Under the pieces are notes generated by a model, which worked only from the letters and a program-made list of their open reading frames with translations, did no database searches and was not told the origin of the DNA. Positions 1-64,000 of a DNA stretch of 64,000 bases are shown here, in pieces. The stretch is from Pseudomonadota bacterium (GTDB lineage Bacteria > Pseudomonadota > Alphaproteobacteria > Rhizobiales > Pleomorphomonadaceae): positions 1 through 64,000 of the forward strand of contig JAGSYV010000004.1 of the NCBI GenBank assembly GCA_018262505.1. The letters are read 5' to 3'. Every line of letters starts with the position of its first letter. Within the stretch, counting starts at the first letter, position 1. A program made the position numbers and the translations under genes.

Positions 1-134
1 ATCATCAACGCTCCGCAAAAAGCCGCTGACGCATGGCTACAAAATGCCCAAAACAAACCTCAACCCAAACCCAAAATTTGAAGAGTCGTGTACGGTGGGA
101 CGGACGCAAGCTGACGATCCAGCTCTTTGTTGTC

Positions 135-180
135 GCATTGTTTTTTGCGGAAAACCGGTTTCCACTTTTCCGCACAATGC
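135..180. repeat. Dispersed palindromic element (rhizobial REP-like)
   Basis: The outer arms GCATTGT (135-141) and ACAATGC (174-180) enclose TGCGGAAAA (146-154) and TTTTCCGCA (166-174), around a central AAACCGGTTT palindrome. Intergenic palindromes containing AAAACCGGTTTCCACTTTT are very common in Hyphomicrobiales genomes. It lies 1 bp past the stop of the acetyltransferase gene and could also act as its transcription terminator. Nothing else is recognisable in bases 1-134. Confidence 0.6.
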
Positions 181-181
181 T

Positions 182-688
182 TTATTTCGCCGTGAAGAAG
201 GCCGAGTGGAAGGCGATGCGTTCCCAGGCAGGCGGCGCCTTGAAGGCAAGAGCCTGCACGTAAAGGTCCGGCACGCCTTCGCAGGTAAGGCCCGGACGAG
301 CGGCAAAGCCGAAGCGGCCATAATAGGCGGGATCACCGACCAGCACGACGCCAGCCGCCCCCATGTCCGCGAGCTGTGCGAGACCGGTCCGAACCAGCGC
401 CGAGCCAACACCGGTTCGCTGTTGCCCGGGCGCCACGGAAAGCGGTCCCAGGCCGAACCAGCGACCGGGCATCTCCGTCTCAACGGGCGAGAAGCCGGCA
501 TGGCCGACGATTTTTCTGGTGGCGTCAACGGCGACCAGCGACAGCATCAGTGCGCCGGCTGCCCGAAGGTCACGGACGATCGCCGCTTCAGTGCCGCTGG
601 CGTGGGCGGCGGTCAGGAAAGCGACGGTGGTAAGCGCACCAATGGCGGCATGATCAGCCACCTCTTCAGCACGAATGACAAAGCTCAT
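182..688 (-). CDS. GNAT family N-acetyltransferase (YhbS-like)
   Basis: A 168-residue protein of the GNAT fold, which transfers an acetyl group from acetyl-CoA to an amine; the substrate cannot be told. The acetyl-CoA loop is seen as LSVAPGQQRTGVGSAL (about residues 84-99), followed by VVLVGDPAYYGRFGF, the signature of the YhbS/YvbK-like subgroup. The ATG at 688 is chosen because its reading frame begins directly with the SFVIRAEE beta strand; an upstream TTG at 709 has no ribosome site. It is transcribed away from ssb. Family assignment is firm, function is not. Confidence 0.8.
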   Translation of the reverse strand: MSFVIRAEEVADHAAIGALTTVAFLTAAHASGTEAAIVRDLRAAGALMLSLVAVDATRKIVGHAGFSPVETEMPGRWFGLGPLSVAPGQQRTGVGSALVRTGLAQLADMGAAGVVLVGDPAYYGRFGFAARPGLTCEGVPDLYVQALAFKAPPAWERIAFHSAFFTAK

Positions 689-850
689 TTTGGGGATTTC
701 CGATTGCAAAACAAAACGGCGCGGCCACCATTCCGGCAGCCATGCGTCAATGATGCGTCGGAACGAGCCGAACCCGAACCACGTTGGTCCGGGCGCGGCT
801 CAACCCGCAGTGTCCAATCGGAAGAAGAAACTGAGCATCGGCCCGTCAGC

Positions 851-1375
851 TCAGAAAGGAATATCGTCGTCGAGATCCGACGAGAAGTTGGAGGCCGGAG
901 CGCCACCGCCCTGGGGACGACCGCCAGCCGACTTGGCAGGAGCGCGATCCATCGGGCCGGAGGAGCCGTAATCCGAACCAGCGTCGCCGAAGTCGCCGCC
1001 CTCGCTACGGCCACCACCCTCGCCACGGCTGTCGAGAATGGTCAGTTCGCCGCGGAAGCGCTGCAGCACGATCTCGGTCGTATAACGCTCCTGGCCGGAC
1101 TGGTCGGTCCACTTGCGGGTCTGAAGCTGGCCCTCGATATAGACCTTTGAACCCTTCTTCAGATACTGCTCGGCGACCTTGGCTAGGTTTTCATTGAAGA
1201 TCACCACCGAGTGCCATTCGGTGCGTTCCTTGCGTTCGCCGCTCTGACGGTCGCGCCAGTTCTCGGACGTGGCGATACGCAGGTTGACCACGGCATCGCC
1301 CGACCCCATCCGCCGCACCTCGGGATCCCGCCCGAGATTGCCGATCAGGATGACCTTGTTGACGCTGCCTGCCAT
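851..1375 (-). CDS. ssb: Single-stranded DNA-binding protein
   Basis: A 174-residue SSB that coats single-stranded DNA during replication, repair and recombination. The OB fold runs from about residue 5 to 112 ([16 protein letters not shown] to [12 protein letters not shown]), followed by a Gly-rich disordered linker and the acidic C-terminal tip DLDDDIPF that recruits partner proteins. It is divergent from uvrA, as in many alphaproteobacteria, and the shared region holds an SOS box. A prophage SSB at 54 kb is nearly the same protein in the OB fold (about 83% by eye). Confidence 0.97.
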
Positions 1376-1450
1376 GGCTTTCTTCCTCTAAATTCGCTAT
1401 TCTCGGCTTGGCGCATTGACACGCTTGGCCGGCCGGCGCTTTCGCCCGGC

Positions 1451-1562
1451 AATATGACGGCACGTTATCGCCGGCACCGCCTCTGCGATACCCCGGCTTG
1501 GCCACGAATATGACGGCACGTTATCGCCGGCACCGCCTCTGCGATACCCCGGCTTGGCCACG
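1451..1562. repeat. Perfect tandem duplication of a 56-bp unit
   Basis: Bases 1451-1506 and 1507-1562 are identical over 56 bp, head to tail. The unit is intergenic, in the 489-bp space between ssb and uvrA, and includes short internal inverted complementarity (GCCGGC, CGGCACCG). Perfect identity implies a recent slippage or duplication, or an assembly artefact. No coding role is seen. Confidence 0.95.
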
Positions 1563-1606
1563 CTCGCCCCTTTTCCACAGTGAGAAAGGGCTGGCGCCCG
1601 CATCGT

Positions 1607-1621
1607 GTTCCTGATACGTTC
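1607..1621 (+). promoter_or_regulatory. Alphaproteobacterial SOS box (LexA operator)
   Basis: GTTCCTGATACGTTC fits exactly the GTTC-N7-GTTC consensus bound by LexA in Rhizobiales. It lies 243 bp before the uvrA start and 231 bp before that of ssb, so either or both could be DNA-damage inducible. uvrA is a known LexA target in this group. No second copy was noticed in the window. Confidence 0.7.
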
Positions 1622-1864
1622 TAGCCGTTTCACGAGGATTCCGCAACCGAATTCCAAGATTTCCGGCGTTTCCTTCTCAAGGTCGGGCGGCATGGCAGCC
1701 GTGCTTGCCAACGCCCTTGTGGGTTGCCGGTGGATCCTGACAGGATGCGTCAGCAGACCTGGACTAGCGTGGTGCGCCCTATGGCCGCCTGACCGCGCGT
1801 TCTGGGCAACGGATTTTTTCGCCTCCCCACCCTCCCGGGAGACGCGACAAGGACGACAACAGAC

Positions 1865-4590
<2,726 letters not shown>

Positions 4591-4609
4591 GCACCTTGAT
4601 CCTACCCTT

Positions 4610-4640
4610 CCCGCCGGCTGGTCGTAGGCTCGCCGGTGGG
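4610..4640 (+). terminator. Possible hairpin after uvrA
   Basis: CCCGCCGGC (4610-4618) can pair with GCCGGTGGG (4632-4640), with one G-U pair, 20 bp after the uvrA stop. There is no T-run behind it, so it is at best a weak or Rho-assisted terminator. The rest of 4591-4871 shows no gene; it holds an AT-rich stretch (4710-4745) that may carry the fol operon promoter. Confidence 0.3.
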
Positions 4641-4871
4641 AGTGGCGCATAAGAAAGGTGCTTCTTAGGAAGAAGTCAGTTCTGCAGGAGATTCCGGAAC
4701 ATCTCATAACCAATTGATTAATAAACGAATTATAGATCTTCATCTATCGATTCAAGCACGGCTGTCTTCACAATCTGAATCAGGATGAAGTGCTTGGAGT
4801 CCCGCGAATGAAGCCGCTTGCCAGCGACCGGCGCGCGGTCTACCTCAGAAGCCCGGTATCCAGACGCGAGC

Positions 4872-5696
4872 ATGCCCATGGTCCTCTCTCTTCTGCCCGA
4901 CCTCGGCAAGCGCACGCTGGTGATGGGCATTCTCAACGTCACGCCCGACAGCTTTTCCGACGGCGGGCGCTATAGTTCGGTTGAAGCGGCGCTCGCGCAC
5001 GCCCGCCAGATGACCGCGGAAGGCGCCGACATTCTCGACGTCGGCGGCGAGTCGACACGGCCAGGAGCCACCGAGGTATCGCAAGAGGAAGAGATCGCCC
5101 GCGTGAAGCCGGTGATCGCCGACCTCGCCGCCGGCAACTTTCCTCCTGTTTCGATCGATACCTACAAGGCGGCAACTGCCGAGGCGGCCCTCCGCGCTGG
5201 CGCGGCCATCGTCAATGACGTCTGGGGGCTTCAGCGCGAGCCGGGCATCGCATCCGTCGCCGCTGCCCACGGAGCGCCGGTGATCGTCATGCACAACCGC
5301 ACCGACATAGACCCGGCGATCGATATCATCGAGGACATGAAGGCCTTCTTCGAGCGCTCACTGGGCATCGCCCGCAAGGCCGGCATCCCGGACGACCATG
5401 TCATTCTCGATCCTGGCGTCGGCTTTGGCAAAACGCTCGAACAGAACATTCAGGCAGTGGCACGCGTCAATGAGATCAAGGCGCTCGGCTACCCGGTGGT
5501 GATGGGCACGTCGCGCAAACGGATGATCGGCGCGCTGATCGGCGCCGAGCGGCCGGTTGCCGAGCGACTGGTCGGCACGGTCGCTTCCAACGTCGCCGCC
5601 ATTCTTGCCGGTGCCGATATTGTCCGCGTCCACGATGTCGCCGCTCATCGCGACGCCGCCGCCGTTGCCGACGCCATCAGGAAGGAGATGCGATGA
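4872..5696 (+). CDS. folP: Dihydropteroate synthase
   Basis: A 274-residue TIM-barrel enzyme that joins p-aminobenzoate to 6-hydroxymethyl-dihydropterin pyrophosphate, the sulfonamide target in folate synthesis. Both family signatures are present: LVMGILNVTPDSFSDGG near the N-terminus and DVGGESTRPGA about 35 residues on, followed by IVNDVWG, ILDPGVGFGKT and MGTSRKRMIG. Of two close ATGs (4872, 4878) the first is used; a TTG at 4818 would add 18 residues not typical of the family. The stop overlaps the folB start by 4 bp (ATGA), so the operon is translationally coupled. Confidence 0.95.
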   Translation: MPMVLSLLPDLGKRTLVMGILNVTPDSFSDGGRYSSVEAALAHARQMTAEGADILDVGGESTRPGATEVSQEEEIARVKPVIADLAAGNFPPVSIDTYKAATAEAALRAGAAIVNDVWGLQREPGIASVAAAHGAPVIVMHNRTDIDPAIDIIEDMKAFFERSLGIARKAGIPDDHVILDPGVGFGKTLEQNIQAVARVNEIKALGYPVVMGTSRKRMIGALIGAERPVAERLVGTVASNVAAILAGADIVRVHDVAAHRDAAAVADAIRKEMR

Positions 5697-6064
5697 GCGA
5701 CCATATTCGCGTCCACCGGCTCGCCGTCTTCGCCCGCCATGGCGTGCTGACCGAAGAGGCGGCAATCGGCCAGCGCTTCTTCATCTCGCTAGACGCGGCG
5801 GTCGATACCCGTGCGGCTGGCGCGAGCGACGACCTGACGAAGTCGGTATCCTACGCCGACATGGCCGACGTTGCCGTCGGCATTGCCACCACGCGTCGCT
5901 TCAACCTCCTCGAAGCGCTGGCCGAAGCGATCGCCACCAGCATTCTCGCAAGTTTCCCGCTCGTCGAGGCGATCACCGTCCGCGTCGACAAGCCATCAGC
6001 GCCGGTGCAACACGTGCTCGACAATGTATCGGTGGAGATCACCCGGAGCCGCGCCAATGGCTAA
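5693..6064 (+). CDS. folB: Dihydroneopterin aldolase
   Basis: A 123-residue protein of the T-fold FolB family, which cleaves 7,8-dihydroneopterin to 6-hydroxymethyl-dihydropterin and glycolaldehyde. The typical pattern is present: an N-terminal FARHGVLTEEAAIGQRFFISL strand region with the conserved Glu-Glu pair, SVSYADMADV in the middle, and VDKPSAPVQ near the end. It overlaps folP by 4 bp and folK by 8 bp. The order folP-folB-folK is common in alphaproteobacteria and gives the three consecutive pterin steps. Confidence 0.95.
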   Translation: MSDHIRVHRLAVFARHGVLTEEAAIGQRFFISLDAAVDTRAAGASDDLTKSVSYADMADVAVGIATTRRFNLLEALAEAIATSILASFPLVEAITVRVDKPSAPVQHVLDNVSVEITRSRANG

Positions 6065-6548
6065 GGCGGCGCTCAGTCTCGGCGGCAACATCGGCGACGC
6101 ACGTGCGACCATCGCCAGCGCGCTGGACCTCTTGGAGGCGGCGGGGGTGCACGTGGCCGCCCGTTCATCGGACTATCGCACCCGCCCTTGGGGCAAGACC
6201 GATCAGCCGGATTTCACCAACGTATCGGCTGTTGTGGAAACCGCCCTTTCCCCGCTTGAACTGCTCACCACCTGTCTCGAGGTAGAACGCCGGCTCGGCC
6301 GGGTCCGCCACGAGCGCTGGGGGCCGCGCCTCATCGACATCGATCTCATCGCCTATGAAGGCGCGCATATGGATACGCCCGAGCTGACGCTGCCACATCG
6401 CCACGCCCACGAGCGCGGCTTCGTTCTAATACCTCTTGCCGAGATCGCACCGGGCCTCTTGATTGGCGACAGGACGGTCGCCGAGTTGGCTGCCCGGTTC
6501 GCGAACGATCCGATCGAAAAGCTCGAACGCGCCGGGGGCCTGCCATGA
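6057..6548 (+). CDS. folK: Hydroxymethyl-dihydropterin pyrophosphokinase
   Basis: A 163-residue HPPK that transfers pyrophosphate from ATP to the pterin that FolP then uses. The opening LSLGGNIGDA, the segment RHERWGPRLIDIDLI (the HPPK signature with its catalytic acidic pair) and PHRHAHERGFVLIPLAEIAP are diagnostic. The ATG at 6057 lies inside the 3' end of folB, and the start gives the usual family length. The stop overlaps the next gene by 4 bp. Confidence 0.95.
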   Translation: MAKAALSLGGNIGDARATIASALDLLEAAGVHVAARSSDYRTRPWGKTDQPDFTNVSAVVETALSPLELLTTCLEVERRLGRVRHERWGPRLIDIDLIAYEGAHMDTPELTLPHRHAHERGFVLIPLAEIAPGLLIGDRTVAELAARFANDPIEKLERAGGLP

Positions 6549-7228
6549 CCGCTCTTCAGGTGACTGTCGCCAACACCGATGAGGCACAGGCCGCCATCGC
6601 TGCCGGCGTAACGGCGATATTTGCCGCCGGCAATGCCGGGGGCTTGCCGACCTCTCTGTCGGCTGCCGAATTACGCGCCATTCTGTCGGTCGCGGGAGAA
6701 CGGGTGGCGGTGGTCGCCGCGGCTGACGGCCTCGCCGCCGACGGGCTTGCCGACCTCGCCGCGACTGGCGTTTCCGCGCTGGTCTTGCCGGTGCCGGAAG
6801 GGGATGCCGGAGCGGCGATGCTGTCGCGGACAGGCCGATCGCTGGCAACCAGCGTCAAGCTGATCGCCGCTTTTCCACCCGAGGCCGGGCCGGACTTCGA
6901 CCTGATGCCGGTGGCGGCCATTGCCGGTTTTTCAGGCGTCTGGCTTTCGGCTCCGGAGACACCCGACGGTCTGACCAAAGCGGTCAAGCTGGCCGACATC
7001 GCCCGCTTCATCGCCGCCGCTCGTCGGTCAAAACTGACCGTAGGCCTCTCCGGCGGCTTGCGCGTCGTCGACGTCGGCACCTTGCTGCCACTTCGACCTG
7101 ATCATCTCGGATTCCGCGCAGCCGTGTCGGAGGATGAAGATCCGGCAAAGCCACTCGACCCGGCGCGCATCCGCGCGGTTGCCGCGGCTTTTGCCATCCA
7201 TGCCGCTCACGTCACGCCGGAGGTGTAA
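6545..7228 (+). CDS. MfnB-like (5-formylfuran-3-yl)methyl phosphate synthase family protein
   Basis: A 227-residue TIM-barrel protein. The C-terminal half (KLTVGLSGGLRVVDVG, then TLLPLRPDHLGFRAAVSE and LDPARIRAVAAAF) follows the pattern of the DUF556/MfnB family, which in archaea and some methylotrophs makes the furan of methanofuran-type C1 carriers. The N-terminal strand where the archaeal enzyme has its Asp and catalytic Lys (DVKNPKEGS) here reads AIFAAGNAGGLP, and I see no Lys at the second active-site position, so the chemistry may differ. It is translationally coupled to folK (4-bp overlap), tying it to pterin or C1-cofactor metabolism. Family call moderate, function open. Confidence 0.55.
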   Translation: MTALQVTVANTDEAQAAIAAGVTAIFAAGNAGGLPTSLSAAELRAILSVAGERVAVVAAADGLAADGLADLAATGVSALVLPVPEGDAGAAMLSRTGRSLATSVKLIAAFPPEAGPDFDLMPVAAIAGFSGVWLSAPETPDGLTKAVKLADIARFIAAARRSKLTVGLSGGLRVVDVGTLLPLRPDHLGFRAAVSEDEDPAKPLDPARIRAVAAAFAIHAAHVTPEV

Positions 7229-7234
7229 GCCCGC

Positions 7235-7981
7235 TCAGGCGATCCAGCCGCTTTCGAGAGCCGCCGCCCATTCCGGCCGGCCGGCCTCACGGGCGAGCCG
7301 AACCACATTGGCGGTGTCGTAGGGCACGGCGTAATGCACCACGGCCCAGCCGGCATAGCGCTTTTCGGCAACGGCATAGCGAGCCTCGGGCGCGCCGACC
7401 TGCATGATGTGCACCGGGGCGTCGTCGGTGTAGCCCTGTAAACCGACGCTGCCGGGGTTGACCACCACGGCACCGGACTTCAGGCGGACGATGCGCGGCA
7501 TGTGCGTATGGCCGCAAAGAAGCAGGCTGGACGGCCCGATGGCCGCCGCCGGTGCAGGCGCCCGGGCCTCGACCGCGTCGCGATCAGCGAGCCGCATACG
7601 GCCGCCCTCCACGGTCTCCAGCCAGTACTCGACGTCAGAGGCGGGCGTGCCATGCCAGGCAATGACCGGTCCGACCGATAGCGAGGCCGGCAGCCCTTTC
7701 AGCCAGGCGATATGCGCCCCGGAGAGCTGGTCATAGGCGTGGCCATCCGACAACCCCATTTCGGATCGGGGCGTGGTCACCAGCGCGCGGTCGTGATTGC
7801 CGGCGATGCAGGCGATCGGGGATGCCATCAGCATATCGGCGGTCCGCCGCGCTTCGAGCGGCCCCGACAAATGGTCGCCGAGGCAAACGGCGGCATCGAC
7901 CGATCGACCGGCGAGGTCATCGAGCACCGCCGCGAAGGCGTCAGCGTTGCCGTGGATGTCGGAGAGAATGGCAATGCGCAT
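7235..7981 (-). CDS. Calcineurin-like metallophosphoesterase (YfcE/MJ0936-like)
   Basis: A 248-residue phosphoesterase with the full two-metal motif set: ILSDIHGN (residues 4-11), GDHLSGP, GNHDRA, and the late GHTHMPR. The single-domain architecture and the NPGSVGLQG segment match the MJ0936/YfcE-type subgroup that hydrolyses phosphodiesters; the natural substrate is not predictable. The ATG at 7981 has a near-perfect AGGAGG ribosome site; a longer in-frame extension to 8128 has no family similarity. Convergent with the fol operon, stops 6 bp apart. Confidence 0.85.
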   Translation of the reverse strand: MRIAILSDIHGNADAFAAVLDDLAGRSVDAAVCLGDHLSGPLEARRTADMLMASPIACIAGNHDRALVTTPRSEMGLSDGHAYDQLSGAHIAWLKGLPASLSVGPVIAWHGTPASDVEYWLETVEGGRMRLADRDAVEARAPAPAAAIGPSSLLLCGHTHMPRIVRLKSGAVVVNPGSVGLQGYTDDAPVHIMQVGAPEARYAVAEKRYAGWAVVHYAVPYDTANVVRLAREAGRPEWAAALESGWIA

Positions 7982-8086
7982 GGAGGCCTCCTGAGAATTC
8001 CTCGCAAGCCTTAGCGGATTCGGCTTTTCGCTCCAATTCTCCGCTTGGGTAAAATGCGAACCTCGCGTCCCAAAGCGCGCAAAATG

Positions 8087-8115
8087 AAAAAGGCCCCGCG
8101 GCAAGCCGCGAGGCC
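8087..8115 (-). terminator. Intrinsic terminator of valS
   Basis: On the minus strand, 28 bp after the valS stop, GGCCTCGCGGC and GCCGCGGGGCC form an 11-bp stem with a 2-nt loop and one mismatch, followed directly by TTTTT. This is a classical Rho-independent terminator. Confidence 0.8.
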
Positions 8116-8142
8116 GAAATCTGTTCAATTGGGAAGCTGACC

Positions 8143-10902
8143 TTACGCCAGCCGCGCCAACGCTTCGCGCACCTTGGTCAGCCGTTCCGCATAGCCATCG
8201 CGCTTGGCCTTCTCTTCCTCGACCACCTCTTCCGGGGCCTTGGCCACGAAGGCGGCGTTGCTGAGCTTCTTGTCGATGCGCTCGATCTCGCCCATCAGCT
8301 TGGCCTCCTCCTTGCCGAGGCGGGCGCGCTCGCCGTCGAGGTCGACTACGCCGGACAGTGGCAGGGCGATGACGCCATCAGCCGTGACGATCTGGGCTGA
8401 CTGGGCCGGCGCCACATCGGCGGTCGACACTTCCGACACGCGAGCAAGGCGCAGGATGGCTGGCGTATGGGTGGCAAGCCAGCCCTTGACCTTTTCCGAA
8501 GCGCCGACCAGCACCAGCGGCAGCAGCGTCGCCGGTGCGATGTTCATCTCGGCACGCACCGAGCGGATCTCGGTGATGACGCCGATCAGCCAATTGATCT
8601 CATCGGCAGCATCAGTCGTCTCGCGGCTGCCTTCCGGCCATGTGGTCAGCACCAGCAGGTTTTCGCGAGCCGGGCCGGTTTCGCCGATCTTGGCCCAGAG
8701 TTCCTCGGTAATGAACGGCATGAACGGATGCAGCACCTTCAGGATCTCGTCGATCACCCAGGCGCAGGTGGCGCGCGTCTCGTCCTTGGCCGGACCGTCG
8801 TCGCCGGTCAGCACCGGCTTGGTGAACTCGAGATACCAGTCGCAGAAGGAATTCCAGACGAAGCGGTAGATGGCGCCGGCCGCGTCGTTGAAGCGATAGG
8901 CATCGAGCGCCTCGGTCACCTCAGCCTGCGTCTTGCGCGCCTCGGTGACGATCCAGCGATTGAGCGTCTCGGCCACCTTATCCGGATCGAAGCCGGCCAC
9001 CCGGACGCAGCCGTTCATTTCCGAGAAGCGGACGGCGTTCCAGAGCTTGGTGGCAAAGTTGCGGTAGCCACCAACGCGGCTGGTGGCCAGCTTGATGTCG
9101 CGGCCCTGGGCAGCCATGGCGGCCAGCGTGAAGCGCAAGGCGTCGGCGCCGAACTCGTCGATCAGGTTGAGCGGATCGATGACATTGCCCTTGGACTTCG
9201 ACATCTTGGCGCCCTTCTCGTCACGGACAAGGGCGTGGATGTAGACATCCTTGAAGGGCTCGGTGCCCATGAAGTGCTTGCCCATCATCATCATCCGGGC
9301 GACCCAGAAGAAGATGATATCGAAGCCGGTGATCAGCACATTGGTCGGGTAGTAGCGCTTGAGCTCCGGCGTCTCGTCCGGCCAGCCAAGCGTCGAGAAC
9401 GGCCAGAGCGCCGACGAGAACCACGTATCCAGCACGTCCTCGTCGCGCTTCAGCTCGACGGACTTGCCGTAGTGAGCCTTGGCTTCCTCGGCAGCGGCTG
9501 CCTCGCTTTCGGCGACGAACACCTTGCCATCCGGGCCATACCAGGCGGGAATCTGATGGCCCCACCAGAGCTGGCGCGAGATGCACCAGGGCTGGATGTT
9601 TTCCATCCACTCGTAGTAGGTCTTTTCCCAGTTCTTCGGCACAAAGCTGGTACGACCTTCCTTGACCGAGGCAAGCGCCGGCTCGGCCAGAACCTTGGCG
9701 TTGACGTACCACTGGTCGGTCAGGAAGGGCTCGATCGGCACGCCGCCACGATCGCCATGCGGCACCTGGTGGACGTGCGGTTCGATCTTGTCGAGCAAGC
9801 CGGCCACCTCGATGGCAGCGACCACCAGCTTGCGCGCCTCGAAGCGATCCCTGCCATGCAGGCTTTCAACCGTCTGATCGAGTTCGGCAGAGGCCGCAAC
9901 GCCCTCGAAGAAGTCGGCATTGTCCTTCAGCGTGACCGCCGCCTCGACATCGAGGATGCTGATCGGCTTGCAGCCATGCCGCTTACCAACTTCGAAGTCG
10001 TTGAAGTCATGCGCCGGGGTGATCTTCACCGCGCCGGTGCCCTTGGTGGGATCGGAATATTCGTCGGCGACGATCGGGATCAGTCGGCCAACCAGCGGCA
10101 GTTTCACGGCCTTGCCGACGATTGCCTTGTAGCGCTCGTCGGTCGGATGCACGGCGACGGCGGTGTCGCCCAGCATGGTCTCGGGGCGGGTGGTGGCGAC
10201 GACGATGTAGTCGCGCGTCTCGAACTCGGTCGGCTTGCCGGCCTCGTCGAAGGCGATTGGGTACTGGTAGGTGACACCGTCGGCCAGCGGATAGCGGAAG
10301 TGCCAGAGGTTGCCCTTCACCTCGGTCTGCACAACCTCGAGGTCGGAGATGGCGGTGAGCAGTTTGGGATCCCAGTTGACGAGACGCTTGTCCTTGTAGA
10401 TCAGCCCTTCGCGGTAAAGCTGGACGAACACCTTCAGCACGGCCTTGGAAAGGCCGGCGTCCATGGTGAAGCGCTCACGCGACCAGTCGCAGGAAGCGCC
10501 AAGGCGCTTCAACTGACCGACGATGGTGCCGCCCGACTCGGCCTTCCATTCCCAGACGCGCTTGACAAACTCCTCGCGGCCGATCTGCCGGCGATGGATT
10601 TGCTTTTCAGCCAGCTGGCGCTCCACCACCATCTGCGTGGCGATGCCGGCGTGGTCGAGGCCAGGCTGCCAGAGCACATCGAGGCCGCGCATGCGCTGCA
10701 AGCGCACCAGGATGTCCTGCAGCGTGTTGTTGAGCGCGTGGCCCATATGCAGCGAGCCGGTGACATTCGGCGGCGGAATGACGATGGTGAAGGTGTCTTT
10801 GCCCGGCTGCTTGCCGGCGCCGGCGGCGAACGCCTTCGCATCTTCCCAGGCCTTGGCGATGCGTGGCTCCACCTCCGCCGCTTCGAATGTCTTTTCCAGC
10901 AT
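8143..10902 (-). CDS. valS: Valine-tRNA ligase
   Basis: A 919-residue class I aminoacyl-tRNA synthetase that charges tRNA-Val. The ATP-binding HIGH motif is HMGH at residues 52-55 inside PPPNVTGSLHMGHAL, and KMSKS is at 566-570. The editing domain segment TTRPETMLGDTAVAV lies between them, and a C-terminal coiled-coil arm (DGERARLGKEEAKLMGEI) ends the protein. Length matches alphaproteobacterial ValRS. It is followed by its own terminator. Confidence 0.98.
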   Translation of the reverse strand: MLEKTFEAAEVEPRIAKAWEDAKAFAAGAGKQPGKDTFTIVIPPPNVTGSLHMGHALNNTLQDILVRLQRMRGLDVLWQPGLDHAGIATQMVVERQLAEKQIHRRQIGREEFVKRVWEWKAESGGTIVGQLKRLGASCDWSRERFTMDAGLSKAVLKVFVQLYREGLIYKDKRLVNWDPKLLTAISDLEVVQTEVKGNLWHFRYPLADGVTYQYPIAFDEAGKPTEFETRDYIVVATTRPETMLGDTAVAVHPTDERYKAIVGKAVKLPLVGRLIPIVADEYSDPTKGTGAVKITPAHDFNDFEVGKRHGCKPISILDVEAAVTLKDNADFFEGVAASAELDQTVESLHGRDRFEARKLVVAAIEVAGLLDKIEPHVHQVPHGDRGGVPIEPFLTDQWYVNAKVLAEPALASVKEGRTSFVPKNWEKTYYEWMENIQPWCISRQLWWGHQIPAWYGPDGKVFVAESEAAAAEEAKAHYGKSVELKRDEDVLDTWFSSALWPFSTLGWPDETPELKRYYPTNVLITGFDIIFFWVARMMMMGKHFMGTEPFKDVYIHALVRDEKGAKMSKSKGNVIDPLNLIDEFGADALRFTLAAMAAQGRDIKLATSRVGGYRNFATKLWNAVRFSEMNGCVRVAGFDPDKVAETLNRWIVTEARKTQAEVTEALDAYRFNDAAGAIYRFVWNSFCDWYLEFTKPVLTGDDGPAKDETRATCAWVIDEILKVLHPFMPFITEELWAKIGETGPARENLLVLTTWPEGSRETTDAADEINWLIGVITEIRSVRAEMNIAPATLLPLVLVGASEKVKGWLATHTPAILRLARVSEVSTADVAPAQSAQIVTADGVIALPLSGVVDLDGERARLGKEEAKLMGEIERIDKKLSNAAFVAKAPEEVVEEEKAKRDGYAERLTKVREALARLA

Positions 10903-10990
10903 GATCCGGCGTCTTTTTCCTGTCGTCTTGGGGTGAGCGACGGTTAGCCGCTGTGTCCCCGAAAATCAACAAGAAGCGGCTTTTCGACCG

Positions 10991-11227
10991 TCAAAACCGG
11001 TCGAACCCGCCTCGACGCTCAGCCGCTCGCCGCATCCCGGCCTCGGTCACACGGCCATCGGTAAAGCCGATGTCGCGCAGTTTGTGGTCGTTGAAGTCCT
11101 CGATGCTTTCGCCCTGCCACCAGGAGAAGGACGCAAAAGTCCGGGCGAAGGCGACAGAAACCGACAGAAAGACGGCAAGCCGGCGGTCGCGCCGGATCAT
11201 GGTTTGATCCACGCAAGTCATTGCCAT
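10991..11227 (-). CDS. DUF1127 small protein
   Basis: A 78-residue protein with the C-terminal pattern FNDHKLRDIGFTDGRV, typical of DUF1127, an Arg-rich short domain abundant in alphaproteobacteria. Members have been linked to RNA turnover and to phosphate or carbon metabolism. The ATG at 11227 is chosen for its AAGGGA ribosome site. It is divergent from the LysR gene; 96 bp between them may carry shared control sites. Confidence 0.7.
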   Translation of the reverse strand: MAMTCVDQTMIRRDRRLAVFLSVSVAFARTFASFSWWQGESIEDFNDHKLRDIGFTDGRVTEAGMRRAAERRGGFDRF

Positions 11228-11323
11228 ATCCCTTGATCCGTTGATGCAACGAGAGCAATCTCTGCCAGAAAGCCGAATATTTCCAATCGAACCTTCGTCT
11301 CCACCCATAAAGAGAACTTATCC

Positions 11324-12220
11324 ATGAAGCTGGCTCGACAGATGCCGCTCAACGCGCTCCGGGTGTTCGAGGCGGTATCGCGCTTGATGAGCTTCACCCG
11401 CGCCGGCGAGGAACTCGGCATGACGCAGACGGCGGTGAGCTATCAGGTGAAACTGCTGGAAGGGGTGCTGGGCGAGCTCCTGTTCCGCCGGTTGCCGCGC
11501 CGGATCGAGCTGACCGAGGCCGGGGAGCGTTTGAGACCTAAGGTGAGCGAGGCCTTCGCGCTGCTCGATGAAGCCATGGCGGCCGCCCGGACGGCGGTCG
11601 ACGAACAGCTCGTCATCAACACCACGCCGACATTTGCCGCCCATTGGCTGGCCCGTCGCATCGGCAACTTCCAGCTCGGCGCGCCGCACATCGCCGTGCG
11701 GCTGGTCGCCGACAATACGCCAATGGATTTCGGGCGCGATCCCGGCGACGTCGCCATCCGTTTTGGCAAAGGTGACTGGCCGGGCCTTGTCGCCCATCAC
11801 GTCATGGATCTCGACTGTGCGCCAATGCTCAGTCCGTCGTTGCTCGACTGGGTCAAGCCGCTCGACAACCCGCGCGACCTCCTCAAATGCAAGATCATCG
11901 ATCCCGGCGATCCCTGGTGGCGGCGCTGGTTCGATGCCGCTGGCGTGCCCGACGCCGACCTTGAGGGGCGACAGCGCAACCTGTTCGGCTCGCAGACGCT
12001 GGAGGCGAGTTCGGCCATCGCCGGCCACGGCGTTGCCATCCTGACGCCAGCCTTCTACCGCGAGGAGCTGGCAGCCGGCCGGCTGATCATGCCGTTCGAC
12101 CTGACCTGCAGCGACGGCTCCGCCTACTGGCTGGTCTATCCGGAAAACCGCCGCAGCCAGCCGAAGATCCGCGCTTTTCGCGACTGGCTGCTGAAAGACA
12201 TTGAGGTGCACCCGCTCTGA
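11324..12220 (+). CDS. LysR-family transcriptional regulator (GcvA-like)
   Basis: A 298-residue LysR regulator. The N-terminal winged helix (residues 8-67: LNALRVFEAVSRLMSFTRAG and LGMTQTAVSYQVKLLE) is followed by a periplasmic-binding-like effector domain. The opening PLNALRVFEAV and the domain style place it in the GcvA/AmpR subgroup. It is read divergently from the DUF1127 gene, which is its most likely but unproven target. Confidence 0.88.
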   Translation: MKLARQMPLNALRVFEAVSRLMSFTRAGEELGMTQTAVSYQVKLLEGVLGELLFRRLPRRIELTEAGERLRPKVSEAFALLDEAMAAARTAVDEQLVINTTPTFAAHWLARRIGNFQLGAPHIAVRLVADNTPMDFGRDPGDVAIRFGKGDWPGLVAHHVMDLDCAPMLSPSLLDWVKPLDNPRDLLKCKIIDPGDPWWRRWFDAAGVPDADLEGRQRNLFGSQTLEASSAIAGHGVAILTPAFYREELAAGRLIMPFDLTCSDGSAYWLVYPENRRSQPKIRAFRDWLLKDIEVHPL

Positions 12221-12319
12221 GCAACGTTTGGTTCACTGTATTTTTCTGAGATTTCCGCGCCTGGTTTACCGCCGGCGCCCGTCCAAAGCTGCAGAGGGAG
12301 TTTTTCCCGGAGGCAGCAG

Positions 12320-13231
12320 ATGTCGTCCCTTTCCGCCTTGACCAGCAATACCGGCAACCTTGCCGCCCTTTTCGGATCGTCGAGCAGCAAGGGGACGTCG
12401 GCTGCCACCGCCTTCGCGCCGCCCTCTTCCGAAGGACAGACCAGCAGTTCGACATCCAGCACGGTGTCGTCGGGCAGCGCTTTCTCATCGCTTGGCAGCG
12501 ACATGCAGTCGGCGCTGCTGTCTTTGCAAGAGGAGATGGGCGGAACGGATACAGCCACGATGCAACCGCCACCGCCTTCGGATACGTCGTCCACCACCTC
12601 GGCAAGCAACACGACCGTATCAGGGGATTCTGGCGAAGCGAGCAGTGCAGCCATGGCGCCACCGCCACCTCCGCCGCCGAATGGCTCGTCGGCTTCGTCG
12701 TCCACCACCTCGACGGCCGGCACGTCGGCAGACACGACCTCGGGGGAAACAACCGACACCGGCATGGAACCGCCTCCCCCTCCGCCGCCACCACAAATGA
12801 CGTCGGCAGCAAGTGATTCAGGCAGCGATGCTTCGACAGCGAGCTCGACCGATTCGGCTACGTCGGCAACATCAACAACTTCGACCGACAGCAGTTCGGC
12901 GTCTGACGGAACGTCATCATCCGACAGTACGTCGGCCGCCTCAGGCACCAGCGAAAGCAAAGAGGTGGTCAACACCACCTACCTCGACAACCCCGACGGC
13001 AGCACCACGATTACCGTCACCTATTCCGACGGCTCGACCAGTGTGACGACGACAGGCGGCCAAGGACAGTCGGCCTCCGGATCGGACACGTCCTCCGCCA
13101 GCCAGCCCTATAGCTTGGGCGCAGGAAATGGTGCGACGGGCAGCACCAGCCTGTCGCAGACCGCGAGCAATCTCTATGCGAGCATCGCCAATAGTGCCGC
13201 CGTCATGGGTTCGGCCGGTGTCGCGGCCTGA
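12320..13231 (+). CDS. Ser/Thr/Pro-rich low-complexity protein with three polyproline blocks
   Basis: A 303-residue protein I cannot assign. It is almost entirely Ser, Thr, Ala, Gly and Pro. Three short repeats have a Met followed by a proline run: residues 81-86, 112-120 and 149-158, about 35 residues apart. A short helical patch LGSDMQSALLSLQEEMG precedes them, and DGSTTITVTYSDGSTSVTTT forms a possible beta hairpin near residue 230. There is no signal peptide or membrane helix. A GGAGG ribosome site 7 bp before the ATG supports translation, and it shows the third-base GC bias of a real gene in this frame. Translation through 7-8 consecutive prolines would need EF-P. Role unknown. Confidence 0.6.
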   Translation: MSSLSALTSNTGNLAALFGSSSSKGTSAATAFAPPSSEGQTSSSTSSTVSSGSAFSSLGSDMQSALLSLQEEMGGTDTATMQPPPPSDTSSTTSASNTTVSGDSGEASSAAMAPPPPPPPNGSSASSSTTSTAGTSADTTSGETTDTGMEPPPPPPPPQMTSAASDSGSDASTASSTDSATSATSTTSTDSSSASDGTSSSDSTSAASGTSESKEVVNTTYLDNPDGSTTITVTYSDGSTSVTTTGGQGQSASGSDTSSASQPYSLGAGNGATGSTSLSQTASNLYASIANSAAVMGSAGVAA

Positions 13232-13237
13232 GGGAGC

Positions 13238-13570
13238 TCATCCAACTGTTGCGCTCGGCCCGAGGAGAATGATGGCCGCGCCAAGGAGACAGACCGCCGC
13301 TCCGACGATGTCCCAGCGGTCAGGCGCCTGCCGTTCCACCGCCCATAGCCAGACCAGCGAGGCGGCGATGTAGACGCCGCCATAGGCTGCGAAGACCCGG
13401 CCGGCCGCCGCGCTGTCGATGCGTGTCAGCACGAGCGCGAACAAGATAAGCGACAGTACGCCCGGCAACGTCCATAGCATGGACCTGCCGAGGCGCAACC
13501 ACGCCCAGAAGGCGAAGCAACCGGCGATTTCGAAAAAGGCGGCCAATAGCTGGAGGAGAATGAACCTCAC
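13238..13570 (-). CDS. ynfA: YnfA family inner-membrane protein (UPF0060)
   Basis: A 110-residue protein with four membrane helices. The opening [22 protein letters not shown] and the central [16 protein letters not shown] are the UPF0060/YnfA signature. It is related to the small multidrug resistance superfamily, but a transported substrate is not established for most members. The likely start is a GTG at 13570, 5 bp after the popZ stop, so the two genes form one unit. Convergent with the Ser/Pro-rich gene. Confidence 0.85.
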
Positions 13571-13575
13571 GCCGC

Positions 13576-14226
13576 TCAGCGACCGCGCGACACGCGCTCG
13601 ATCTCGGCACGCACCAGCCGCTCCACGATCACCGGCAGGTTTTCATCCAGCCAGGCATGCAGCATCGGTCGCAGCATCTCCTTGACGAGATCGTCGAGCG
13701 TCCGCCCGTTGGCGGCCAGCACAGTGTGGCTCAGTTGGCCGAAGGCAGACTGGACGGTGGCACTGGCAGCGGCGGAGACCAACGGCTCATCCATCTCTGG
13801 CTCGGGCACCGGGCGGGCGCGCGGCGCTTCCGCTCTCGGAGGTTCGGGCCGGCGTGGCGGCTCGGGAATCGGTTCGGCGAAGGCAACTTCGGCCTCGTCG
13901 TCCTCCAGCCCCTCTACCAGTTCCAGCGCCTCGGCTTCGTCGACAGTGCCAACATCGGCAAGGTCGAGCACTTCGGGCTCGTCCCCGTCGTCGGCGTCGT
14001 CGACATCCATCTCAGGCTCGGCCTCGTCGTCGCCAGATTGGGCGAACAGCTTATCGAGATCCTCCTCGGAAATATGCTCGTCCTCGAGCGCCGGCTTGGC
14101 CATGGTCTCGACCTCCGGTTTGGGAGCAGCCGCCTTGGCCGGAGCGGACTTCTTGGGTGCAGCCGCCTCCTTGCCGTCGGGTTCGTCGGCAATGATCCGC
14201 CGGATGGAAGCCAGGATCTCTTCCAT
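13576..14226 (-). CDS. popZ: PopZ-like polar organising protein (DUF2497)
   Basis: A 216-residue protein with the three-part PopZ layout: N-terminal helix [15 protein letters not shown], which binds client proteins in Caulobacter; a long acidic Pro/Glu/Asp-rich disordered middle; and the C-terminal oligomerisation helices [22 protein letters not shown] and [14 protein letters not shown]. PopZ condensates anchor the chromosome origin at the pole. Homology-like sequence (AKSGHESAEPS) continues upstream in frame without a clear start codon or ribosome site, so the true start may lie further upstream. Confidence 0.85.
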
Positions 14227-14449
14227 TGAAGGTTCGGCGGACTCATGGCCAGATTTCGCACGGCACCTGAGGGCTGAGCGGCTTCTAACCGCCCTTCGGA
14301 GCGAAACCGAAACGCCAACACGCACAGCGACCACCGGCAAGCACCAGCGAAACGCCTGATTCGACCCCTGAAGTATAGATTAGTTAACGCTGCTGAAAAC
14401 GGTTTGCGCCGGAAATCCGATGGTTATCCCCGGCGCCCCATTTGAAGCG

Positions 14450-15880
14450 TCAGCGACCGTCCGGCGTGCGCAGTCCGATCCACTTGTCGCGAACCTGTTC
14501 GTAATGATGCTCGGGCTGGTAGGCGACGACCTTGAGGCCAAGGCGTTCGCGGTCGAGGCGGCCCATGGCGGCAACCACGCTATAGCTGGCCACCACGAAC
14601 TGCGCCTGGGCGCCGACCTCGGACAGACGGGCGTCGATCAAGGTGCTCTGGGCATTGAGAACGTCGAGCGTTGTCCGCTGACCCACCTTCTGTTCCTCGA
14701 CGACGCCTTCGAGCGCCAACCGGCTCGCCTTCACCGACGCCTCGGCGGCAACGATCTGGGCCTTGGCCGATTCAAGCGTGCTCCAGGCCTGGGTCAGCGC
14801 GGCATCCACCGACATGCGCGCCACGTCGATTTGCAGTTTGGCCTGACCGAGCTCTTCCTTGGCCTGACGAACGGTAGCGTACTCACCGCCGCCCTGATAG
14901 ATTGGGATGGACAAAACGGCGGCGACCGACCCATCGAGCGTGCGCGCCCGCTCCGGCGTCGTCGTGCTGTTCGTCACGTTGCCGGCGAAGGTGCTGCCGA
15001 CGGTCCCTTGCAAAACGAAGCTCGGCAGCAAGGCGCCTTCTTCGATCTCCACGTTGTAGGATGCCGTGTCGGCATTATAGGTTGCCGCGCGGATCGCCGG
15101 ATGCTCGGTGCGCGAGGCATCCACCGCCGCCGACAATTTGGCGGGCAAAAGCTTGGTAACGGGACCGGGCGAGCGCAGCCCCTTCGGCTCGTGACCCACC
15201 ACCTTGATATAATTGCCCCGCGCGGTCATCAGATCCGCCTGAGCCGAACTGACGGCCGATGTCGCCGCGGCCAGCGCTGCCTGGGCCTGCGATACGTCGG
15301 TCCGCGTGCCCTCACCCACCGAGAATCGGTCGTTGGCGGCCCGCACCTGCTCTTGCAGGAAGGCGACGTTGGACTGGCGCAGTTCGAGCACCTGCCCCGA
15401 CAGGATGACGTTCATGTAGGCGGAGGCAGTCTCGAGCAGGGTCGACTGTTCGGTATTGCGCAACTGCTCGCGCGACGCCTTCACGGCCGATTCTGCTTTC
15501 TTGACGCCATTTTCGATCCGCCCGCCCATGTAGAGGGGCTGGACGATCTGAATCTGTCCTTGCACGGCGCCGGTATCGGTATAGGTGCTGGCCCAATTCG
15601 AGGAGCCCGTGTTGCGAAACCGAGTGTCGGTGGCGGTGATACCGGCAGAAACCTGGCCGTTGATTGTCGGCCGATAGCCGGACAGCGCTTGAGGAACATT
15701 TTCATCGACGGCTCGTGTTCCCGCTCGCGCCGCATTGAGCGACGGATTGTTGGCATAAGCCGCCGCCATCGCCTCCTGCATCGATTCCGCCGAGGCGACG
15801 CCAGGCATGGCGACAAGGAGGCCAAGCGCGGCCGACAGGTACAAAGAGGGACGGAACGCCACGAGACACCTCATTTTCAT
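14450..15880 (-). CDS. tolC: TolC-family outer-membrane efflux channel
   Basis: A 476-residue outer-membrane factor that provides the exit duct for type I secretion and RND/ABC efflux pumps. A signal peptide (about residues 1-31, ending GVASAES) is followed by the two internally repeated OEP halves, with SMQEAMAAAYANNPSL and GTRTDVSQAQAAL in the first and GQRTTLDVLNAQSTLIDAR in the second. No pump genes are adjacent, so it probably serves several systems. Followed by the PCMT-family gene in the order common in Hyphomicrobiales. Confidence 0.9.
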   Translation of the reverse strand: MKMRCLVAFRPSLYLSAALGLLVAMPGVASAESMQEAMAAAYANNPSLNAARAGTRAVDENVPQALSGYRPTINGQVSAGITATDTRFRNTGSSNWASTYTDTGAVQGQIQIVQPLYMGGRIENGVKKAESAVKASREQLRNTEQSTLLETASAYMNVILSGQVLELRQSNVAFLQEQVRAANDRFSVGEGTRTDVSQAQAALAAATSAVSSAQADLMTARGNYIKVVGHEPKGLRSPGPVTKLLPAKLSAAVDASRTEHPAIRAATYNADTASYNVEIEEGALLPSFVLQGTVGSTFAGNVTNSTTTPERARTLDGSVAAVLSIPIYQGGGEYATVRQAKEELGQAKLQIDVARMSVDAALTQAWSTLESAKAQIVAAEASVKASRLALEGVVEEQKVGQRTTLDVLNAQSTLIDARLSEVGAQAQFVVASYSVVAAMGRLDRERLGLKVVAYQPEHHYEQVRDKWIGLRTPDGR

Positions 15881-16157
15881 CGCAGTCCAACGCGATATAG
15901 CCGGCCATTGCAGCTAGGTCTTATCACGCCTTCGCGAGAAAGCCGTGAGATCGCCACATTTGCTAAAAAAACGTTAATCGTTCGGCGACGGACTATAGCC
16001 GATGAGCGGACGAACGGAAGCGCGGCCGGCGGGGTGGCGGCGAATTCAGTCAAATCGATGCACAGAAATCACAGCGGTCCCGCAAGACCAGCCGCATAGC
16101 TTTACGCTGGCGGGCGGCGGGCTACAGTCGTGCGGACCGTACCGTTACAGAGCGGAA

Positions 16158-16814
16158 CTAGAAGGCGAAAGACTCAGCCGCCTGAAATCCCGGCAATACC
16201 GGAACCGATGCATTGAACAACGCACGGCCGGAAACCCCGGCATCGCCGCGTGTATAAAGCTTTGCCCAGGGCGCGCTTTCCCCCTCTTCGACGAGGAGCA
16301 GCCGTCCGCCCTTGGCGAGCTGGCCGGCAACGGCCTCGGGGAAGGTTGCAACGGCGCCATTGAAGATGACGACATCGAATGGCGCGGCATCCGCCACGCC
16401 CTTGACCAGCAACGCCTCGACCACAGCAACGTTGGTAAGGCCGGCCAGCCGACGGCGAGCGATGGTCGCCAGCTCAGGATCCTGTTCCAGCGCGACGACC
16501 GATCCGGCGAGGCGGGCCATGACGGCAGCGCCATAACCTGTGGCCGTGCCGACTTCGAGAACCTTGTCGGTCGACTTGATGCTCGCATACTGCAGCAGCC
16601 GGGCGAGCACCATCGGCTGGATCAGAACGCGCGCCGCGCGTCCGTTGCCAAGCGGCAGATCGCGATCAAGGTAGGCAAGCGGCTTTTGATCTTCCGGCGC
16701 GAAATCCTCGCGCGCCACCTCGCCCATCGCATCGATGATGCGAAGATCGGTGACATCGTTCGGCCTCACCTGGCCGTCGACCATCTTGGTGCGCAACGCC
16801 GGAAAATCGACCAT
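16158..16814 (-). CDS. pcm: Protein-L-isoaspartate O-methyltransferase family protein
   Basis: A 218-residue SAM-dependent methyltransferase of the PCMT family, annotated as repairing isoaspartyl damage. The SAM loop VLEVGTATGYGAAVMARL, the QPMVLARLLQ segment and the opening RTKMVDGQVRPNDV fit the short alphaproteobacterial branch encoded next to tolC, whose true substrate is less certain. The ATG at 16814 is chosen because it begins the conserved region; a 14-residue extension has no similarity. It is the last host gene before the prophage. Confidence 0.8.
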   Translation of the reverse strand: MVDFPALRTKMVDGQVRPNDVTDLRIIDAMGEVAREDFAPEDQKPLAYLDRDLPLGNGRAARVLIQPMVLARLLQYASIKSTDKVLEVGTATGYGAAVMARLAGSVVALEQDPELATIARRRLAGLTNVAVVEALLVKGVADAAPFDVVIFNGAVATFPEAVAGQLAKGGRLLLVEEGESAPWAKLYTRGDAGVSGRALFNASVPVLPGFQAAESFAF

Positions 16815-17014
16815 GGATCCACGCCCCCTGCCGGAACTCTCTGTTGGATCCTCCAATAGCCGCCCCCCTCATCCGAAACAAGAGCTTCTACGCAGCTTTG
16901 CGGAGTGTTGAGAGACGACGCCTGGGAACAAAAGGCTCGCCCGCACGAAAGGTAGGCGCGCATCAAGGCGGCCGCGCGCGATGAACCGTGAGAAATTCGA
17001 CATTCTTTGAAATT

Positions 17015-17030
17015 TGGAGGCCACGGAGGG
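17015..17030. other. attL core (prophage left end)
   Basis: TGGAGGCCACGGAGGG at 17015-17030 repeats exactly the last 16 bases of tRNA-Cys (55977-55992, read on +). The matching block includes the CCA end, acceptor 3' strand and part of the T arm, the usual identity segment for tyrosine-integrase elements that enter tRNA 3' ends. The region 16815-17227 contains no gene apart from this site and the arm-like repeats. Confidence 0.8.
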
Positions 17031-17068
17031 GCCTCGCGATTCGCGCAGTGTCAACGTGTTAGACCTCA

Positions 17069-17126
17069 GTGAGAAAGCCGCAAACTGATATCGAACAAAA
17101 GGCTTTTCAGGAGCACTTTCTCACCG
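17069..17126. promoter_or_regulatory. Candidate integrase arm-type sites, left end
   Basis: GTGAGAAAG at 17069-17077 and CTTTCTCACCG at 17116-17126 form an inverted pair just inside attL. The same words occur as an inverted pair just inside attR (55894-55904 and 55922-55932). Repeated 10-11 bp words flanking both att cores are what integrase arm-binding sites look like. Confidence 0.45.
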
Positions 17127-17227
17127 CGCGCGACGGCATTCTGGCGTCGTCAGCATCGGCCGCAGCACATAGCCGGCGACATCCGATCCATCCAACGAGC
17201 AAGATATAGCGCAGTTCGGGCGTCATC

Positions 17228-17557
17228 GTGACCATGCGCATTCTGCCCGCGTTGGCGGACCCCATTGCCATGAGGGCGACCGGCGCCAAGACACTATTGC
17301 TCTCAGGCTGGGGCAACCCCTTCGCCATGAAGGGCGTCGGCAACTGGTTCCGCGACCGATGTGACGAGGCCGGCATACCAGCCTCGGCCAACGGTCTTCG
17401 CAAAGCAGCCGCCACGCGATGCACTGAAAGCGGCACACCCGCGAGCAAACTCGTGGCCATGTTTGGCTGGACGCCATTGCAGGAGGCGGAACGATATGTG
17501 GCAGAGGGGACGCGGCTCGGCCCCAAAGGATCAGAAAGTCTCAAGGACAGCCACTAG
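17228..17557 (+). pseudogene. C-terminal remnant of a tyrosine recombinase
   Basis: About 109 codons align with the catalytic C-terminal end of the prophage integrase at 54.8 kb: GNPFAMKGVGNWFRDRC (versus GKPFSVKGLGQWFKARC), NGLRKAAATR (HGLRKAGAT in the intact enzyme) and FGWTPLQEAERYV (FGWENSEQADVYT). The N-terminal domain, the first catalytic Arg and the HxxR His (here Asn) are missing, so it is inactive. It marks an earlier integration or an exchange at this end. Confidence 0.75.
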
Positions 17558-17726
17558 GCACACCCAGCCTCAATCTCCAGGTTTTCTTCGCCACCACTCC
17601 ACACCAACCGTATCCAAAATAGGTATTTGCGATCCATTGCGGCGCGCAAGTTTTAAGGCATAAGTTGCATTCTGGCGCATTCTGCATGCAAAATTGCAGT
17701 TTTCAACCTCGGTAATGGGGAAGCAG

Positions 17727-18317
17727 ATGCAACTGAGACTTTGGGCAGCCGCCGCAATATACCTAGGGTCCTATCTGCCCCTTTCTTTCATACTTTTAGC
17801 TCAAGATTTTCGCTACGACTGCTCGCAGTCAATATTCACTTTGGACAATATAAAATCATATTTTTTCAACGTACCACCATTTAATCATACAGCGCTCTCG
17901 CTATCAATATTTGGCGTCTGCTTGCTAGGCATGATGTTTTCGGCGTTCATTTTCCGGGTAACGAAATACAAAAGAACAATAAAGATCCGAAAACTTAAGT
18001 ACATACCATCTGAACTAATGAATTATACGTTGCCATATATCGTTTCCTTCATGGGGATCGGATATAATGACGGCAGTAAACTAGTCGGAATAATCATATT
18101 TTTGATTTGGATTTTCTGGATAACGTATAAATCTGGGCAAATAATACTAAATCCAATGCTTGTTGTATTCGGATGGAGACTCTATGAAGTGTCCTTCTCA
18201 TATGGAATTGAAGAACAAGAGCATGATGGGTTCATTCTCTCGAACGAGTATTTCGAGGTAAATGACGTCCTAAAATATAGCGACGTGCAAGATGTCATGA
18301 TCGCTCGCAAGCCGTAA
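17727..18317 (+). CDS. kwaA: Kiwa antiphage defence membrane protein KwaA
   Basis: A 196-residue AT-rich gene product with four predicted membrane helices (about residues 5-25, 55-78, 97-112 and 116-135). After the last helix comes NPMLVVFGWRLYEVSF, the conserved KwaA turn, and a short cytoplasmic tail. In the Kiwa system the membrane protein KwaA detects infection and works with KwaB. The partner gene lies 15 bp downstream. The ATG at 17727 is preferred over 17715 for its GGGGAAG ribosome site. Its base composition is far below the 60-65% GC of neighbouring phage genes, a sign of separate acquisition. The assignment is from pattern recognition and gene pairing. Confidence 0.7.
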   Translation: MQLRLWAAAAIYLGSYLPLSFILLAQDFRYDCSQSIFTLDNIKSYFFNVPPFNHTALSLSIFGVCLLGMMFSAFIFRVTKYKRTIKIRKLKYIPSELMNYTLPYIVSFMGIGYNDGSKLVGIIIFLIWIFWITYKSGQIILNPMLVVFGWRLYEVSFSYGIEEQEHDGFILSNEYFEVNDVLKYSDVQDVMIARKP

Positions 18318-18332
18318 GTTGGAGGGGGCACG

Positions 18333-19235
18333 ATGACCGAGCTGGCGGACCTTAAGGCATTCAATCCAACCGGATCGACAATAACCCTATGGACTTTCAA
18401 GGGGACGATTCCAGATGTAAACGGTCACTGGATCGAAACCACTGACCGACTAGATGCTGAATTAAGAGACGTCTTCAGCCACCAACTCGCGAGCGCTACC
18501 GAACAGATCGAATATGGCTTGCTAGCTGAAAATAATGAAAGCAGTGTTCTTCGCATCCCAACCGACGAGACAGATATACACGCGATAATAAGCGGCATGA
18601 CTAATTTTTCATCGAAAAGACGAATCAGAAGTGTAAAGACACTACAAAACGCAAGATTCTATGTTGCTTCTTTATTTAAAAACGATACGATCGTATTATG
18701 CGTAAAAAAAACGGACTCATCCTGGACAACAAAGTCTTCTAAGAATCTTATAAGCGCTATATTTTCTGAAAATCAACTCGATGTCAGCGAAAACGAGGCA
18801 TTTAGGATTTATAAAATTTTCGATTTCTTCATTTTTGGGGATAGCATATTCATACACAACAAGAAGAATTTCGAATCGATTGCGAATTACCGCGCTGCAC
18901 ACGAGAATGACTTCGCCGGGCTTCAGGCAGAGCCTGAATTCGTGGGAATATTTTCGGACACGGCACCACTAGTCCAATTTGTCGGAGAGAACAGAATTCA
19001 CTTAAGAAGGATTTCAGCCATCAGAATAAAATCCTTCTACAAGAATACTGATTTTATGGAGAACCTTAGGAGACTTTATATCGAATTTGGCTTGAACATT
19101 ATATTTAGTGCAGAAGGCAAGATTGTGCCTACGCCCGAGACATGTAAGGATATTATGACAGCGTTACTTGACCATCGATTACGATCTGGCTTTTCTGGCA
19201 ACACCTATGACGTGCCGGATGCTGTGGCAATTTAG
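18333..19235 (+). CDS. kwaB: Kiwa antiphage defence protein KwaB (DUF4868)
   Basis: A 300-residue cytoplasmic protein. The central segment LISAIFSENQLDVSEN, followed by YKIFDFFIFGDSIFIHNKKNFESI, is the DUF4868 signature of KwaB, the DNA-binding effector of Kiwa that blocks phage replication and late transcription. A strong GGAGGGGG ribosome site precedes the ATG, and the gene follows kwaA by 15 bp with the same AT-rich composition. Together they form a complete two-gene Kiwa locus near the left prophage end. Confidence 0.78.
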   Translation: MTELADLKAFNPTGSTITLWTFKGTIPDVNGHWIETTDRLDAELRDVFSHQLASATEQIEYGLLAENNESSVLRIPTDETDIHAIISGMTNFSSKRRIRSVKTLQNARFYVASLFKNDTIVLCVKKTDSSWTTKSSKNLISAIFSENQLDVSENEAFRIYKIFDFFIFGDSIFIHNKKNFESIANYRAAHENDFAGLQAEPEFVGIFSDTAPLVQFVGENRIHLRRISAIRIKSFYKNTDFMENLRRLYIEFGLNIIFSAEGKIVPTPETCKDIMTALLDHRLRSGFSGNTYDVPDAVAI

Positions 19236-19633
19236 GTCTGCGATCACCGAATAAAGCCCCCCTGTTCACCCTAGAGCAAATCCCGGGGATCATTACCCGG
19301 CTTCACCTCGAAGCGAGGTTGTAACGCAGCGAATATAGACCTCGCCCCGTGTCAATCCCTCACCTATCCCCATGGGAGGGACTAGGGCGAAAAAGACAAT
19401 TATTTCAACGATAGCTCGATTGGTTGGCACTCCCAACCGACTTAGTGACGTTGTTTCCCTTCAAGCGTTTAGGTGGCATGTGAGGGAGCCTAGGCGGCTC
19501 TGATTTCTTATGCCCTTTTTCTGTATGCCCCTCACCTATTAACGGTAGCAACAAGCCCATATTGCTCTTTTTTGTTGGCTCAATCTGAACCGATTCACCG
19601 GATTACACGCCTCGTTTGTAACGAGGTGTATCT
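19236..19633. other. Intergenic region with several hairpins, no gene seen
   Basis: A 398-bp non-coding stretch after kwaB. It holds small inverted repeats: CCTCG/CGAGG near 19309-19321, GTTGG/CCAAC near 19423-19437, GAGCC/GGCTC near 19485-19499, and CCTCGTT/AACGAGG near 19609-19626 directly before the next ATG. The 11-mer CCCTCACCTAT occurs twice (19357 and 19529). A small RNA or a boundary between separately acquired modules is possible but not shown. Confidence 0.4.
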
Positions 19634-19864
19634 ATGAGTAAGCAAGAAATCTGCGCGGCCGCCATGAGCAAAACGCTCGCCGAAATCATCGATCTCGGCG
19701 AAACGCTCTATGTCGAAAACCAGCGCATTCGCCAGGCAGCCGAGCTGCTGCTTCGATCAATCGAAAGCGACGACTCCCGCCTGGACAACTTGACGATCGA
19801 GCTCCTTCGCTCAATTCGCGACACGGCCGATTATTGTTGCCGCGTGCTCGACGGGCCGCGCTAG
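19634..19864 (+). CDS. Small hypothetical protein
   Basis: A 76-residue protein I do not recognise. It is predicted mostly alpha-helical (LAEIIDLGETLYVENQRIRQAAELLLRSI) with a Cys pair near the C-terminus (ADYCCRVLDG). It starts right after the CCTCGTT/AACGAGG hairpin and lies 90 bp before the serine recombinase. GC usage is like the prophage core rather than the Kiwa genes. Confidence 0.5.
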   Translation: MSKQEICAAAMSKTLAEIIDLGETLYVENQRIRQAAELLLRSIESDDSRLDNLTIELLRSIRDTADYCCRVLDGPR

Positions 19865-19954
19865 TCGCTTTTTCCGCGCCGCACGGGGGCGGCGCGGGAC
19901 TTGACGAGATGTCTCTCAACACATACTCTATTGATACACTCTCGGAGATTTCCC

Positions 19955-20500
19955 ATGGCAACTTATGGCTACGCCCGCGTGTCGACGATCGATCAGGATT
20001 GCGCCGTTCAAATCGCCGCCCTCCGCGCGGCGGGGTGCGAGATCATTCGATCTGAAAAGGCAAGTGGCACCACACGCGAGGGGCGCTCGGAGCTTGAAAC
20101 TCTTCTCCAGTTTGTACGTGCCGGCGACGTCCTAGTGGTCACCCGCATCGACCGCCTGGCGCGCTCCATGAAGGATCTTCAGGACATCGTGCATGAGCTG
20201 AAGCGGAAAGGCGTCGCACTGCGGGCGACTGAACAGCCGGTCGACACATCGACGGCCGCCGGCAAGGCCTTCCTCGACATGCTCGGGGTGTTTGCCGAAT
20301 TCGAAACCAATCTCAGACGCGAACGCCAAGCCGAGGGAATCACGGCAGCCAAGGAGGCTGGCGTCTACACAGGCCGCAAGCCGTCGATCGACGCCGACAA
20401 GGTGAAGGCGCTCGCCGATCAGGGGATCGGTCCTAGCGAAATCGCCCGTCGCCTGGGTATCGGTCGGGCGAGCGTCTACCGTGTGCTGGAAAGGGCGTAG
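19955..20500 (+). CDS. Serine recombinase (resolvase/invertase family)
   Basis: A 181-residue small serine recombinase. The N-terminal catalytic domain opens TYGYARVSTIDQD, with the nucleophile Ser10 and Arg8; RIDRLARSMKDL and GVFAEFETNLRRERQAEG hold the conserved Arg residues and helix E. A C-terminal Hin-type helix-turn-helix follows (GPSEIARRLGIGRASVYRVL). The ATG at 19955 begins the conserved domain. It could resolve or invert nearby DNA, but no pair of matching crossover sites is evident. A second recombinase tail lies 230 bp downstream. Confidence 0.9.
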   Translation: MATYGYARVSTIDQDCAVQIAALRAAGCEIIRSEKASGTTREGRSELETLLQFVRAGDVLVVTRIDRLARSMKDLQDIVHELKRKGVALRATEQPVDTSTAAGKAFLDMLGVFAEFETNLRRERQAEGITAAKEAGVYTGRKPSIDADKVKALADQGIGPSEIARRLGIGRASVYRVLERA

Positions 20501-20560
20501 CCGGAGGGCTCAGCAAGACAATTTGGCGGTGAGGTATCGCCCGGCGGTGGAGGTTGAAGG

Positions 20561-20761
20561 ATGACCAGACTTGCGGACATCAAGAAGCGGCTGATGGCCG
20601 ATCCGGAATTTGAGCGTGAGTATGCAGCAGCCGACGCCGAGTTCGTTGTGATAGAGGCTCTGGTGCGTGCCCGGACTGCCGCTGACCCGTCGCAGGCCGA
20701 GCTTGCCCAGCGGATTGGTACGGGGCCTGACAGCGGAAGGCTTCAGGCCGAGCGGAAGTAG
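20561..20761 (+). pseudogene. Truncated HigA-like HTH antitoxin fragment
   Basis: 66 codons begin like a HigA/XRE antitoxin (EFVVIEALVRARTAAD, then SQAELAQRIGT) but the helix-turn-helix is cut after its second helix and continues into unrelated sequence. The matching toxin gene is absent. It seems fused by deletion to the recombinase tail that follows. Confidence 0.55.
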
Positions 20762-20820
20762 CAAAACGCCTCGGAATCGGCAGGGCCGGCGTCTACAGGA
20801 TTCTCTCCGGAACGGCCTGA
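20731..20820 (+). pseudogene. C-terminal remnant of a second serine recombinase
   Basis: In a frame different from the upstream fragment, 29 codons read EVAKRLGIGRAGVYRILSGT before a stop, nearly the same as the C-terminal HTH of the intact recombinase (EIARRLGIGRASVYRVLERA). No catalytic domain remains. Together with the HTH fragment this is a deletion scar between two related modules. Confidence 0.65.
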
Positions 20821-20824
20821 ACCA

Positions 20825-21118
20825 TTAAGCCCGGCGACGGATAAGCCACTCGCGGAGGGCGCTGTTCATTTCACCCTGCCAACCAACACCGAGACCGCGC
20901 AGGCCGTCCAACACATCCGAATCGAGACGGACAGAAACCTGTTGCTTGGGCGCATCCAGTTTTGGCCGGCCGCGACGGCGCGTCAAAGTGCCTTGTGCAG
21001 GCTTGATCACCTCACCGCCAACAGCGATCTCGGCTCGGTCGAAGGCTTCGTCGGGCCAAGCGGGGGCGTCATCTGGATCAACCCAGGTGCTCTCGAACTT
21101 TTCGGGCTTCTTTGTCAT
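20825..21118 (-). CDS. brnA: BrnA family antitoxin
   Basis: A 97-residue antitoxin. The N-terminal part is a disordered toxin-binding arm (WVDPDDAPAWPDEAFDRAE); the C-terminal ribbon-helix-helix reads QVSVRLDSDVLDGLRGLGVGWQGEMNSALREWL, with the typical GxGWQ turn of BrnA. In BrnTA modules the antitoxin neutralises the RNase toxin and represses its own operon. Its start lies inside the 3' end of brnT (41-bp overlap), the usual toxin-first order. Confidence 0.85.
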   Translation of the reverse strand: MTKKPEKFESTWVDPDDAPAWPDEAFDRAEIAVGGEVIKPAQGTLTRRRGRPKLDAPKQQVSVRLDSDVLDGLRGLGVGWQGEMNSALREWLIRRRA

Positions 21119-21350
21119 GGCAGTGCCTCATGGAAATGATGTGCCGTGCTTCACCTCGCGGCGTCCAAACGATCATGACAACGCGCTCACCAAGCAAACC
21201 GTAGCTCTGATAGCGCGTCTCGCCATAGTCAAAGCGGTCGTCTTCAAGGGTCTGGGTTCTCCCCATGAACACCGTGGCCGCATCGAAAAAATCAAGCTCA
21301 CGCTCCTTAAGGGTCGTCTCTCGCTTGACCGGATCGCAAGTGATTTTCAT
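21078..21350 (-). CDS. brnT: BrnT family ribonuclease toxin
   Basis: A 90-residue RelE-fold toxin of the BrnT family. The diagnostic patterns are ERELDFFDAATVF, LEDDRFDYGETRYQSYG and VMIVWTPRGEARHIISMRH, with the RHIISMR segment that includes the catalytic basic residues. It degrades RNA and arrests growth when free of BrnA. A second BrnTA pair is found in the same prophage at 50.1 kb. Confidence 0.87.
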   Translation of the reverse strand: MKITCDPVKRETTLKERELDFFDAATVFMGRTQTLEDDRFDYGETRYQSYGLLGERVVMIVWTPRGEARHIISMRHCHDKEARKVREHLG

Positions 21351-21358
21351 GGAAATAA

Positions 21359-21397
21359 TGTATCACGAAAAAACGCGACCGCAATATCCGTGATACA
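21359..21397. promoter_or_regulatory. Inverted-repeat operator before brnTA
   Basis: TGTATCACG (21359-21367) and CGTGATACA (21389-21397) are perfect 9-bp arms separated by 21 bp, 8 bp before the brnT start on the minus strand. Placement fits autoregulation by the BrnA ribbon-helix-helix domain. The spacer is AT-rich and may hold the -10 element. Confidence 0.6.
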
Positions 21398-21420
21398 AAA
21401 ATAGTTGGTGTTCCACCCCG

Positions 21421-21636
21421 TCATTTGATCGCCATCACCCATCGGAACACCATCGGCATATACGTTGACACCGCTCCACCGGCAAACAGCAACAATCCCA
21501 AGGCCCATTTCGCTCCCCTCGCCTGGTCGAGCAGGCTGTTGAGATGCTCGACAGCATCGGCAAGCCGCTTCATATCCAGTGCCATCTGCTCGACTCTCAC
21601 TTCAAGCGCGATCACCTTGTCGCGGGTATCGTCCAC
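21421..21636 (-). CDS. Holin-associated XhlA-like small membrane protein
   Basis: A 71-residue protein: an N-terminal coiled coil (VIALEVRVEQMALDMKRLADAVEHL) followed by one membrane helix near the C-terminus (WALGLLLFAGGAVSTYMPMVF). This is the layout of XhlA-type proteins that accompany phage holins. The start is a GTG at 21636 with an AGGGGG ribosome site. It ends the lysis cluster and may be the holin itself. Confidence 0.5.
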   Translation of the reverse strand: MDDTRDKVIALEVRVEQMALDMKRLADAVEHLNSLLDQARGAKWALGLLLFAGGAVSTYMPMVFRWVMAIK

Positions 21637-21696
21637 GGAAGCCCCCTAATTCCAGAAATACGCGCGGCGGGACGCCCTGCCCCGCCGTATGCTCTG

Positions 21697-21909
21697 TTAC
21701 CGAGCCCGCTTGATGGTCTCGTTGTTGCCGGCAATCTTGCGCGCGGCGTCGATGTCGTTGGCTGATAGATAGACCGACGATTCCGGCTTCAGCGGCACGT
21801 AGACCACGCCATCGCAGACGGGCACGGCACTAGCGCAGCCCGTCACAAAGAGAGCCACCACCAAGGCGACGGCAGATCTCAACGGGCGTTTCAGTGGCAA
21901 GCTTTTCAT
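21697..21909 (-). CDS. Rz1-like outer-membrane spanin lipoprotein
   Basis: A 70-residue protein with a signal peptide and lipobox (LFVTGCAS; lipidated Cys at about residue 25). The gene starts in a different frame inside the 3' end of the inner-membrane spanin gene (80-bp overlap), the hallmark of Rz/Rz1 pairs. O-spanins join with the i-spanin to fuse inner and outer membranes at the last step of lysis. Confidence 0.65.
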   Translation of the reverse strand: MKSLPLKRPLRSAVALVVALFVTGCASAVPVCDGVVYVPLKPESSVYLSANDIDAARKIAGNNETIKRAR

Positions 21910-22063
21910 CAAGGATCACTCTTTCCCGTTGGGCCTTCAGCGCGGCGCGGTCCTGGTCGGTGCGGGCGTCTGACCAGCCCTTGGCGTAAAGCCGCCAGCC
22001 CGCAACGCCGAGGCCGACGGCCAAGGCGATCAGGAAGGCGAGGCGGACGTTAGCGGCGGTCAT
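21830..22063 (-). CDS. Rz-like inner-membrane spanin
   Basis: A 77-residue protein with an N-terminal membrane helix (VRLAFLIALAVGLGVAGWRLY) and a short charged helical periplasmic part (DRAALKAQRERVILDEKLA). It overlaps the endolysin gene by 4 bp and the lipoprotein gene by 80 bp. It is shorter than lambda Rz, but position and topology support the call. Confidence 0.6.
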   Translation of the reverse strand: MTAANVRLAFLIALAVGLGVAGWRLYAKGWSDARTDQDRAALKAQRERVILDEKLATETPVEICRRLGGGSLCDGLR

Positions 22064-22887
22064 GCCAGTGCCTCGGCTAGCTCGGCCCGGCGTCGACGCG
22101 CCCACCAGCCATAGACGGCGCCACCGATCACCAGCGCGGCCGAGATGACGACGATGCCGGCGATGATGTTGGAGACGATCGGGCTTCCCGAGGCGAGCGG
22201 CGCGAGCTGCTCCTGGGCGCTTTGGAGCGTGCCGAGAATGGTCGTTCCGGTGATCAGGCCGCCACCGGTCGCCGCGTCGGCGATCGCCGCCGAGGGGGCC
22301 ACCTTTGCGTCGGTCGACATTGCCTTGCGGGCGCCGTCCCCATCGTAGACCACTTCAGGGCCGACCGAACCGCGCGCCCAGGCCTGCCCCACGGCGAGCA
22401 CCTGCTTGATGCGAGAAGCCCACCCCTTGCCGAACTTCTTCCAGCCCTTGAGGGCCTTTAGGAAGGCATCGCGAAGGGCGATGATCTTGGCAATCAGTGC
22501 GTCGTGATCCTCGACGGCGTTGATAGCGGCGAGCGTTTCCGGGCCGACCAGGCCATCGACCTTTTTGAGGCCTAGCGCGCGCTGGAGCCATTTCACCGAC
22601 TGCCCCGGCCCAGAGTTCACGCCACCATCAAAGACGACATAGCCGACGCCTGGCGGCAGTTGGTCGCCCTTCACCAGATCCCAATAGCGGCTCTTGTAGA
22701 TCGCCCGCACCTCGTCGTCGCTGATGAGGTGCACGCTCTGCCGGCCGGCGCCGACGCTCTTTCGATAAGTGTCGTAGACGGCCTGAGTGACGCCCTTGTT
22801 CGTGGCGCCGCCCGTGTCGTCTGGGTCGTTCACAAAGCCCCCTTCCAACACCAGTACCTTGGCAAGAGAGCGCTCGAATTCAGTCAT
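22060..22887 (-). CDS. Endolysin, GH108 with peptidoglycan-binding domain and C-terminal membrane helix
   Basis: A 275-residue lysozyme. Residues 5-90 form the GH108 catalytic domain with Glu15 in EGGFVNDPDDTGGATNKGVT, followed by a predicted peptidoglycan-binding region (GLKKVDGLVGPETLAAIN, to about residue 165). A linker leads to a single membrane helix near the end (IIAGIVVISAALVIGGAVYGWW) with a basic tail. The C-terminal anchor suggests membrane tethering or a dual role. It precedes the spanin pair in the lysis operon. Confidence 0.85.
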   Translation of the reverse strand: MTEFERSLAKVLVLEGGFVNDPDDTGGATNKGVTQAVYDTYRKSVGAGRQSVHLISDDEVRAIYKSRYWDLVKGDQLPPGVGYVVFDGGVNSGPGQSVKWLQRALGLKKVDGLVGPETLAAINAVEDHDALIAKIIALRDAFLKALKGWKKFGKGWASRIKQVLAVGQAWARGSVGPEVVYDGDGARKAMSTDAKVAPSAAIADAATGGGLITGTTILGTLQSAQEQLAPLASGSPIVSNIIAGIVVISAALVIGGAVYGWWARRRRAELAEALA

Positions 22888-22941
22888 ATCAGGGCCTTTC
22901 GTTGGAACATGAGCGCGTCCCTCCCCGAAAGGCTTGTCGGC

Positions 22942-23499
22942 TTATCCAGGCCAGCCGGCGGCAATGTCGATCGCGTCGAGCGCGGCCGCGTCCTCGGCCG
23001 CGAGAGCGGCATCCTTCAGGTCGCGCCGGTGTTGGACGATGGCAGCGTAATAGTCGCCTGCTGAGGCCGCGAGCATCAGGCCGGCGCCCGGGGCGGCGAG
23101 TGGGATGCGGACGTTCTCGATTGCGATCCAGCCGCGCGAATAACTCTCCGGCCACGGAACGGCATTGGCCGAAGCCGCCGTCGCAGTCGCCGCCATAGCG
23201 GTAAGGTCGGCGCGGCTTCCATCATCAAGGGCGACGTGCAGCCCACCAGTCACAGGCGCGCCGGCAGCAAGGAGCGCGTCGGCCGCCGCTGCGATATCCG
23301 CGATTTTGTCCGTCCGGAGACTGTCGAGCGATGGTTCCGGTTCAGCCGGAGCTGTCCAGTCCCCACCGTTATTGGTCCAACCAATGCCCACCCCGTCAGG
23401 GCCTGTTACTGCCCCGAAATCATTTGGGTCAGCTTCATCGGCAAGGATAATGATGTTTGTGACGGTGCCGGACGAATTGAGGGTATGAGCAATTTTCAT
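22942..23499 (-). CDS. Tail-fibre-associated protein with DUF4376-like region
   Basis: A 185-residue protein. The N-terminal part (MKIAHTLNSSGTVTNIIILADEADPNDF, then GWTNNGG) resembles tail-fibre accessory proteins, and the helical C-terminal half (LRTDKIADIAAAADALLAAG, LDDGSRADLTAMAATA, VRIPL) is like DUF4376. Its start overlaps the fibre gene stop by 4 bp, so it is likely a fibre chaperone or cap protein. Confidence 0.6.
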   Translation of the reverse strand: MKIAHTLNSSGTVTNIIILADEADPNDFGAVTGPDGVGIGWTNNGGDWTAPAEPEPSLDSLRTDKIADIAAAADALLAAGAPVTGGLHVALDDGSRADLTAMAATATAASANAVPWPESYSRGWIAIENVRIPLAAPGAGLMLAASAGDYYAAIVQHRRDLKDAALAAEDAAALDAIDIAAGWPG

Positions 23500-24929
23500 G
23501 TGCCGAACTCCATGAACATGGCGCGACCGCCGACCCCATTCGTTGCGCCAGTGCCATATCCATACACACCACCCGCGAGATACCAGCCGCCGGCAGCCCC
23601 CGCCTGACCGAATAGGCAAGTTCCGCTTGGCCCCCCGCCGTTACCGCCGCCCTCCTTGGCACCGCCGCCGCCGCTCGTGTAGTAGGTGACTCCGTCGATG
23701 ACGATGCTCGTAGTGCCCCCGGTTCCACCGGTGCTGTTCTTGTTGGCAACCACTCCGCCGCCTCCGCCAACAGCGACCGGATAGGTCTGAGTGTCGCTCA
23801 CGGCTGCAAAGAAGAAGCCGACACCACCGGCGCCACCACCGGTGCCCCAGACAGAGTTCCCTCCGCCGGAACCGCCCACGAGAATGCCAAAAATGAACTT
23901 GGTCCCTGCGGTTGGGACGTAGTTTCCAGATGCGCCGAAATCGCGGATAGCCTTGGGAACGGCTCCACCGAGGTTGAGGGCGCCAAGCGCGGCCACGATC
24001 GCGGAATGAACGCCCGCCGAATGAACCGGCAGTTCCTCGTCAGTGCCAGCGACCACAGTGGCTGCCGATGCCAGAACCAACTTAATCAGCCGGTCGGCCG
24101 AAAGATCAGTCTCAGCCGGCTCCGCGTCGCTGCCGGCAGCACCGTCAAGAGACAGGCCAGGGCCAACCTTCAGCTTGCGAACCGCTGGAACGAAACTTTC
24201 GAGCATGGCCGCGATTTGCTCGGTGGTCGAATAGGCGTCCAGGTCGAAGGCGTCGGAAAGCGTCTGCGCCACGGCCGCCCAATGCCGAGCCGAAAAGCCC
24301 GTGCCGACCGGCGTATTCGGCGCCGCGTTCGCGAGCTGATCGGCGAGCGCGGCGGCGGTGCCGGCGGCCGTAGCCGCGCCAGTGGCAGCTCCGGCAGCGA
24401 CCGTGGCCGTTCCAGAAGCGCTGACGGCAGTCGCGCGGGCCGTCTCGATCTCGGCGGCGGTTGGTCCAGCGACGGCCCCGCCCTCGCCGTTCGACACGTA
24501 AACGGCCCCCTCAGGCACGCTCGCGGCGTTGCCAGCGATAACGATTGACGACTCCTCGATGTCGTCGACCTTCTGCGACAGCTCGGCAACGCGCATAGCC
24601 GATCGATCCAGCGCCGCCGCATGCCCTGCCGCGTCATAGGTGTCGGTCGCGGTCGGGTCATAAACCTGCGTCATCGGCGTTTGCCGCACCATCGACACCG
24701 TGCCCGGTGTGGCAGGAAAGGCCGCAAGCGGAGCGATGGTCGCAACGCCTGCCGAGGAAAGCGTGACGGCGTAGTGCAGCCCGAGCGTCAGCGCCTGGCG
24801 CTCCCCCTCGTCAGGTACCAGGCTGACAATAAGCTGGGACCGCTCTTGCACCTGAATGCCGGTCGGGATTTCGGTCTCGACTCCTGTCCACGCTGCGGAG
24901 GCGCGGACAACGGTGGAAACAACGGTCAT
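23496..24929 (-). CDS. Tail fibre with glycine-rich receptor-binding tip
   Basis: A 477-residue fibre. Residues 1-110 look like the T7-type particle-binding N-terminal domain (TGIQVQERSQLIVSLVPDEG, then PMTQVYDPTATDTYDAAGHAAALDR). A long Ala/Thr-rich coiled-coil shaft follows (TATVAAGAATGAATAAGTAA). The last 120 residues are packed with Gly runs (VGGSGGGNS, AVGGGGG, TSGGGGA), as in polyglycine adhesin tips of some tailed phages. This tip probably sets host range. The ATG at 24929 overlaps the upstream stop by 4 bp. Confidence 0.8.
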   Translation of the reverse strand: MTVVSTVVRASAAWTGVETEIPTGIQVQERSQLIVSLVPDEGERQALTLGLHYAVTLSSAGVATIAPLAAFPATPGTVSMVRQTPMTQVYDPTATDTYDAAGHAAALDRSAMRVAELSQKVDDIEESSIVIAGNAASVPEGAVYVSNGEGGAVAGPTAAEIETARATAVSASGTATVAAGAATGAATAAGTAAALADQLANAAPNTPVGTGFSARHWAAVAQTLSDAFDLDAYSTTEQIAAMLESFVPAVRKLKVGPGLSLDGAAGSDAEPAETDLSADRLIKLVLASAATVVAGTDEELPVHSAGVHSAIVAALGALNLGGAVPKAIRDFGASGNYVPTAGTKFIFGILVGGSGGGNSVWGTGGGAGGVGFFFAAVSDTQTYPVAVGGGGGVVANKNSTGGTGGTTSIVIDGVTYYTSGGGGAKEGGGNGGGPSGTCLFGQAGAAGGWYLAGGVYGYGTGATNGVGGRAMFMEFGT

Positions 24930-27499
24930 CGAGCATCTCCGATCAGGGAAGGCATGCGGCGCGGTGTGGACTGGCCGGGCGCCCACCAGAAGCGCTGGCC
25001 GGCATCCTTGGCCGCCTGCTTCTCAAGGCGCTGAAAGCGCTCTGGCGCGCGCGGGTCGATCTGCAAAGCAAGCTGGTCGACGATCGCCCGCTGGAACGCG
25101 AGACGCGTCTGCCAGAGCGTCGACCCTGGCATGTAGCGGGACAGCACATAAAGGCCGTCGCCTGCGAAATGTGTCTCTTGTCCCTTGGCCCAAAGCTGGC
25201 TGTTCTTGATCAGCCAATCGCCCAGCACGGTTTCGACGGCGCCAGCCTGTGGCCCAACGATGGTCGTCGCCCAGCTGTTGCCGTAACGGGTTTGGTCGGC
25301 AAACAAGAAGTCGCCGAAGATACCCAAGCCGCCACCTTGTAGGATGGCGGCGCCGATCGTCTTCGGGTCGTCGGCCCGCAACGGATCGCGGCCGTTGGCG
25401 ATCTGCTTGAGCTGAAGGGCCATCAGCCCCATGGCCGACATCAGCGCGAAGCTGCCGGCGGCATGGCTGAGGCGCCGGCCGTCCCAACCGCGCGCAAAGG
25501 CCCGCATCATGTGCGAGGTGATGAAGGTCGCCGTGAACGACTTGTAGAGCGAGACCGCCCGGCGCGCCTCGCCGCCAAGCGTGCCCGGCCGGCTGTCGCC
25601 GAGCAACATGGCGCGGGTCAGTGTGTCACTCTCGATCACAGCGAAGGTCATTTCCGTGTCGACCATGCGGGCGATCGACGCGGCAACGCGGCGGGCGTTC
25701 TCGCTGCCGATCGCCGCCACATCCATATGGCGGATGAACTTCGCACCTGGTCGCGGCTCGAACGGCTTAGCCTCGCCGATCAGCTTCCAGTCGGCCTCGC
25801 CGATGCCATAGCGCTGGAGCGTGTCACGGAAGGCCGGCGACAGATCGCCCCACGTCTTATCTGCGTCACTGGCGATCTTCGCCTGAAACTCCATGCCGAA
25901 GGCGTTGCGAAGCGTGGCGGTCCAGCGCCGAAGGCCGGAGGCGCGAATGACGGCGCTCGACGTCTTCGCAGCGATGCCGCTGCGGATTGCCTCGCCCATG
26001 AAGCGATCGCCTGCCCGAACATCGCCGGCAATGCTGTCGGCGATGAAGCCATGCTGCAGGGCGTCGATCTCGGCGCCAGGACGCGCCATGTCGGCGGCAG
26101 CGCGGCTGAGCACCTTCAGCGCCGGCACGTCGTTGAAGCGCGCCGTCATGGTCAGCAACGCCGGGTCGGAGATGGACGAGATGATGGCCGATCCGAGCTG
26201 CGAGGAGACCAGCCACGAGCGCATATCGCTCATGGCATTCGCCGCGCCTTCATGCACCGGCCGATTGGCATCGCCGGTCACCACCTGGCTCCACAAAGCG
26301 TCGATCTGGTTTTGCCCAGACTTCACCGTGTCGCCGATCTTGAGGTTGCCTTTGACCGTCTTCACGAAGCCCTTGGCGTCAGCCATCGACCCTTCGGAAG
26401 CCAGCCGGCCGGGCTCTCGCTCAAACAGGCCGTCGATGAACCGCTTGAGCGCTACCGGGTTCGGCCCCAGCACTTCCAGCTTGGCGATATCGGAAGCCAT
26501 GCCCTCGATGTGATCGAGCATGGCCTGATAGACCGACTGGTGACCGCCGAACGCGTTGGCGTAAGTCATCCAGCTTTCGGCATCCTTGAACAGCAGCACG
26601 CGGGCGTCGGCGCGGCTGTTGGCCAGAGCCGGCCGGCCACGAACGGCGGCGCTCGGCCCGCCGTCGATCCCCTCGTTGACGATGCTGTCGAACACCTGGT
26701 CCAGCAGCTTGTCGAGCTTGCCGGGCGAAAGCGTTCGGCCCGTCGCGAAGCTGATCATGTTGTTCCGGTCGAGCAGCCTGTTGCGATAGAGAAATTCCTT
26801 CCACTGCTCACGGCCGGCCGTGCGCACCTTCATCGCGTCGTGGGTCGGGTTGGCAAGCCGCCAGTCCGCGCGGAAGGGGATGGCGCCACCAGCCTTGTTG
26901 AAGGCGATCCGAAGGTGCTCGGCCGTCTTTGTCCAGGCCTCGGCCACAGTGCGCGCCGTGGCATTGCCGGTCGCCAGGCCATAGAGTTCCCGCAGCACAT
27001 CGCCCTCGAAGGCGGTTTCCGCCTTGAAGCCCAGCATCTTCGGCCGCATGGCCTCGATTGCCCCGGCAAACAGGGTGTGCGCCTCGGCCCGAATGCGATG
27101 GCTGGCCGCCACCACGTTCTCAAAGGTCATGCCGATCTCGAAGGGATCGCGGACCAGCATGGCGCGGATGGCGGCGGCGAGCGGCAGTTTCAGAAAGGTC
27201 GGCGCCTTTCCCTCGGCCTTCAGCGCGCCAACCGTTTCCGTATAAGTCGTCACCCGCCGCAACACGTCGGCTTGAGCCTTGGCGGTGCCGAAGGCGATCT
27301 GAGCCTTTCGCGCCGCCTCGGCCGCCGCTTCGTCGGCCGTCTCGATCGCCGCTTTGCGTATGGCATCGCGCGCCGTGTCGCCAGCGGCCTTGAAGTTGGC
27401 CTCGGCTTCGTCGAGCCAGTCGAGCAGCACCTTGCCCTTTTCAGGATCGACAGCGCCGGATGTGATTTTGGCAGTGAAGCAGAAACGCGGAGAGACCAT
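24926..27499 (-). CDS. Large internal virion (ejection) protein
   Basis: An 857-residue protein of temperate podovirus type. It is mostly helical, with an early coiled coil (LDEAEANFKAAGDTARDAI) and a C-terminal hydrophobic segment (AGSFALMSAMGLMALQLKQI) followed by GGGLGIFGDFLFADQTRYG, a pattern of the domains found at the end of large phage polyvalent proteins. It is probably packaged in the head and ejected with DNA to help build the channel across the envelope. Coupled by 4-bp overlaps to both neighbours. Confidence 0.65.
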   Translation of the reverse strand: MVSPRFCFTAKITSGAVDPEKGKVLLDWLDEAEANFKAAGDTARDAIRKAAIETADEAAAEAARKAQIAFGTAKAQADVLRRVTTYTETVGALKAEGKAPTFLKLPLAAAIRAMLVRDPFEIGMTFENVVAASHRIRAEAHTLFAGAIEAMRPKMLGFKAETAFEGDVLRELYGLATGNATARTVAEAWTKTAEHLRIAFNKAGGAIPFRADWRLANPTHDAMKVRTAGREQWKEFLYRNRLLDRNNMISFATGRTLSPGKLDKLLDQVFDSIVNEGIDGGPSAAVRGRPALANSRADARVLLFKDAESWMTYANAFGGHQSVYQAMLDHIEGMASDIAKLEVLGPNPVALKRFIDGLFEREPGRLASEGSMADAKGFVKTVKGNLKIGDTVKSGQNQIDALWSQVVTGDANRPVHEGAANAMSDMRSWLVSSQLGSAIISSISDPALLTMTARFNDVPALKVLSRAAADMARPGAEIDALQHGFIADSIAGDVRAGDRFMGEAIRSGIAAKTSSAVIRASGLRRWTATLRNAFGMEFQAKIASDADKTWGDLSPAFRDTLQRYGIGEADWKLIGEAKPFEPRPGAKFIRHMDVAAIGSENARRVAASIARMVDTEMTFAVIESDTLTRAMLLGDSRPGTLGGEARRAVSLYKSFTATFITSHMMRAFARGWDGRRLSHAAGSFALMSAMGLMALQLKQIANGRDPLRADDPKTIGAAILQGGGLGIFGDFLFADQTRYGNSWATTIVGPQAGAVETVLGDWLIKNSQLWAKGQETHFAGDGLYVLSRYMPGSTLWQTRLAFQRAIVDQLALQIDPRAPERFQRLEKQAAKDAGQRFWWAPGQSTPRRMPSLIGDAR

Positions 27500-30400
27500 C
27501 AGCGCACCCCGTTCTTGATAAGGCAATCGGCGAATTCGGCCGCCACGGCCGCGTCGGCGTCGATCTCGTCGAGCAACTGACGGGCGGTCACCTTGCGCGT
27601 TGTGCCGTCTGGCGCGTCGAGTTCCAGTTCAAGGTCGCCAACCTCGTCGACCAGGCGCCGGAGATCTTCCTGCGCGGCGCGGCCGGCCTCGACCTGTTCG
27701 GTAAGGTGCGGAGAAACCTCGCGCCGGGCGAGCGCGGTTTCTTCTTGCGAAGGAGTTGACTTTCTGGACTTTTCTGGTCCAGTGCTTACATCAACCTCGT
27801 GAGAGGCATTCCCCATGTCATCAGTGACGTTCTGCAACTGGGACCGGCGGCCGGCAGTGCTGCTGAAACCGTCATATGAGGCCTTCGCCGTTCTTGCCCC
27901 CGGTAAGGATTGGTCAAAAGTCGACGAGGCGGACGTGTTCCACACCGCTGGCGTTTTGCCGGAAGAGCGCTGGCGTGAGGTGTTCGAGCCGAAGTTCGGA
28001 CCGCTCGACACGTCAAGGTTTGTCCAGTCAGAGCCTGCCTCGCGCGCCGCTGCCGAATAAAGCCTATCCATCTTGTCTTCGAGCGCGAGGCGCTCGACCG
28101 CGTCTTCGGACAGTCGCCAGCGTTCGTAGAGTTCATGGCCGCCGGCCTTTTTCGCCGAGAGCATGTGCGGCTCCCAAAGCTGGACTTCGCCCACAGTGCC
28201 ATCCGGAAAACGCACCAGCACCTTGCGGTCAACATAGCCGCCGCTGGCAACTGCCCAACCTTCGTCCAGCACCTCAAAGCGTCGCGCGAGCTCCTCGACA
28301 ACCAAGTCGGCTTTAGCGGGTGTGTCGACGACAAAGCCACCTCGCACGACATCGGTAAGCTCGGCCGTAGATTGATAGCCCTTGCGGGTCATCTTCTGCT
28401 CAGCCGTCGCGCGATCCTTGATCTTTGCGGCCTTGTATTCGACGCCCACCGCATTGGCGATTTCCTGACCGGCTGCGCTGAGCTCCTCCTGTCGCATCGG
28501 CGCGACAGCGTAGAGCGCATCCATATCCCGCTCCGGCACGCCCTCGAAGAAAGCGGCTTCGCCAGGGGCGCGGCCGGGAGACCGAACAGGAATAACGGCA
28601 ATGTCTTCGATGTCGGCGCCTGCGATCTTCGCTGCTGCGAAAGCCGCCCTCGGCGTCACCTCGAAGCCAAAGAGATCGGGACCATCGCCCGCCCGGAGCG
28701 ATGCGCGGAACAGGCTCTGGAGCCGCTCGGCGACTTTCTCTCGGCCGGCCGCAACCGTCAGGCCATCGTCATGGAAGAACAGCCGGACTGCATCGGCGAC
28801 GCTCTCGCGCACGTCCCCGTGCTCAATGTCGGCCTGGTCGAGAAGAGCGGCAACCGGCTCGCCGGTTTTCCGCGCGCGCTCGACCAGGCGATAGGCTTCC
28901 ACCACGTCGCGGCCGGGATCGTCGAAGGAGAGGCGCCCATCGATGGCGGCCTGACGCACGCGGGCCGCAAGCGGCGCCGTGTCGCTCATGGCGCCAATGA
29001 TTGCTTTCGACGTCGGGTCGATCGTCTCGTAAAGGCTCTTCACCACGTCGGGCGCATCGAAGCCGCGCTGCACCAGGGCGGCCGTCAGGCGATCGGCTCC
29101 CGCCTGCGACAGATAGCCATCGGCCGTCACCAGATCGCCCATCTCTTCCGGTGTCGCCATGCGCTGAAGCGCCTTGCGGGCAAAGGCGGCGTTGCGTGCC
29201 TGGCCGGCTTCGCCACCAGCGAAGGCGTCGAGCACCTCGGGCGACAACACCTTGGCGTCAACGGCCGCGCGCTCGGACGCTGAAAGCCGCGCCGTTGCCG
29301 TGCGGTTCGCCTCGACGGTGAAAGCCTGCCGCTCGGCAGGCGATAGCTCAGTCTCACGGACGCGCACTAGGACCGGCTGTTTCATGTCCTTGGCCTGGCC
29401 GAAGCCAGCGTCGATCAGTTCCTTTCGATAGGCCTCGGCCCGATCTGGCACCCGCGCGAACGCCTCACGGATGCCAAGCACCCGACCGTTACCGCTTTCG
29501 ACAACGGCATCAGGGCCGACGACCGGCGCGCCCTCGCGCGCGGTCGGCGCGTCCATCAGAAGACGCGGATTGAGGTTGGCGGAGATCTCGGCGATCTGCG
29601 CCTGGCTCGCCGGCCGCGAGCGGTCGCGCGGTTGAAGCTCGGGCGGGAATAGTGGGTTGGCGGTGCCCGAAGTGTCGTGGCTGGTGATGAGCTTGTCCGC
29701 CTCGATCACCTGCCAGCGCGTCTTGAGGCTCTGGCCGTCACCCCAGACGATTTCGCCGCCCCGGAGATTCGGCAAGTCAGCGACCGACGAAAGCGGCTGG
29801 CCGCTGTCGATCGCCGCCCGTGCCATCGCCTCGCCATCGAGGGCGGCGACCGCCGATCGCGCGTCGGGCATACCGGCCGCCGGTAGGTCGCGCGCTTCCT
29901 GGAAGCGAGCAACGGCGGCGACGTCTTGAGGCGACAGGTCTGGCTTCGGGGTGGCCGGCGCTTGCGGTGTTTCCGCGCGGGCTTCGAAGCGATGCCGAAG
30001 CCCGCCGGCCGCGCCACCGATCAGGCCGGCAAGACCGATCGAAAATGCGGCGTCGCCAAGCGAATATTCGCCGCCAAGCTCGGCGCGGTCATGCTGAAGG
30101 ATGCCCTGCTCAAGGGCTTCCGTGCCGGCGTTGATCGCCGCTTCACGGCCGACACTGGCCACCAGGCCGACGCCCTTGACGGTCGGGATCGCCATGGATG
30201 CAACGTTGATCGGGTCGGCGACGTTGGCGGCAAGCCAACCAGACCAGGCCAACGCGTTGGCACTCAGGCCGTAAGTCCGCGAAGAGGCGTCGGACAGGCG
30301 ACGCTCATGGTCTCTCCAGAGTTCGGATGCGCGGGCGCCGACATCGATGTGGGGTTCGATCGCCTTTCGCTGATCTTCCGGCAGTGTAGCAATGGCGCGG

Positions 30401-30693
30401 GCAAGTTTGGTCGTCGTAGCCACGTCCATCTCACCAGGACGCCAGAGACCGGATGCGTCGCTCCCCATTGTCTGCGCGGCCCAACCGAGCAACTCTCGGC
30501 CGGTTGCCTTGCGGAAGGCCGACGTCAGCTCGTTCGCGGCCGTATCCTTGAAGCCGGCGTAAGTGGTCGCCCAATCGACCGTGCTCCAGCCGGCGCCGAC
30601 AAAAGCATCCCAGCCGGTCAGCGGGGCTTCGGCCGGCCGTACGGCGTCGCGGCGGGCGATGGTCTCGGACCAAGCTGCATCCCAGGAGGTCAT
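27499..30693 (-). CDS. Polyvalent virion protein with ParB-like and RelA/SpoT-like domains
   Basis: A 1064-residue protein. Residues about 355-480 match the DdrB-type ParB-like domain (QAQIAEISANLNPRLL, then VVESGNGRVLGIREAF and VRVRETELSPAERQAF). Residues about 740-865 have the order of conserved elements of a RelA/SpoT nucleotidyltransferase fold: KIKDRATAEQKM, LTDVVRGGFVVDTP, GYVDRKVLVRFPDGTVGEVQL and GGHELYERWR. The N-terminal 230 residues are helical and hydrophobic around residue 150-230. Such multi-domain 'polyvalent' proteins enter the cell with phage DNA and act on host defences or metabolism. Whether the domain is catalytic is unknown. It is in the ejection-protein cluster, overlapping both neighbours by 1-4 bp. 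Confidence 0.7.
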   Translation of the reverse strand: MTSWDAAWSETIARRDAVRPAEAPLTGWDAFVGAGWSTVDWATTYAGFKDTAANELTSAFRKATGRELLGWAAQTMGSDASGLWRPGEMDVATTTKLARAIATLPEDQRKAIEPHIDVGARASELWRDHERRLSDASSRTYGLSANALAWSGWLAANVADPINVASMAIPTVKGVGLVASVGREAAINAGTEALEQGILQHDRAELGGEYSLGDAAFSIGLAGLIGGAAGGLRHRFEARAETPQAPATPKPDLSPQDVAAVARFQEARDLPAAGMPDARSAVAALDGEAMARAAIDSGQPLSSVADLPNLRGGEIVWGDGQSLKTRWQVIEADKLITSHDTSGTANPLFPPELQPRDRSRPASQAQIAEISANLNPRLLMDAPTAREGAPVVGPDAVVESGNGRVLGIREAFARVPDRAEAYRKELIDAGFGQAKDMKQPVLVRVRETELSPAERQAFTVEANRTATARLSASERAAVDAKVLSPEVLDAFAGGEAGQARNAAFARKALQRMATPEEMGDLVTADGYLSQAGADRLTAALVQRGFDAPDVVKSLYETIDPTSKAIIGAMSDTAPLAARVRQAAIDGRLSFDDPGRDVVEAYRLVERARKTGEPVAALLDQADIEHGDVRESVADAVRLFFHDDGLTVAAGREKVAERLQSLFRASLRAGDGPDLFGFEVTPRAAFAAAKIAGADIEDIAVIPVRSPGRAPGEAAFFEGVPERDMDALYAVAPMRQEELSAAGQEIANAVGVEYKAAKIKDRATAEQKMTRKGYQSTAELTDVVRGGFVVDTPAKADLVVEELARRFEVLDEGWAVASGGYVDRKVLVRFPDGTVGEVQLWEPHMLSAKKAGGHELYERWRLSEDAVERLALEDKMDRLYSAAAREAGSDWTNLDVSSGPNFGSNTSRQRSSGKTPAVWNTSASSTFDQSLPGARTAKASYDGFSSTAGRRSQLQNVTDDMGNASHEVDVSTGPEKSRKSTPSQEETALARREVSPHLTEQVEAGRAAQEDLRRLVDEVGDLELELDAPDGTTRKVTARQLLDEIDADAAVAAEFADCLIKNGVR

Positions 30694-33422
30694 TGGCTGC
30701 CAAGCCCCCGTCGCTGGAGCGGAGGAAGATCGGAAGGCGTTACCGGCGGGGGCTGGTTGCCGAGACCACCCGGTGCGCTTCGAACGAAACGCCCCCGCAA
30801 ATCATTGAGCGCGGAGAAATCCAGCACGAGTGACCCACCGCTCCGCAGCGCGGTCGTCACTGGCCTGAGTTCGCCGCCTTGCGGCAGATAGACGCCGTAG
30901 ACCGCACCGCCGAGCGACGTCGGTCGCAACACGGCATGATGGCGAAGAAACGCTGCGTCGTGGCGGTAACCACCAACGGCGAAGGCACCGCCGGCCGCCT
31001 TCAGGTCATCGTCGGTCAGGCTGTCGAACAGACCGGAGAAGCGCGAAACCGTCATGCCCTGTGGCGCCGGCACGTCGGCGCCGTTGATCCGGGTGAAACT
31101 GCCCGTCACCTTCTCGACGGCGGCCTGATAGGCGTCGGCGTCATGCTCGCCGAACAACGTCTCGCCCACCGCGCGATCGGCGACATAAACAGCCGTCGCC
31201 GCGTCGGCGATCGTCGCCTGTACGGTCGGCGGATAGGTGTCCGGTGCAAGGCGGCCAAGCGTGTCGGCGAGACCCTCCTTGATCGTGTCGGCCTTGGCTT
31301 TGACGTCCGGTAGCGCCATCAGCTCCTGGCCGCGGAAAATCTGCTCGGCGATCGCCGGCCGATCTTTGCCGACCAGGCCGGCGACAATCATCATGTGCGC
31401 CTCGGCGCCATTCGCCATTTGCTCGACGGCGCCGGTGAAAGCGCGGTCATCCATCGCGCGGGCCATGCCGGTCACAAATTCGGCCTTGCCGCCATTGCCG
31501 AGCTTCGACCAGTGATCTTTCACGGCTCCAAGCTCGGCCGCCTGGAACGGCTTCACCGGTGCGCCAAGGTAGGACGCGGCGAGGCCCGCCTGTTCACCTC
31601 GACGGGCGAAGGCCGTCTGGAACTGTGGCGACGACGGCGCGGCATCATAGGCAAGCGGCGTGGTCGCGACGCGCCCGGCGCGCACGGCCACCGATACCGG
31701 ATCACTGTCGCGCTTCTGGTTGATCTCCGACGACACGGCCCGCATGGCATCGAGCCGCATCTGCTCAACCGGCATCACCACCGGTGCCGCCGCAAGTCGC
31801 CCCTCCTCGGCCGATAGCGCCTGTTCGAGATCGCTCGGCGGCATCCGCCAGGCGCCCGCCACGAAGGGCGCGATCTGCTCGGCGCGGGCAAGCTCGCGGA
31901 GCTTCAAGGCGCTTGAGCTATCACCGGCTGCGGCGGCCGTCGCCAGTGTCTGCTTGGTGGAGGCGATCAACGCCGGGTCGGCGGCATAGCCAGAGCCAAA
32001 GAGCTTGGTGATATCGCCGGCGTCGTCGCGGGAAATGGCTGCGAGGTCGAGCAGCGCCTTCCGTTCATCGGCCTTGTCGGACTTCAGCTTGTCGAACCAA
32101 GCACTTTCAGCGCGGAAACGTCCCGTCGCCGATAGGGTCGAGCCCATGGGCTGCCCCAAGCGACCGAAGACGCTGCGGACATAATCCGCCGTCTCGCTGA
32201 CCGGAATGACGGACGCGAATTCCTCGGCGGTGAACGCCGGCCCAAAGCGGCGCACCGCTTCGTCACGCCAGGCCGTCGCACGAGGGAGCTTGTCGTTGCC
32301 GGGCCCGGCGTTATAGGCCGCGAGCGCGACGGCCACGTTACCGTCGTAGCGATCGAGCAGCCCCTGAAAATAGGTGAGCCCGATCCGCCGATTAAGGTCG
32401 GGATCACTGAGAAGGCGCGCCTTCAGCCCTTGATCGTCGAGACCGGCGATATCATCGAGCCCCATCTGCCGGGCAACGCCGCGCGCCGTATCGGGCATGA
32501 GTTGAGCGACGCCAAGCGCACCCATGGGGCTTTCAGCGCTTGCCTTACCGCCGCTTTCTTGTGGGATCACGCCACGGTCGAAAATCCAGGTCGCGGTGCC
32601 GCCATCGCGCACCCGGCCAATCGCGCCCAAACTCGACCGATCGTCGCCTGCACGAATGCCGGCGAGCGTCTGTTCCTCAAGCGCCGCATCGGCGCTCGAA
32701 AGGTAGCGCTGCCGGTCGAATGGATCGAGCGCACCAAAGTTGGCCGGATCGGACAGGAGGGCCTTGGCTCTATTCGGATCGGTGCGGATCAACTCCAGCA
32801 CCGCGCCCTGTTCGGTCGTGGCGCGGAAGGTGAGCTTGCGCTGTTGGGCCTGGACGGGCGTCAACAGGCCGGTGTTGGCGAGCCCATCAATGGCCTTGTC
32901 GCGATCGCCCATGATCGCCTGGCGTTCGGCATCGGAGCCTGCGGCGCCATAGCGGCGGAAATAGCTCTGGTCGGCAACGTCGAGGTTGGCGACCGCTGTC
33001 GAGGCTTCATTGCTGCGGGCAGAGCCATGCACCGCGCCACGGGCGGCGATCGACTGCCGCTCGAAATCAAAGCCCAGCGCTTCCCGCTCGCGCGGGTCGC
33101 TGACCATGTCGAGCGCTTCCTGTCGGAGCTGTGCCTCGGCGCTGGCAAATTCGCCGGGAGCGTTCTTGAAATCGGGGCTCTCGGTCCATTTGGTCTGAAG
33201 CTCGTCGAGCCCCTTCAGATAATGCGCCCGAGCGCCGATGCCTTCCGAGCCGTCGCGAAGCTGCTTGTTATAGTCGGCCACGCGGCCGACTGCCTCGCCC
33301 AAGCCGAAAACAGCCTGTCCCAACGAACCAAGGCCCCGCCCGATAGCATCGGCCGGCTGAATGGTTGGCATCTGACCCGGGCCGGGCGGGGCGACTTGCG
33401 ACTGGTAGACGGGTGCCGGCAT
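30690..33422 (-). CDS. Internal virion protein with lytic transglycosylase domain
   Basis: A 910-residue ejection protein. A soluble lytic transglycosylase domain sits at about residues 278-390: RGVIPQESGGKAS with catalytic Glu289, MGALGVAQLMPDTARG, and GNVAVALAAYNAGPG. It would locally open peptidoglycan for genome entry, as T7 gp16 does. The rest is helical. The N-terminal VYQSQVAPPGPGQMPTIQ region is Pro/Gln-rich. Stop overlaps the next gene by 4 bp. Confidence 0.85.
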   Translation of the reverse strand: MPAPVYQSQVAPPGPGQMPTIQPADAIGRGLGSLGQAVFGLGEAVGRVADYNKQLRDGSEGIGARAHYLKGLDELQTKWTESPDFKNAPGEFASAEAQLRQEALDMVSDPREREALGFDFERQSIAARGAVHGSARSNEASTAVANLDVADQSYFRRYGAAGSDAERQAIMGDRDKAIDGLANTGLLTPVQAQQRKLTFRATTEQGAVLELIRTDPNRAKALLSDPANFGALDPFDRQRYLSSADAALEEQTLAGIRAGDDRSSLGAIGRVRDGGTATWIFDRGVIPQESGGKASAESPMGALGVAQLMPDTARGVARQMGLDDIAGLDDQGLKARLLSDPDLNRRIGLTYFQGLLDRYDGNVAVALAAYNAGPGNDKLPRATAWRDEAVRRFGPAFTAEEFASVIPVSETADYVRSVFGRLGQPMGSTLSATGRFRAESAWFDKLKSDKADERKALLDLAAISRDDAGDITKLFGSGYAADPALIASTKQTLATAAAAGDSSSALKLRELARAEQIAPFVAGAWRMPPSDLEQALSAEEGRLAAAPVVMPVEQMRLDAMRAVSSEINQKRDSDPVSVAVRAGRVATTPLAYDAAPSSPQFQTAFARRGEQAGLAASYLGAPVKPFQAAELGAVKDHWSKLGNGGKAEFVTGMARAMDDRAFTGAVEQMANGAEAHMMIVAGLVGKDRPAIAEQIFRGQELMALPDVKAKADTIKEGLADTLGRLAPDTYPPTVQATIADAATAVYVADRAVGETLFGEHDADAYQAAVEKVTGSFTRINGADVPAPQGMTVSRFSGLFDSLTDDDLKAAGGAFAVGGYRHDAAFLRHHAVLRPTSLGGAVYGVYLPQGGELRPVTTALRSGGSLVLDFSALNDLRGRFVRSAPGGLGNQPPPVTPSDLPPLQRRGLGSQ

Positions 33423-33423
33423 A

Positions 33424-33987
33424 TCACGTAATCCCGAAAGGACTGCTGGTGTCGAAATAGCCGTCGCCGTAAGCCGCGCCTGGCAGTCTCATCGCACCGC
33501 CGGTCGCCTTGCCGGCGGACGGCGTCGCATGCAGGGATTGCCACTGAAACGCCTGGGTGCCGGCGTTGAGCATGGTGGTCGCAGCGCCGAAGATGCCGGA
33601 AAACATCGCTTGCTTGGCTTGGCGTTTGTAGTTGGCCTCTTCGACGCGGTAACCGGTCGCATCGCGTACGGCGCCGTAGCGGGTCAAGAGCGCGTCGACC
33701 TCACCGGCGGCGGCAGAATTGGCGGCGAGCACCACCGGCGAGCCCACGGTGGGGTCAAGACCACTCGACGCGAAATAGCTCTGCTGTCCACCGAGTACGC
33801 CCGCAACGTCGCGGCGGATTTCCTGTTCCTTGTAAGCGCCCTGCGCCAACGCCAAGTCGGAGTTCTGCCGCGCCATTTGCGCCTGCACCTTGGCCGCCTT
33901 GGACTGCTCGACGCCGGTCATGATCTGGCCGGCGCCGGAGAGAACACCGCCGCCGATCATCAGGGCGGTAACGGGATCGACGCACAT
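33424..33987 (-). CDS. Internal virion protein (T7 gp14-like)
   Basis: A 187-residue protein opening MCVDPVTALMIGGGVLSGAG with an N-terminal hydrophobic helix, then a long helical region rich in Gln, Ala and Lys (SKAAKVQAQMARQNSDLALAQ) and a Gly-rich tail. Small ejection proteins with this start and position (between tail nozzle and large ejection proteins) are common in T7-like and BPP-1-like podoviruses. ATGA overlap with the nozzle gene. Confidence 0.7.
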   Translation of the reverse strand: MCVDPVTALMIGGGVLSGAGQIMTGVEQSKAAKVQAQMARQNSDLALAQGAYKEQEIRRDVAGVLGGQQSYFASSGLDPTVGSPVVLAANSAAAGEVDALLTRYGAVRDATGYRVEEANYKRQAKQAMFSGIFGAATTMLNAGTQAFQWQSLHATPSAGKATGGAMRLPGAAYGDGYFDTSSPFGIT

Positions 33988-36182
33988 CAGCCGCCCTCCA
34001 TGTGAACCGTGAGGTCAGGCGAAAGACCAATCAGGGTGAACGGCAGGCAGCCGTCGCAAGTCAGCTCGATCGCCAGTTCCTCGCCCTCGGGCGCCTCGGC
34101 GGTCACCCAGACGCCACCGGTCTTGAGCGCCACGGATTTGTTCGGCTCGCCTGCCCAAGGAACAGTGATCGGCTCGGCCGGCCCGCCGTTGATCGACACG
34201 GCGCCGCCTGCGCTCTCGTACATCTCGACGTAGACGTGGGCCGCCTGCTTGCTCTCGCCCTTGGTGCTGCCCCGCTGGGTCATCATCTCGAAAGGTAGCG
34301 TCTTCGCCCTTGCGACGATTGGCAGACCAACAACGACATGCGAGGCGGGCCGCGTCAGTGCGATCTTGCCGCCGGCCACGGTCGGCCGTTCCTTGCGTTC
34401 ACCGCCGTCCGCGAACACAACAACCGCCTGTCCTTCCAGGTGGTCGAGGCCGGAAAGCTCGGTCACCGGCGCGCCCTGATACTCCAGGCCGCTATCGACG
34501 AACCAGGCACCGGCGGCCCTGAGATCGTCGGGGTCCTCGGCGTCGAAGAAGATTTGCAGGATTTCCAGATAGCGCCGCGTCGCGCCCGCGATCTGACGGC
34601 GGACGATGAACCACAGCTCATGCACCGTCGTGTCGGCCGACCGGATGGCCGCCATATCCTCGACGAAGCCGCCCGCGAATATCTGCCGCTGCCAGCCAAC
34701 CACCTTTTCGCTCGGCATCCAGGTCAAGGTGCCGAGCGTGCCATTGGCAAGCCGCACCCAGACGGTGCGATGCGGGTCGCGCTGATAGGCAAAGCCCTCG
34801 GCGCCGGGCTTGAGGATATGGCCGGCGTAGACGGAGGGCTCGACCGTGTTGAGCTTTTCCGTCAACCGGTCGAGTTCGGTGAAGTGTATCCGCCGCCGGC
34901 TCGATCCGATGAACAGCACGCCGCCGTCGACCATCAGCGGGACGTGCCAGGCCGAGCCCTCCGAACCATCAGGCAACGCGCGAATCTTGCTCTGGTCGCT
35001 CAAGGGATCGGTCGACGACGAGCCGCGTATCTGCCACTCGCCGTCCGCCGTTCCGGCCACGACGCCACCGGCCGGCACCGCCCACTGAATGTCGACGAGG
35101 GAGCCGTCGGGCGAGGCGAGCCGACCGGACAGGGAAGACGCGGCCGTGTCGTCGATCTGGAACGAGAAATAGTCGCCGGCATAGGTCAGCCACCACTCAT
35201 CGCCGCGCGACCAGAACAGCCGCTGATCGACCTTGCGGATGCTGTCGGGCCATCCACGCACATCCGACCAGGCCGCCTCGAACCAGCGATAGGTTGGCGA
35301 GGTGAAAAGACTGTCCGGAACAGGGGAATAGGCCGTCACCTTGGCAACGGTCTCCGAGACCACCTCGGTAATCCGGACGTGGCATTGACCGTTGTGGAGA
35401 TATCTCCAGCGCGCCTTGCCATTGCCGGACGTCACCTCCCCCTCGGTGTGGGTCGGCGCATTGGCGCCAGAGTTCACCGGGCCATTGACGCACATGTAGA
35501 CATAGCCACCGAAGCGACGTTGAGCACCGGTCGGCACGTTTTCTTCCAACGCCAACCAGGTCGGCACGCTATCGAGGGTCGGCTCGTCGATCCGCCAGAG
35601 CGAGCCGACGTGTCCAGCCTTGAAGGTCGCTTTGCTCGCCGTGACGGTGAAGGACGAGTCTGCCCGCGCGGAACAAGCGAGGGTCCATGCCTTGTCGATG
35701 TTCTGAAGCCGATAGGGGCCATAGCTCTGTTCGTAGCCCGCAAGGCTCCAGTCGGTGGGACCGTTGCGGACAATCTGCCGGGGCGACAATCCCTTGCAGC
35801 CAAGAAACACCACATCGACGCTTTGCGCGTAGCGGATGTTTGCAAGATCGGCCTCACCGTAGGGAAAGCCGGCCAGCGTGTACGGCGCGCCATCGGCAAG
35901 CAGATAGCCGGTCAACCTGGCAACCCGCATCGTCCCGGCGTTGATGACAAGCACGGCCTGGTCGTCGTTGCCGGCCTTGAACGGGATGAGCAAGCCCTTC
36001 TGGCTCTGGTCGATCAGGGCCTCGGCGAAGCGCGTTCCCGGCCGGCGGGTGATGCCGCGTTGGGCGACGCCGACGAAGTTTTCGATGCGGGCAAGACCCG
36101 TCTGCGATTTGTCGAGATCGTAGGCGGCCCGTAGTAGCGGCGTGATCTCGCCACCGGCGAAAGAGATCTTGTCGACGATCAT
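33987..36182 (-). CDS. Tail nozzle protein (T7 gp12 / tail tubular protein B-like)
   Basis: A 731-residue protein. The opening KISFAGGEITPLLRAAYDLDKSQTGLARIENFVGVAQRG and the TRRPGTRFAEAL segment are typical of podovirus tail nozzle proteins, as are VDQRLFWSRGDEWWLTYAGDYFSF and the large beta-rich body. It closes the short tail tube. The ATG at 36182 overlaps the gp11-like gene stop (ATGA); a longer frame to 36323 only reads through that gene. Confidence 0.83.
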   Translation of the reverse strand: MIVDKISFAGGEITPLLRAAYDLDKSQTGLARIENFVGVAQRGITRRPGTRFAEALIDQSQKGLLIPFKAGNDDQAVLVINAGTMRVARLTGYLLADGAPYTLAGFPYGEADLANIRYAQSVDVVFLGCKGLSPRQIVRNGPTDWSLAGYEQSYGPYRLQNIDKAWTLACSARADSSFTVTASKATFKAGHVGSLWRIDEPTLDSVPTWLALEENVPTGAQRRFGGYVYMCVNGPVNSGANAPTHTEGEVTSGNGKARWRYLHNGQCHVRITEVVSETVAKVTAYSPVPDSLFTSPTYRWFEAAWSDVRGWPDSIRKVDQRLFWSRGDEWWLTYAGDYFSFQIDDTAASSLSGRLASPDGSLVDIQWAVPAGGVVAGTADGEWQIRGSSSTDPLSDQSKIRALPDGSEGSAWHVPLMVDGGVLFIGSSRRRIHFTELDRLTEKLNTVEPSVYAGHILKPGAEGFAYQRDPHRTVWVRLANGTLGTLTWMPSEKVVGWQRQIFAGGFVEDMAAIRSADTTVHELWFIVRRQIAGATRRYLEILQIFFDAEDPDDLRAAGAWFVDSGLEYQGAPVTELSGLDHLEGQAVVVFADGGERKERPTVAGGKIALTRPASHVVVGLPIVARAKTLPFEMMTQRGSTKGESKQAAHVYVEMYESAGGAVSINGGPAEPITVPWAGEPNKSVALKTGGVWVTAEAPEGEELAIELTCDGCLPFTLIGLSPDLTVHMEGG

Positions 36183-36787
36183 CGACGCCTCGCGGAAATC
36201 CAGGAGGTGGTGCGGCTGACCTGGGAGGTGGAGCGCTCGCGGGCGTCGTTGCGCTTGGCTTCCGGAAGCATTTCGCCGGCCACCTGGTGCGCGCGGTTGG
36301 CGGCCGTGCTCGACCGGGTGCATTGCGGTGCGCAGGCCTCGGCGAGTTGCTGCACAAAGATAAGTGTGAATTCAGCATTCCAGCGAATTGGCTCGGTCAC
36401 CCGTCGCGTGAATAGAACGAGCGGCGCCTCGGCAACCGTGTCGAGGTAGCGGACGAGTGGAGCGTCGGCGGAGCCAGCCGCAGAGACTGCCCACTCGTCC
36501 GCTTCGAGCCCGAGAACCGAACGGACGGCGAGGCAGTCTTCCGGCAGCAGATAGCGGCGGGTGAAAGGCTGTTCCGGCGCCTCTGGCGATGCCGCGAGCG
36601 TCGCTTGCGCCGAAGCGAAATTCCAATCGGTCTTCTTGAGCAAGGCATCCCGGAGCGTTCCGAAATGCCGCTTCACTACCCTCGCCGCCGTTCGCGCCTC
36701 GTCGAAGGAACTGAGCGCTGTCACCCCGATCAGGGACAACGCCGCATTGGCTGCATCGAGCTCGGTCGCGATCGGCGGCAGGGCCAT
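36179..36787 (-). CDS. Tail tube/adaptor protein (T7 gp11-like)
   Basis: A 202-residue protein: AANAALSLIGVTALSSFDEA at the N-terminus, RDALLKKTDWNFASAQATLA, then RRYLLPEDCLAVRSVLG, the set of motifs in gp11-type adaptor proteins that link portal to nozzle. The Arg-rich, disordered C-terminus (NDARERSTSQVSRTTSWISARRR) is unusual but overlaps the next gene by 4 bp as expected. Confidence 0.8.
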   Translation of the reverse strand: MALPPIATELDAANAALSLIGVTALSSFDEARTAARVVKRHFGTLRDALLKKTDWNFASAQATLAASPEAPEQPFTRRYLLPEDCLAVRSVLGLEADEWAVSAAGSADAPLVRYLDTVAEAPLVLFTRRVTEPIRWNAEFTLIFVQQLAEACAPQCTRSSTAANRAHQVAGEMLPEAKRNDARERSTSQVSRTTSWISARRR

Positions 36788-36790
36788 GGC

Positions 36791-36994
36791 TTAGGCGTCC
36801 TTCGCGGTTGCCGCCTCAACGGCGGCCGCCAGTTCGGCAACGAGGCCGGCAAGGTCGCGGATGGTGTCGGAACCAGCCGCGAAGGGATTGGCGTCGAGTC
36901 GATCGAGGATCAGCGCGGCACGGCCGGAAACCGTTGTCGGGGCTTCCGGCTCGGCGGCGGGAGCGTCGGTTGCGGCTTGGGTCTTGTCTGTCAT
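36791..36994 (-). CDS. Small phage structural-region protein
   Basis: A 67-residue acidic, Ala-rich protein with a disordered N-terminus (TDKTQAATDAPAAEPEAPTT) and a C-terminal amphipathic helix (IRDLAGLVAELAAAVEAAT). No family recognised. It is 3 bp upstream of the gp11-like gene in the head-tail operon and could be a minor head or tail-assembly factor. Confidence 0.55.
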   Translation of the reverse strand: MTDKTQAATDAPAAEPEAPTTVSGRAALILDRLDANPFAAGSDTIRDLAGLVAELAAAVEAATAKDA

Positions 36995-37003
36995 GGTCGC
37001 CCC

Positions 37004-37483
37004 TCAACGCAGATCGACGAAGGGCAACGCGAAATGCACCGTGCCGGCGCCGGTCACTGCCGTGTTGCAGGTGAAAACGAGATCGAGTTCGCGCGCCGGG
37101 TCAGTGGCGTAGCCGGCGAGCTGCCAGACACGTTTGGCAAGATCGGCCGCCGCGACCGACATCAGCGGGTTTTTGGTGGCCGCCGCGTTGAACGCCTGCG
37201 CGTTGATCAGTGCGTTCGCTGCGTTGGCGCCGGGCGCCGAGTCGAAGCCGATCGAACCGCTTGTGAGACCGGCAAGCGCCTCATGGGTAACGAGGCCGAT
37301 CGGCAGCAAGATCGCCGACGAAGCGATCTTGCCGAGAAACACCTTGCTCGCCGCGTCATCGCCGACGGCAAGCTGGAAAGAGCCGGTGATGATGCGCATG
37401 GGATTGCCGCGATAGATCGCCAGCGGCTGCTTGAAAGTGCTCGGGTCGGGATAGCCCTGAGCATACTTGACGTTGACGGACAT
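37004..37483 (-). CDS. Phage structural protein (putative head decoration or fibre)
   Basis: A 159-residue protein beginning NVKYAQGYPDPSTFKQPLAIYRG, with alternating hydrophobic strands and an Ala/Asn-rich centre (GANAANALINAQAFNAAATKNP). It sits 67 bp after the capsid gene and resembles small beta-rich proteins that follow the coat gene in BPP-1-like podoviruses. Exact role not established. Confidence 0.5.
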   Translation of the reverse strand: MSVNVKYAQGYPDPSTFKQPLAIYRGNPMRIITGSFQLAVGDDAASKVFLGKIASSAILLPIGLVTHEALAGLTSGSIGFDSAPGANAANALINAQAFNAAATKNPLMSVAAADLAKRVWQLAGYATDPARELDLVFTCNTAVTGAGTVHFALPFVDLR

Positions 37484-37550
37484 GGCCGCCTCCTGAAGTC
37501 ACGAGGAAAAGGGGGAAAGGCCGCCGGCACCAAGACCGGCGAACGAAGCA

Positions 37551-38468
37551 TCAGGGCTCAAGGCAGTCGATGTAGATGACCTTGCCGTTCTCGCCGCGCG
37601 TCGCGCCGAACCACTCTTCCATGTAGGCCTGGACGCGGAATTTCTTCTGCGGGTTCCTGTCCATCTGGGTGGTCAGCGGGTCGAACTCGGCATAGTGCAT
37701 GCCGCTCTTCACCCAGAGCGGGCAGCGCCGCTGCTTGGCTGTTCCATTGGTCGGCAGCTTCTGATCGCGAACAAAGGTAATCGGCCCGAAGCTCGCCACC
37801 CGCTGCCGCTCGGTATCCAGCACGGCCTTATCGCGATAGTCCTTCGACGTGTACTGAAGCAGGTTGTAGAGCTGGTTTTCCTGCTTGGCGCCGATCGCCA
37901 TGGCGATGATATCGCGCTCCATATCGACTTCGTTGGCAGCAAGAAGCGTGATGGCGTAATTCAGCTTCTCGATCGTGATGCCGGAATTCACCGCCGCTCC
38001 GTTTGCCACGTAGCCAACAGGCACGAGGTTGAAATCGGCGGTCAGTGCCAGCGCTTCCGACGAAGTACCGTCCTGGCCGATCAAGCGTGGACCGAAGAAC
38101 GACTGGCGAAGAATGGAATCCTCGCCGCGCGCGATGGCAGCGGCGCCGGTTTGAACATAGGTCGACGTATAGTCGGTCATGTTCTTGACCTGGTCTTCCT
38201 TCTCGACAAGCTTGCCCCATTCGAGCTGTCGGGGCTTCATCCACGTGTCTTCGAGGCTGCCCTCAATGGCCGGCGTGTCGCCGCCACGGGCACCGTCGAT
38301 GATGGCCTCTTCGCTGCCGAAAATTTCGATCGCCAGGGCAACACGCCCCTTAAGATTGGGCTGGAATGTGAAGTAGTCGCGATAGCGGGAACGCTTCTGC
38401 TGAAGCGCAAGAGTGACGTTTTCCTGGTAGCCGACGCGCTGTGCGTCGGTGATAGGACCAAAGGCCAT
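37551..38468 (-). CDS. Major capsid protein
   Basis: A 305-residue protein that forms the head shell. GYQENVTLALQQKRSRYRDYF at the N-terminus, ALAIEIFGSEEAIIDG, RQLEWGKLVEKEDQVKNM and the C-terminal KFRVQAYMEEWFGATRGENGKVIYIDC fit coat proteins of BPP-1-like temperate podoviruses, and the position downstream of the scaffold (across the moron island) agrees. HK97-type fold is inferred, not seen. Confidence 0.8.
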   Translation of the reverse strand: MAFGPITDAQRVGYQENVTLALQQKRSRYRDYFTFQPNLKGRVALAIEIFGSEEAIIDGARGGDTPAIEGSLEDTWMKPRQLEWGKLVEKEDQVKNMTDYTSTYVQTGAAAIARGEDSILRQSFFGPRLIGQDGTSSEALALTADFNLVPVGYVANGAAVNSGITIEKLNYAITLLAANEVDMERDIIAMAIGAKQENQLYNLLQYTSKDYRDKAVLDTERQRVASFGPITFVRDQKLPTNGTAKQRRCPLWVKSGMHYAEFDPLTTQMDRNPQKKFRVQAYMEEWFGATRGENGKVIYIDCLEP

Positions 38469-38780
38469 AGCCGTAGGCTCCGGACGAAAGGAACACTGAT
38501 GAGGGGTTCGTTTCGGCGAAGGTGCGGCTGATCACCCTTTCGGGCTCTGGCGGGCAACGCCTGTCGTTTTACGCCTGCGGTCGGCGGTCGCGGTAACGGC
38601 GCGACACCCGGACGGGCAAGGGGCACGGACCCAAGGTGCAGTCAATTATCGGCGCGAAGCAGCGCGCCGCCGTGCTAATAAAAAATTACAACAAGCCGAG
38701 TTGGCGTGCAACAGGCGTTTGTTTTTGCCTTTCTGAAAATCGCATTACGCCCTGTCAACGATCAGAGTAATCAGAATAGA

Positions 38781-38802
38781 ATAGCTACTCTGTAGTAGCT
38801 AT
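38781..38802. promoter_or_regulatory. Palindromic operator before moron gene
   Basis: ATAGCTACT (38781-38789) and AGTAGCTAT (38794-38802) are perfect 9-bp arms with a 4-bp spacer, 24 bp before the ATG of the AT-rich gene and just before its AAGGAAGGA ribosome site. It can be a repressor site or a 5' leader hairpin. The rest of 38469-38826 is non-coding and turns AT-rich from about 38675. Confidence 0.55.
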
Positions 38803-38826
38803 ATAGAATCCAAGGAAGGATAGAAA

Positions 38827-39507
38827 ATGAATACGCTTCAGCTTCCATCCCCGGCCTACAACGCACAGGCGATGACCGAAATATCCGCAGCAATAGTCAG
38901 CGATTTTCTAACCTGTATAATTCCAGGCGCCTCAACAGTAGCAAAGCTTATAGAACTGTATACAAAGAGCAGGCTAGAATCTGCGCAAAAAATACTAATA
39001 GAGCGCATCCGTCAAGGTGAAGTAAATATCGAATTCGATCCAGAATATGAAAATATAATTCCGAATTTTTTCAGTTATTTTCATGCCGCCCAGGAGGGAG
39101 AGACAAATAGAGTTCTATGTATACTTTCTGATTTACTCATTGGGAACTCAAGCACAACTAACTCAGACTCCGGCTTTATCAAAAGATCATCTCGTCGACT
39201 CGCAGGTATGAATCAGGATGATATAGCCTTTCTTGCCACGATAGAAAGCGTCTTTGAATGGAAATATCCTGGCAAGGAAAATAACACCTATCAGTTCATA
39301 GATGATAGCGACGTCACCAGCCACAGATCTAGGACATACGTCGCGCCAGAGCAAAGTATTAATAGCAATCTGTCAGATTTGGCTTCAAGGGGGCTGCTAT
39401 ATCTCGGGGGAGATCCAGAGACTATTGGCGGCATAAATTACTACAGATCAACCTATTTCTACGAAGTAATAGATTCCGCTACCAAATTTTCATCTATCAA
39501 GATTTAA
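38827..39507 (+). CDS. AT-rich moron gene, unknown function
   Basis: A 226-residue protein in the opposite orientation to the head operon. The stretch AKLIELYTKSRLESAQKILIERIRQG, followed by NFFSYFHAAQEGETNRVLCILSDLLIG, resembles a poorly described prophage family with a helical regulator-like core, and the C-terminal third looks like a winged helix (LSDLASRGLLYLGGDPETI). Own promoter region, operator and terminator, plus low GC, mark it as a moron expressed in the lysogen. No function is assigned. Confidence 0.65.
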   Translation: MNTLQLPSPAYNAQAMTEISAAIVSDFLTCIIPGASTVAKLIELYTKSRLESAQKILIERIRQGEVNIEFDPEYENIIPNFFSYFHAAQEGETNRVLCILSDLLIGNSSTTNSDSGFIKRSSRRLAGMNQDDIAFLATIESVFEWKYPGKENNTYQFIDDSDVTSHRSRTYVAPEQSINSNLSDLASRGLLYLGGDPETIGGINYYRSTYFYEVIDSATKFSSIKI

Positions 39508-39513
39508 CTAATA

Positions 39514-39548
39514 TCTAGACCGGCATTTATTTAGAATGCCGGTCTAGA
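39514..39548. terminator. Bidirectional intrinsic terminator
   Basis: A perfect 14-bp stem, TCTAGACCGGCATT and AATGCCGGTCTAGA, with a 7-base loop, 6 bp after the moron stop. TGACTATTTTT follows on the + strand. It separates the + strand moron gene from the convergent minus-strand gene at 39559. Confidence 0.85.
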
Positions 39549-39558
39549 TGACTATTTT

Positions 39559-39786
39559 TCACGATATCATATCTGTACAGTAACGCGATGAACCCATGAT
39601 AAAAATCACTAATTCGTTGAATTTCTTAATGTTTATAGATTCACCTTGGCGTGTGACAATATCGGCAAGTTCCCCGATCGCTCTTTGCTGGTCCCCGAGC
39701 TCCGCGCTGATGCTTTCGATGATATCGAAGATCTCTACGAGATTCCTCGACATGAGCGGGCTGTCGATCTTGATCGCGGCCATCAT
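39559..39786 (-). CDS. Small hypothetical protein coupled to the BRO gene
   Basis: A 75-residue mostly helical protein (NLVEIFDIIESISAELGDQQRAIGELADIV) with no recognised family. Its ATG overlaps the stop of the BRO-domain gene by 4 bp, so the two are made together; it could modulate the antirepressor. Confidence 0.55.
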   Translation of the reverse strand: MMAAIKIDSPLMSRNLVEIFDIIESISAELGDQQRAIGELADIVTRQGESINIKKFNELVIFIMGSSRYCTDMIS

Positions 39787-40721
39787 GCCACCTCCTCGGC
39801 TTCCGGCGCGCGGCCGGTGATGACTTCGAGCGCTCTGGCGAGTTGGTCAGCAGGGACGACGGTTCCACGGCCGTTGAAGCCGATGGCCCCAATGCGGGCG
39901 TGGCCGGCGCTGGCGCCGGGGATATCGCGAAGCCGCTGGGCAGCATCCGTCTCGCGGGAGGTGCCGGCGAACGCGCAGGCAATGGCTGGCGCGCCGTTGG
40001 CAACGAACAGGGCGCCATCGCGGCAGGGCCGGCCGGCGATGCGCCAGACGAGCTTCAGGCCAAGCGGTTCGATGAGATCGGAGCGCTTCAACTCGACGGC
40101 GCGAGCGACCTGATCGCCGATGATCACGCCATCCCCGTCTGGCGCCGACAACAAGTCGACCAGGATGGAGAAGGCTTCATCTTCAAGAAGCGGCGGCACT
40201 GACGACAGCGGCACCCGCATGTCATGCGCGGCCGGCATGTCGAGTTCCTGCCAGACGCGAGCTGCGAAAGCTCGGCCCATCAGAATGCGGGCCTCGCGAA
40301 CAGCGGCCGTCTTGGCCGTCAGCTCGGCGATGTGGTCGCCAGAGGCCCGGCGAGGCTGAAGCTCGTCCGCCTGGGCGTCCTCTTCCCGGCCGGGCACCAC
40401 ATAGGCTCCGGTGCGCCGAAGGGAGGGAAGCACCTCATGCGCCAGCCAACGCTTAAACCGCTCGGCTTCAGGCTTGCGAGACGTGAAGATGAGGCGGAAG
40501 ACGCCAGCCTCAGAGACGATGATCATCTCCTGTCGGCCTTGAGGGGTGGGTACAGTATACCCACCCCTTTCGTCGTCATCGAGCCTGTCGAGGGCCTGAT
40601 TGTGGTCCTTGATGCCCAAAACGGAGCAAACGTCCTTGCCAGTGAACCATGGTTCGCCATCGATCATGACGGATCGAACCATCTGCTCCTCGAAAACGAG
40701 AGGGGTAACGGTACCTTCCAT
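39783..40721 (-). CDS. BRO-N domain phage antirepressor
   Basis: A 312-residue protein. Residues 8-105 form the BRO N-terminal domain: VRSVMIDGEPWFTGKDVCSVLG, DHNQALDRLDDDERGG, MIIVSEAGVFRLIFTSRKPEAERFKRWLAHEVLPSLRRTGAY. The C-terminal part has a helical linker and an unassigned domain with FNGRGTVVPADQLARALEV. BRO proteins bind DNA and often act as antirepressors that lift CI-type repression. The start is the ATG at 40721. It lies in the moron island, not in the control region. Confidence 0.85.
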   Translation of the reverse strand: MEGTVTPLVFEEQMVRSVMIDGEPWFTGKDVCSVLGIKDHNQALDRLDDDERGGYTVPTPQGRQEMIIVSEAGVFRLIFTSRKPEAERFKRWLAHEVLPSLRRTGAYVVPGREEDAQADELQPRRASGDHIAELTAKTAAVREARILMGRAFAARVWQELDMPAAHDMRVPLSSVPPLLEDEAFSILVDLLSAPDGDGVIIGDQVARAVELKRSDLIEPLGLKLVWRIAGRPCRDGALFVANGAPAIACAFAGTSRETDAAQRLRDIPGASAGHARIGAIGFNGRGTVVPADQLARALEVITGRAPEAEEVA

Positions 40722-41020
40722 AACAATGGTCCTTCGGTGGGAGCCCGAAGGCTCCGGGAGTTGAACCACATCGCCGAAGGTCGACGTGCAACACGCCTTT
40801 AGGCCGAAGCCCTGGACATGCGCGTGCTGCTCCCGGAGGCATCACAGATGATATCAGGATGCGCCGTTCGCGGAGGCGTTGCCGCCCTCGGTGATGTCAT
40901 TCGGCCTCGGAGTTCAAGCCTTGGTCGAACAGCCAAACGGTGCATCGAAAGGAATCGCTTGTCAAGCGGGGCGAGGAAGTTACAACCTGCAACAAAAAGG
41001 TGAGTGGTTCGGAGGCTATC

Positions 41021-41347
41021 TTGAAGCACGCGGTTTTTGTTTTAACAGTTGGAGCCCTTCTTGTCGGCTGCCAAACAGCACAGCGTCCCTCCCCATTAAG
41101 TGACCCAACAGTTTCATATTGGGAACTTCAATATCAAAAGTGCGTATTACATTATTCGAGAAAGATTTCATCTCAGTCCGGCTCCCCAATTGAGCTTGCA
41201 TACGTTGTCCGCTCATTATGTCATCTAGAAGAATTTGAGCTGGCTAGGGCCGTAGCGCCATTCGATAGTCCAGGAACGATGGAGGGCTACCGACAAGGAG
41301 CGTTAGAAGGTGCCGCAGGGATAATTGCGAAAGCCAGGATGCGCTAA
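41021..41347 (+). CDS. Moron lipoprotein
   Basis: A 108-residue protein starting at a TTG with a GGAGG ribosome site 5 bp ahead. The N-terminus KHAVFVLTVGALLVGCQT is a lipoprotein signal with lipobox LVGC. The mature part contains YWELQYQKCVLHYS and a small helical domain. AT-rich, on the opposite strand to the head genes. Prophage lipoproteins of this kind can change surface properties or block superinfection, but no function is shown. An in-frame ATG at 40940 would precede the signal peptide and is less likely. Confidence 0.6.
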   Translation: MKHAVFVLTVGALLVGCQTAQRPSPLSDPTVSYWELQYQKCVLHYSRKISSQSGSPIELAYVVRSLCHLEEFELARAVAPFDSPGTMEGYRQGALEGAAGIIAKARMR

Positions 41348-41442
41348 CACCAGGCGAGTTTCTGCTGGATCGTCGCTGGCTTCCGCCCATGGGGGGCGGA
41401 AGCTTCGCGGGCTGACTGTTGGCGTTTGCCCACAAATGAAAT

Positions 41443-42333
41443 TCATCCCTTCGCGATAACGTCCATGAGCCGCTGCCGCGCCGCCTTCACAGCCTGGTGG
41501 TTCGGGTGTGTGGCGTCGCTAAGCGCCGCGACATGCCCCGCGTCGGCGTTGAGCCTCTGAAGCTCAGCCTTCGCGCCCGCAGCCGTCAGCCCACCGGCGC
41601 CGGGCGCCTTCGGATCAACGAGCTTGTCCTCGCCCATCATGGTTCCAATCTGGTGGAACATCTTGACCAGGCCGGCCGATCCCATGACCTTTTCGAGCGC
41701 TGCTGTGTCGTCGATCGGCACGCCGAGGGCGCGTGCCGCGCGCTGGCTTAGCTCCCGGTTCTTCGCCGCTTCTGCACCCCATTCCTTGTCGAGTGCTGCG
41801 CTGAGATCGGCCGTCGCCTTGGCGCCCTGAATGCCGGCCTGCTCATAGGTTCCCTTGATGTAGCCGAGCACGTCGGACAGGATGGCCTTGGCTTGGCCGG
41901 CCGGCACCTTGGCCTTGTGCGCCGCATCGACGAAGGCCTGCTCGAAGGCGTCGTTGTACTCCGGGAAATCCTTCCGGATATCCTCCGGCGCTGTCACTCC
42001 ATAGGCCTTGCGGTCCTCGGTCCAGCCGAGATCCTTCCAGCCATCCCATTCGGTGAGCTTGTCGGCCGCCGGCCGCGACAGCACGTTGCGATCGCGGGCG
42101 ACATGGTCGGCATGCATGCCCGATTTCAGCGCCGTCGAGATGTTGGCGAATTTCTTGTCGGCAATCCACTTTTGGGTGTCCGCGTCCAGTCCCTCAATCG
42201 ACGAATACCAGGGATCGCCAGCCGGCGGCGGATTGCCGGCGTTCGCCGGATCGATGGCCGGCGGATCACCGGCGCCGGGATTCGGATTGACCGGCGGGGT
42301 GTTGTCGTTCGGAAGGTCGTTCTCACCGCTCAT
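41443..42333 (-). CDS. Capsid scaffolding protein
   Basis: A 296-residue acidic, helical protein. The N-terminal 45 residues are Pro/Asn/Gly-rich and disordered; the rest contains LGYIKGTYEQAGIQGAKAT, LSAALDKEWGAEAAKNRELSQRAARALG and AKAELQRLNADAGHVAALSD, the pattern seen in podovirus scaffolds. It is between portal/Bbp19 genes and the capsid gene, as expected; the moron island has been inserted between it and the capsid gene. Confidence 0.75.
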   Translation of the reverse strand: MSGENDLPNDNTPPVNPNPGAGDPPAIDPANAGNPPPAGDPWYSSIEGLDADTQKWIADKKFANISTALKSGMHADHVARDRNVLSRPAADKLTEWDGWKDLGWTEDRKAYGVTAPEDIRKDFPEYNDAFEQAFVDAAHKAKVPAGQAKAILSDVLGYIKGTYEQAGIQGAKATADLSAALDKEWGAEAAKNRELSQRAARALGVPIDDTAALEKVMGSAGLVKMFHQIGTMMGEDKLVDPKAPGAGGLTAAGAKAELQRLNADAGHVAALSDATHPNHQAVKAARQRLMDVIAKG

Positions 42334-42334
42334 C

Positions 42335-42616
42335 TCATGCGTCCTTTTCGTTCCGCTCCAGCCAGTTCCACAGCGTGGCGGGGCTCTCGTTGGCGATCTT
42401 GATGACTTCGAGCGCGAGCTGTCGGCGTCCCTCCGCGACGGCCGACGAATAGGGGTCGCCCGGCACATGCGACGTGGTCCACACGCCGCCGCGCAAGGCG
42501 AGATCGGCCAGGAACAGCTTCTGTTCGCCAACCGTCATGTATTCCCGCAGAAGCAGGATGCGGTTTTCCCGCTGCCGCCAGACGGACTTCCACCACCGTA
42601 TGGCGTTCGTGATCAT
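42335..42616 (-). CDS. Bbp19-like phage protein
   Basis: A 93-residue protein with EQKLFLADLALRGGVWTT, GDPYSSAVAEGRRQLALEVIKIAN, the pattern of the Bbp19-like family first named in Bordetella phage BPP-1 and found next to portal genes of temperate podoviruses. Role in head assembly presumed. Starts by a 4-bp overlap with the portal stop and ends 1 bp before the scaffold gene. Confidence 0.7.
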   Translation of the reverse strand: MITNAIRWWKSVWRQRENRILLLREYMTVGEQKLFLADLALRGGVWTTSHVPGDPYSSAVAEGRRQLALEVIKIANESPATLWNWLERNEKDA

Positions 42617-44232
42617 GGTTTTCCTCCTTTGCCGGTGCGCTCGCCGGAGAGTGTGGCCGCCTGGGCGGCGTGCGCCGCCTCGGCCGCGATGGTGACGGCC
42701 TGGCCGGTCTGGTCGAGGGCCTGCTGCTGGGCCATCTGCCCCTGACGCGCCTGGCGTAGTTCGGTGACGGTCTTGGCGTCCCGCAAAGCCTGGGGCGCGG
42801 CGCCATAGGCGTCGTGGAGCACGGCGGCGGAACCGTCGATGTCGACGTTGTCCATGGCGGTCGGGTCGATCTGGGCAAGCTGGCCGATCGCCTGGAGCCA
42901 TTGCAGCGTCGCCCGGCCGAGCCCCGCCTTCATCGCCTTGGCGAGCGGCGAGACATACTCGATCGATAGCATTCGCCCCTGAAGCTCGGGCGGTAGCGGA
43001 TCGATCTGACCGGCGCGGGCAAGGATGCGATAGCGCCTGGCAATGAACGGGCTAAGGCCATAGGTCTGGATGCGGACGAGGTTCGGCCCCATCAGGCGCA
43101 GCTTTTCCTCCTGAAAGCCGAGGAATTCGGTCGCCGTCATCTGCGGACGGTTCACGAGCTGCATCAGCCCGAAATAGAAGGCTTCGCGGATCGAATTGCG
43201 CCGCTGTTCGGATTGCTGCATCGACAGGCGCACATCGTTGCCACGGCTAAGGTGCTCCATGAGCTTCTTGCCCTGGTCGTTCATCGTTCCGTAGAGCAAG
43301 GCATTCGGCGCGATGTCGGCGGCCGTCAGCACGCTCTCATCGTTGACCAGTACCGGCGGCTCGGCCGCGTATTGCGCGGCAACGATGTGGCTCCGCTCCA
43401 TCTCCTGAAGCATGGCCGAATCTGCCTTGGCGAGATGGCCTGGCCCGGTTGGATAGGCGCGGCCAGGTCGCCGGTTCCACTGCGGCACGAAGAACGGAAA
43501 CTCCTCGAAGCCGCCAACCTTCTGCCACCCCTTGATGTCGGGCGAGCAGTAGAGGGACAGATAGCGCTTGCCTTCAGGCCCCAGCCGGCGCGGCCGGAAA
43601 TCCATGTTGCGCGTCACGCCGTGGATGATCTGATACGACCGCTTGTCGTCGAGTTCGCCCGGCGCCGCATCACCGAACATCTGACGCACCTGCCGGCCCT
43701 TCAGCATGAACTTCCGGTGCATCGTGTCGGCCATGCCGAAGGCGTCGACATCGAGATAGCACTGACCGATCGGCAGCACGCGGTCGACGATTCTCTGGTT
43801 CCCAACGTCTTCCTCGGTGTGCATCACCGAGAAGCCGAAGGCGCCAACGTCGCCGAACCAGGCCGGCGCTTCGGCATAGAAGCAGGAGACCGCCGGAGAC
43901 AGCGACGCGGCGAGAACCGACGTCGTCGAGGACAGCCAGCGTTTGACCGATCCCCACTTGTCGAGGTCCTGGTCGCCTGTGCTAAGGCCAAACCATGCGT
44001 CCATCGGGTTGGTCGCCTGGGTGAACATGCCGCCGGCAAAAGCGTCGAGAGCATAAAGCTGGGTGGCGTCGAAAAGGTCGTCGTAGGCTGGCTTGCGTTT
44101 GTTGTCGCCCGAGGAAATGCCGACCTGGTCGGGTCGCATCAGGCGCGCGATCTCATCCCATTCCGATTCCTCAAGCCGGCGTTCGGCTTCGAGTTCTTCC
44201 TGGCGGGAGAGGACGGCGGAATAATCGAGCAT
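42613..44232 (-). CDS. Portal (head-to-tail connector) protein
   Basis: A 539-residue podovirus connector that forms the DNA entry ring. Characteristic segments: RQEELEAERRLEESEWDEIARLMRP near the start, FDATQLYALDAFAGGMFTQATNP, NDVRLSMQQSEQRRNSIREAFYFGLMQLVNRPQMTATE and a Gln/Ala-rich C-terminal tail. Family (head-tail connecting, PF12236-like) is clear. Position between terminase and scaffold is standard. Confidence 0.88.
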   Translation of the reverse strand: MLDYSAVLSRQEELEAERRLEESEWDEIARLMRPDQVGISSGDNKRKPAYDDLFDATQLYALDAFAGGMFTQATNPMDAWFGLSTGDQDLDKWGSVKRWLSSTTSVLAASLSPAVSCFYAEAPAWFGDVGAFGFSVMHTEEDVGNQRIVDRVLPIGQCYLDVDAFGMADTMHRKFMLKGRQVRQMFGDAAPGELDDKRSYQIIHGVTRNMDFRPRRLGPEGKRYLSLYCSPDIKGWQKVGGFEEFPFFVPQWNRRPGRAYPTGPGHLAKADSAMLQEMERSHIVAAQYAAEPPVLVNDESVLTAADIAPNALLYGTMNDQGKKLMEHLSRGNDVRLSMQQSEQRRNSIREAFYFGLMQLVNRPQMTATEFLGFQEEKLRLMGPNLVRIQTYGLSPFIARRYRILARAGQIDPLPPELQGRMLSIEYVSPLAKAMKAGLGRATLQWLQAIGQLAQIDPTAMDNVDIDGSAAVLHDAYGAAPQALRDAKTVTELRQARQGQMAQQQALDQTGQAVTIAAEAAHAAQAATLSGERTGKGGKP

Positions 44233-44238
44233 GTCGCC

Positions 44239-44475
44239 TCACTGACCGAGCAAAGCCTTCGATGCCGGCGTTGCCTGCGCGAAGGTCGAAGGGGAAAAGA
44301 TCGTCGAGGCGAGGCCGCGCAAGCCGGCGAGCTTCTGTTGCTGGCGCTCGGAGGCGACGCGCGCTTGCTCGCCATCCTTGCCGGCCTGAAGCGTCGCTTC
44401 GAGCTGGGCATTAGCGTCCTGCTGGGCTTTCAGGGCGTCTTTCATGCCGCTGTCGCCGCCGAGTTTGAGACACAT
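44239..44475 (-). CDS. Small phage protein, possible head-completion factor
   Basis: A 78-residue protein: a helical N-terminal half rich in Gln/Ala (LKAQQDANAQLEATLQAGKDGEQARVASERQQQKL) and a short C-terminal STIFSPSTFAQATPASKALLG. The ATG at 44475 is preferred over 44490 because GGAGG lies 8 bp ahead. Overlap or near-contact with neighbours shows it is in the operon. Family not recognised. Confidence 0.5.
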   Translation of the reverse strand: MCLKLGGDSGMKDALKAQQDANAQLEATLQAGKDGEQARVASERQQQKLAGLRGLASTIFSPSTFAQATPASKALLGQ

Positions 44476-44479
44476 CTGG

Positions 44480-44989
44480 TCAACCTCCATCGTGGGGCAG
44501 GTCGGCGAACACCGGTTCGGGGTTGAGCCAGGCGTAGGTCACAAAGGCCTCGCCATGCTTCCCGACCAGTGGATGCCGGCCCTCAAGCTGGAACCCAAGG
44601 CGTTCCAGCCACCGACGAGCGACGGTGTGTCCCTCCCAGCAGCGACACTCTGCGCGATTGACGATTGTCCTCAGCACCCGTCCGATGCCGTCCCTTTTGG
44701 CCCACCTGGTCGCCGGAAGCGCGATCTCAGGCCAGCGATCCGTCGCCACCATGTAGACGCTGGCGACGCGTGGCGAGGTCAGCCCGCCGCCGATCAGCGC
44801 CACTGCGTGCCCTTCCGGCGTGGCGAGGCAAAGATCGGCGACACGATTCGGCCGGCTGGCAATCATCGCCTCGGCGATCGATGTCGAGCTGCCCTCGAAA
44901 CGCACGGCGTCGACCTCGACCAGGTCACGCGCCCGAAGGGCGTGGATGACCTCAAAAATATCGTCGTCATCGGCATAGCGGATGATCAT
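44480..44989 (-). CDS. T7 gp13-like (DUF2833) acetyltransferase-fold virion protein
   Basis: A 169-residue protein with a degenerate GNAT-like fold: MIIRYADDDDIFEVIHALRARDLVEV at the start, CLATPEGHAVALIGGG in the middle and GHTVARRWLERLGFQLEGRHPLVGKHGE near the end. This matches the gp13/DUF2833 family of podovirus internal virion proteins. Between terminase and portal genes, overlapping terL by 4 bp. Confidence 0.75.
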   Translation of the reverse strand: MIIRYADDDDIFEVIHALRARDLVEVDAVRFEGSSTSIAEAMIASRPNRVADLCLATPEGHAVALIGGGLTSPRVASVYMVATDRWPEIALPATRWAKRDGIGRVLRTIVNRAECRCWEGHTVARRWLERLGFQLEGRHPLVGKHGEAFVTYAWLNPEPVFADLPHDGG

Positions 44990-46494
44990 CCATGCCTCCG
45001 GAGCGGGTTGTAGCGGCCGTTTTCATTGCGCCCGGCCATGCGGCGGCGCTTCTTCTCGGCCGCGATCTCCGACCGCCTGCGCCTCGCCTCGGCCGAACCG
45101 AGCAGGAGGCAGGCGTATTGCAGACCGTCGTGAATGTGGCTGTCGAAGCTCTTGCCAACCGACGACACGTCGTCGGAACCGGCGAGCTTGCGATACTGAT
45201 AGGTCTGGTTGAAGCCGCGCCTGAGGCCCTTGCAGGAGGGATCGAGCAGGAAGCCTGGCCGACCGTTGTCGAGCGTGCGGGTGAGCGGATCACGCACCGC
45301 TTCCCAGCGCGCGTCCGGCTCGTTGGTGCTGGCGGCGACAACCGGAATACCCAACGCCGCTTGAAGGCGCGACCGGGCCGAACCGTCCTCGGTGTCATCG
45401 CCGGCACACATGGCCGGATCGCAGCGGATGACGAACTCGCAGCCGGGGAAGCGGCGCTCCATCAGCGACAGCATCTGCCGGGCGAGCGAGGTTTCCGAGG
45501 CGTGGGTGCAAGCGATCTCGGCGAGCACGGCCACCTGGCCGTCGGGACGTTCCTGGAGAAACACCGCGGCCGGCGTCAGACCGCCGTCAATGCCGACGAT
45601 GATCGGCAGTTCGCGGAAGTGCTCCAGCGTCGCCGGTGCCATGTGCAGTTCGTCGTTGAACTCGGGGTAGACGACGGAGATTCCCCGCGTGAAGCCCGGC
45701 AGGCTCATGATGAACTTGCGGATCCACCAGGGCCGATGCGCGTTGAGCTTGGCCTGCTGGAGCCAGTAGCCGGCGCCCATGGCCGCGATGTTCTCGGCGT
45801 TGGGCGCGAAGCCGGACGGTTGCTTGTAGAGGTGATAGCCGGGCTTCAGATCCTCGAAGAAGTCCCGATAGACCCAATCCGTGACGCTGGGCGCGTTCAT
45901 GTCGCCGAAGATACGACCGCCACGGCCGATCAGCTCGCGTGCCGGGTCGCGACCGACACGGCCGACCAGCATCGTGAACAGGTCCTCTGGCAACGTGTCC
46001 ATCTCGTTCAGCCAGACGTCGGTGTATTCGAGGCCCTTGAGGTCGTCGGGGTTCGCTTCGTCGCCGAAGGCACGGAAGCGGGCAACCAGCTCGATCGGCC
46101 CCCAGCGGTCCTCGAAGCGGATGACGTGCTGGGCGGCGCGCGGCTTGGCACCCGACCAACTGCCGAGGCTCTGCGGCAGCAACTTCCACCAGCTCGGAAT
46201 CGTCGCGTCCCAGAGGTTGTCGTATTTCTGGCGCCAGATACCGAGCACGTAGCGGCGCATCGCCCTGCCCTGCTCGTCTCTTGTCGTCGGCCGGATGCGC
46301 GTCGCCTCGACGATCGCCTTCTTGACGCTGCCAGTGGTCTTGGCCGACCCCATGGGGCCGACAATGCCGATCACGTCTTCCGTCGCCATGATGTAGGCGT
46401 CCGACACCGGGCCGGCGGACGAGAAGATGTCCGGCATCTGGGCCTTGAGCACGTCACCCAGCGACCCGAAAGCGGTCTGGTCGATGGCGGTCAT
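44986..46494 (-). CDS. Terminase large subunit
   Basis: A 502-residue packaging motor. The ATPase P-loop is VGPMGSAKTT (residues 45-54); VWLNEMDTLPEDL is the Walker B region; the RNase H-like nuclease domain follows with VGIDGGLTPAAVFLQ (catalytic Asp) and later acidic residues. It pumps DNA into the head and cuts concatemers. The ATG at 46494 is used; the basic N-terminal extension to 46527 is unlikely. Confidence 0.9.
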   Translation of the reverse strand: MTAIDQTAFGSLGDVLKAQMPDIFSSAGPVSDAYIMATEDVIGIVGPMGSAKTTGSVKKAIVEATRIRPTTRDEQGRAMRRYVLGIWRQKYDNLWDATIPSWWKLLPQSLGSWSGAKPRAAQHVIRFEDRWGPIELVARFRAFGDEANPDDLKGLEYTDVWLNEMDTLPEDLFTMLVGRVGRDPARELIGRGGRIFGDMNAPSVTDWVYRDFFEDLKPGYHLYKQPSGFAPNAENIAAMGAGYWLQQAKLNAHRPWWIRKFIMSLPGFTRGISVVYPEFNDELHMAPATLEHFRELPIIVGIDGGLTPAAVFLQERPDGQVAVLAEIACTHASETSLARQMLSLMERRFPGCEFVIRCDPAMCAGDDTEDGSARSRLQAALGIPVVAASTNEPDARWEAVRDPLTRTLDNGRPGFLLDPSCKGLRRGFNQTYQYRKLAGSDDVSSVGKSFDSHIHDGLQYACLLLGSAEARRRRSEIAAEKKRRRMAGRNENGRYNPLRRHG

Positions 46495-46756
46495 ACCGCG
46501 CCTCCCCAAACCCCGGCGCCCCGGCACCCCGAACCCGACGCAGGATCAAACCCGGTTCGCGATCTGGATCGGCGGTTGGCGGGAGCCCGGACAATCCTTG
46601 CCGAGGGGTAGCAGGATTTTTTCAAATCTATTCTTGGGGGGTGGGGGTGGCAGGGCACCGGGGGGGTGGGTTCAGCCATTCCGAGCGGCGCGGCGCCAGC
46701 CTGGCGCGTCGCCTGCCCCACTGTCTCATTAGGGTATGCCAAGGCGGCAACCTGTC
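46495..46756. other. Intergenic region between terminase genes with G-tract cluster and GTCTCA words
   Basis: This 262-bp gap has no gene. At 46636-46670 five runs of three or more G occur on the + strand, which could fold into a G-quadruplex in DNA (or be a C-run in the minus-strand mRNA). CTGTCTCATT occurs at 46721 and 46752, and the inverse TTGAGACGG at 46780 and 46831 in the end of the terS gene. A packaging (pac/cos) recognition function is possible. Confidence 0.45.
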
Positions 46757-47392
46757 TCATTTGCCGTCCTCCGACCCATTTGAGACGGGTTTCGCCGTCT
46801 CGTCATCCTGTTCCGCTGGCGTATACCCAATTGAGACGGCACCCGAGCCCGGCTCGCGAGCCGAACTGGTTACGCCGAGTTCGTCGCCGTCGAGGTATTC
46901 CCACGGTGGCCGATCAGGTGAGACGCCAAGCGAGGCACCGCCACCGAACACCATGTTGATGGTCGGAACGGCGTTGCCAGCCTCGTCGGTGGCCGCGAGG
47001 TTTGGAATGACGATGCCCTGCAAGCTGTCGGCGATCGCCTTCTGACGGTCGAAGGCCTCGACCCTCTTGCATCCCAGATACTCGGCGAGCTGCTCGACGG
47101 TCATGGTGAGCCAGGAGATTTTCCAGATGACCGGGTTCTTGCCGTGCGACAGCACATACTCGCGAAGCTGCCGCGTATTGATGTTCTTGGCGCCCTTCGG
47201 TCGGCCGGCCTGGCGCTCCCGTACCTCGGCCTCGGCGACGATCTGATTGCGCTTCGCCTCATCGGCGATCGGCGGCGCGAAGAAGCCGAGCTGCTCGCCC
47301 TCGGCGGCAGCCTTCTCGGCGTCGACCTCGTCGGCCAGTCGCCGCGCAATCTCCTTCTGGAGACCCCTCTTGCCGCTGTTCTGGTCAGCCAT
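46757..47392 (-). CDS. Putative terminase small subunit
   Basis: A 211-residue protein. A basic stretch (AGRPKGAKNINTRQLREYVLSHG) leads to a putative DNA-binding region (LAEYLGCKRVEAFDRQKAIADSLQG), and the C-terminal tail is disordered. Small terminase subunits recognise the phage genome for packaging; this gene has the right place directly upstream of terL. Sequence family only moderately recognisable. Confidence 0.55.
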   Translation of the reverse strand: MADQNSGKRGLQKEIARRLADEVDAEKAAAEGEQLGFFAPPIADEAKRNQIVAEAEVRERQAGRPKGAKNINTRQLREYVLSHGKNPVIWKISWLTMTVEQLAEYLGCKRVEAFDRQKAIADSLQGIVIPNLAATDEAGNAVPTINMVFGGGASLGVSPDRPPWEYLDGDELGVTSSAREPGSGAVSIGYTPAEQDDETAKPVSNGSEDGK

Positions 47393-47948
47393 TGAGGCCT
47401 CCAGACAGGCAATAGCTTGATATTTCTGGATATTTTATTGTTCTGCAACGGCTGCAACGGTCGAGAAATCGACGATGTTGCAAATCAGAAATGCTAAGTA
47501 TCTGATTTATATATCTCTTTATAGTTTTAGCAACAGTGCAACAGCTGCAACGCCCTACGCGCGCGTATAGCATCCTTGAAAGCCATGAACGCGAACACGC
47601 GAAGGAGGTTTCCATATGCGCGCGCGACCCCGTTGCAGGCGTTGCAGCGTTGCGGCTTTCCATTTTCCCCTTTCGCATCAGCATCTTAAAAATCGACCAT
47701 CTGATTTTTAGTGTTGCAAAAAGTGTTGCAAGTCGCCGAAAGCGTTGCGAGACCTTGAATTCATCAACGATATGAATGGCTTGCCCGCACCCGCCCGCCG
47801 CAGCGTCCACCTTCGCGTTCATTCCTGCCTGATCAGCACCTTGCGATGCAGAACTGGGCGCGCGTCCTCTGTGTTCGTCTGCTGGGTTCAGGGGCGGAGC
47901 AGAAAGCCCGGAACTCCGCCATTCTCGTCTTTGCGTCATGGCTGTCGC
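47393..47948. repeat. Array of paired GTTGCA/TGCAAC hexamers, candidate origin or control region
   Basis: A 556-bp AT-rich region. TGCAAC occurs at 47444, 47453, 47537 and 47546; GTTGCA at 47477, 47632, 47641, 47713 and 47725. Eight of the nine form four pairs, three of them with 9-bp periodicity and one with 12. The two left pairs point one way and the two right pairs the other, roughly symmetric about 47,590. Two AT hairpins are included: AAATCAG/CTGATTT (47482-47509) and TAAAAATC/GATTTTTA (47686-47710). It lies just downstream of the helicase gene, so an initiator-bound replication origin is a natural guess. Confidence 0.6.
47616..47711 (+). CDS. Possible 31-residue peptide
   Basis: A short frame with a perfect AAGGAGG ribosome site 8 bp before ATG, giving a basic Cys-containing peptide (RARPRCRRCSVAAF at its start) and ending in the stem of an AT hairpin. 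It overlaps one of the GTTGCA pairs, so the sequence may be constrained by DNA binding rather than coding. Confidence 0.25.
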   Translation: MRARPRCRRCSVAAFHFPLSHQHLKNRPSDF

Positions 47949-50066
47949 CTACCGATCGAGCTGGAGGAAGGTTCGCGCCGACACCGACCAGCCACGACCG
48001 CCGAGCGATCGCGAGTTGACCGGCGCCGCGCCTAGTCGCTTCATGGCCTGCGCCCAGCCGCCGATCGTGCCCGGCATGCCGTACCAGGTGGTGCCGTCGA
48101 AGATCCGTCTCAGGCCCTCATTCTGGTTCGGCAGGGCAACCATGGTCGGCGGCTCGTTGGCGCTATGCCACTTCTGAGGCTGCGCGTTGTCCGCTCGGCC
48201 GGAGACATAGACGCCATGAGCCCTCAAGGCGTCTCGCGCCTGGGCTGGAGTGCATGGCGCCTCGCGCTCGTCCCAGCGGCCACCAACGGCGGCAAGCACA
48301 AGCTCCTCGATCGTCATCCTGGTTCCGCCTCGGAACACGTCCAGCGGCACGGACAGGATGTGATTGAGCATGGCCTGGGCGTTGCTCACCTCGGAAGGCC
48401 CTTCGCCGCCCCTTGCTGTGTGCAGAGCGTCGGCGAGCATCGAGCGCATATCAGAGGGGCAAATCTCATCCCCTCGCATAAGATCGAGAAGGGCAAGCAC
48501 CGTTCCATAGACATCCTGGCCGCGCGCTGTATGTCCCCCTGTCGCCAGCGCCTGGCGATAGACGACCAGCGTTTCGGGCCATCGGGACCATTGGCCGATG
48601 ATCCGCGCCTTGATCATGGCGCCCCACAATCGGAGCTGCTTGACGTCCATCACTAGCGCCGGCCGCTCGCCGAGCTTCTGAAGCTCCAGCACCACGAAGC
48701 GGTTCACGTCCTGGCCGAGCAGCGGCGGGATGATGATCGAGCCGAACAGGAAGACGGACTGCGCCAGAAACGCCGTCGCGGTGTGGTCTGATGATCCTCG
48801 GAGCACGAGGCCGCCCTTGGCGGCGACGCGGGCGAGCTTCACCAGCTTCTGCACCCTGTCGGATGTTGGGTCCGGCTCGCTCTCGTCGAGCAGAATCGGC
48901 CGCGTCGAGAAACCGAGCTCAGACCAGATGCCGGCGGCGGTCGGGTCGGTTGAGGTCACAAGGGTTTCGGGGCCGTAAAGGTGTTCAAGCAGTTCGAGCA
49001 ACGTCGACTTGCCGTCGCCGCTGTCGCCCGTGATCCAGCCATGCGGGCGCCACTTCAGCGCCCCGCCCATCAAGCCGGCCGCCCAAAGGCCAAGTGCCAG
49101 CATGGAGCCGAGCCGGTGGCCGCTGCCGTCGTGGTCGATCAGTGTTCCGGTCTCGTCCGCCTCGTTCGCCCAATTCCAGCTATCGAGCATGTTCAGCACC
49201 GGCTCGGTGCACTCCTTGGCGGGAACAAAGGCGTCAGCCGGCCGGACGACCGGTTGCTGAGCCGAATAGACCTTGTCGCCATAGAGTCCCGGCTTCTGCC
49301 AAGCGCCATTGATCCACACAGCGTCGCCGACATGCAGCACCAGGCCGCCATCGTCGTCGAGCCAGGCGCCAAGGCCACGCACACGGCGCGTCTCGACAAA
49401 CTTGCCGCGCGCAGCGGCAGCGGTCATCAGGCTTTCGCTCGCCTGGTCAACCTTCCAGCCTGTTTGCTGGCGCGTCGTCTCGTTGAACTTTGGGAAGGTC
49501 TGCCAGAAAAAGTCGATGCGATCCTCGGCCAAGGCGCGAAGGCCGTTGGCGTTGTGCTCGGCCGCCTTCAGCGACAGGATCTCGCCGGACGGCTTCAGAT
49601 AGTAGTAGACCGCGCCAAGCTGGCCGACCGGCACAATGGGGCAGCCTTCAGGAAGCGGCTTGATCGGGTCTTTCCGGCGCTTCCAGCCATCGTCCTCGGA
49701 TGCGTCATCCGCTGGCGGCGGCGAAGGCGGCAGATCGGGCTCGCCTTCCTCGGTCTTGCCGCGCCGCTTTGATTTGCCCTTGGTCTTGGGAAACAGAATG
49801 TCGGTCATCTCGTCGTGCGAGATGCCCTCGGCCTTGCCTATCTTCCGCGCGAAGTCCTCGCCCTTGTTACGGGCGAGGTTGCGGTAATACTCGTCGCGAA
49901 CCCGCTTGTCCTTGCTGTCCGGCTCGCCTCGATCAGCCTTCGGCGGCTCGGCCGGCGCTGCCTGGTCGCCCTCTGCCGGCGCCGCCTGGTCGGCTCCCTC
50001 GGCGCTCGCCAGGAAGTCAGCGGAGGAAAAGGCGTCGCGAATGCCCGGAAGCGGCGGCGTGGTCAT
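47949..50066 (-). CDS. Phage P-loop ATPase/helicase (D5/DUF927-like)
   Basis: A 705-residue protein. The N-terminal 200 residues are charged and Pro-rich. The ATPase core starts near residue 330: Walker A GDSGDGKST with Lys353, then RPILLDESEPD as Walker B near residue 395, LVLRGSSDHTATAFLAQSVFLFGSI as the sensor region. The arrangement resembles superfamily 3/D5-type replicative helicases of temperate phages. The ATG at 50066 has AGGAGC ahead. Functions with the primase at 50.6 kb, from which it is separated by an inverted BrnTA cassette. Confidence 0.75.
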   Translation of the reverse strand: MTTPPLPGIRDAFSSADFLASAEGADQAAPAEGDQAAPAEPPKADRGEPDSKDKRVRDEYYRNLARNKGEDFARKIGKAEGISHDEMTDILFPKTKGKSKRRGKTEEGEPDLPPSPPPADDASEDDGWKRRKDPIKPLPEGCPIVPVGQLGAVYYYLKPSGEILSLKAAEHNANGLRALAEDRIDFFWQTFPKFNETTRQQTGWKVDQASESLMTAAAARGKFVETRRVRGLGAWLDDDGGLVLHVGDAVWINGAWQKPGLYGDKVYSAQQPVVRPADAFVPAKECTEPVLNMLDSWNWANEADETGTLIDHDGSGHRLGSMLALGLWAAGLMGGALKWRPHGWITGDSGDGKSTLLELLEHLYGPETLVTSTDPTAAGIWSELGFSTRPILLDESEPDPTSDRVQKLVKLARVAAKGGLVLRGSSDHTATAFLAQSVFLFGSIIIPPLLGQDVNRFVVLELQKLGERPALVMDVKQLRLWGAMIKARIIGQWSRWPETLVVYRQALATGGHTARGQDVYGTVLALLDLMRGDEICPSDMRSMLADALHTARGGEGPSEVSNAQAMLNHILSVPLDVFRGGTRMTIEELVLAAVGGRWDEREAPCTPAQARDALRAHGVYVSGRADNAQPQKWHSANEPPTMVALPNQNEGLRRIFDGTTWYGMPGTIGGWAQAMKRLGAAPVNSRSLGGRGWSVSARTFLQLDR

Positions 50067-50088
50067 GCTGCGGCGCTCCTGCATTTAT

Positions 50089-50132
50089 TGTTACTACAGG
50101 AATGTTGCAGCAACCTGTTTTTTGTAGTAACA
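50089..50132. promoter_or_regulatory. Inverted-repeat operator between helicase gene and brnT
   Basis: TGTTACTACA (50089-50098) and TGTAGTAACA (50123-50132) are perfect 10-bp arms, with the central palindrome GTTGCAGCAAC at 50104-50114. It lies in the 74-bp divergent spacer between the helicase gene (minus) and brnT (plus). Same architecture as the site before the other BrnTA pair, with different bases, so a BrnA operator is likely; it would also affect helicase transcription. Confidence 0.6.
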
Positions 50133-50140
50133 GAAATTCC

Positions 50141-50410
50141 ATGCCGATCGAATTCGACCCGACCAAACGCGCCACCAATTTGGAAAAGCACCACATCGAC
50201 CTCACAGAGGCCGAGCGTGTGTTCGAGGGTGACACGCTGACGGCCGAAGACGATCGCTTCGACTATGGAGAGCAGCGGTTCATCACCATCGGCCGACTTG
50301 ATGGGCGCATGGTGGTGATGGTTTGGACCCCGCGCGGCGCGGCCCGCCGCATCATCTCTTTGAGGAAAGCCAATGACCGCGAACAGGCCACCTATGCCCC
50401 CCGGCTTTGA
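50141..50410 (+). CDS. brnT: BrnT family ribonuclease toxin (second copy)
   Basis: An 89-residue BrnT toxin: IEFDPTKRATNLEKHHIDLTEAERVF, AEDDRFDYGEQRFITIG, VVMVWTPRGAARRIISLRKAND. It is homologous to the toxin at 21 kb, sharing EDDRFDYGE and VWTPRG, but has diverged in the N-terminus and follows the canonical KHxxxxxxA pattern more closely. It is read against the replication genes and overlaps its antitoxin by 38 bp. Confidence 0.9.
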   Translation: MPIEFDPTKRATNLEKHHIDLTEAERVFEGDTLTAEDDRFDYGEQRFITIGRLDGRMVVMVWTPRGAARRIISLRKANDREQATYAPRL

Positions 50411-50627
50411 TCCCGACGAAGCGCCCGACCTCAGCACGCCGGAATGGCAGGAGAAGTTTGCCGCCGCCAAGGTGCAGCGCGGCCGACCGAAAGCCGATAG
50501 CCGGAAGGTGTCGACCACCATCCGCCTCGATGCCGACGTGATCGCGGAATTCCGCGCTGGCGGCGACGGCTGGCAGTCACGCATCAACACGGCACTGAAG
50601 GAATGGCTGGAGCGCAAGCGGGCGTGA
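50373..50627 (+). CDS. brnA: BrnA family antitoxin (second copy)
   Basis: An 84-residue antitoxin: N-terminal FDPDEAPDLSTPEWQEKFAAAK toxin-binding arm, RGRPKADSRKV, then the ribbon-helix-helix STTIRLDADVIAEFRAGGDGWQSRINTALKEWLERKR. It neutralises the adjacent BrnT and probably represses the operon. Ends 4 bp before the convergent primase stop, a tight fit that suggests insertion of a compact cassette into the replication operon. Confidence 0.88.
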   Translation: MTANRPPMPPGFDPDEAPDLSTPEWQEKFAAAKVQRGRPKADSRKVSTTIRLDADVIAEFRAGGDGWQSRINTALKEWLERKRA

Positions 50628-50631
50628 GGCG

Positions 50632-51768
50632 TCATGCCACATCCCCTTTCATCGCCTCTTGGGCGGCGGCGCATTCGGCGCGGTATTCCGCTTCGGCGTA
50701 AGCTGTGAAGTCTTTGAAGGTGCCAGGCGCCCAAACATCGCGAAGCGCAATGCCGCGCCGGTCGAGCTTTTCAGCGGCCTGCTCATAGGCAGCGACGGCC
50801 TCGGGCGGGTCGCCCCTGTGGCGATGCCAGTAGATGCCGCCGATCTGTGGGGGCAGCACGATGTTGCCCAGATTGGAAAGGCTGATGGCTGCGAAGGTGC
50901 GCATTTCCGGCAGGGCGATCGCCATGGCAACGCCGTCTTCAATGCCCTCGCTGCCGGCGATCCATTCCCCTTCCGGCGCGTCCTTGATCGGCTTGCCGCT
51001 GTCGCCGCGCCAAATGGGAATGATGCCGCCCCGATATTCGGAATAGGCCTGCTTGGGCTTGCGAAGGTCTGTCGCCTTGCGCATGCCGCCGGCACCGTCC
51101 GGTTCAAGAAACGTCCGGTGAATGGTCAGGTGCCCAAAGCCGAAGCGGATGACCTGGCCGACCATCCCCGGCCGCTTCCGGCCCGTCGTCTGGTATGTCT
51201 CGGGGCAAGCGAGCGACGGATGATAACGCAGCGCATTGAGCGCGCCCTTCCCGTCTAGCCTCGTCTTGAGTTGCCAGACCGGCAACCCGCGACCGATCAG
51301 ATACCGCTCGGCCGGAGATCCAAACAGCGGTTCGGCTTCGAGATAGCGGCGCTTCGAGGCGCGCAATAGATCGGCGGTTCGTTTGGCCGTTTCGGCCTGG
51401 CGCTTCTGCGTGGCCTGTCGTGCCTGCCGTTCGGCGTCCTGGCGCTGCTCGCGGTTCATGTGGGCGATGCCGAGCCAATCAATGGCCCACTTGATCGCCT
51501 CGCCGATGTCACCGCCGCACTCTGTCTTGGGCGCCCTGGCGATCAGCGTCAGGAGGTCGCCGCCCTCCCCTGACCGGAAGTCCTTGACCCACCCAGCCTT
51601 GTTGCCGCGATAGCAGATGCGGAGTGCCTGCCCCTCGCCGCCTTCCCAGCCATCGACAAGGTAGTTCGTCCCCTCGACGGAAGCCTCGGGAAAGAGATGC
51701 AGCACCAGGCTTTCGACGCGATCGAGCAGCCGTTCCTTGAGCGCGTCGATGGAAATGACGTAGCTCAT
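50632..51768 (-). CDS. Phage primase-like protein with Toprim domain
   Basis: A 378-residue protein. Helical N-terminal part with a zinc-less primase-like core (YRGNKAGWVKDFRSGEGGDLLTLIAR), a linker rich in Gln/Arg (REQRQDAERQARQATQKRQAET), and a Toprim region at about 265-350: EWIAGSEGIEDGVAMAIALPEMRTFAAISLSNLGNI. It would lay primers for replication or load the helicase. ATGA-type overlap with the preceding gene. Confidence 0.75.
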   Translation of the reverse strand: MSYVISIDALKERLLDRVESLVLHLFPEASVEGTNYLVDGWEGGEGQALRICYRGNKAGWVKDFRSGEGGDLLTLIARAPKTECGGDIGEAIKWAIDWLGIAHMNREQRQDAERQARQATQKRQAETAKRTADLLRASKRRYLEAEPLFGSPAERYLIGRGLPVWQLKTRLDGKGALNALRYHPSLACPETYQTTGRKRPGMVGQVIRFGFGHLTIHRTFLEPDGAGGMRKATDLRKPKQAYSEYRGGIIPIWRGDSGKPIKDAPEGEWIAGSEGIEDGVAMAIALPEMRTFAAISLSNLGNIVLPPQIGGIYWHRHRGDPPEAVAAYEQAAEKLDRRGIALRDVWAPGTFKDFTAYAEAEYRAECAAAQEAMKGDVA

Positions 51769-52052
51769 GCCGCCTCCGGCTCATCGGCGATGGCATCGCG
51801 GATCGCACGATAGGCTGAAAGCCAGGCGGCACGGGCTTCCGGCGTCCTGGCGTTGGCATGCAACACGGCAGTGTCGACGAGAACGACAAGATGGTGAGCT
51901 GACGCGCCAACGGCGAGCCGCCGAAGCCGCGCGAGCTGGTCGAAGGCCTGGAACCAAATCCGATTGTCGGCGCTCCCCGCCGGGGTGCGAAAGCCCATCA
52001 CCTCGTCGGTGGTGTGCTCGGTGATCGCGAGGATCTCGGCCAGCAGCGTCAC
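51765..52052 (-). CDS. Small early phage protein
   Basis: A 95-residue helical protein (LLAEILAITEHTTDEVMGF, RIWFQAFDQLARLRRLAVGASAHHLVVL). The likely start is a GTG at 52052 with an AGGGGG site, 1 bp after the HTH gene stop; longer frames only read through that gene. No family recognised. Part of the leftward early operon. Confidence 0.5.
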   Translation of the reverse strand: MTLLAEILAITEHTTDEVMGFRTPAGSADNRIWFQAFDQLARLRRLAVGASAHHLVVLVDTAVLHANARTPEARAAWLSAYRAIRDAIADEPEAA

Positions 52053-52053
52053 G

Positions 52054-52383
52054 TCATCCCCCTTGATGCCCGGCCGCACGGACGGCGCGGCCGGGCTGCG
52101 CTGGGGAGGGAACTCCGGCGGGATGGTTCGCCGGCCAATCGCGGGCGCGCTCACCCCCGCGAAAGCTCGTGACGGGCGCCAAGGGGCGCGCCGCTTGTTG
52201 TTCCAGACGATCAAGGGCTTCGAGCAGCCGCTTCCATTTCGGCCAGGAGGGAATGCATTCTTCGTGCATCCACCGGCTCATGGTTGACTGCGCAACGCCT
52301 GCTTTCTGCGCAATTCGGCTAGGTGTGAGGCCTAAAGCCTTGCTGCGCGCGAGAACCGCTACCATGTCAAACGGGTTATCCAT
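52054..52383 (-). CDS. Cro-like HTH regulator of the lytic operon
   Basis: A 109-residue protein with an N-terminal XRE-type helix-turn-helix: LGLTPSRIAQKAGVAQSTMSRWMHEE (residues 17-42), then a helix and a disordered basic tail. It is first in the leftward early operon and divergent from the CI-like repressor, the position of Cro. It would repress the lysogenic promoter. Confidence 0.75.
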   Translation of the reverse strand: MDNPFDMVAVLARSKALGLTPSRIAQKAGVAQSTMSRWMHEECIPSWPKWKRLLEALDRLEQQAARPLAPVTSFRGGERARDWPANHPAGVPSPAQPGRAVRAAGHQGG

Positions 52384-52491
52384 GACTGGATCGGTATCTT
52401 GATTTTGTCGGAAAGGTCAATACGAATCTTGGATCAGCCGCGTTCCAATTGCGCTGGCATCGTGGTCGTACGATTGGATCGGAGCGACCTC
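52384..52491. promoter_or_regulatory. Divergent lysis-lysogeny switch region
   Basis: 108 bp between the Cro-like gene and the CI-like gene. Half-sites of the palindrome found intact at 53125 recur here: TTGGATCA at 52429-52436, TTGGATC at 52474-52480 and the variant CTGGATC at 52386-52392. Overlapping divergent promoters under CI/Cro control are expected here. Confidence 0.55.
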
Positions 52492-53091
52492 ATGACTGAT
52501 AGAACGCTTAATGACGCCTACCTATCCGAACTGCGGCGGTGGATGAAGGGGCATATCGAGAGACGAAAGATCTCACTCAATGCCGTCGCCAAGGGAACAG
52601 ACACGGGCATAGCCACCATTTCGCGCCTCATGTCCGACGATAACGCCACCCTCCCGTCGCTACCGACCATATTCGCGCTTGAACGCTTTTTCGGCGACAA
52701 GGCACCGATTTTCGGCGGCGACTTCGAGTACTTTAGCAAAGACGAAGCCATGCCGGTGCCCGAAAAAAGCGCGCCGCACTTCGACTTACATGACGGGCTT
52801 GCTCTTTGGAAAATCACCTCGGGGGCTCTAGACTCCCTGGGCATCCACAAAGGCGATTTCATGGTGGTCGACATGAACTCCCGGCCTACACACAATGATA
52901 TCGTGCTCGCTGAGATAAAGGACTGGGATCGCCCGGAGCCCTACGCGATCTTCCGCCGCTACGTCGCAAGCCCGGTGCCGATGCTCATCGCGGCGGCAAC
53001 AAAATCTGACTTCCCGGGCCAAATGTTGATCGACGACCGAAGCATTTCCATAGCAGGAACAGTTGTCGGAACTTACAAAGCCCTCAGGTGA
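52492..53091 (+). CDS. CI-like repressor with degenerate S24 domain
   Basis: A 199-residue protein. HTH at about 20-50 (KISLNAVAKGTDTGIATISRLMS), then an S24/LexA-like C-terminal domain (SGALDSLGIHKGDFMVVD, NDIVLAEIKDW, YAIFRRYVASP). The Ser of the Ser-Lys dyad aligns with Ala112 and the Lys with Phe154, so RecA-stimulated autocleavage is not expected. It should maintain lysogeny by binding TTGGATCA-type sites. ATG at 52492 has GGAG ahead; the upstream extension lacks similarity. Confidence 0.8.
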   Translation: MTDRTLNDAYLSELRRWMKGHIERRKISLNAVAKGTDTGIATISRLMSDDNATLPSLPTIFALERFFGDKAPIFGGDFEYFSKDEAMPVPEKSAPHFDLHDGLALWKITSGALDSLGIHKGDFMVVDMNSRPTHNDIVLAEIKDWDRPEPYAIFRRYVASPVPMLIAAATKSDFPGQMLIDDRSISIAGTVVGTYKALR

Positions 53092-53124
53092 CATAAGCCA
53101 TCCTTTCTAATTGTGGGTTGAATC

Positions 53125-53142
53125 TGATCCAAGTTTGGATCA
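53125..53142. promoter_or_regulatory. 18-bp palindromic operator
   Basis: TGATCCAAGTTTGGATCA is a perfect palindrome (8-bp arms, 2-bp centre), 35 bp before the second HTH gene. Half-sites also occur in the 52.4-kb switch, so it is the best candidate for the CI/Cro recognition site. Confidence 0.7.
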
Positions 53143-53177
53143 ATATCCCACTCGCTCTTTGCGAGAGGGAACCCACA

Positions 53178-53537
53178 ATGGCACCTATGAAGAAACCTAA
53201 TACCGATGACATCGCCCTAGGCGCCGCCATCCGGCAACGCCGTTTGCTGCTCGCTATCTCTCAGGAGAAGTTGGCCGATGGCCTAGGCATCACCTTCCAG
53301 CAGATCCAAAAATACGAAAAAGGCACGAACAGGGTTTCCTGGTCGCGCCTGGTGCAAATCGCCAAAGCTCTGAACTGCTCGATCGCCGGCCTGATGACCC
53401 TCGCCGAGCCCAAGGAAAACGAGCTGGCGGGCGTCATCGACCCCGAAACGCTGTTCGTCGTCCGGACCATGCAAGGCACGTCGCCGGAGAAACGGGCACT
53501 CATCAGGCGCGTGATCCTTGCCCTGGTGGAGGGCTAG
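53178..53537 (+). CDS. XRE-family HTH regulator
   Basis: A 119-residue regulator with a clear helix-turn-helix: AIRQRRLLLAISQEKLADGLGITFQQIQKYEKGTNRVSWSRLVQIAKAL (about residues 16-65) and a helical C-terminal dimerisation part. The type is common in alphaproteobacterial chromosomes and prophages. It is preceded by the 18-bp palindrome and probably serves as a secondary switch or CII-like regulator. Confidence 0.8.
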   Translation: MAPMKKPNTDDIALGAAIRQRRLLLAISQEKLADGLGITFQQIQKYEKGTNRVSWSRLVQIAKALNCSIAGLMTLAEPKENELAGVIDPETLFVVRTMQGTSPEKRALIRRVILALVEG

Positions 53538-53540
53538 GGC

Positions 53541-53795
53541 ATGGTCACAAAGATCGAGATCACCTTTCCATTCGACGCCGACATGCGCGATCCGGACAGG
53601 ATCGAGCTGTTCCAGATGGCCGAGCGCCTCTGCAACCGGCACATGGACAGCCATCCAGTGTCACGGGCCTTCGTCTGCCGCACCGAATACACCGACGGAG
53701 GAGCCACCTACACGGCGGCTTGCGCGGTCGCTGGCGTCTCCAGCACCGGCGCTGTACTGGCCGTGAAGCTACCCCTCCTAGGGGAAGGCGCATGA
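53541..53795 (+). CDS. Small hypothetical protein
   Basis: An 84-residue protein opening VTKIEITFPFDADMRDPDRIELFQMAERLCNRHM, then a short beta region. No family recognised. It starts 3 bp after the HTH gene and overlaps the next gene by 4 bp, so it belongs to the rightward operon. Confidence 0.55.
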   Translation: MVTKIEITFPFDADMRDPDRIELFQMAERLCNRHMDSHPVSRAFVCRTEYTDGGATYTAACAVAGVSSTGAVLAVKLPLLGEGA

Positions 53796-54025
53796 CCATC
53801 GCCCTCATGTCCCCCGAAACGGCATCGGCGCTTTCTCAGGTGTCGGTTGCCCTGCTCGGCGTCGCCGCAGTGGTTGCCGCCTTCGTCGTTACCGCCGTCG
53901 CGCTCTCGACAGCTCTCTACATCCACCGTTCACGGGCGGCGATCGCCCGCCATCGGTTCAGAGAGATCGAGTTCGCTGGATCCCACAACTTCGAAACGCG
54001 ACAGGAGGGCGCCAATGGCCGCTAG
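53792..54025 (+). CDS. Small membrane protein
   Basis: A 77-residue protein with one long hydrophobic helix ([27 protein letters not shown]) and a basic cytoplasmic tail. Its 3' end overlaps the SSB start by 11 bp. It could be a superinfection exclusion factor, but only its topology is evident. Confidence 0.5.
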
Positions 54026-54509
54026 CGTCAACAAGGTCATCCTCATCGGCCATCTCGGCCGCGATCCGGAGATCCGCAAGAGCGGCTCCGGGGAGTCCAT
54101 TGCCAACTTCCGGATTGCAACGTCGGAGACCTGGCGCGACAGGGAAAGCGGCGAGCGCAAGGAGCGCACCGAGTGGCACTCGGTGGTCATCTTCAACGAG
54201 AACCTCGCCAAGATCGCGGAGCAGTACCTGAAGAAGGGCTCCAAGGTCTACGTCGAGGGCCAGCTTCAAACCCGCAAGTGGACTGACCAAGCCGGACAGG
54301 AGCGCTACAGCACCGAAGTTGTGCTCCAGCGTTTTCGCGGCGAGCTGGTCTTGCTCGACGGCGCCGATCGCCGGCCCGCACCAGATCCCGAGGACTACGG
54401 CACGACCAGGCCGAAGCCAGAAGGCGCGGGTAACAGCTACGCCGACCAGCGCAAGTCCGAAAAGCCCTATCGGCCACCGTCTGACCTCGACGATGACATT
54501 CCATTCTGA
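54015..54509 (+). CDS. ssb: Phage single-stranded DNA-binding protein
   Basis: A 164-residue SSB with the OB fold at residues 5-112 ([16 protein letters not shown] to [12 protein letters not shown]), a shorter disordered linker than the host SSB and the acidic tip SDLDDDIPF. Over the first 115 residues about 96 are the same as the host SSB at 851-1375. It likely supports phage replication or recombination and could interact with host SSB partners. Strong AGGAGGG ribosome site. Confidence 0.95.
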
Positions 54510-54525
54510 GCCGGAGAGCTGAGCC

Positions 54526-54792
54526 ATGTCGGAGCTGCAACCCCGCGCCAAATCCATTCTTCCCTTGTCGCTGCCACCTCGCGGGCTTTCACGGCTAGAG
54601 GCGGCTGCCTACATCGGCATATCTACCACCAAGTTTGACGAGCTCGTTGGCGACCGCCGTATGCCGAGCCCGAAAAAGATTGACGGCCGTTATGTCTGGG
54701 ATATCCGCCGTCTTGACGCTGCTTTCGATCGGCTGCCGGATAGGGATGGAGGCGACAACATAGAGGACCGGTGGGGCGACCTCGCCGTCTGA
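54526..54792 (+). CDS. Excisionase-like HTH protein (AlpA/MerR-like)
   Basis: An 88-residue protein: LSRLEAAAYIGISTTKFDELVGDRRMPSPKKIDGRYVWDIRRLDAAFDRL is the winged-helix pattern of phage excisionases and AlpA-type regulators. It ends 2 bp before the integrase gene. It would direct excision by bending att DNA. Confidence 0.8.
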   Translation: MSELQPRAKSILPLSLPPRGLSRLEAAAYIGISTTKFDELVGDRRMPSPKKIDGRYVWDIRRLDAAFDRLPDRDGGDNIEDRWGDLAV

Positions 54793-54794
54793 CG

Positions 54795-55883
54795 ATGGAA
54801 ATCATCAAGCGCTATCGCTACGTCCACGAGAGCACGGACAGGCACGGCAACCCCCGAATCTACTTCTGGAGAGGCAAGGGGCACCGAAAGATTCGGATTC
54901 GCGCCCGACCGGGTAGTGATGAGTTCGACACAGCCTATGCCGCTGCTTTGGCTCAGGACACGTCGCCCGCTGGCGCCAGTGTCGAAAGGGGAACCATACA
55001 GCTCGGTACGCTCCGGTCGCTCTGTACCCGCTATTTCGTAGAATCTGCCGACTTCCTGCGCTGCACAGACGAAACCCGCCGGGTGCGCCGACGGGTGATT
55101 GAATCCATGCTCCTGGAGCCGCGCAAACCAGGCTCTGAAGATCTGTTCGCTGATTTTCCCGTCGACAGGATCACAGCCCAAGCCATCACCATTCTGCGTG
55201 ACCGCAAGCGCACGGCGCCCGAGGCGGCCAACACGCGTTTGAAGGCGTTGCGCCAGTTGTTCGCCTGGGCATGCAGCATCCCCGACAGCGGCGTTGCCTT
55301 CAACCCGGCGCGCGACGTCAAGTTCTTCCGCACAGCCACCGAAGGCCACCACACATGGACACGGGATGAGGTGCTTCAGTTCATCGCGCGCCATCCGACC
55401 GGCACCCGCGCCCACCTCGCCCTGTCGATCATGCTCTATACCGGCGTGCGGATCTCCGACCTGGCTCAGATGGGGCCGCAGATGCTCCGCGACGGCTGGC
55501 TGTATTTCGTCGAGACGAAGGGGCGCAGCCAAGTGGTCAAGGCGCGCGAAATCAAGGTGCTGCCGGCTCTACAGGAGGCGATCGACGCCCACACCTTCAC
55601 CCATCTGCATTTCATGACCACGGCCTTCGGCAAGCCCTTTTCGGTCAAAGGGCTTGGCCAGTGGTTCAAGGCTCGCTGCGTCGAGGCCGGCCTACCCCAC
55701 TGCTCGGCCCACGGACTGCGCAAGGCTGGCGCTACAATCGCCGCCGAAAATGGCGCCACCGAGCAGGAGCTGATGGCGATTTTCGGTTGGGAAAACTCCG
55801 AACAGGCCGACGTCTACACGCGCAAAGCCAACAAGCGAAAGCTCGTCGCAGGCTCGATTCACAAGATCCGACTGGACGAATGA
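54795..55883 (+). CDS. int: Tyrosine integrase
   Basis: A 362-residue site-specific recombinase. An N-terminal arm/core-binding region (to about 170) precedes the catalytic domain with Arg219 (TGVRISDL), His306 and Arg309 (HGLRKAG) and the nucleophile Tyr341 (ADVYTR). It integrates the phage into the tRNA-Cys 3' end; the core site begins 94 bp after its stop. The remnant at 17.2 kb is related but distinct. Confidence 0.93.
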   Translation: MEIIKRYRYVHESTDRHGNPRIYFWRGKGHRKIRIRARPGSDEFDTAYAAALAQDTSPAGASVERGTIQLGTLRSLCTRYFVESADFLRCTDETRRVRRRVIESMLLEPRKPGSEDLFADFPVDRITAQAITILRDRKRTAPEAANTRLKALRQLFAWACSIPDSGVAFNPARDVKFFRTATEGHHTWTRDEVLQFIARHPTGTRAHLALSIMLYTGVRISDLAQMGPQMLRDGWLYFVETKGRSQVVKAREIKVLPALQEAIDAHTFTHLHFMTTAFGKPFSVKGLGQWFKARCVEAGLPHCSAHGLRKAGATIAAENGATEQELMAIFGWENSEQADVYTRKANKRKLVAGSIHKIRLDE

Positions 55884-55891
55884 GGAACAGA

Positions 55892-55934
55892 TTCTTTCTC
55901 ACCGAACCGGCGATTTTAAGCCGGTGAGAAAGAA
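55892..55934. terminator. Large inverted repeat after integrase (terminator and/or arm sites)
   Basis: TTCTTTCTCACCG (55892-55904) and CGGTGAGAAAGAA (55922-55934) are perfect 13-bp arms. Inside, ACCGGC (55906-55911) and GCCGGT (55920-55925) give an alternative shorter hairpin. It lies 8 bp past the integrase stop and 43 bp from attR. CTTTCTCACCG also occurs at the left end, so the arms may be integrase arm sites. Confidence 0.6.
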
Positions 55935-55976
55935 AAGGGCAAAAAACCCAATAAAATCAATGCTGTTTTGATGACA

Positions 55977-55992
55977 TGGAGGCCACGGAGGG
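55977..55992. other. attR core within tRNA-Cys 3' end
   Basis: The same 16 bp as at 17015-17030, here being the CCA end, acceptor strand and first T-arm bases of tRNA-Cys. The tRNA therefore stays functional after integration. Confidence 0.8.
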
Positions 55993-56050
55993 AATCGAAC
56001 CCCCGTACACGGATTTGCAATCCGCTGCGTAACCACTCCGCCACGTGGCC
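55977..56050 (-). tRNA. tRNA-Cys (GCA)
   Basis: A 74-nt tRNA with encoded CCA. The 7-bp acceptor stem GGCCACG/CGTGGCC, anticodon loop with GCA flanked by T and A, T-loop GGTTCGATTCC and D-loop with GTGGTTA are all present. It is the integration site of the prophage and is transcribed towards it. Confidence 0.95.
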
Positions 56051-56195
56051 CCATGGGGAAGGCTTCATAAGCGAGCGCGACGGCATAGACAAGAGGGCAG
56101 CAGGCGAAAATACACCCTCCCCAAGGCCTTCCGCCTTACCCTGCCCAATCTGAACCGGCATGCATTTGCAGTTTTCAACCCGATGGGAATCCTAG

Positions 56196-57827
<1,632 letters not shown>

Positions 57828-57870
57828 CGGCCGTTTTGTGTGAAGAGTTGATCCGCGGGGTGGCCATCAT

Positions 57871-58107
57871 TCAGACGGCAACCGCCAAATCAGTCGGGAA
57901 GCCGGTTGGGCTGAACGGCTGTCCCACCGCACCCCGGTTGGCGAGGTGACGTGCCGCTGCCCGCTTGGCCTCGTCAACCGAGCTGTAGAGCTCGCCGTCG
58001 AGATCCCAAACGTCATACTTGACGGCGACGAAACGCACCTGCTCCCCGGCGGGAGCGGCAACGGCAACGGCCTTTCCGGCCACTTCAATAACACTTGGCT
58101 TGGACAT
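57871..58107 (-). CDS. Small hypothetical protein
   Basis: A 78-residue protein (VRFVAVKYDVWDLDGELYSSVDEAKRAAARHLANRG) with a compact alpha/beta pattern and no known family. A GGAGAG ribosome site supports the ATG at 58107. It faces the GH1 gene (convergent, 43 bp). Confidence 0.5.
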   Translation of the reverse strand: MSKPSVIEVAGKAVAVAAPAGEQVRFVAVKYDVWDLDGELYSSVDEAKRAAARHLANRGAVGQPFSPTGFPTDLAVAV

Positions 58108-58186
58108 AAAACTACTCTCCTGGTCGTGCGCCGGTGGCGAGACCATCATCTTGTCGATTACGTTTTTCGTGAGAAGTGTCAGCTGC

Positions 58187-58294
58187 TTAGCAAAGACACA
58201 TTCGCCATTGGCGTTTCGAGCCAAGATGATTGGGGCGGATCGTCGAACGGCATACATTCGTGCGCGCGGTCCGCGTGAGCGAGATGTCTGTCAT
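58187..58294 (-). pseudogene. Possible 5' remnant of a flagellin-like gene
   Basis: A frame of 35 codons with an AAAGGAGGTCAAA ribosome site. The first residues TDISLTRTARTN resemble the N-terminus of Hyphomicrobiales flagellins (usual pattern TDITL-x-x-x-VRTNLLSLQ), after which similarity stops. A stem CGAGAGA/TCTCTCG (58317-58335) lies upstream. The rest of 58108-58553 has no gene. Tentative. Confidence 0.3.
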
Positions 58295-58553
58295 TTTGAC
58301 CTCCTTTCCCAAGAGCGAGAGAGGATTTCTCTCTCGGGCAAACCGATACTGATCAACAACGACCGAAATATGACGCCGTCCGTTTCGGCTCAGTGTCGTA
58401 TCTCGTGAACGTCGCGACCTCATCGCGCTTGTCCTGCATTCAACTTGCCATAGGTGGAGTCCTCACTCCAGGAACGAAATATCAAAGTCAGGCACAATCG
58501 CGTGAACTGATTCCCGAGAGGCGCCCCGACTGCCCCAACGCTTATTCGTTCGT

Positions 58554-58808
58554 CTAGGTGGAGTCGGTGCCGCGCCCTTTCCATCGATTATAGCGGCGGA
58601 GCACCCAGACCTCGGCGCGCCGTCTGAACCGGCGGGCCAGCGGCGAATCCACCGAGAGGATGGCAAGGCCGACCGGAATCATCCAAAAGCCGACGACAGG
58701 CATGAACCCGACAAGCCCCATAGAAACGAAGATGACGCCCATGACGACGCGCAGAGGCCGGCTTCTCGGCAGTCTCACTGACTGCCCCCAGAGCTTCATC
58801 CTCGACAT
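58554..58808 (-). CDS. Small membrane protein
   Basis: An 84-residue protein with one hydrophobic region split by a Pro/Gly turn (VVMGVIFVSMGLVGFMPVVGFWMIPVGLAILSV), followed by an Arg-rich cytoplasmic tail (PLARRFRRRAEVWVLRRYNRWKG). The shape is like small PGPGW-type transmembrane proteins of alphaproteobacteria. Start by ATG at 58808; a longer extension has no similarity. Confidence 0.55.
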   Translation of the reverse strand: MSRMKLWGQSVRLPRSRPLRVVMGVIFVSMGLVGFMPVVGFWMIPVGLAILSVDSPLARRFRRRAEVWVLRRYNRWKGRGTDST

Positions 58809-59068
58809 GGATCGCCTTTCATGACGTCGCGGTTCCGGCGGAAAGCCGGTCTCGGACAGATAGGAGAGTGGCGGATCCTTTGCAAAGGCGGCCATCCGAG
58901 CGTGCGGGAAAACACTGGCCCGGCGAACGGAAAAGCCTTTCCTGCCCATACTGTTAGGCGCCAGATATCCACCTCCTCCGACCTTTTCACGCCGCCATCG
59001 CATTTTCCTTGCCGAGGGGGCTTTGCAAACCGGAACAGCTTTGTTATACGCACCGCCACCGAAGCTGT

Positions 59069-59144
59069 TCCGCGATAGCTCAGTTGGTAGAGCAGGTGAC
59101 TGTTAATCACCGGGTCGTAGGTTCGAGTCCTACTCGCGGAGCCA
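59069..59144 (+). tRNA. tRNA-Asn (GTT)
   Basis: A 76-nt tRNA with encoded CCA. Acceptor stem TCCGCGA/TCGCGGA, D-loop AGCTCAGTTGGTAGAGC, anticodon loop CTGTTAA with GTT, and T-loop GGTTCGAGTCC are intact. Flanked by 250 bp without genes on the left and the convergent ROK gene on the right. Confidence 0.96.
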
Positions 59145-59227
59145 TCGGTTTCTCAAGGAAATCAGCGCTCTAACATCCGGCCGTCTGCTTTAGGCTTTGC
59201 GCCTTATTTTTGTTGTGGCGAACAGCC

Positions 59228-60388
59228 TCACATCGGGATGGAAAAGAAGCTGTCGATGGCGAGCGCGGCGGCGCCGCGTGCCCAGGCGTCGTCGTTCCAG
59301 AACTCGACGAATATCTCGGTATTGCGCTGGAAATTCTTTTCCTTGAGGGTGGCGACCAGAGGATCGAGCAGCGCTGGCCCGAACAGCACGCCTTCGCCGC
59401 CGATCACCATGGTCTCCGGATCGAACAAGCTGGCGAAAGTGGCCGCCGCCGCGCCAAGCCGGCGGCCGGCGGTGTCTAGGATTTCACGGGCTACCGGGTC
59501 CCCCTCCCCCGCCAAAGCAGCAAGAGCCGCCGGATCAATGGATCGGTCGGACGGCCGGACGACGTCATAGGCGTTGAGAATGGCCGGCAGCGAAGTCACT
59601 GCCTCAAGGCAGCCGAGCCTACCGCATTCGCAGCGCGGGCCACCCTCGACCACCGTAAGATGGCCGATCTCGCCAGCGCCGCCGTAGCGGCCGCGCAGCA
59701 ACTGGCCGTCGACGATCATCGCCGCGCCGATGCCACGACCGAAGGAGAATACGGCCAGCGATGAGGCCTGCCGCCCGGCACCGAACAGATGCTCGGCAAG
59801 TGCAAAGGCGTTGACGTCGTTGTCGACCCAGACGGGTGCCCCGGCCAGATTGGAGATCAGCGCGGCGATCGGAACGTCCTTCCAACCGAACCGGTCGCAG
59901 CGTAGACAGACGCCGCGTTCGGCGTCGTGCTGGCCGGGCATGGCAAGACCAATGCCGATCAGTCGCCCCTTATCCTGCCCCGATCGTTCGAGGAGAACCG
60001 TGAGCGCGTCGGCGATTGCCTTTGCGACCGCGTCCGGCGATCGCGCATCGACGTCTGCGGTCAGAGTATCGATGACATTGGTGCCGAGGTCGGTGAGCGT
60101 CGCCCGGAGGTTATGCTCCATCAACTTGACGCCCAGCGATACATGGCCGGCGTAGTTGAGATCGAGCCGTGTCATCCGGCGCCGGCCACCATCGGCGACT
60201 GCGTCGCGCTCTGTGATGACCTGCTGTTCCAGGAGCTCGGACGACACGTAGGAAATGGCCGCTGGGCTGAGTCCCGTCGCCGCGGCGATATCGGAACGTG
60301 CCGTAGGGCCATGCCGACGCAAATGGTTGAGGAGCAGCAACCGGTTGAGAGTGCGCGAAGTGCTCTGGTTCCCCTTCAGCGAGGGCAT
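59228..60388 (-). CDS. ROK-family transcriptional repressor
   Basis: A 386-residue NagC/XylR-type regulator. The winged HTH is at about 15-70 (LLLLNHLRRHGPTARSDIAAATGLSPAAISYVSSELLEQQ). The ROK sugar-kinase-like domain follows, with WVDNDVNAFALAE, GRGIGAAMIVDGQLLRGRYGGAGEIGHL and the zinc motif CECGRLGCLEA. It is divergent from the beta-glucosidase gene and probably controls the sugar locus in response to a glucoside or glucose. Two similar palindromes lie in the shared spacer. Confidence 0.9.
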   Translation of the reverse strand: MPSLKGNQSTSRTLNRLLLLNHLRRHGPTARSDIAAATGLSPAAISYVSSELLEQQVITERDAVADGGRRRMTRLDLNYAGHVSLGVKLMEHNLRATLTDLGTNVIDTLTADVDARSPDAVAKAIADALTVLLERSGQDKGRLIGIGLAMPGQHDAERGVCLRCDRFGWKDVPIAALISNLAGAPVWVDNDVNAFALAEHLFGAGRQASSLAVFSFGRGIGAAMIVDGQLLRGRYGGAGEIGHLTVVEGGPRCECGRLGCLEAVTSLPAILNAYDVVRPSDRSIDPAALAALAGEGDPVAREILDTAGRRLGAAAATFASLFDPETMVIGGEGVLFGPALLDPLVATLKEKNFQRNTEIFVEFWNDDAWARGAAALAIDSFFSIPM

Positions 60389-60428
60389 GAGGACGCTTCC
60401 ATTCCAAGGAGCGCGTTGGCTCCGTTCG

Positions 60429-60448
60429 TTTCACTTATAGAAATGAAA
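60429..60448. promoter_or_regulatory. Candidate ROK operator 1
   Basis: An imperfect 20-bp palindrome with outer arms TTTCA and TGAAA, core CTTATAGAAA, 40 bp before the ROK gene start. It shares 15 of 20 bases with operator 2. Confidence 0.5.
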
Positions 60449-60636
60449 GGCCGTGCAATTCAACAGCTCGGTTGTTTCCGGATGGCTGCGGCATGGTCGC
60501 CTCGAAGCTTTAGCAACAAGGTTGGAGCCGGCATATCCCGGAGAAATCCGCCTCTTGCCAGCTCCTTTCGCACAGGACGCAGAGTGGCGCGAATAAATTT
60601 CGGACTTCAAAATTACCCTCCTTGACTCAGCTTCCA

Positions 60637-60656
60637 TTTCATTTAATTAATTGAAA
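60637..60656. promoter_or_regulatory. Candidate ROK operator 2
   Basis: A near-perfect 20-bp palindrome with arms TTTCA and TGAAA around TTTAATTAAT, 30 bp before the beta-glucosidase ATG. Placement suits repression of the catabolic operon by the divergent ROK protein. Confidence 0.55.
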
Positions 60657-60686
60657 CGTACTCGATCATCAACAGCGGTCGTCAAA

Positions 60687-62024
60687 ATGCCTCGCACTAC
60701 TCGCACCCAGTTTCCCGACGACTTCCGGTGGGGCGTTTCCACCTCCGCCTTGCAGATCGAAGGTGGGACGGATGCCGGCGGACGTCAGCCGTCGGTCTGG
60801 GACAGCTTTGCCGCCGAGCCCGGTCACATCCGGAATGGCGATACGCCAGCAGCGGCCTGCGACCACTATCACCGTTGGAAAGAAGACCTCGATTTGGTGA
60901 AGGCGCTTGGCGTCGGCGCCTATCGCTTTTCCGTGTCGTGGCCGCGCATCCTGCCAACGGGAACCGGCGCGGTGAACGAGGCGGGTCTTGCCTTCTACGA
61001 CCGCCTGGTGGATGGGCTGCTCGAACGCGGCATCGAGCCCTGGTTGACCCTTTACCATTGGGATCTGCCGCAACCGCTCGAAGATGCCGGCGGCTGGCCG
61101 CGTCGGGACACCGCCCTTGCCTTCGCCCATTTCGCCGACGTGGTGTCCCGTCACCTCGGCGACCGGGTGAAACGTTGGATCACCCACAACGAGCCCTGGT
61201 GCAGCACCATCAAGGGCTACTACGAGGGCGAGTTTGCGCCAGGCAAACGGGACCTCGCGGCGGCAATGCAGGCGACCCACCATGTTCTGCTGTCGCACGG
61301 CTTGGCGCTGCCGGTACTCCGAGCCAACGTCGCCGACGCCCGTTGCGGCATCGCGCTCAGCCTGCATCCTATCCACACGGCGTCCAACTCCGAGGCCGAC
61401 CGGCGCGCCGCCATCCGCCACGATGGCCTCAGGAACCGCTGGTTCCTCGACCCGTTGCACGGTCGCGGCTATCCAGAGGATGTTTTGCGCGAACTCGGTG
61501 ACGCCGCACCGACGGCTTTCGACGGCGACCTTGCCATCATCGCCGGGCGGACCGATTTCCTCGGTATCAACTACTATTTCCGCGAGATCATCGCCGACGA
61601 TCCCAAGGGCGGGCCGATGCGGTCGCGCGTCATCGAACCAGACGCCACCGACGTCACGGGCTTTGGCTGGGAGGTCTATCCGGAAGGCCTGACCGAGCTG
61701 CTTTCTCGCGTCAAACGTGACTATCAGCCGGTCCCTATCGTCATCACCGAGAACGGTGCGACCTATCCCGACGTAATCGGAGAGGACGGCGCGATCCACG
61801 ACGAACAGCGCGCCGCCTACATCCATCGGCATATCGACGCGTTGCGCGCGGCGATGGACGGCGGCGTCGACCTCGCCGGCTATTTCGTCTGGAGCCTGCT
61901 CGATAATTTCGAGTGGGCGGAAGGCTATTCCAAGCGGTTTGGCTTGGTGCACGTCGATTTCGCAACCCAGAAGCGGACCATGAAAGACAGCGGCCGCTGG
62001 CTCGCCGGCTTTCTGAAGGGGTGA
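60687..62024 (+). CDS. GH1 beta-glucosidase
   Basis: A 445-residue GH1 enzyme that splits beta-glucosides. FPDDFRWGVSTSALQIEGG, YRFSVSWPRI, YHWDLPQPLEDAGGW and the two catalytic glutamates are present: acid/base Glu169 in HNEPW and nucleophile Glu355 in ITENG. FVWSLLDNFEWAEGYSKRFGL closes the aglycone-side signature. No signal peptide, so it acts on imported sugars. The ATG at 60687 is used because a TTG at 60651 lies inside the operator. Confidence 0.93.
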   Translation: MPRTTRTQFPDDFRWGVSTSALQIEGGTDAGGRQPSVWDSFAAEPGHIRNGDTPAAACDHYHRWKEDLDLVKALGVGAYRFSVSWPRILPTGTGAVNEAGLAFYDRLVDGLLERGIEPWLTLYHWDLPQPLEDAGGWPRRDTALAFAHFADVVSRHLGDRVKRWITHNEPWCSTIKGYYEGEFAPGKRDLAAAMQATHHVLLSHGLALPVLRANVADARCGIALSLHPIHTASNSEADRRAAIRHDGLRNRWFLDPLHGRGYPEDVLRELGDAAPTAFDGDLAIIAGRTDFLGINYYFREIIADDPKGGPMRSRVIEPDATDVTGFGWEVYPEGLTELLSRVKRDYQPVPIVITENGATYPDVIGEDGAIHDEQRAAYIHRHIDALRAAMDGGVDLAGYFVWSLLDNFEWAEGYSKRFGLVHVDFATQKRTMKDSGRWLAGFLKG

Positions 62025-62136
62025 TCCGGAGACGGGAAGCGAGGGCATTTCCCGTCGGGCCGCATCTCAGCGGCCGAAGCGGATGACGGTGTTGGAGGGG
62101 CCCGAAGGGAGAGGGCCGCGACGAAGGAGGAGAGAG

Positions 62137-63345
62137 ATGTTCACGAAACTTGGAGTGCTGGGCACGGCCATGGCCTTTGCCCTGACGACGACCACGCCGG
62201 TATTCATTCACTGGTGGACCACAGGCGGCGAAGCGGCAGCCTTGAAGATCCTGGTCGAAGCCTATGAAAAGACCGGCAACACCTGGAAGGACAATCCTGT
62301 GGCCGGCGGCGAAGCCGCACGCATGGTGGCGCGCACCCGTATTCTCGGCGGCGATCCGCCGACCTCCATGCAGTGGCAGGTGGGTGCGCCGCTGATGGCG
62401 CTGGCCGAAGAAGGCCAGCTCAACGACATCGACGCGGTGGCTCAAGATTGGGACAAGCTGCTGCCCAAGGTGATCGCCGACAATGCCAAGTACAAAGGCA
62501 AATACGTCACCGCGCCGATGGACATTCACGGCCACAACTGGCTGTGGGGTAACCAGGCCGTTCTCGACGACGTCGGCATCCCCATGCCGAAGACCTGGGA
62601 CGAACTGATCGCCTCAGCCGACAAGATCCGCGCCAAGGGCTATATCCCGCTGGCGCTCGGCGGCCAGTCCTGGCAGGAAATCTTCGTTTTCGAGAGCATC
62701 CTGATCGATGTCGGCGGCCGTGATTTCCTGACCAAGGTCACCTACGACCTCGACGACGCTGCCTTGCGCAGCCCGGAGATGCTCAAGGCCTTCGAGACCT
62801 TCGCCAAGGTGCGCGACCTCGTCGATCCCGGCAGCCCGAGCCGCGACTGGAACATCACCGGTGGCCTGCTGATCAACGGCAAGGCGGCCTACATGATCAT
62901 GGGCGACTGGCTGAAGGGCGAGTTCGTGGCGGCGGGCAAGGCTCCTGGCAAGGACATCGCCTGCGAGGTATTCCCGGCTGGTGGCAAGACGCTGGTGTTC
63001 GGCACCGATGCCTTCGCCATGACCGCCGTCAAGGACCCGGCGACCCGCGAGGCCCAGCTTGCGCTCGCCAAGACGATCATGGACCCGGTGGTGCAGAAGG
63101 AATTCAGCCTGCGCAAGGGCTCGATTCCGCCGCGCCTCGACATCGACAAGACCGGGTTCGACCCTTGTGCCCAGATCGCCATGGGCGAAGCGGCCGCGGG
63201 CCATCTGTTCCTCGTTCCGGACAACGTCACCGACGCCACCGGCATCGGTGCGCTGGTCGACCAGATGACCACCTTCCTGCATAGCAAGATGACGCCGCAG
63301 GAAGGTGTCACGGCCATGGCCGACGCCGTGGCGGCGACCCGTTGA
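62137..63345 (+). CDS. ABC transporter sugar-binding protein (glucose/beta-glucoside type)
   Basis: A 402-residue extracellular solute-binding protein, family 1. Pattern after the signal: FIHWWTTGGEAAALKILVEAYEK, then VAGGEAARMVARTRILGGDPPT, and WLWGNQAVLDDVGIPMPKTWDEL, as in BglE/GtsA-type glucose and beta-glucoside binders. The signal peptide is short (KLGVLGTAMAFALTTTT) and lacks a clear Ala-x-Ala cut site, which is unusual. AAGGAGG ribosome site supports the ATG at 62137. Operon with the beta-glucosidase and permease. Confidence 0.88.
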   Translation: MFTKLGVLGTAMAFALTTTTPVFIHWWTTGGEAAALKILVEAYEKTGNTWKDNPVAGGEAARMVARTRILGGDPPTSMQWQVGAPLMALAEEGQLNDIDAVAQDWDKLLPKVIADNAKYKGKYVTAPMDIHGHNWLWGNQAVLDDVGIPMPKTWDELIASADKIRAKGYIPLALGGQSWQEIFVFESILIDVGGRDFLTKVTYDLDDAALRSPEMLKAFETFAKVRDLVDPGSPSRDWNITGGLLINGKAAYMIMGDWLKGEFVAAGKAPGKDIACEVFPAGGKTLVFGTDAFAMTAVKDPATREAQLALAKTIMDPVVQKEFSLRKGSIPPRLDIDKTGFDPCAQIAMGEAAAGHLFLVPDNVTDATGIGALVDQMTTFLHSKMTPQEGVTAMADAVAATR

Positions 63346-63417
63346 CAGGATTTCGACAAGCTGGGCCGGCGGGAAACCACCGGCCTGCCTCCGATCCGTG
63401 AAGCGAAGGCTCCGATC

Positions 63418-64000
63418 ATGCGCAGATTTCTCCAGCGGCACGTGTCGCAGGTCGCCCTGTCGCCCTCGCTGGCGCTGATCGCGATCTTCCTCTACGGCTT
63501 CATCGCCTACACGGCGGCCGTCTCCACGACCAACAGCAAGGCCTTCCCGCGCTTTGATAGTTTCGTTGGACTGGAACAGTACTGGCGGCTGTTTCACACG
63601 CCGCGCTGGCATGTCGCCTTCACCAACATGTTCCTGTTCGGTGGCCTGTTCCTGCTCGTCACCATTTCGCTCGGGCTTCTGATCGCCATCCTGATCGACC
63701 AGCGTATCCGCGCCGAAAGCTTCTTCCGGTCGATCGTCATGTATCCGATGGCAATGTCCTTCGTGGTGACCGGCATCATCTGGCAGTGGCTGCTCAATCC
63801 GACACTCGGCATCGAGGTGATGGTGCATCAGCTCGGCTTCACCAGTTTTCGCCTCGATTGGCTTACCAATCCGGACACCGTCATCTGGGCGCTGGTGGTG
63901 GCCGCGTTCTGGCAGGGCTGCGGCCTCGTCATGGCGCTGTTCCTCGCCGGCCTGCGCGGCATCGACGAGGACATCTGGAAGGCGGCGGCGGTCGACGGCA
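63418..64000 (+). CDS. ABC sugar transporter permease (partial, cut by window end)
   Basis: At least 194 residues of a MalF/UgpA-type permease starting RRFLQRHVSQVALSPSLALIAIFLYGFIAYT, with further membrane helices (FLFGGLFLLVTISLGLLIAIL; SIVMYPMAMSFVVTGIIWQWLL) and the start of the EAA loop (GLRGIDEDIWKAAAVDG) at the window edge. It follows the binding-protein gene by 72 bp and would import the sugar the binding protein delivers. The second permease and ATPase must lie outside. Confidence 0.9.
   Translation, partial: MRRFLQRHVSQVALSPSLALIAIFLYGFIAYTAAVSTTNSKAFPRFDSFVGLEQYWRLFHTPRWHVAFTNMFLFGGLFLLVTISLGLLIAILIDQRIRAESFFRSIVMYPMAMSFVVTGIIWQWLLNPTLGIEVMVHQLGFTSFRLDWLTNPDTVIWALVVAAFWQGCGLVMALFLAGLRGIDEDIWKAAAVDG

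What the first reader, a model, noticed from the sequence alone, without database searches (positions are those of the whole stretch)
27499..30693. RelA/SpoT-like nucleotidyltransferase domain inside a virion polyvalent protein
In a 1064-residue protein in the ejection-protein cluster, residues about 740-865 show the element order of RelA/SpoT synthetase folds: a basic KIKDRATAEQKM helix, LTDVVRGGFVV with the conserved Asp, GYVDRKVLVRF, EVQL and GHELYERW. A ParB-like DdrB domain lies upstream. If delivered with the DNA, an alarmone or nucleotide-modifying activity could act on the host at the first moments of infection, as an anti-defence or takeover factor. Family-level knowledge: polyvalent phage proteins carry ParB-like and other enzyme domains; activity here is inference.
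Basis: partly seen in the sequence, partly recalled or inferred. Interest (0 to 1): 0.72.

Follow-up and report, generated by a model that had tools for sequence, protein, structure and literature searches.

The report
Alarmone-synthetase domain in phage ejection protein
A bacterial virus that sits dormant in its host's chromosome appears to carry, built into one of the proteins it is expected to shoot into the next cell, an enzyme of the kind that makes bacterial stress-signal nucleotides.

Summary
Residues 720-891 of the 1064-aa protein (28021-28536, minus strand) have the RelA/SpoT synthetase fold: Tas1 is the best PDB sequence match (E 2.4e-5; profile 4e-12), and the AlphaFold model superposes on Tas1 (Z 15.8) and a small alarmone synthetase (Z 16.3). 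Seven motif residues are invariant in 47 of 47 non-redundant phage homologues, which form one clade beside a Tas1-like protein; Pfam RelA_SpoT matches none of 27 carriers scanned. The gene lies in the ejection-protein operon of a podovirus-like prophage, overlapping both neighbours. Elsewhere the same domain sits on other internal-virion backbones. That grafting is the best genomic evidence for delivery; packaging, injection and activity are untested. RelA/SpoT domains in polyvalent phage proteins were described in 2017, and MuF (p)ppApp toxins later, so this is a new variant of a known kind. Unplanned finding: the slot protein's only cysteine lies near its C-terminus and the next ejection protein's near its N-terminus (11 of 11 podophages counted, one after re-reading a start), suggesting a linked pair.

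The parts
27499..30693 (-). gene of the 1064-aa ejection-slot polyvalent protein (P0001)
   Evidence: ATGA overlap with the upstream gene, TGATG overlap with the downstream gene
29356..29739 (-). DdrB-like ParB domain, residues 319-446
   Evidence: PF18763 E 2.1e-31
28021..28536 (-). RelA/SpoT-fold synthetase (SYNTH) domain, residues 720-891
   Evidence: Tas1 match; AlphaFold model and PDB matches; invariant motifs
27829..28020 (-). Ser/Thr-rich linker, predicted disordered, holding TAGRRSQ (residues 946-952)
   Evidence: pLDDT below 50 over model residues 181-252; AGRx[SA]Q in 18 of 50 unique carriers not cut at the 3' end
27502..27711 (-). C-terminal tail with the protein's only cysteine (C1057)
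24926..27499 (-). next ejection protein, phrog_684 virion structural protein; only cysteine at residue 7
   Evidence: phrog_684 E 4e-147
30690..33422 (-). internal virion protein with SLT lytic transglycosylase domain; no cysteine
   Evidence: PF01464 E 4.7e-17; phrog_992 E 9.7e-15
33424..33987 (-). internal virion protein, gp14-like
   Evidence: phrog_418 E 2.3e-30; Pfam T7_gp14 only below its cut-off, E 0.0014
33987..36323 (-). tail protein (phrog_376)
   Evidence: E 7.7e-136

Best explanation
The gene encodes an ejection protein of a temperate podovirus-like phage, made late, packed in the head and shot into the next cell with the DNA. Its SYNTH domain is an active nucleotide 3'-pyrophosphokinase that moves pyrophosphate from ATP to the 3'-OH of a purine nucleotide, producing a burst of alarmone ((p)ppGpp- or (p)ppApp-type) in the first minutes, before phage genes are read, so as to reset host transcription, replication or nucleotide pools. 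Shown: fold (model), invariant catalytic residues, purifying selection, place in the ejection operon, the same domain on several internal-virion backbones. Inferred: packaging, entry into the cytoplasm, activity, acceptor nucleotide, benefit to the phage.
For: Tas1 and SaEAS are the closest solved relatives by sequence or structure. K44, K52, D66, R69, Y105, E121 and Q123 (model numbering; add 715 for the protein) are invariant in 47 of 47. dN/dS 0.148. Order tail protein - gp14-like - SLT - SYNTH protein - phrog_684. The same domain in proteins matching phrog_342, internal virion protein with endolysin domain (L016, L120), and on a phrog_24166/phrog_992 backbone (L131). Dose: 4-10 copies at 100,000 per minute give 0.66-1.66 mM per minute in 1 fL, at 1,000 per minute 0.007-0.017 mM; the higher rate is that reported for SaEAS (passages of PMC12691689), the copy range and volume are my assumptions.
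Against: No biochemistry. Pfam and NCBIfam miss it; hhalign against three closely related RSH proteins was not significant, although the motifs aligned in order. No immunity gene was seen, whereas MuF toxins with this activity carry two; a very fast synthetase could harm the phage's own infection. A standalone phage RelA-like protein did not lower cell fitness when expressed (PMC10865808, passages), so phage synthetases need not be strong effectors. Full-length model poor (mean pLDDT 48). No virion proteomics.
Confidence: 0.58

Rival explanations
1. Active pyrophosphokinase with another acceptor: tRNA 3'-CCA (as in some toxSAS) or a host defence signal nucleotide that it inactivates.
For: The acceptor motif, Tyr-x-Asp-[Arg/His/Gln] in 47 of 47 and then Lys in 43, differs from the GxN of adenosine and SxH of guanosine enzymes (motif classes from passages of PMC12226406). 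CapRel is among the structural matches, Z 13.2.
Against: The closest relatives are free-nucleotide synthetases; 7 of 9 outside relatives, mostly standalone EAS-like proteins, share the Asp. Blocking tRNA would hurt the phage too (inference).
Confidence: 0.17
2. The domain acts in the producing cell late in infection or at lysis (host shut-off or toxin against competitors), not by injection.
For: Late-gene location; MuF polymorphic toxins are phage-borne precedents (PMC12226406 and PMC11699363, passages).
Against: The domain occurs on different internal virion backbones; no immunity gene fits beside it, as both neighbours overlap, and in the own genome HD_4 hydrolase was found only in the chromosomal RSH. 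Other carriers were not checked for immunity genes.
Confidence: 0.13
3. Catalytically silent module kept for nucleotide binding or as a structural spacer.
For: A fold does not prove function; the acceptor motif is unusual; one outside relative (L117) has lost motif residues.
Against: All seven synthetase-motif residues are invariant in 47 of 47, at identities to the window's domain from 26% to 76%.
Confidence: 0.1

Closest known systems
Tas1/Apk1, type VI secretion (p)ppApp synthetase (6ox6)
   Same: Closest sequence in the PDB; Z 15.8, 2.8 A, 162 residues, 27% identity; Arg three residues after the catalytic Asp in a Tas1-like relative, which is also the sister in the tree
   Different: Acceptor motif Tyr-x-Asp-x-Lys instead of GxN; phage virion-type carrier; no immunity gene found
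Exported alarmone synthetases (SaEAS 8vx3, VpEAS; PMC12691689)
   Same: That they are EAS is my inference
   Different: Those use Sec and other secretion routes; in the section read the phage carrier class named is SPP1/MuF. Trp after the Glu-x-Gln-x motif: 46 of 47 here, 0 of 10 outside
MuF polymorphic toxins of temperate phages, Apk2 (PMC12226406; also PMC11699363)
   Same: Phage-encoded synthetase-fold effector on a virion protein
   Different: MuF head protein carrier, C-terminal toxin, immunity genes; here an ejection protein with a tail after the domain and no MuF domain
Polyvalent phage proteins with RelA/SpoT and DdrB-ParB domains (PMC5512222)
   Same: Same idea and same ParB partner; predicted alarmone-like response on entry
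   Different: In the passages read: Spirochaete and epsilonproteobacterial (pro)phages and MuF fusions. This clade is missed by Pfam RelA_SpoT and sits in podovirus-type ejection proteins
RelAP1, standalone RelA-like protein of a P1-like phage (PMC10865808, passages)
   Same: Phage-encoded predicted ppGpp synthetase
   Different: Similar to RelA/SpoT N-terminal domains, no virion carrier described in the passages; did not lower fitness when expressed
Uncultured phage proteins in BFVD, e.g. A0A6J5Q8J2 named RelA/SpoT
   Same: Four hits of 981-1129 residues contain the fold; names include RelA/SpoT, DdrB-like and ART-PolyVal-like
   Different: No described function or carrier analysis seen

Membership tests
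RelA/SpoT-fold synthetase (SYNTH) superfamily | Synthetase fold | tested here: met
   AlphaFold domain pLDDT mostly above 90; 5dec Z 16.3, 6ox6 Z 15.8
RelA/SpoT-fold synthetase (SYNTH) superfamily | Catalytic Lys, Asp, Tyr, Glu-x-Gln motif residues | tested here: met
   K, K, D, Y, E, Q each 47 of 47
Canonical RSH (p)ppGpp synthetases | Pfam RelA_SpoT match | tested here: not met
   No hit for the window; PF04607 not among the families for any of 27 carriers, two of them cut short
Canonical RSH (p)ppGpp synthetases | Syn3 SxH guanosine motif | tested here: not met
   D at the Ser position 47 of 47, K at the His position 43 of 47
Apk (p)ppApp synthetases | Syn3 GxN motif | tested here: not met
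   D at the Gly position 47 of 47; K at the Asn position 43 of 47, N in 1
Apk (p)ppApp synthetases | Sequence kinship with Tas1 | tested here: met
Apk (p)ppApp synthetases | Makes (p)ppApp from ATP | not testable with these tools
   needs purified protein
Apk2 MuF polymorphic toxin | MuF N-terminal domain | tested here: not met
   no MuF family in the Pfam scans
Apk2 MuF polymorphic toxin | Linked hydrolase-type immunity gene | tested here: not met
   HD_4 profile in the own genome: one match, the chromosomal RSH on contig C90; other carriers not checked
Apk2 MuF polymorphic toxin | Linked IapK-type binding immunity | not testable with these tools
   no profile at hand; both neighbouring genes overlap this one
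Polyvalent protein | Several enzymatic domains next to virion genes | tested here: met
   ParB plus SYNTH in the ejection operon
Podophage ejection protein | Position between the transglycosylase protein and the last ejection protein, shared C-terminal cysteine tail | tested here: met
Podophage ejection protein | Found in virion and ejected | not testable with these tools
   needs virion proteomics and an infection assay

The most novel reading that the evidence does not exclude
The gene upstream of phrog_684 in these podophages is an exchangeable warhead slot. Its protein carries one C-terminal cysteine that pairs with the single N-terminal cysteine of the next ejection protein; the effector (here an alarmone synthetase) rides into the cell on the ejectosome and is freed by reduction in the cytoplasm. 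A whole clade of phages thus injects alarmone synthetase with the genome.
Probability: 0.2. Interest if true: 0.85.

Novelty: new variant of a known kind. Interest (0 to 1): 0.6.

Why it matters
If right, some phages reprogram or stress the host with a delivered nucleotide-signal enzyme before any phage gene is read, and the effect could be tested with one residue change. It also points to a clade of RelA/SpoT-fold enzymes that Pfam RelA_SpoT misses, and to a conserved terminal-cysteine pattern in podophage ejection proteins that bears on how ejectosomes hold or release cargo.

Tried and rejected
tblastn against INPHARED with five domain queries (the window's and four relatives') gave no record at limits of E 1 or 0.01; the whole protein matched 37 records, through its ParB and middle part only. 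hhalign of the family (A3) against three RSH proteins of the host's family: probability 0.1, not significant; that alignment is very narrow.

TAGRxSQ as a general effector-linker motif: a viral-contig scan for one coding of TTAGRxSQ gave 93 stretches. In all 93 (80 parsed, 13) the motif followed a Ser/Thr-rich linker of a long frame in four, all of this family. Rejected as a general motif, for this DNA pattern. It is present in 18 of 50 unique carriers and does not dock on the domain in the model.

Full-length structure model: mean pLDDT 48, only the SYNTH domain confident. Hydrophobicity scan of carriers: mostly nothing at the threshold used. PDB search with phrog_684 and with the phiV10 slot protein: no hit. 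A phmmer of a Tas1-like slice against the window protein printed no hit. My early idea that L009/L010/L016 carry the domain inside a phrog_684 protein (note) was wrong; the scan gives phrog_342 and phrog_16310. In checking I also dropped the idea that Tyr-x-Asp-x-Lys is unique to the phage clade.

A polymorphic toxin with immunity: no hydrolase found by one profile in the own genome, and no gene fits beside it, but immunity genes elsewhere are not excluded.

Literature searches for a virion-delivered alarmone synthetase; two searches gave no paper, the others listed MuF toxins, polyvalent proteins, exported synthetases and a standalone phage RelA (read in passages). For terminal cysteines in ejection proteins: no relevant title in the listings. 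PMC10083569 was not held. Bartoli 2023 was seen only in a reference list and not looked up. Supplementary files could not be read here, so whether these proteins are among the 1,369 EAS sequences of PMC12691689 is unknown.

Full report
What is there. The ORF at 27499-30693 (-) is real, 1064 aa. It overlaps the gene before it by ATGA and the gene after it by TGATG. It lies in the ejection and tail operon of a phage region: endolysin, tail fibre, phrog_684 virion protein, this protein, SLT transglycosylase protein, gp14-like protein, phrog_376 and phrog_394 tail proteins, major head protein, head-tail adaptor, terminase (weak, E 2.4e-5), primases, anti-repressor. That it is a temperate podovirus is inference from gene content and from the related region on a 210-kb chromosomal contig (L015); no integrase turned up among the ORFs scanned. 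An IMG/VR contig of 36,070 bases matches the window at 100% over the 15,712 bases held.

Domains. ParB-like DdrB domain at 319-446. Residues 720-891 are the RelA/SpoT-like domain: Tas1 E 2.4e-5 by single sequence, 4.1e-12 by a 3-sequence profile, 1.1e-16 by a 13-sequence full-length profile. The AlphaFold model on 13 homologues has pLDDT mostly above 90 for the domain and below 50 for the linker. Foldseek: SaEAS 5e-8, Tas1 4e-7, SAS1 1e-6. VIA-align: SAS1 Z 16.3 (3.4 A, 167 residues), Tas1 Z 15.8 (2.8 A, 162), SaEAS 15.5, CapRel 13.2, RelSeq 10.0; other nucleotidyltransferases such as DNA polymerase X score 7.7 or less in the rows shown. Pfam RelA_SpoT, NCBIfam and a narrow RSH profile do not detect it.

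Family. One viral-contig scan with the 13-row alignment gave 54 loci out of 65 pattern matches, partly redundant. A scan of 84,980 species genomes gave 6 relatives out of 40 pattern matches. Genome samples: 2 of 150 relatives, 4 of 385 of the class, 10 of 398 of the phylum, each count including the window's own genome; the other class hits are one phage-type fragment and two shorter proteins, the phylum hits mostly standalone proteins of about 258 aa (EAS-like by my reading) and one Tas1-like protein. Of 70 domains extracted at 45 bits or more, 56 remained after a 95% cut: 47 phage-type and 9 others; cut or partial hits (L115, L167, L178-L180) were left out. In the 47, K44, K52, D66, R69, Y105, E121 and Q123 (model numbering, protein number = +715) are invariant, as is D107; W125 46 of 47, K109 43 of 47. 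Acceptor region: Tyr-x-Asp-Arg-Lys in 35, His or Gln in place of Arg in most others. Outside: Tas1-like L176 Tyr-x-Gly-x-Asn, RSH Tyr-x-Ser-x-His, seven of nine others Tyr-x-Asp, two of these with Lys, so the Lys alone is not special; Trp 125 is absent from all 10. L117 has lost several motif residues. FastTree with one RSH outgroup puts the 47 in one clade (support 0.962), sister to L176 (0.994); few outgroups were used.

Delivery. The carriers are not one protein. L120 (1712 aa) matches phrog_342 at 31-537 and phrog_16310 at 1434-1644, with the domain at 1173-1414 between. L016 (Aminobacter ciceronei, 1537 aa) matches the same two families; the stretch shown lies just after the domain at 994-1240, its other stretch was not printed. 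phrog_342 is named internal virion protein with endolysin domain; its likeness to T7 gp16 is recalled. In L131 (same protein as the Mesorhizobium locus L019) the domain is C-terminal on a phrog_24166/phrog_992 backbone; in L018 (Pseudovibrio) it is present twice in a 2308-aa protein with LPD38; in L130 in a 2544-aa ParB and LPD38 protein. Most other carriers are in the slot before phrog_684. Grafting onto several internal-virion backbones is the strongest sequence argument for injection. T7 gp16-C is drawn as a hub in the host cytoplasm (PMC8954989, passages and the figures section). For this phage it remains inference. That internal virion genes are unusually divergent and mosaic is already said for other podoviruses (PMC10386132, passages).

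Slot and cysteines. I fetched 12 of the 108 INPHARED records that match phrog_684, a choice of mine that includes close relatives. The protein before phrog_684 differs: of seven scanned, SLT in BcepC6B, ParB plus a sub-threshold SLT in an Acinetobacter phage, ParB in vB_EcoM_APEC, a sub-threshold MafB match in VP5, nothing in phiV10, SI2 and Shamal. In 11 of the 12 this protein's only cysteine lies 3-10 residues from the C-terminus. The twelfth, ZCVPP1, was left out because a tiny gene lies there; its 615-aa protein further upstream has its only cysteine 4 from the end, and its structural protein has its only cysteine at residue 20 as annotated. Among 70 other CDS of seven loci, 1 has a cysteine in the last nine residues. 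In 10 of the 11 the phrog_684 protein has its only cysteine at residue 5 or 6; in APEC an upstream start would include one. Of 50 unique carriers not cut at the 3' end, 42 have a cysteine in the last nine residues, against 0.9% expected per protein from their cysteine content; in 32 of the 42 it is the only one. Of 51 carrier loci with at least 1.2 kb downstream, 42 have both the cysteine tail and phrog_684, 8 have neither (with repeats: five distinct kinds), 1 (L123) has the tail only, 0 have phrog_684 only; 5 more had too little sequence. These loci are related and partly identical, so they are not independent. A cysteine falls near the phrog_684 start in 42 of 42, but for L164 the printed stretch is not clearly the start.

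How it may work. Late expression, packaging, ejection with the DNA, then pyrophosphate transfer to a purine nucleotide. At rates like those of SaEAS (95,000-190,000 per minute; passages of PMC12691689) 4-10 copies would make about 0.66-1.66 mM per minute in 1 fL at 100,000 per minute; a 100-fold slower enzyme 0.007-0.017 mM. The lack of a visible immunity gene fits an enzyme that meets a cytoplasm only after injection, but it is also a puzzle, because MuF relatives carry immunity genes (passages of PMC12226406 and PMC11699363). Acceptor identity is open.

Known or new. Polyvalent proteins with RelA/SpoT domains and the idea of an alarmone-like response on entry were published in 2017 (PMC5512222, passages). 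A P1-like phage has a standalone RelA-like protein (PMC10865808, passages). BFVD holds uncultured phage proteins of similar size with the fold, some named RelA/SpoT or DdrB-like. I found no description of this clade missed by Pfam, of its place on several podophage ejection backbones, or of the terminal-cysteine pattern. Hence a new variant of a known kind.

Noticed in passing
window 27523-27525 (C1057) and 24926-27499 (C7 of phrog_684): Adjacent ejection proteins carry one terminal cysteine each, C-terminal in the first and N-terminal in the second; seen in 11 of 11 podophages counted (one after re-reading a start) and closely linked in carrier loci. Possible disulfide tether.
   Followed up: partly
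gene slot before phrog_684 in L193-L196, L198-L200: The slot protein's middle part differs between phages (SLT, ParB, weak MafB match, SYNTH) while the C-terminal cysteine tail is kept: looks like an exchangeable effector slot.
   Followed up: partly
window 27829-28020; L012, L013, L014, L083, L104: Disordered Ser/Thr-rich linker with TAGRxSQ after the domain, found in part of this family; role unknown.
   Followed up: partly
L018:3835-10758: 2308-aa Pseudovibrio protein with two synthetase domains, each followed by an AGRPSQ linker, plus LPD38 and a sub-threshold metallopeptidase match.
   Followed up: no
window 55977-56050: tRNA-Cys near the far end of the phage region, a possible attachment site; no integrase among the ORFs scanned.
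   Followed up: no
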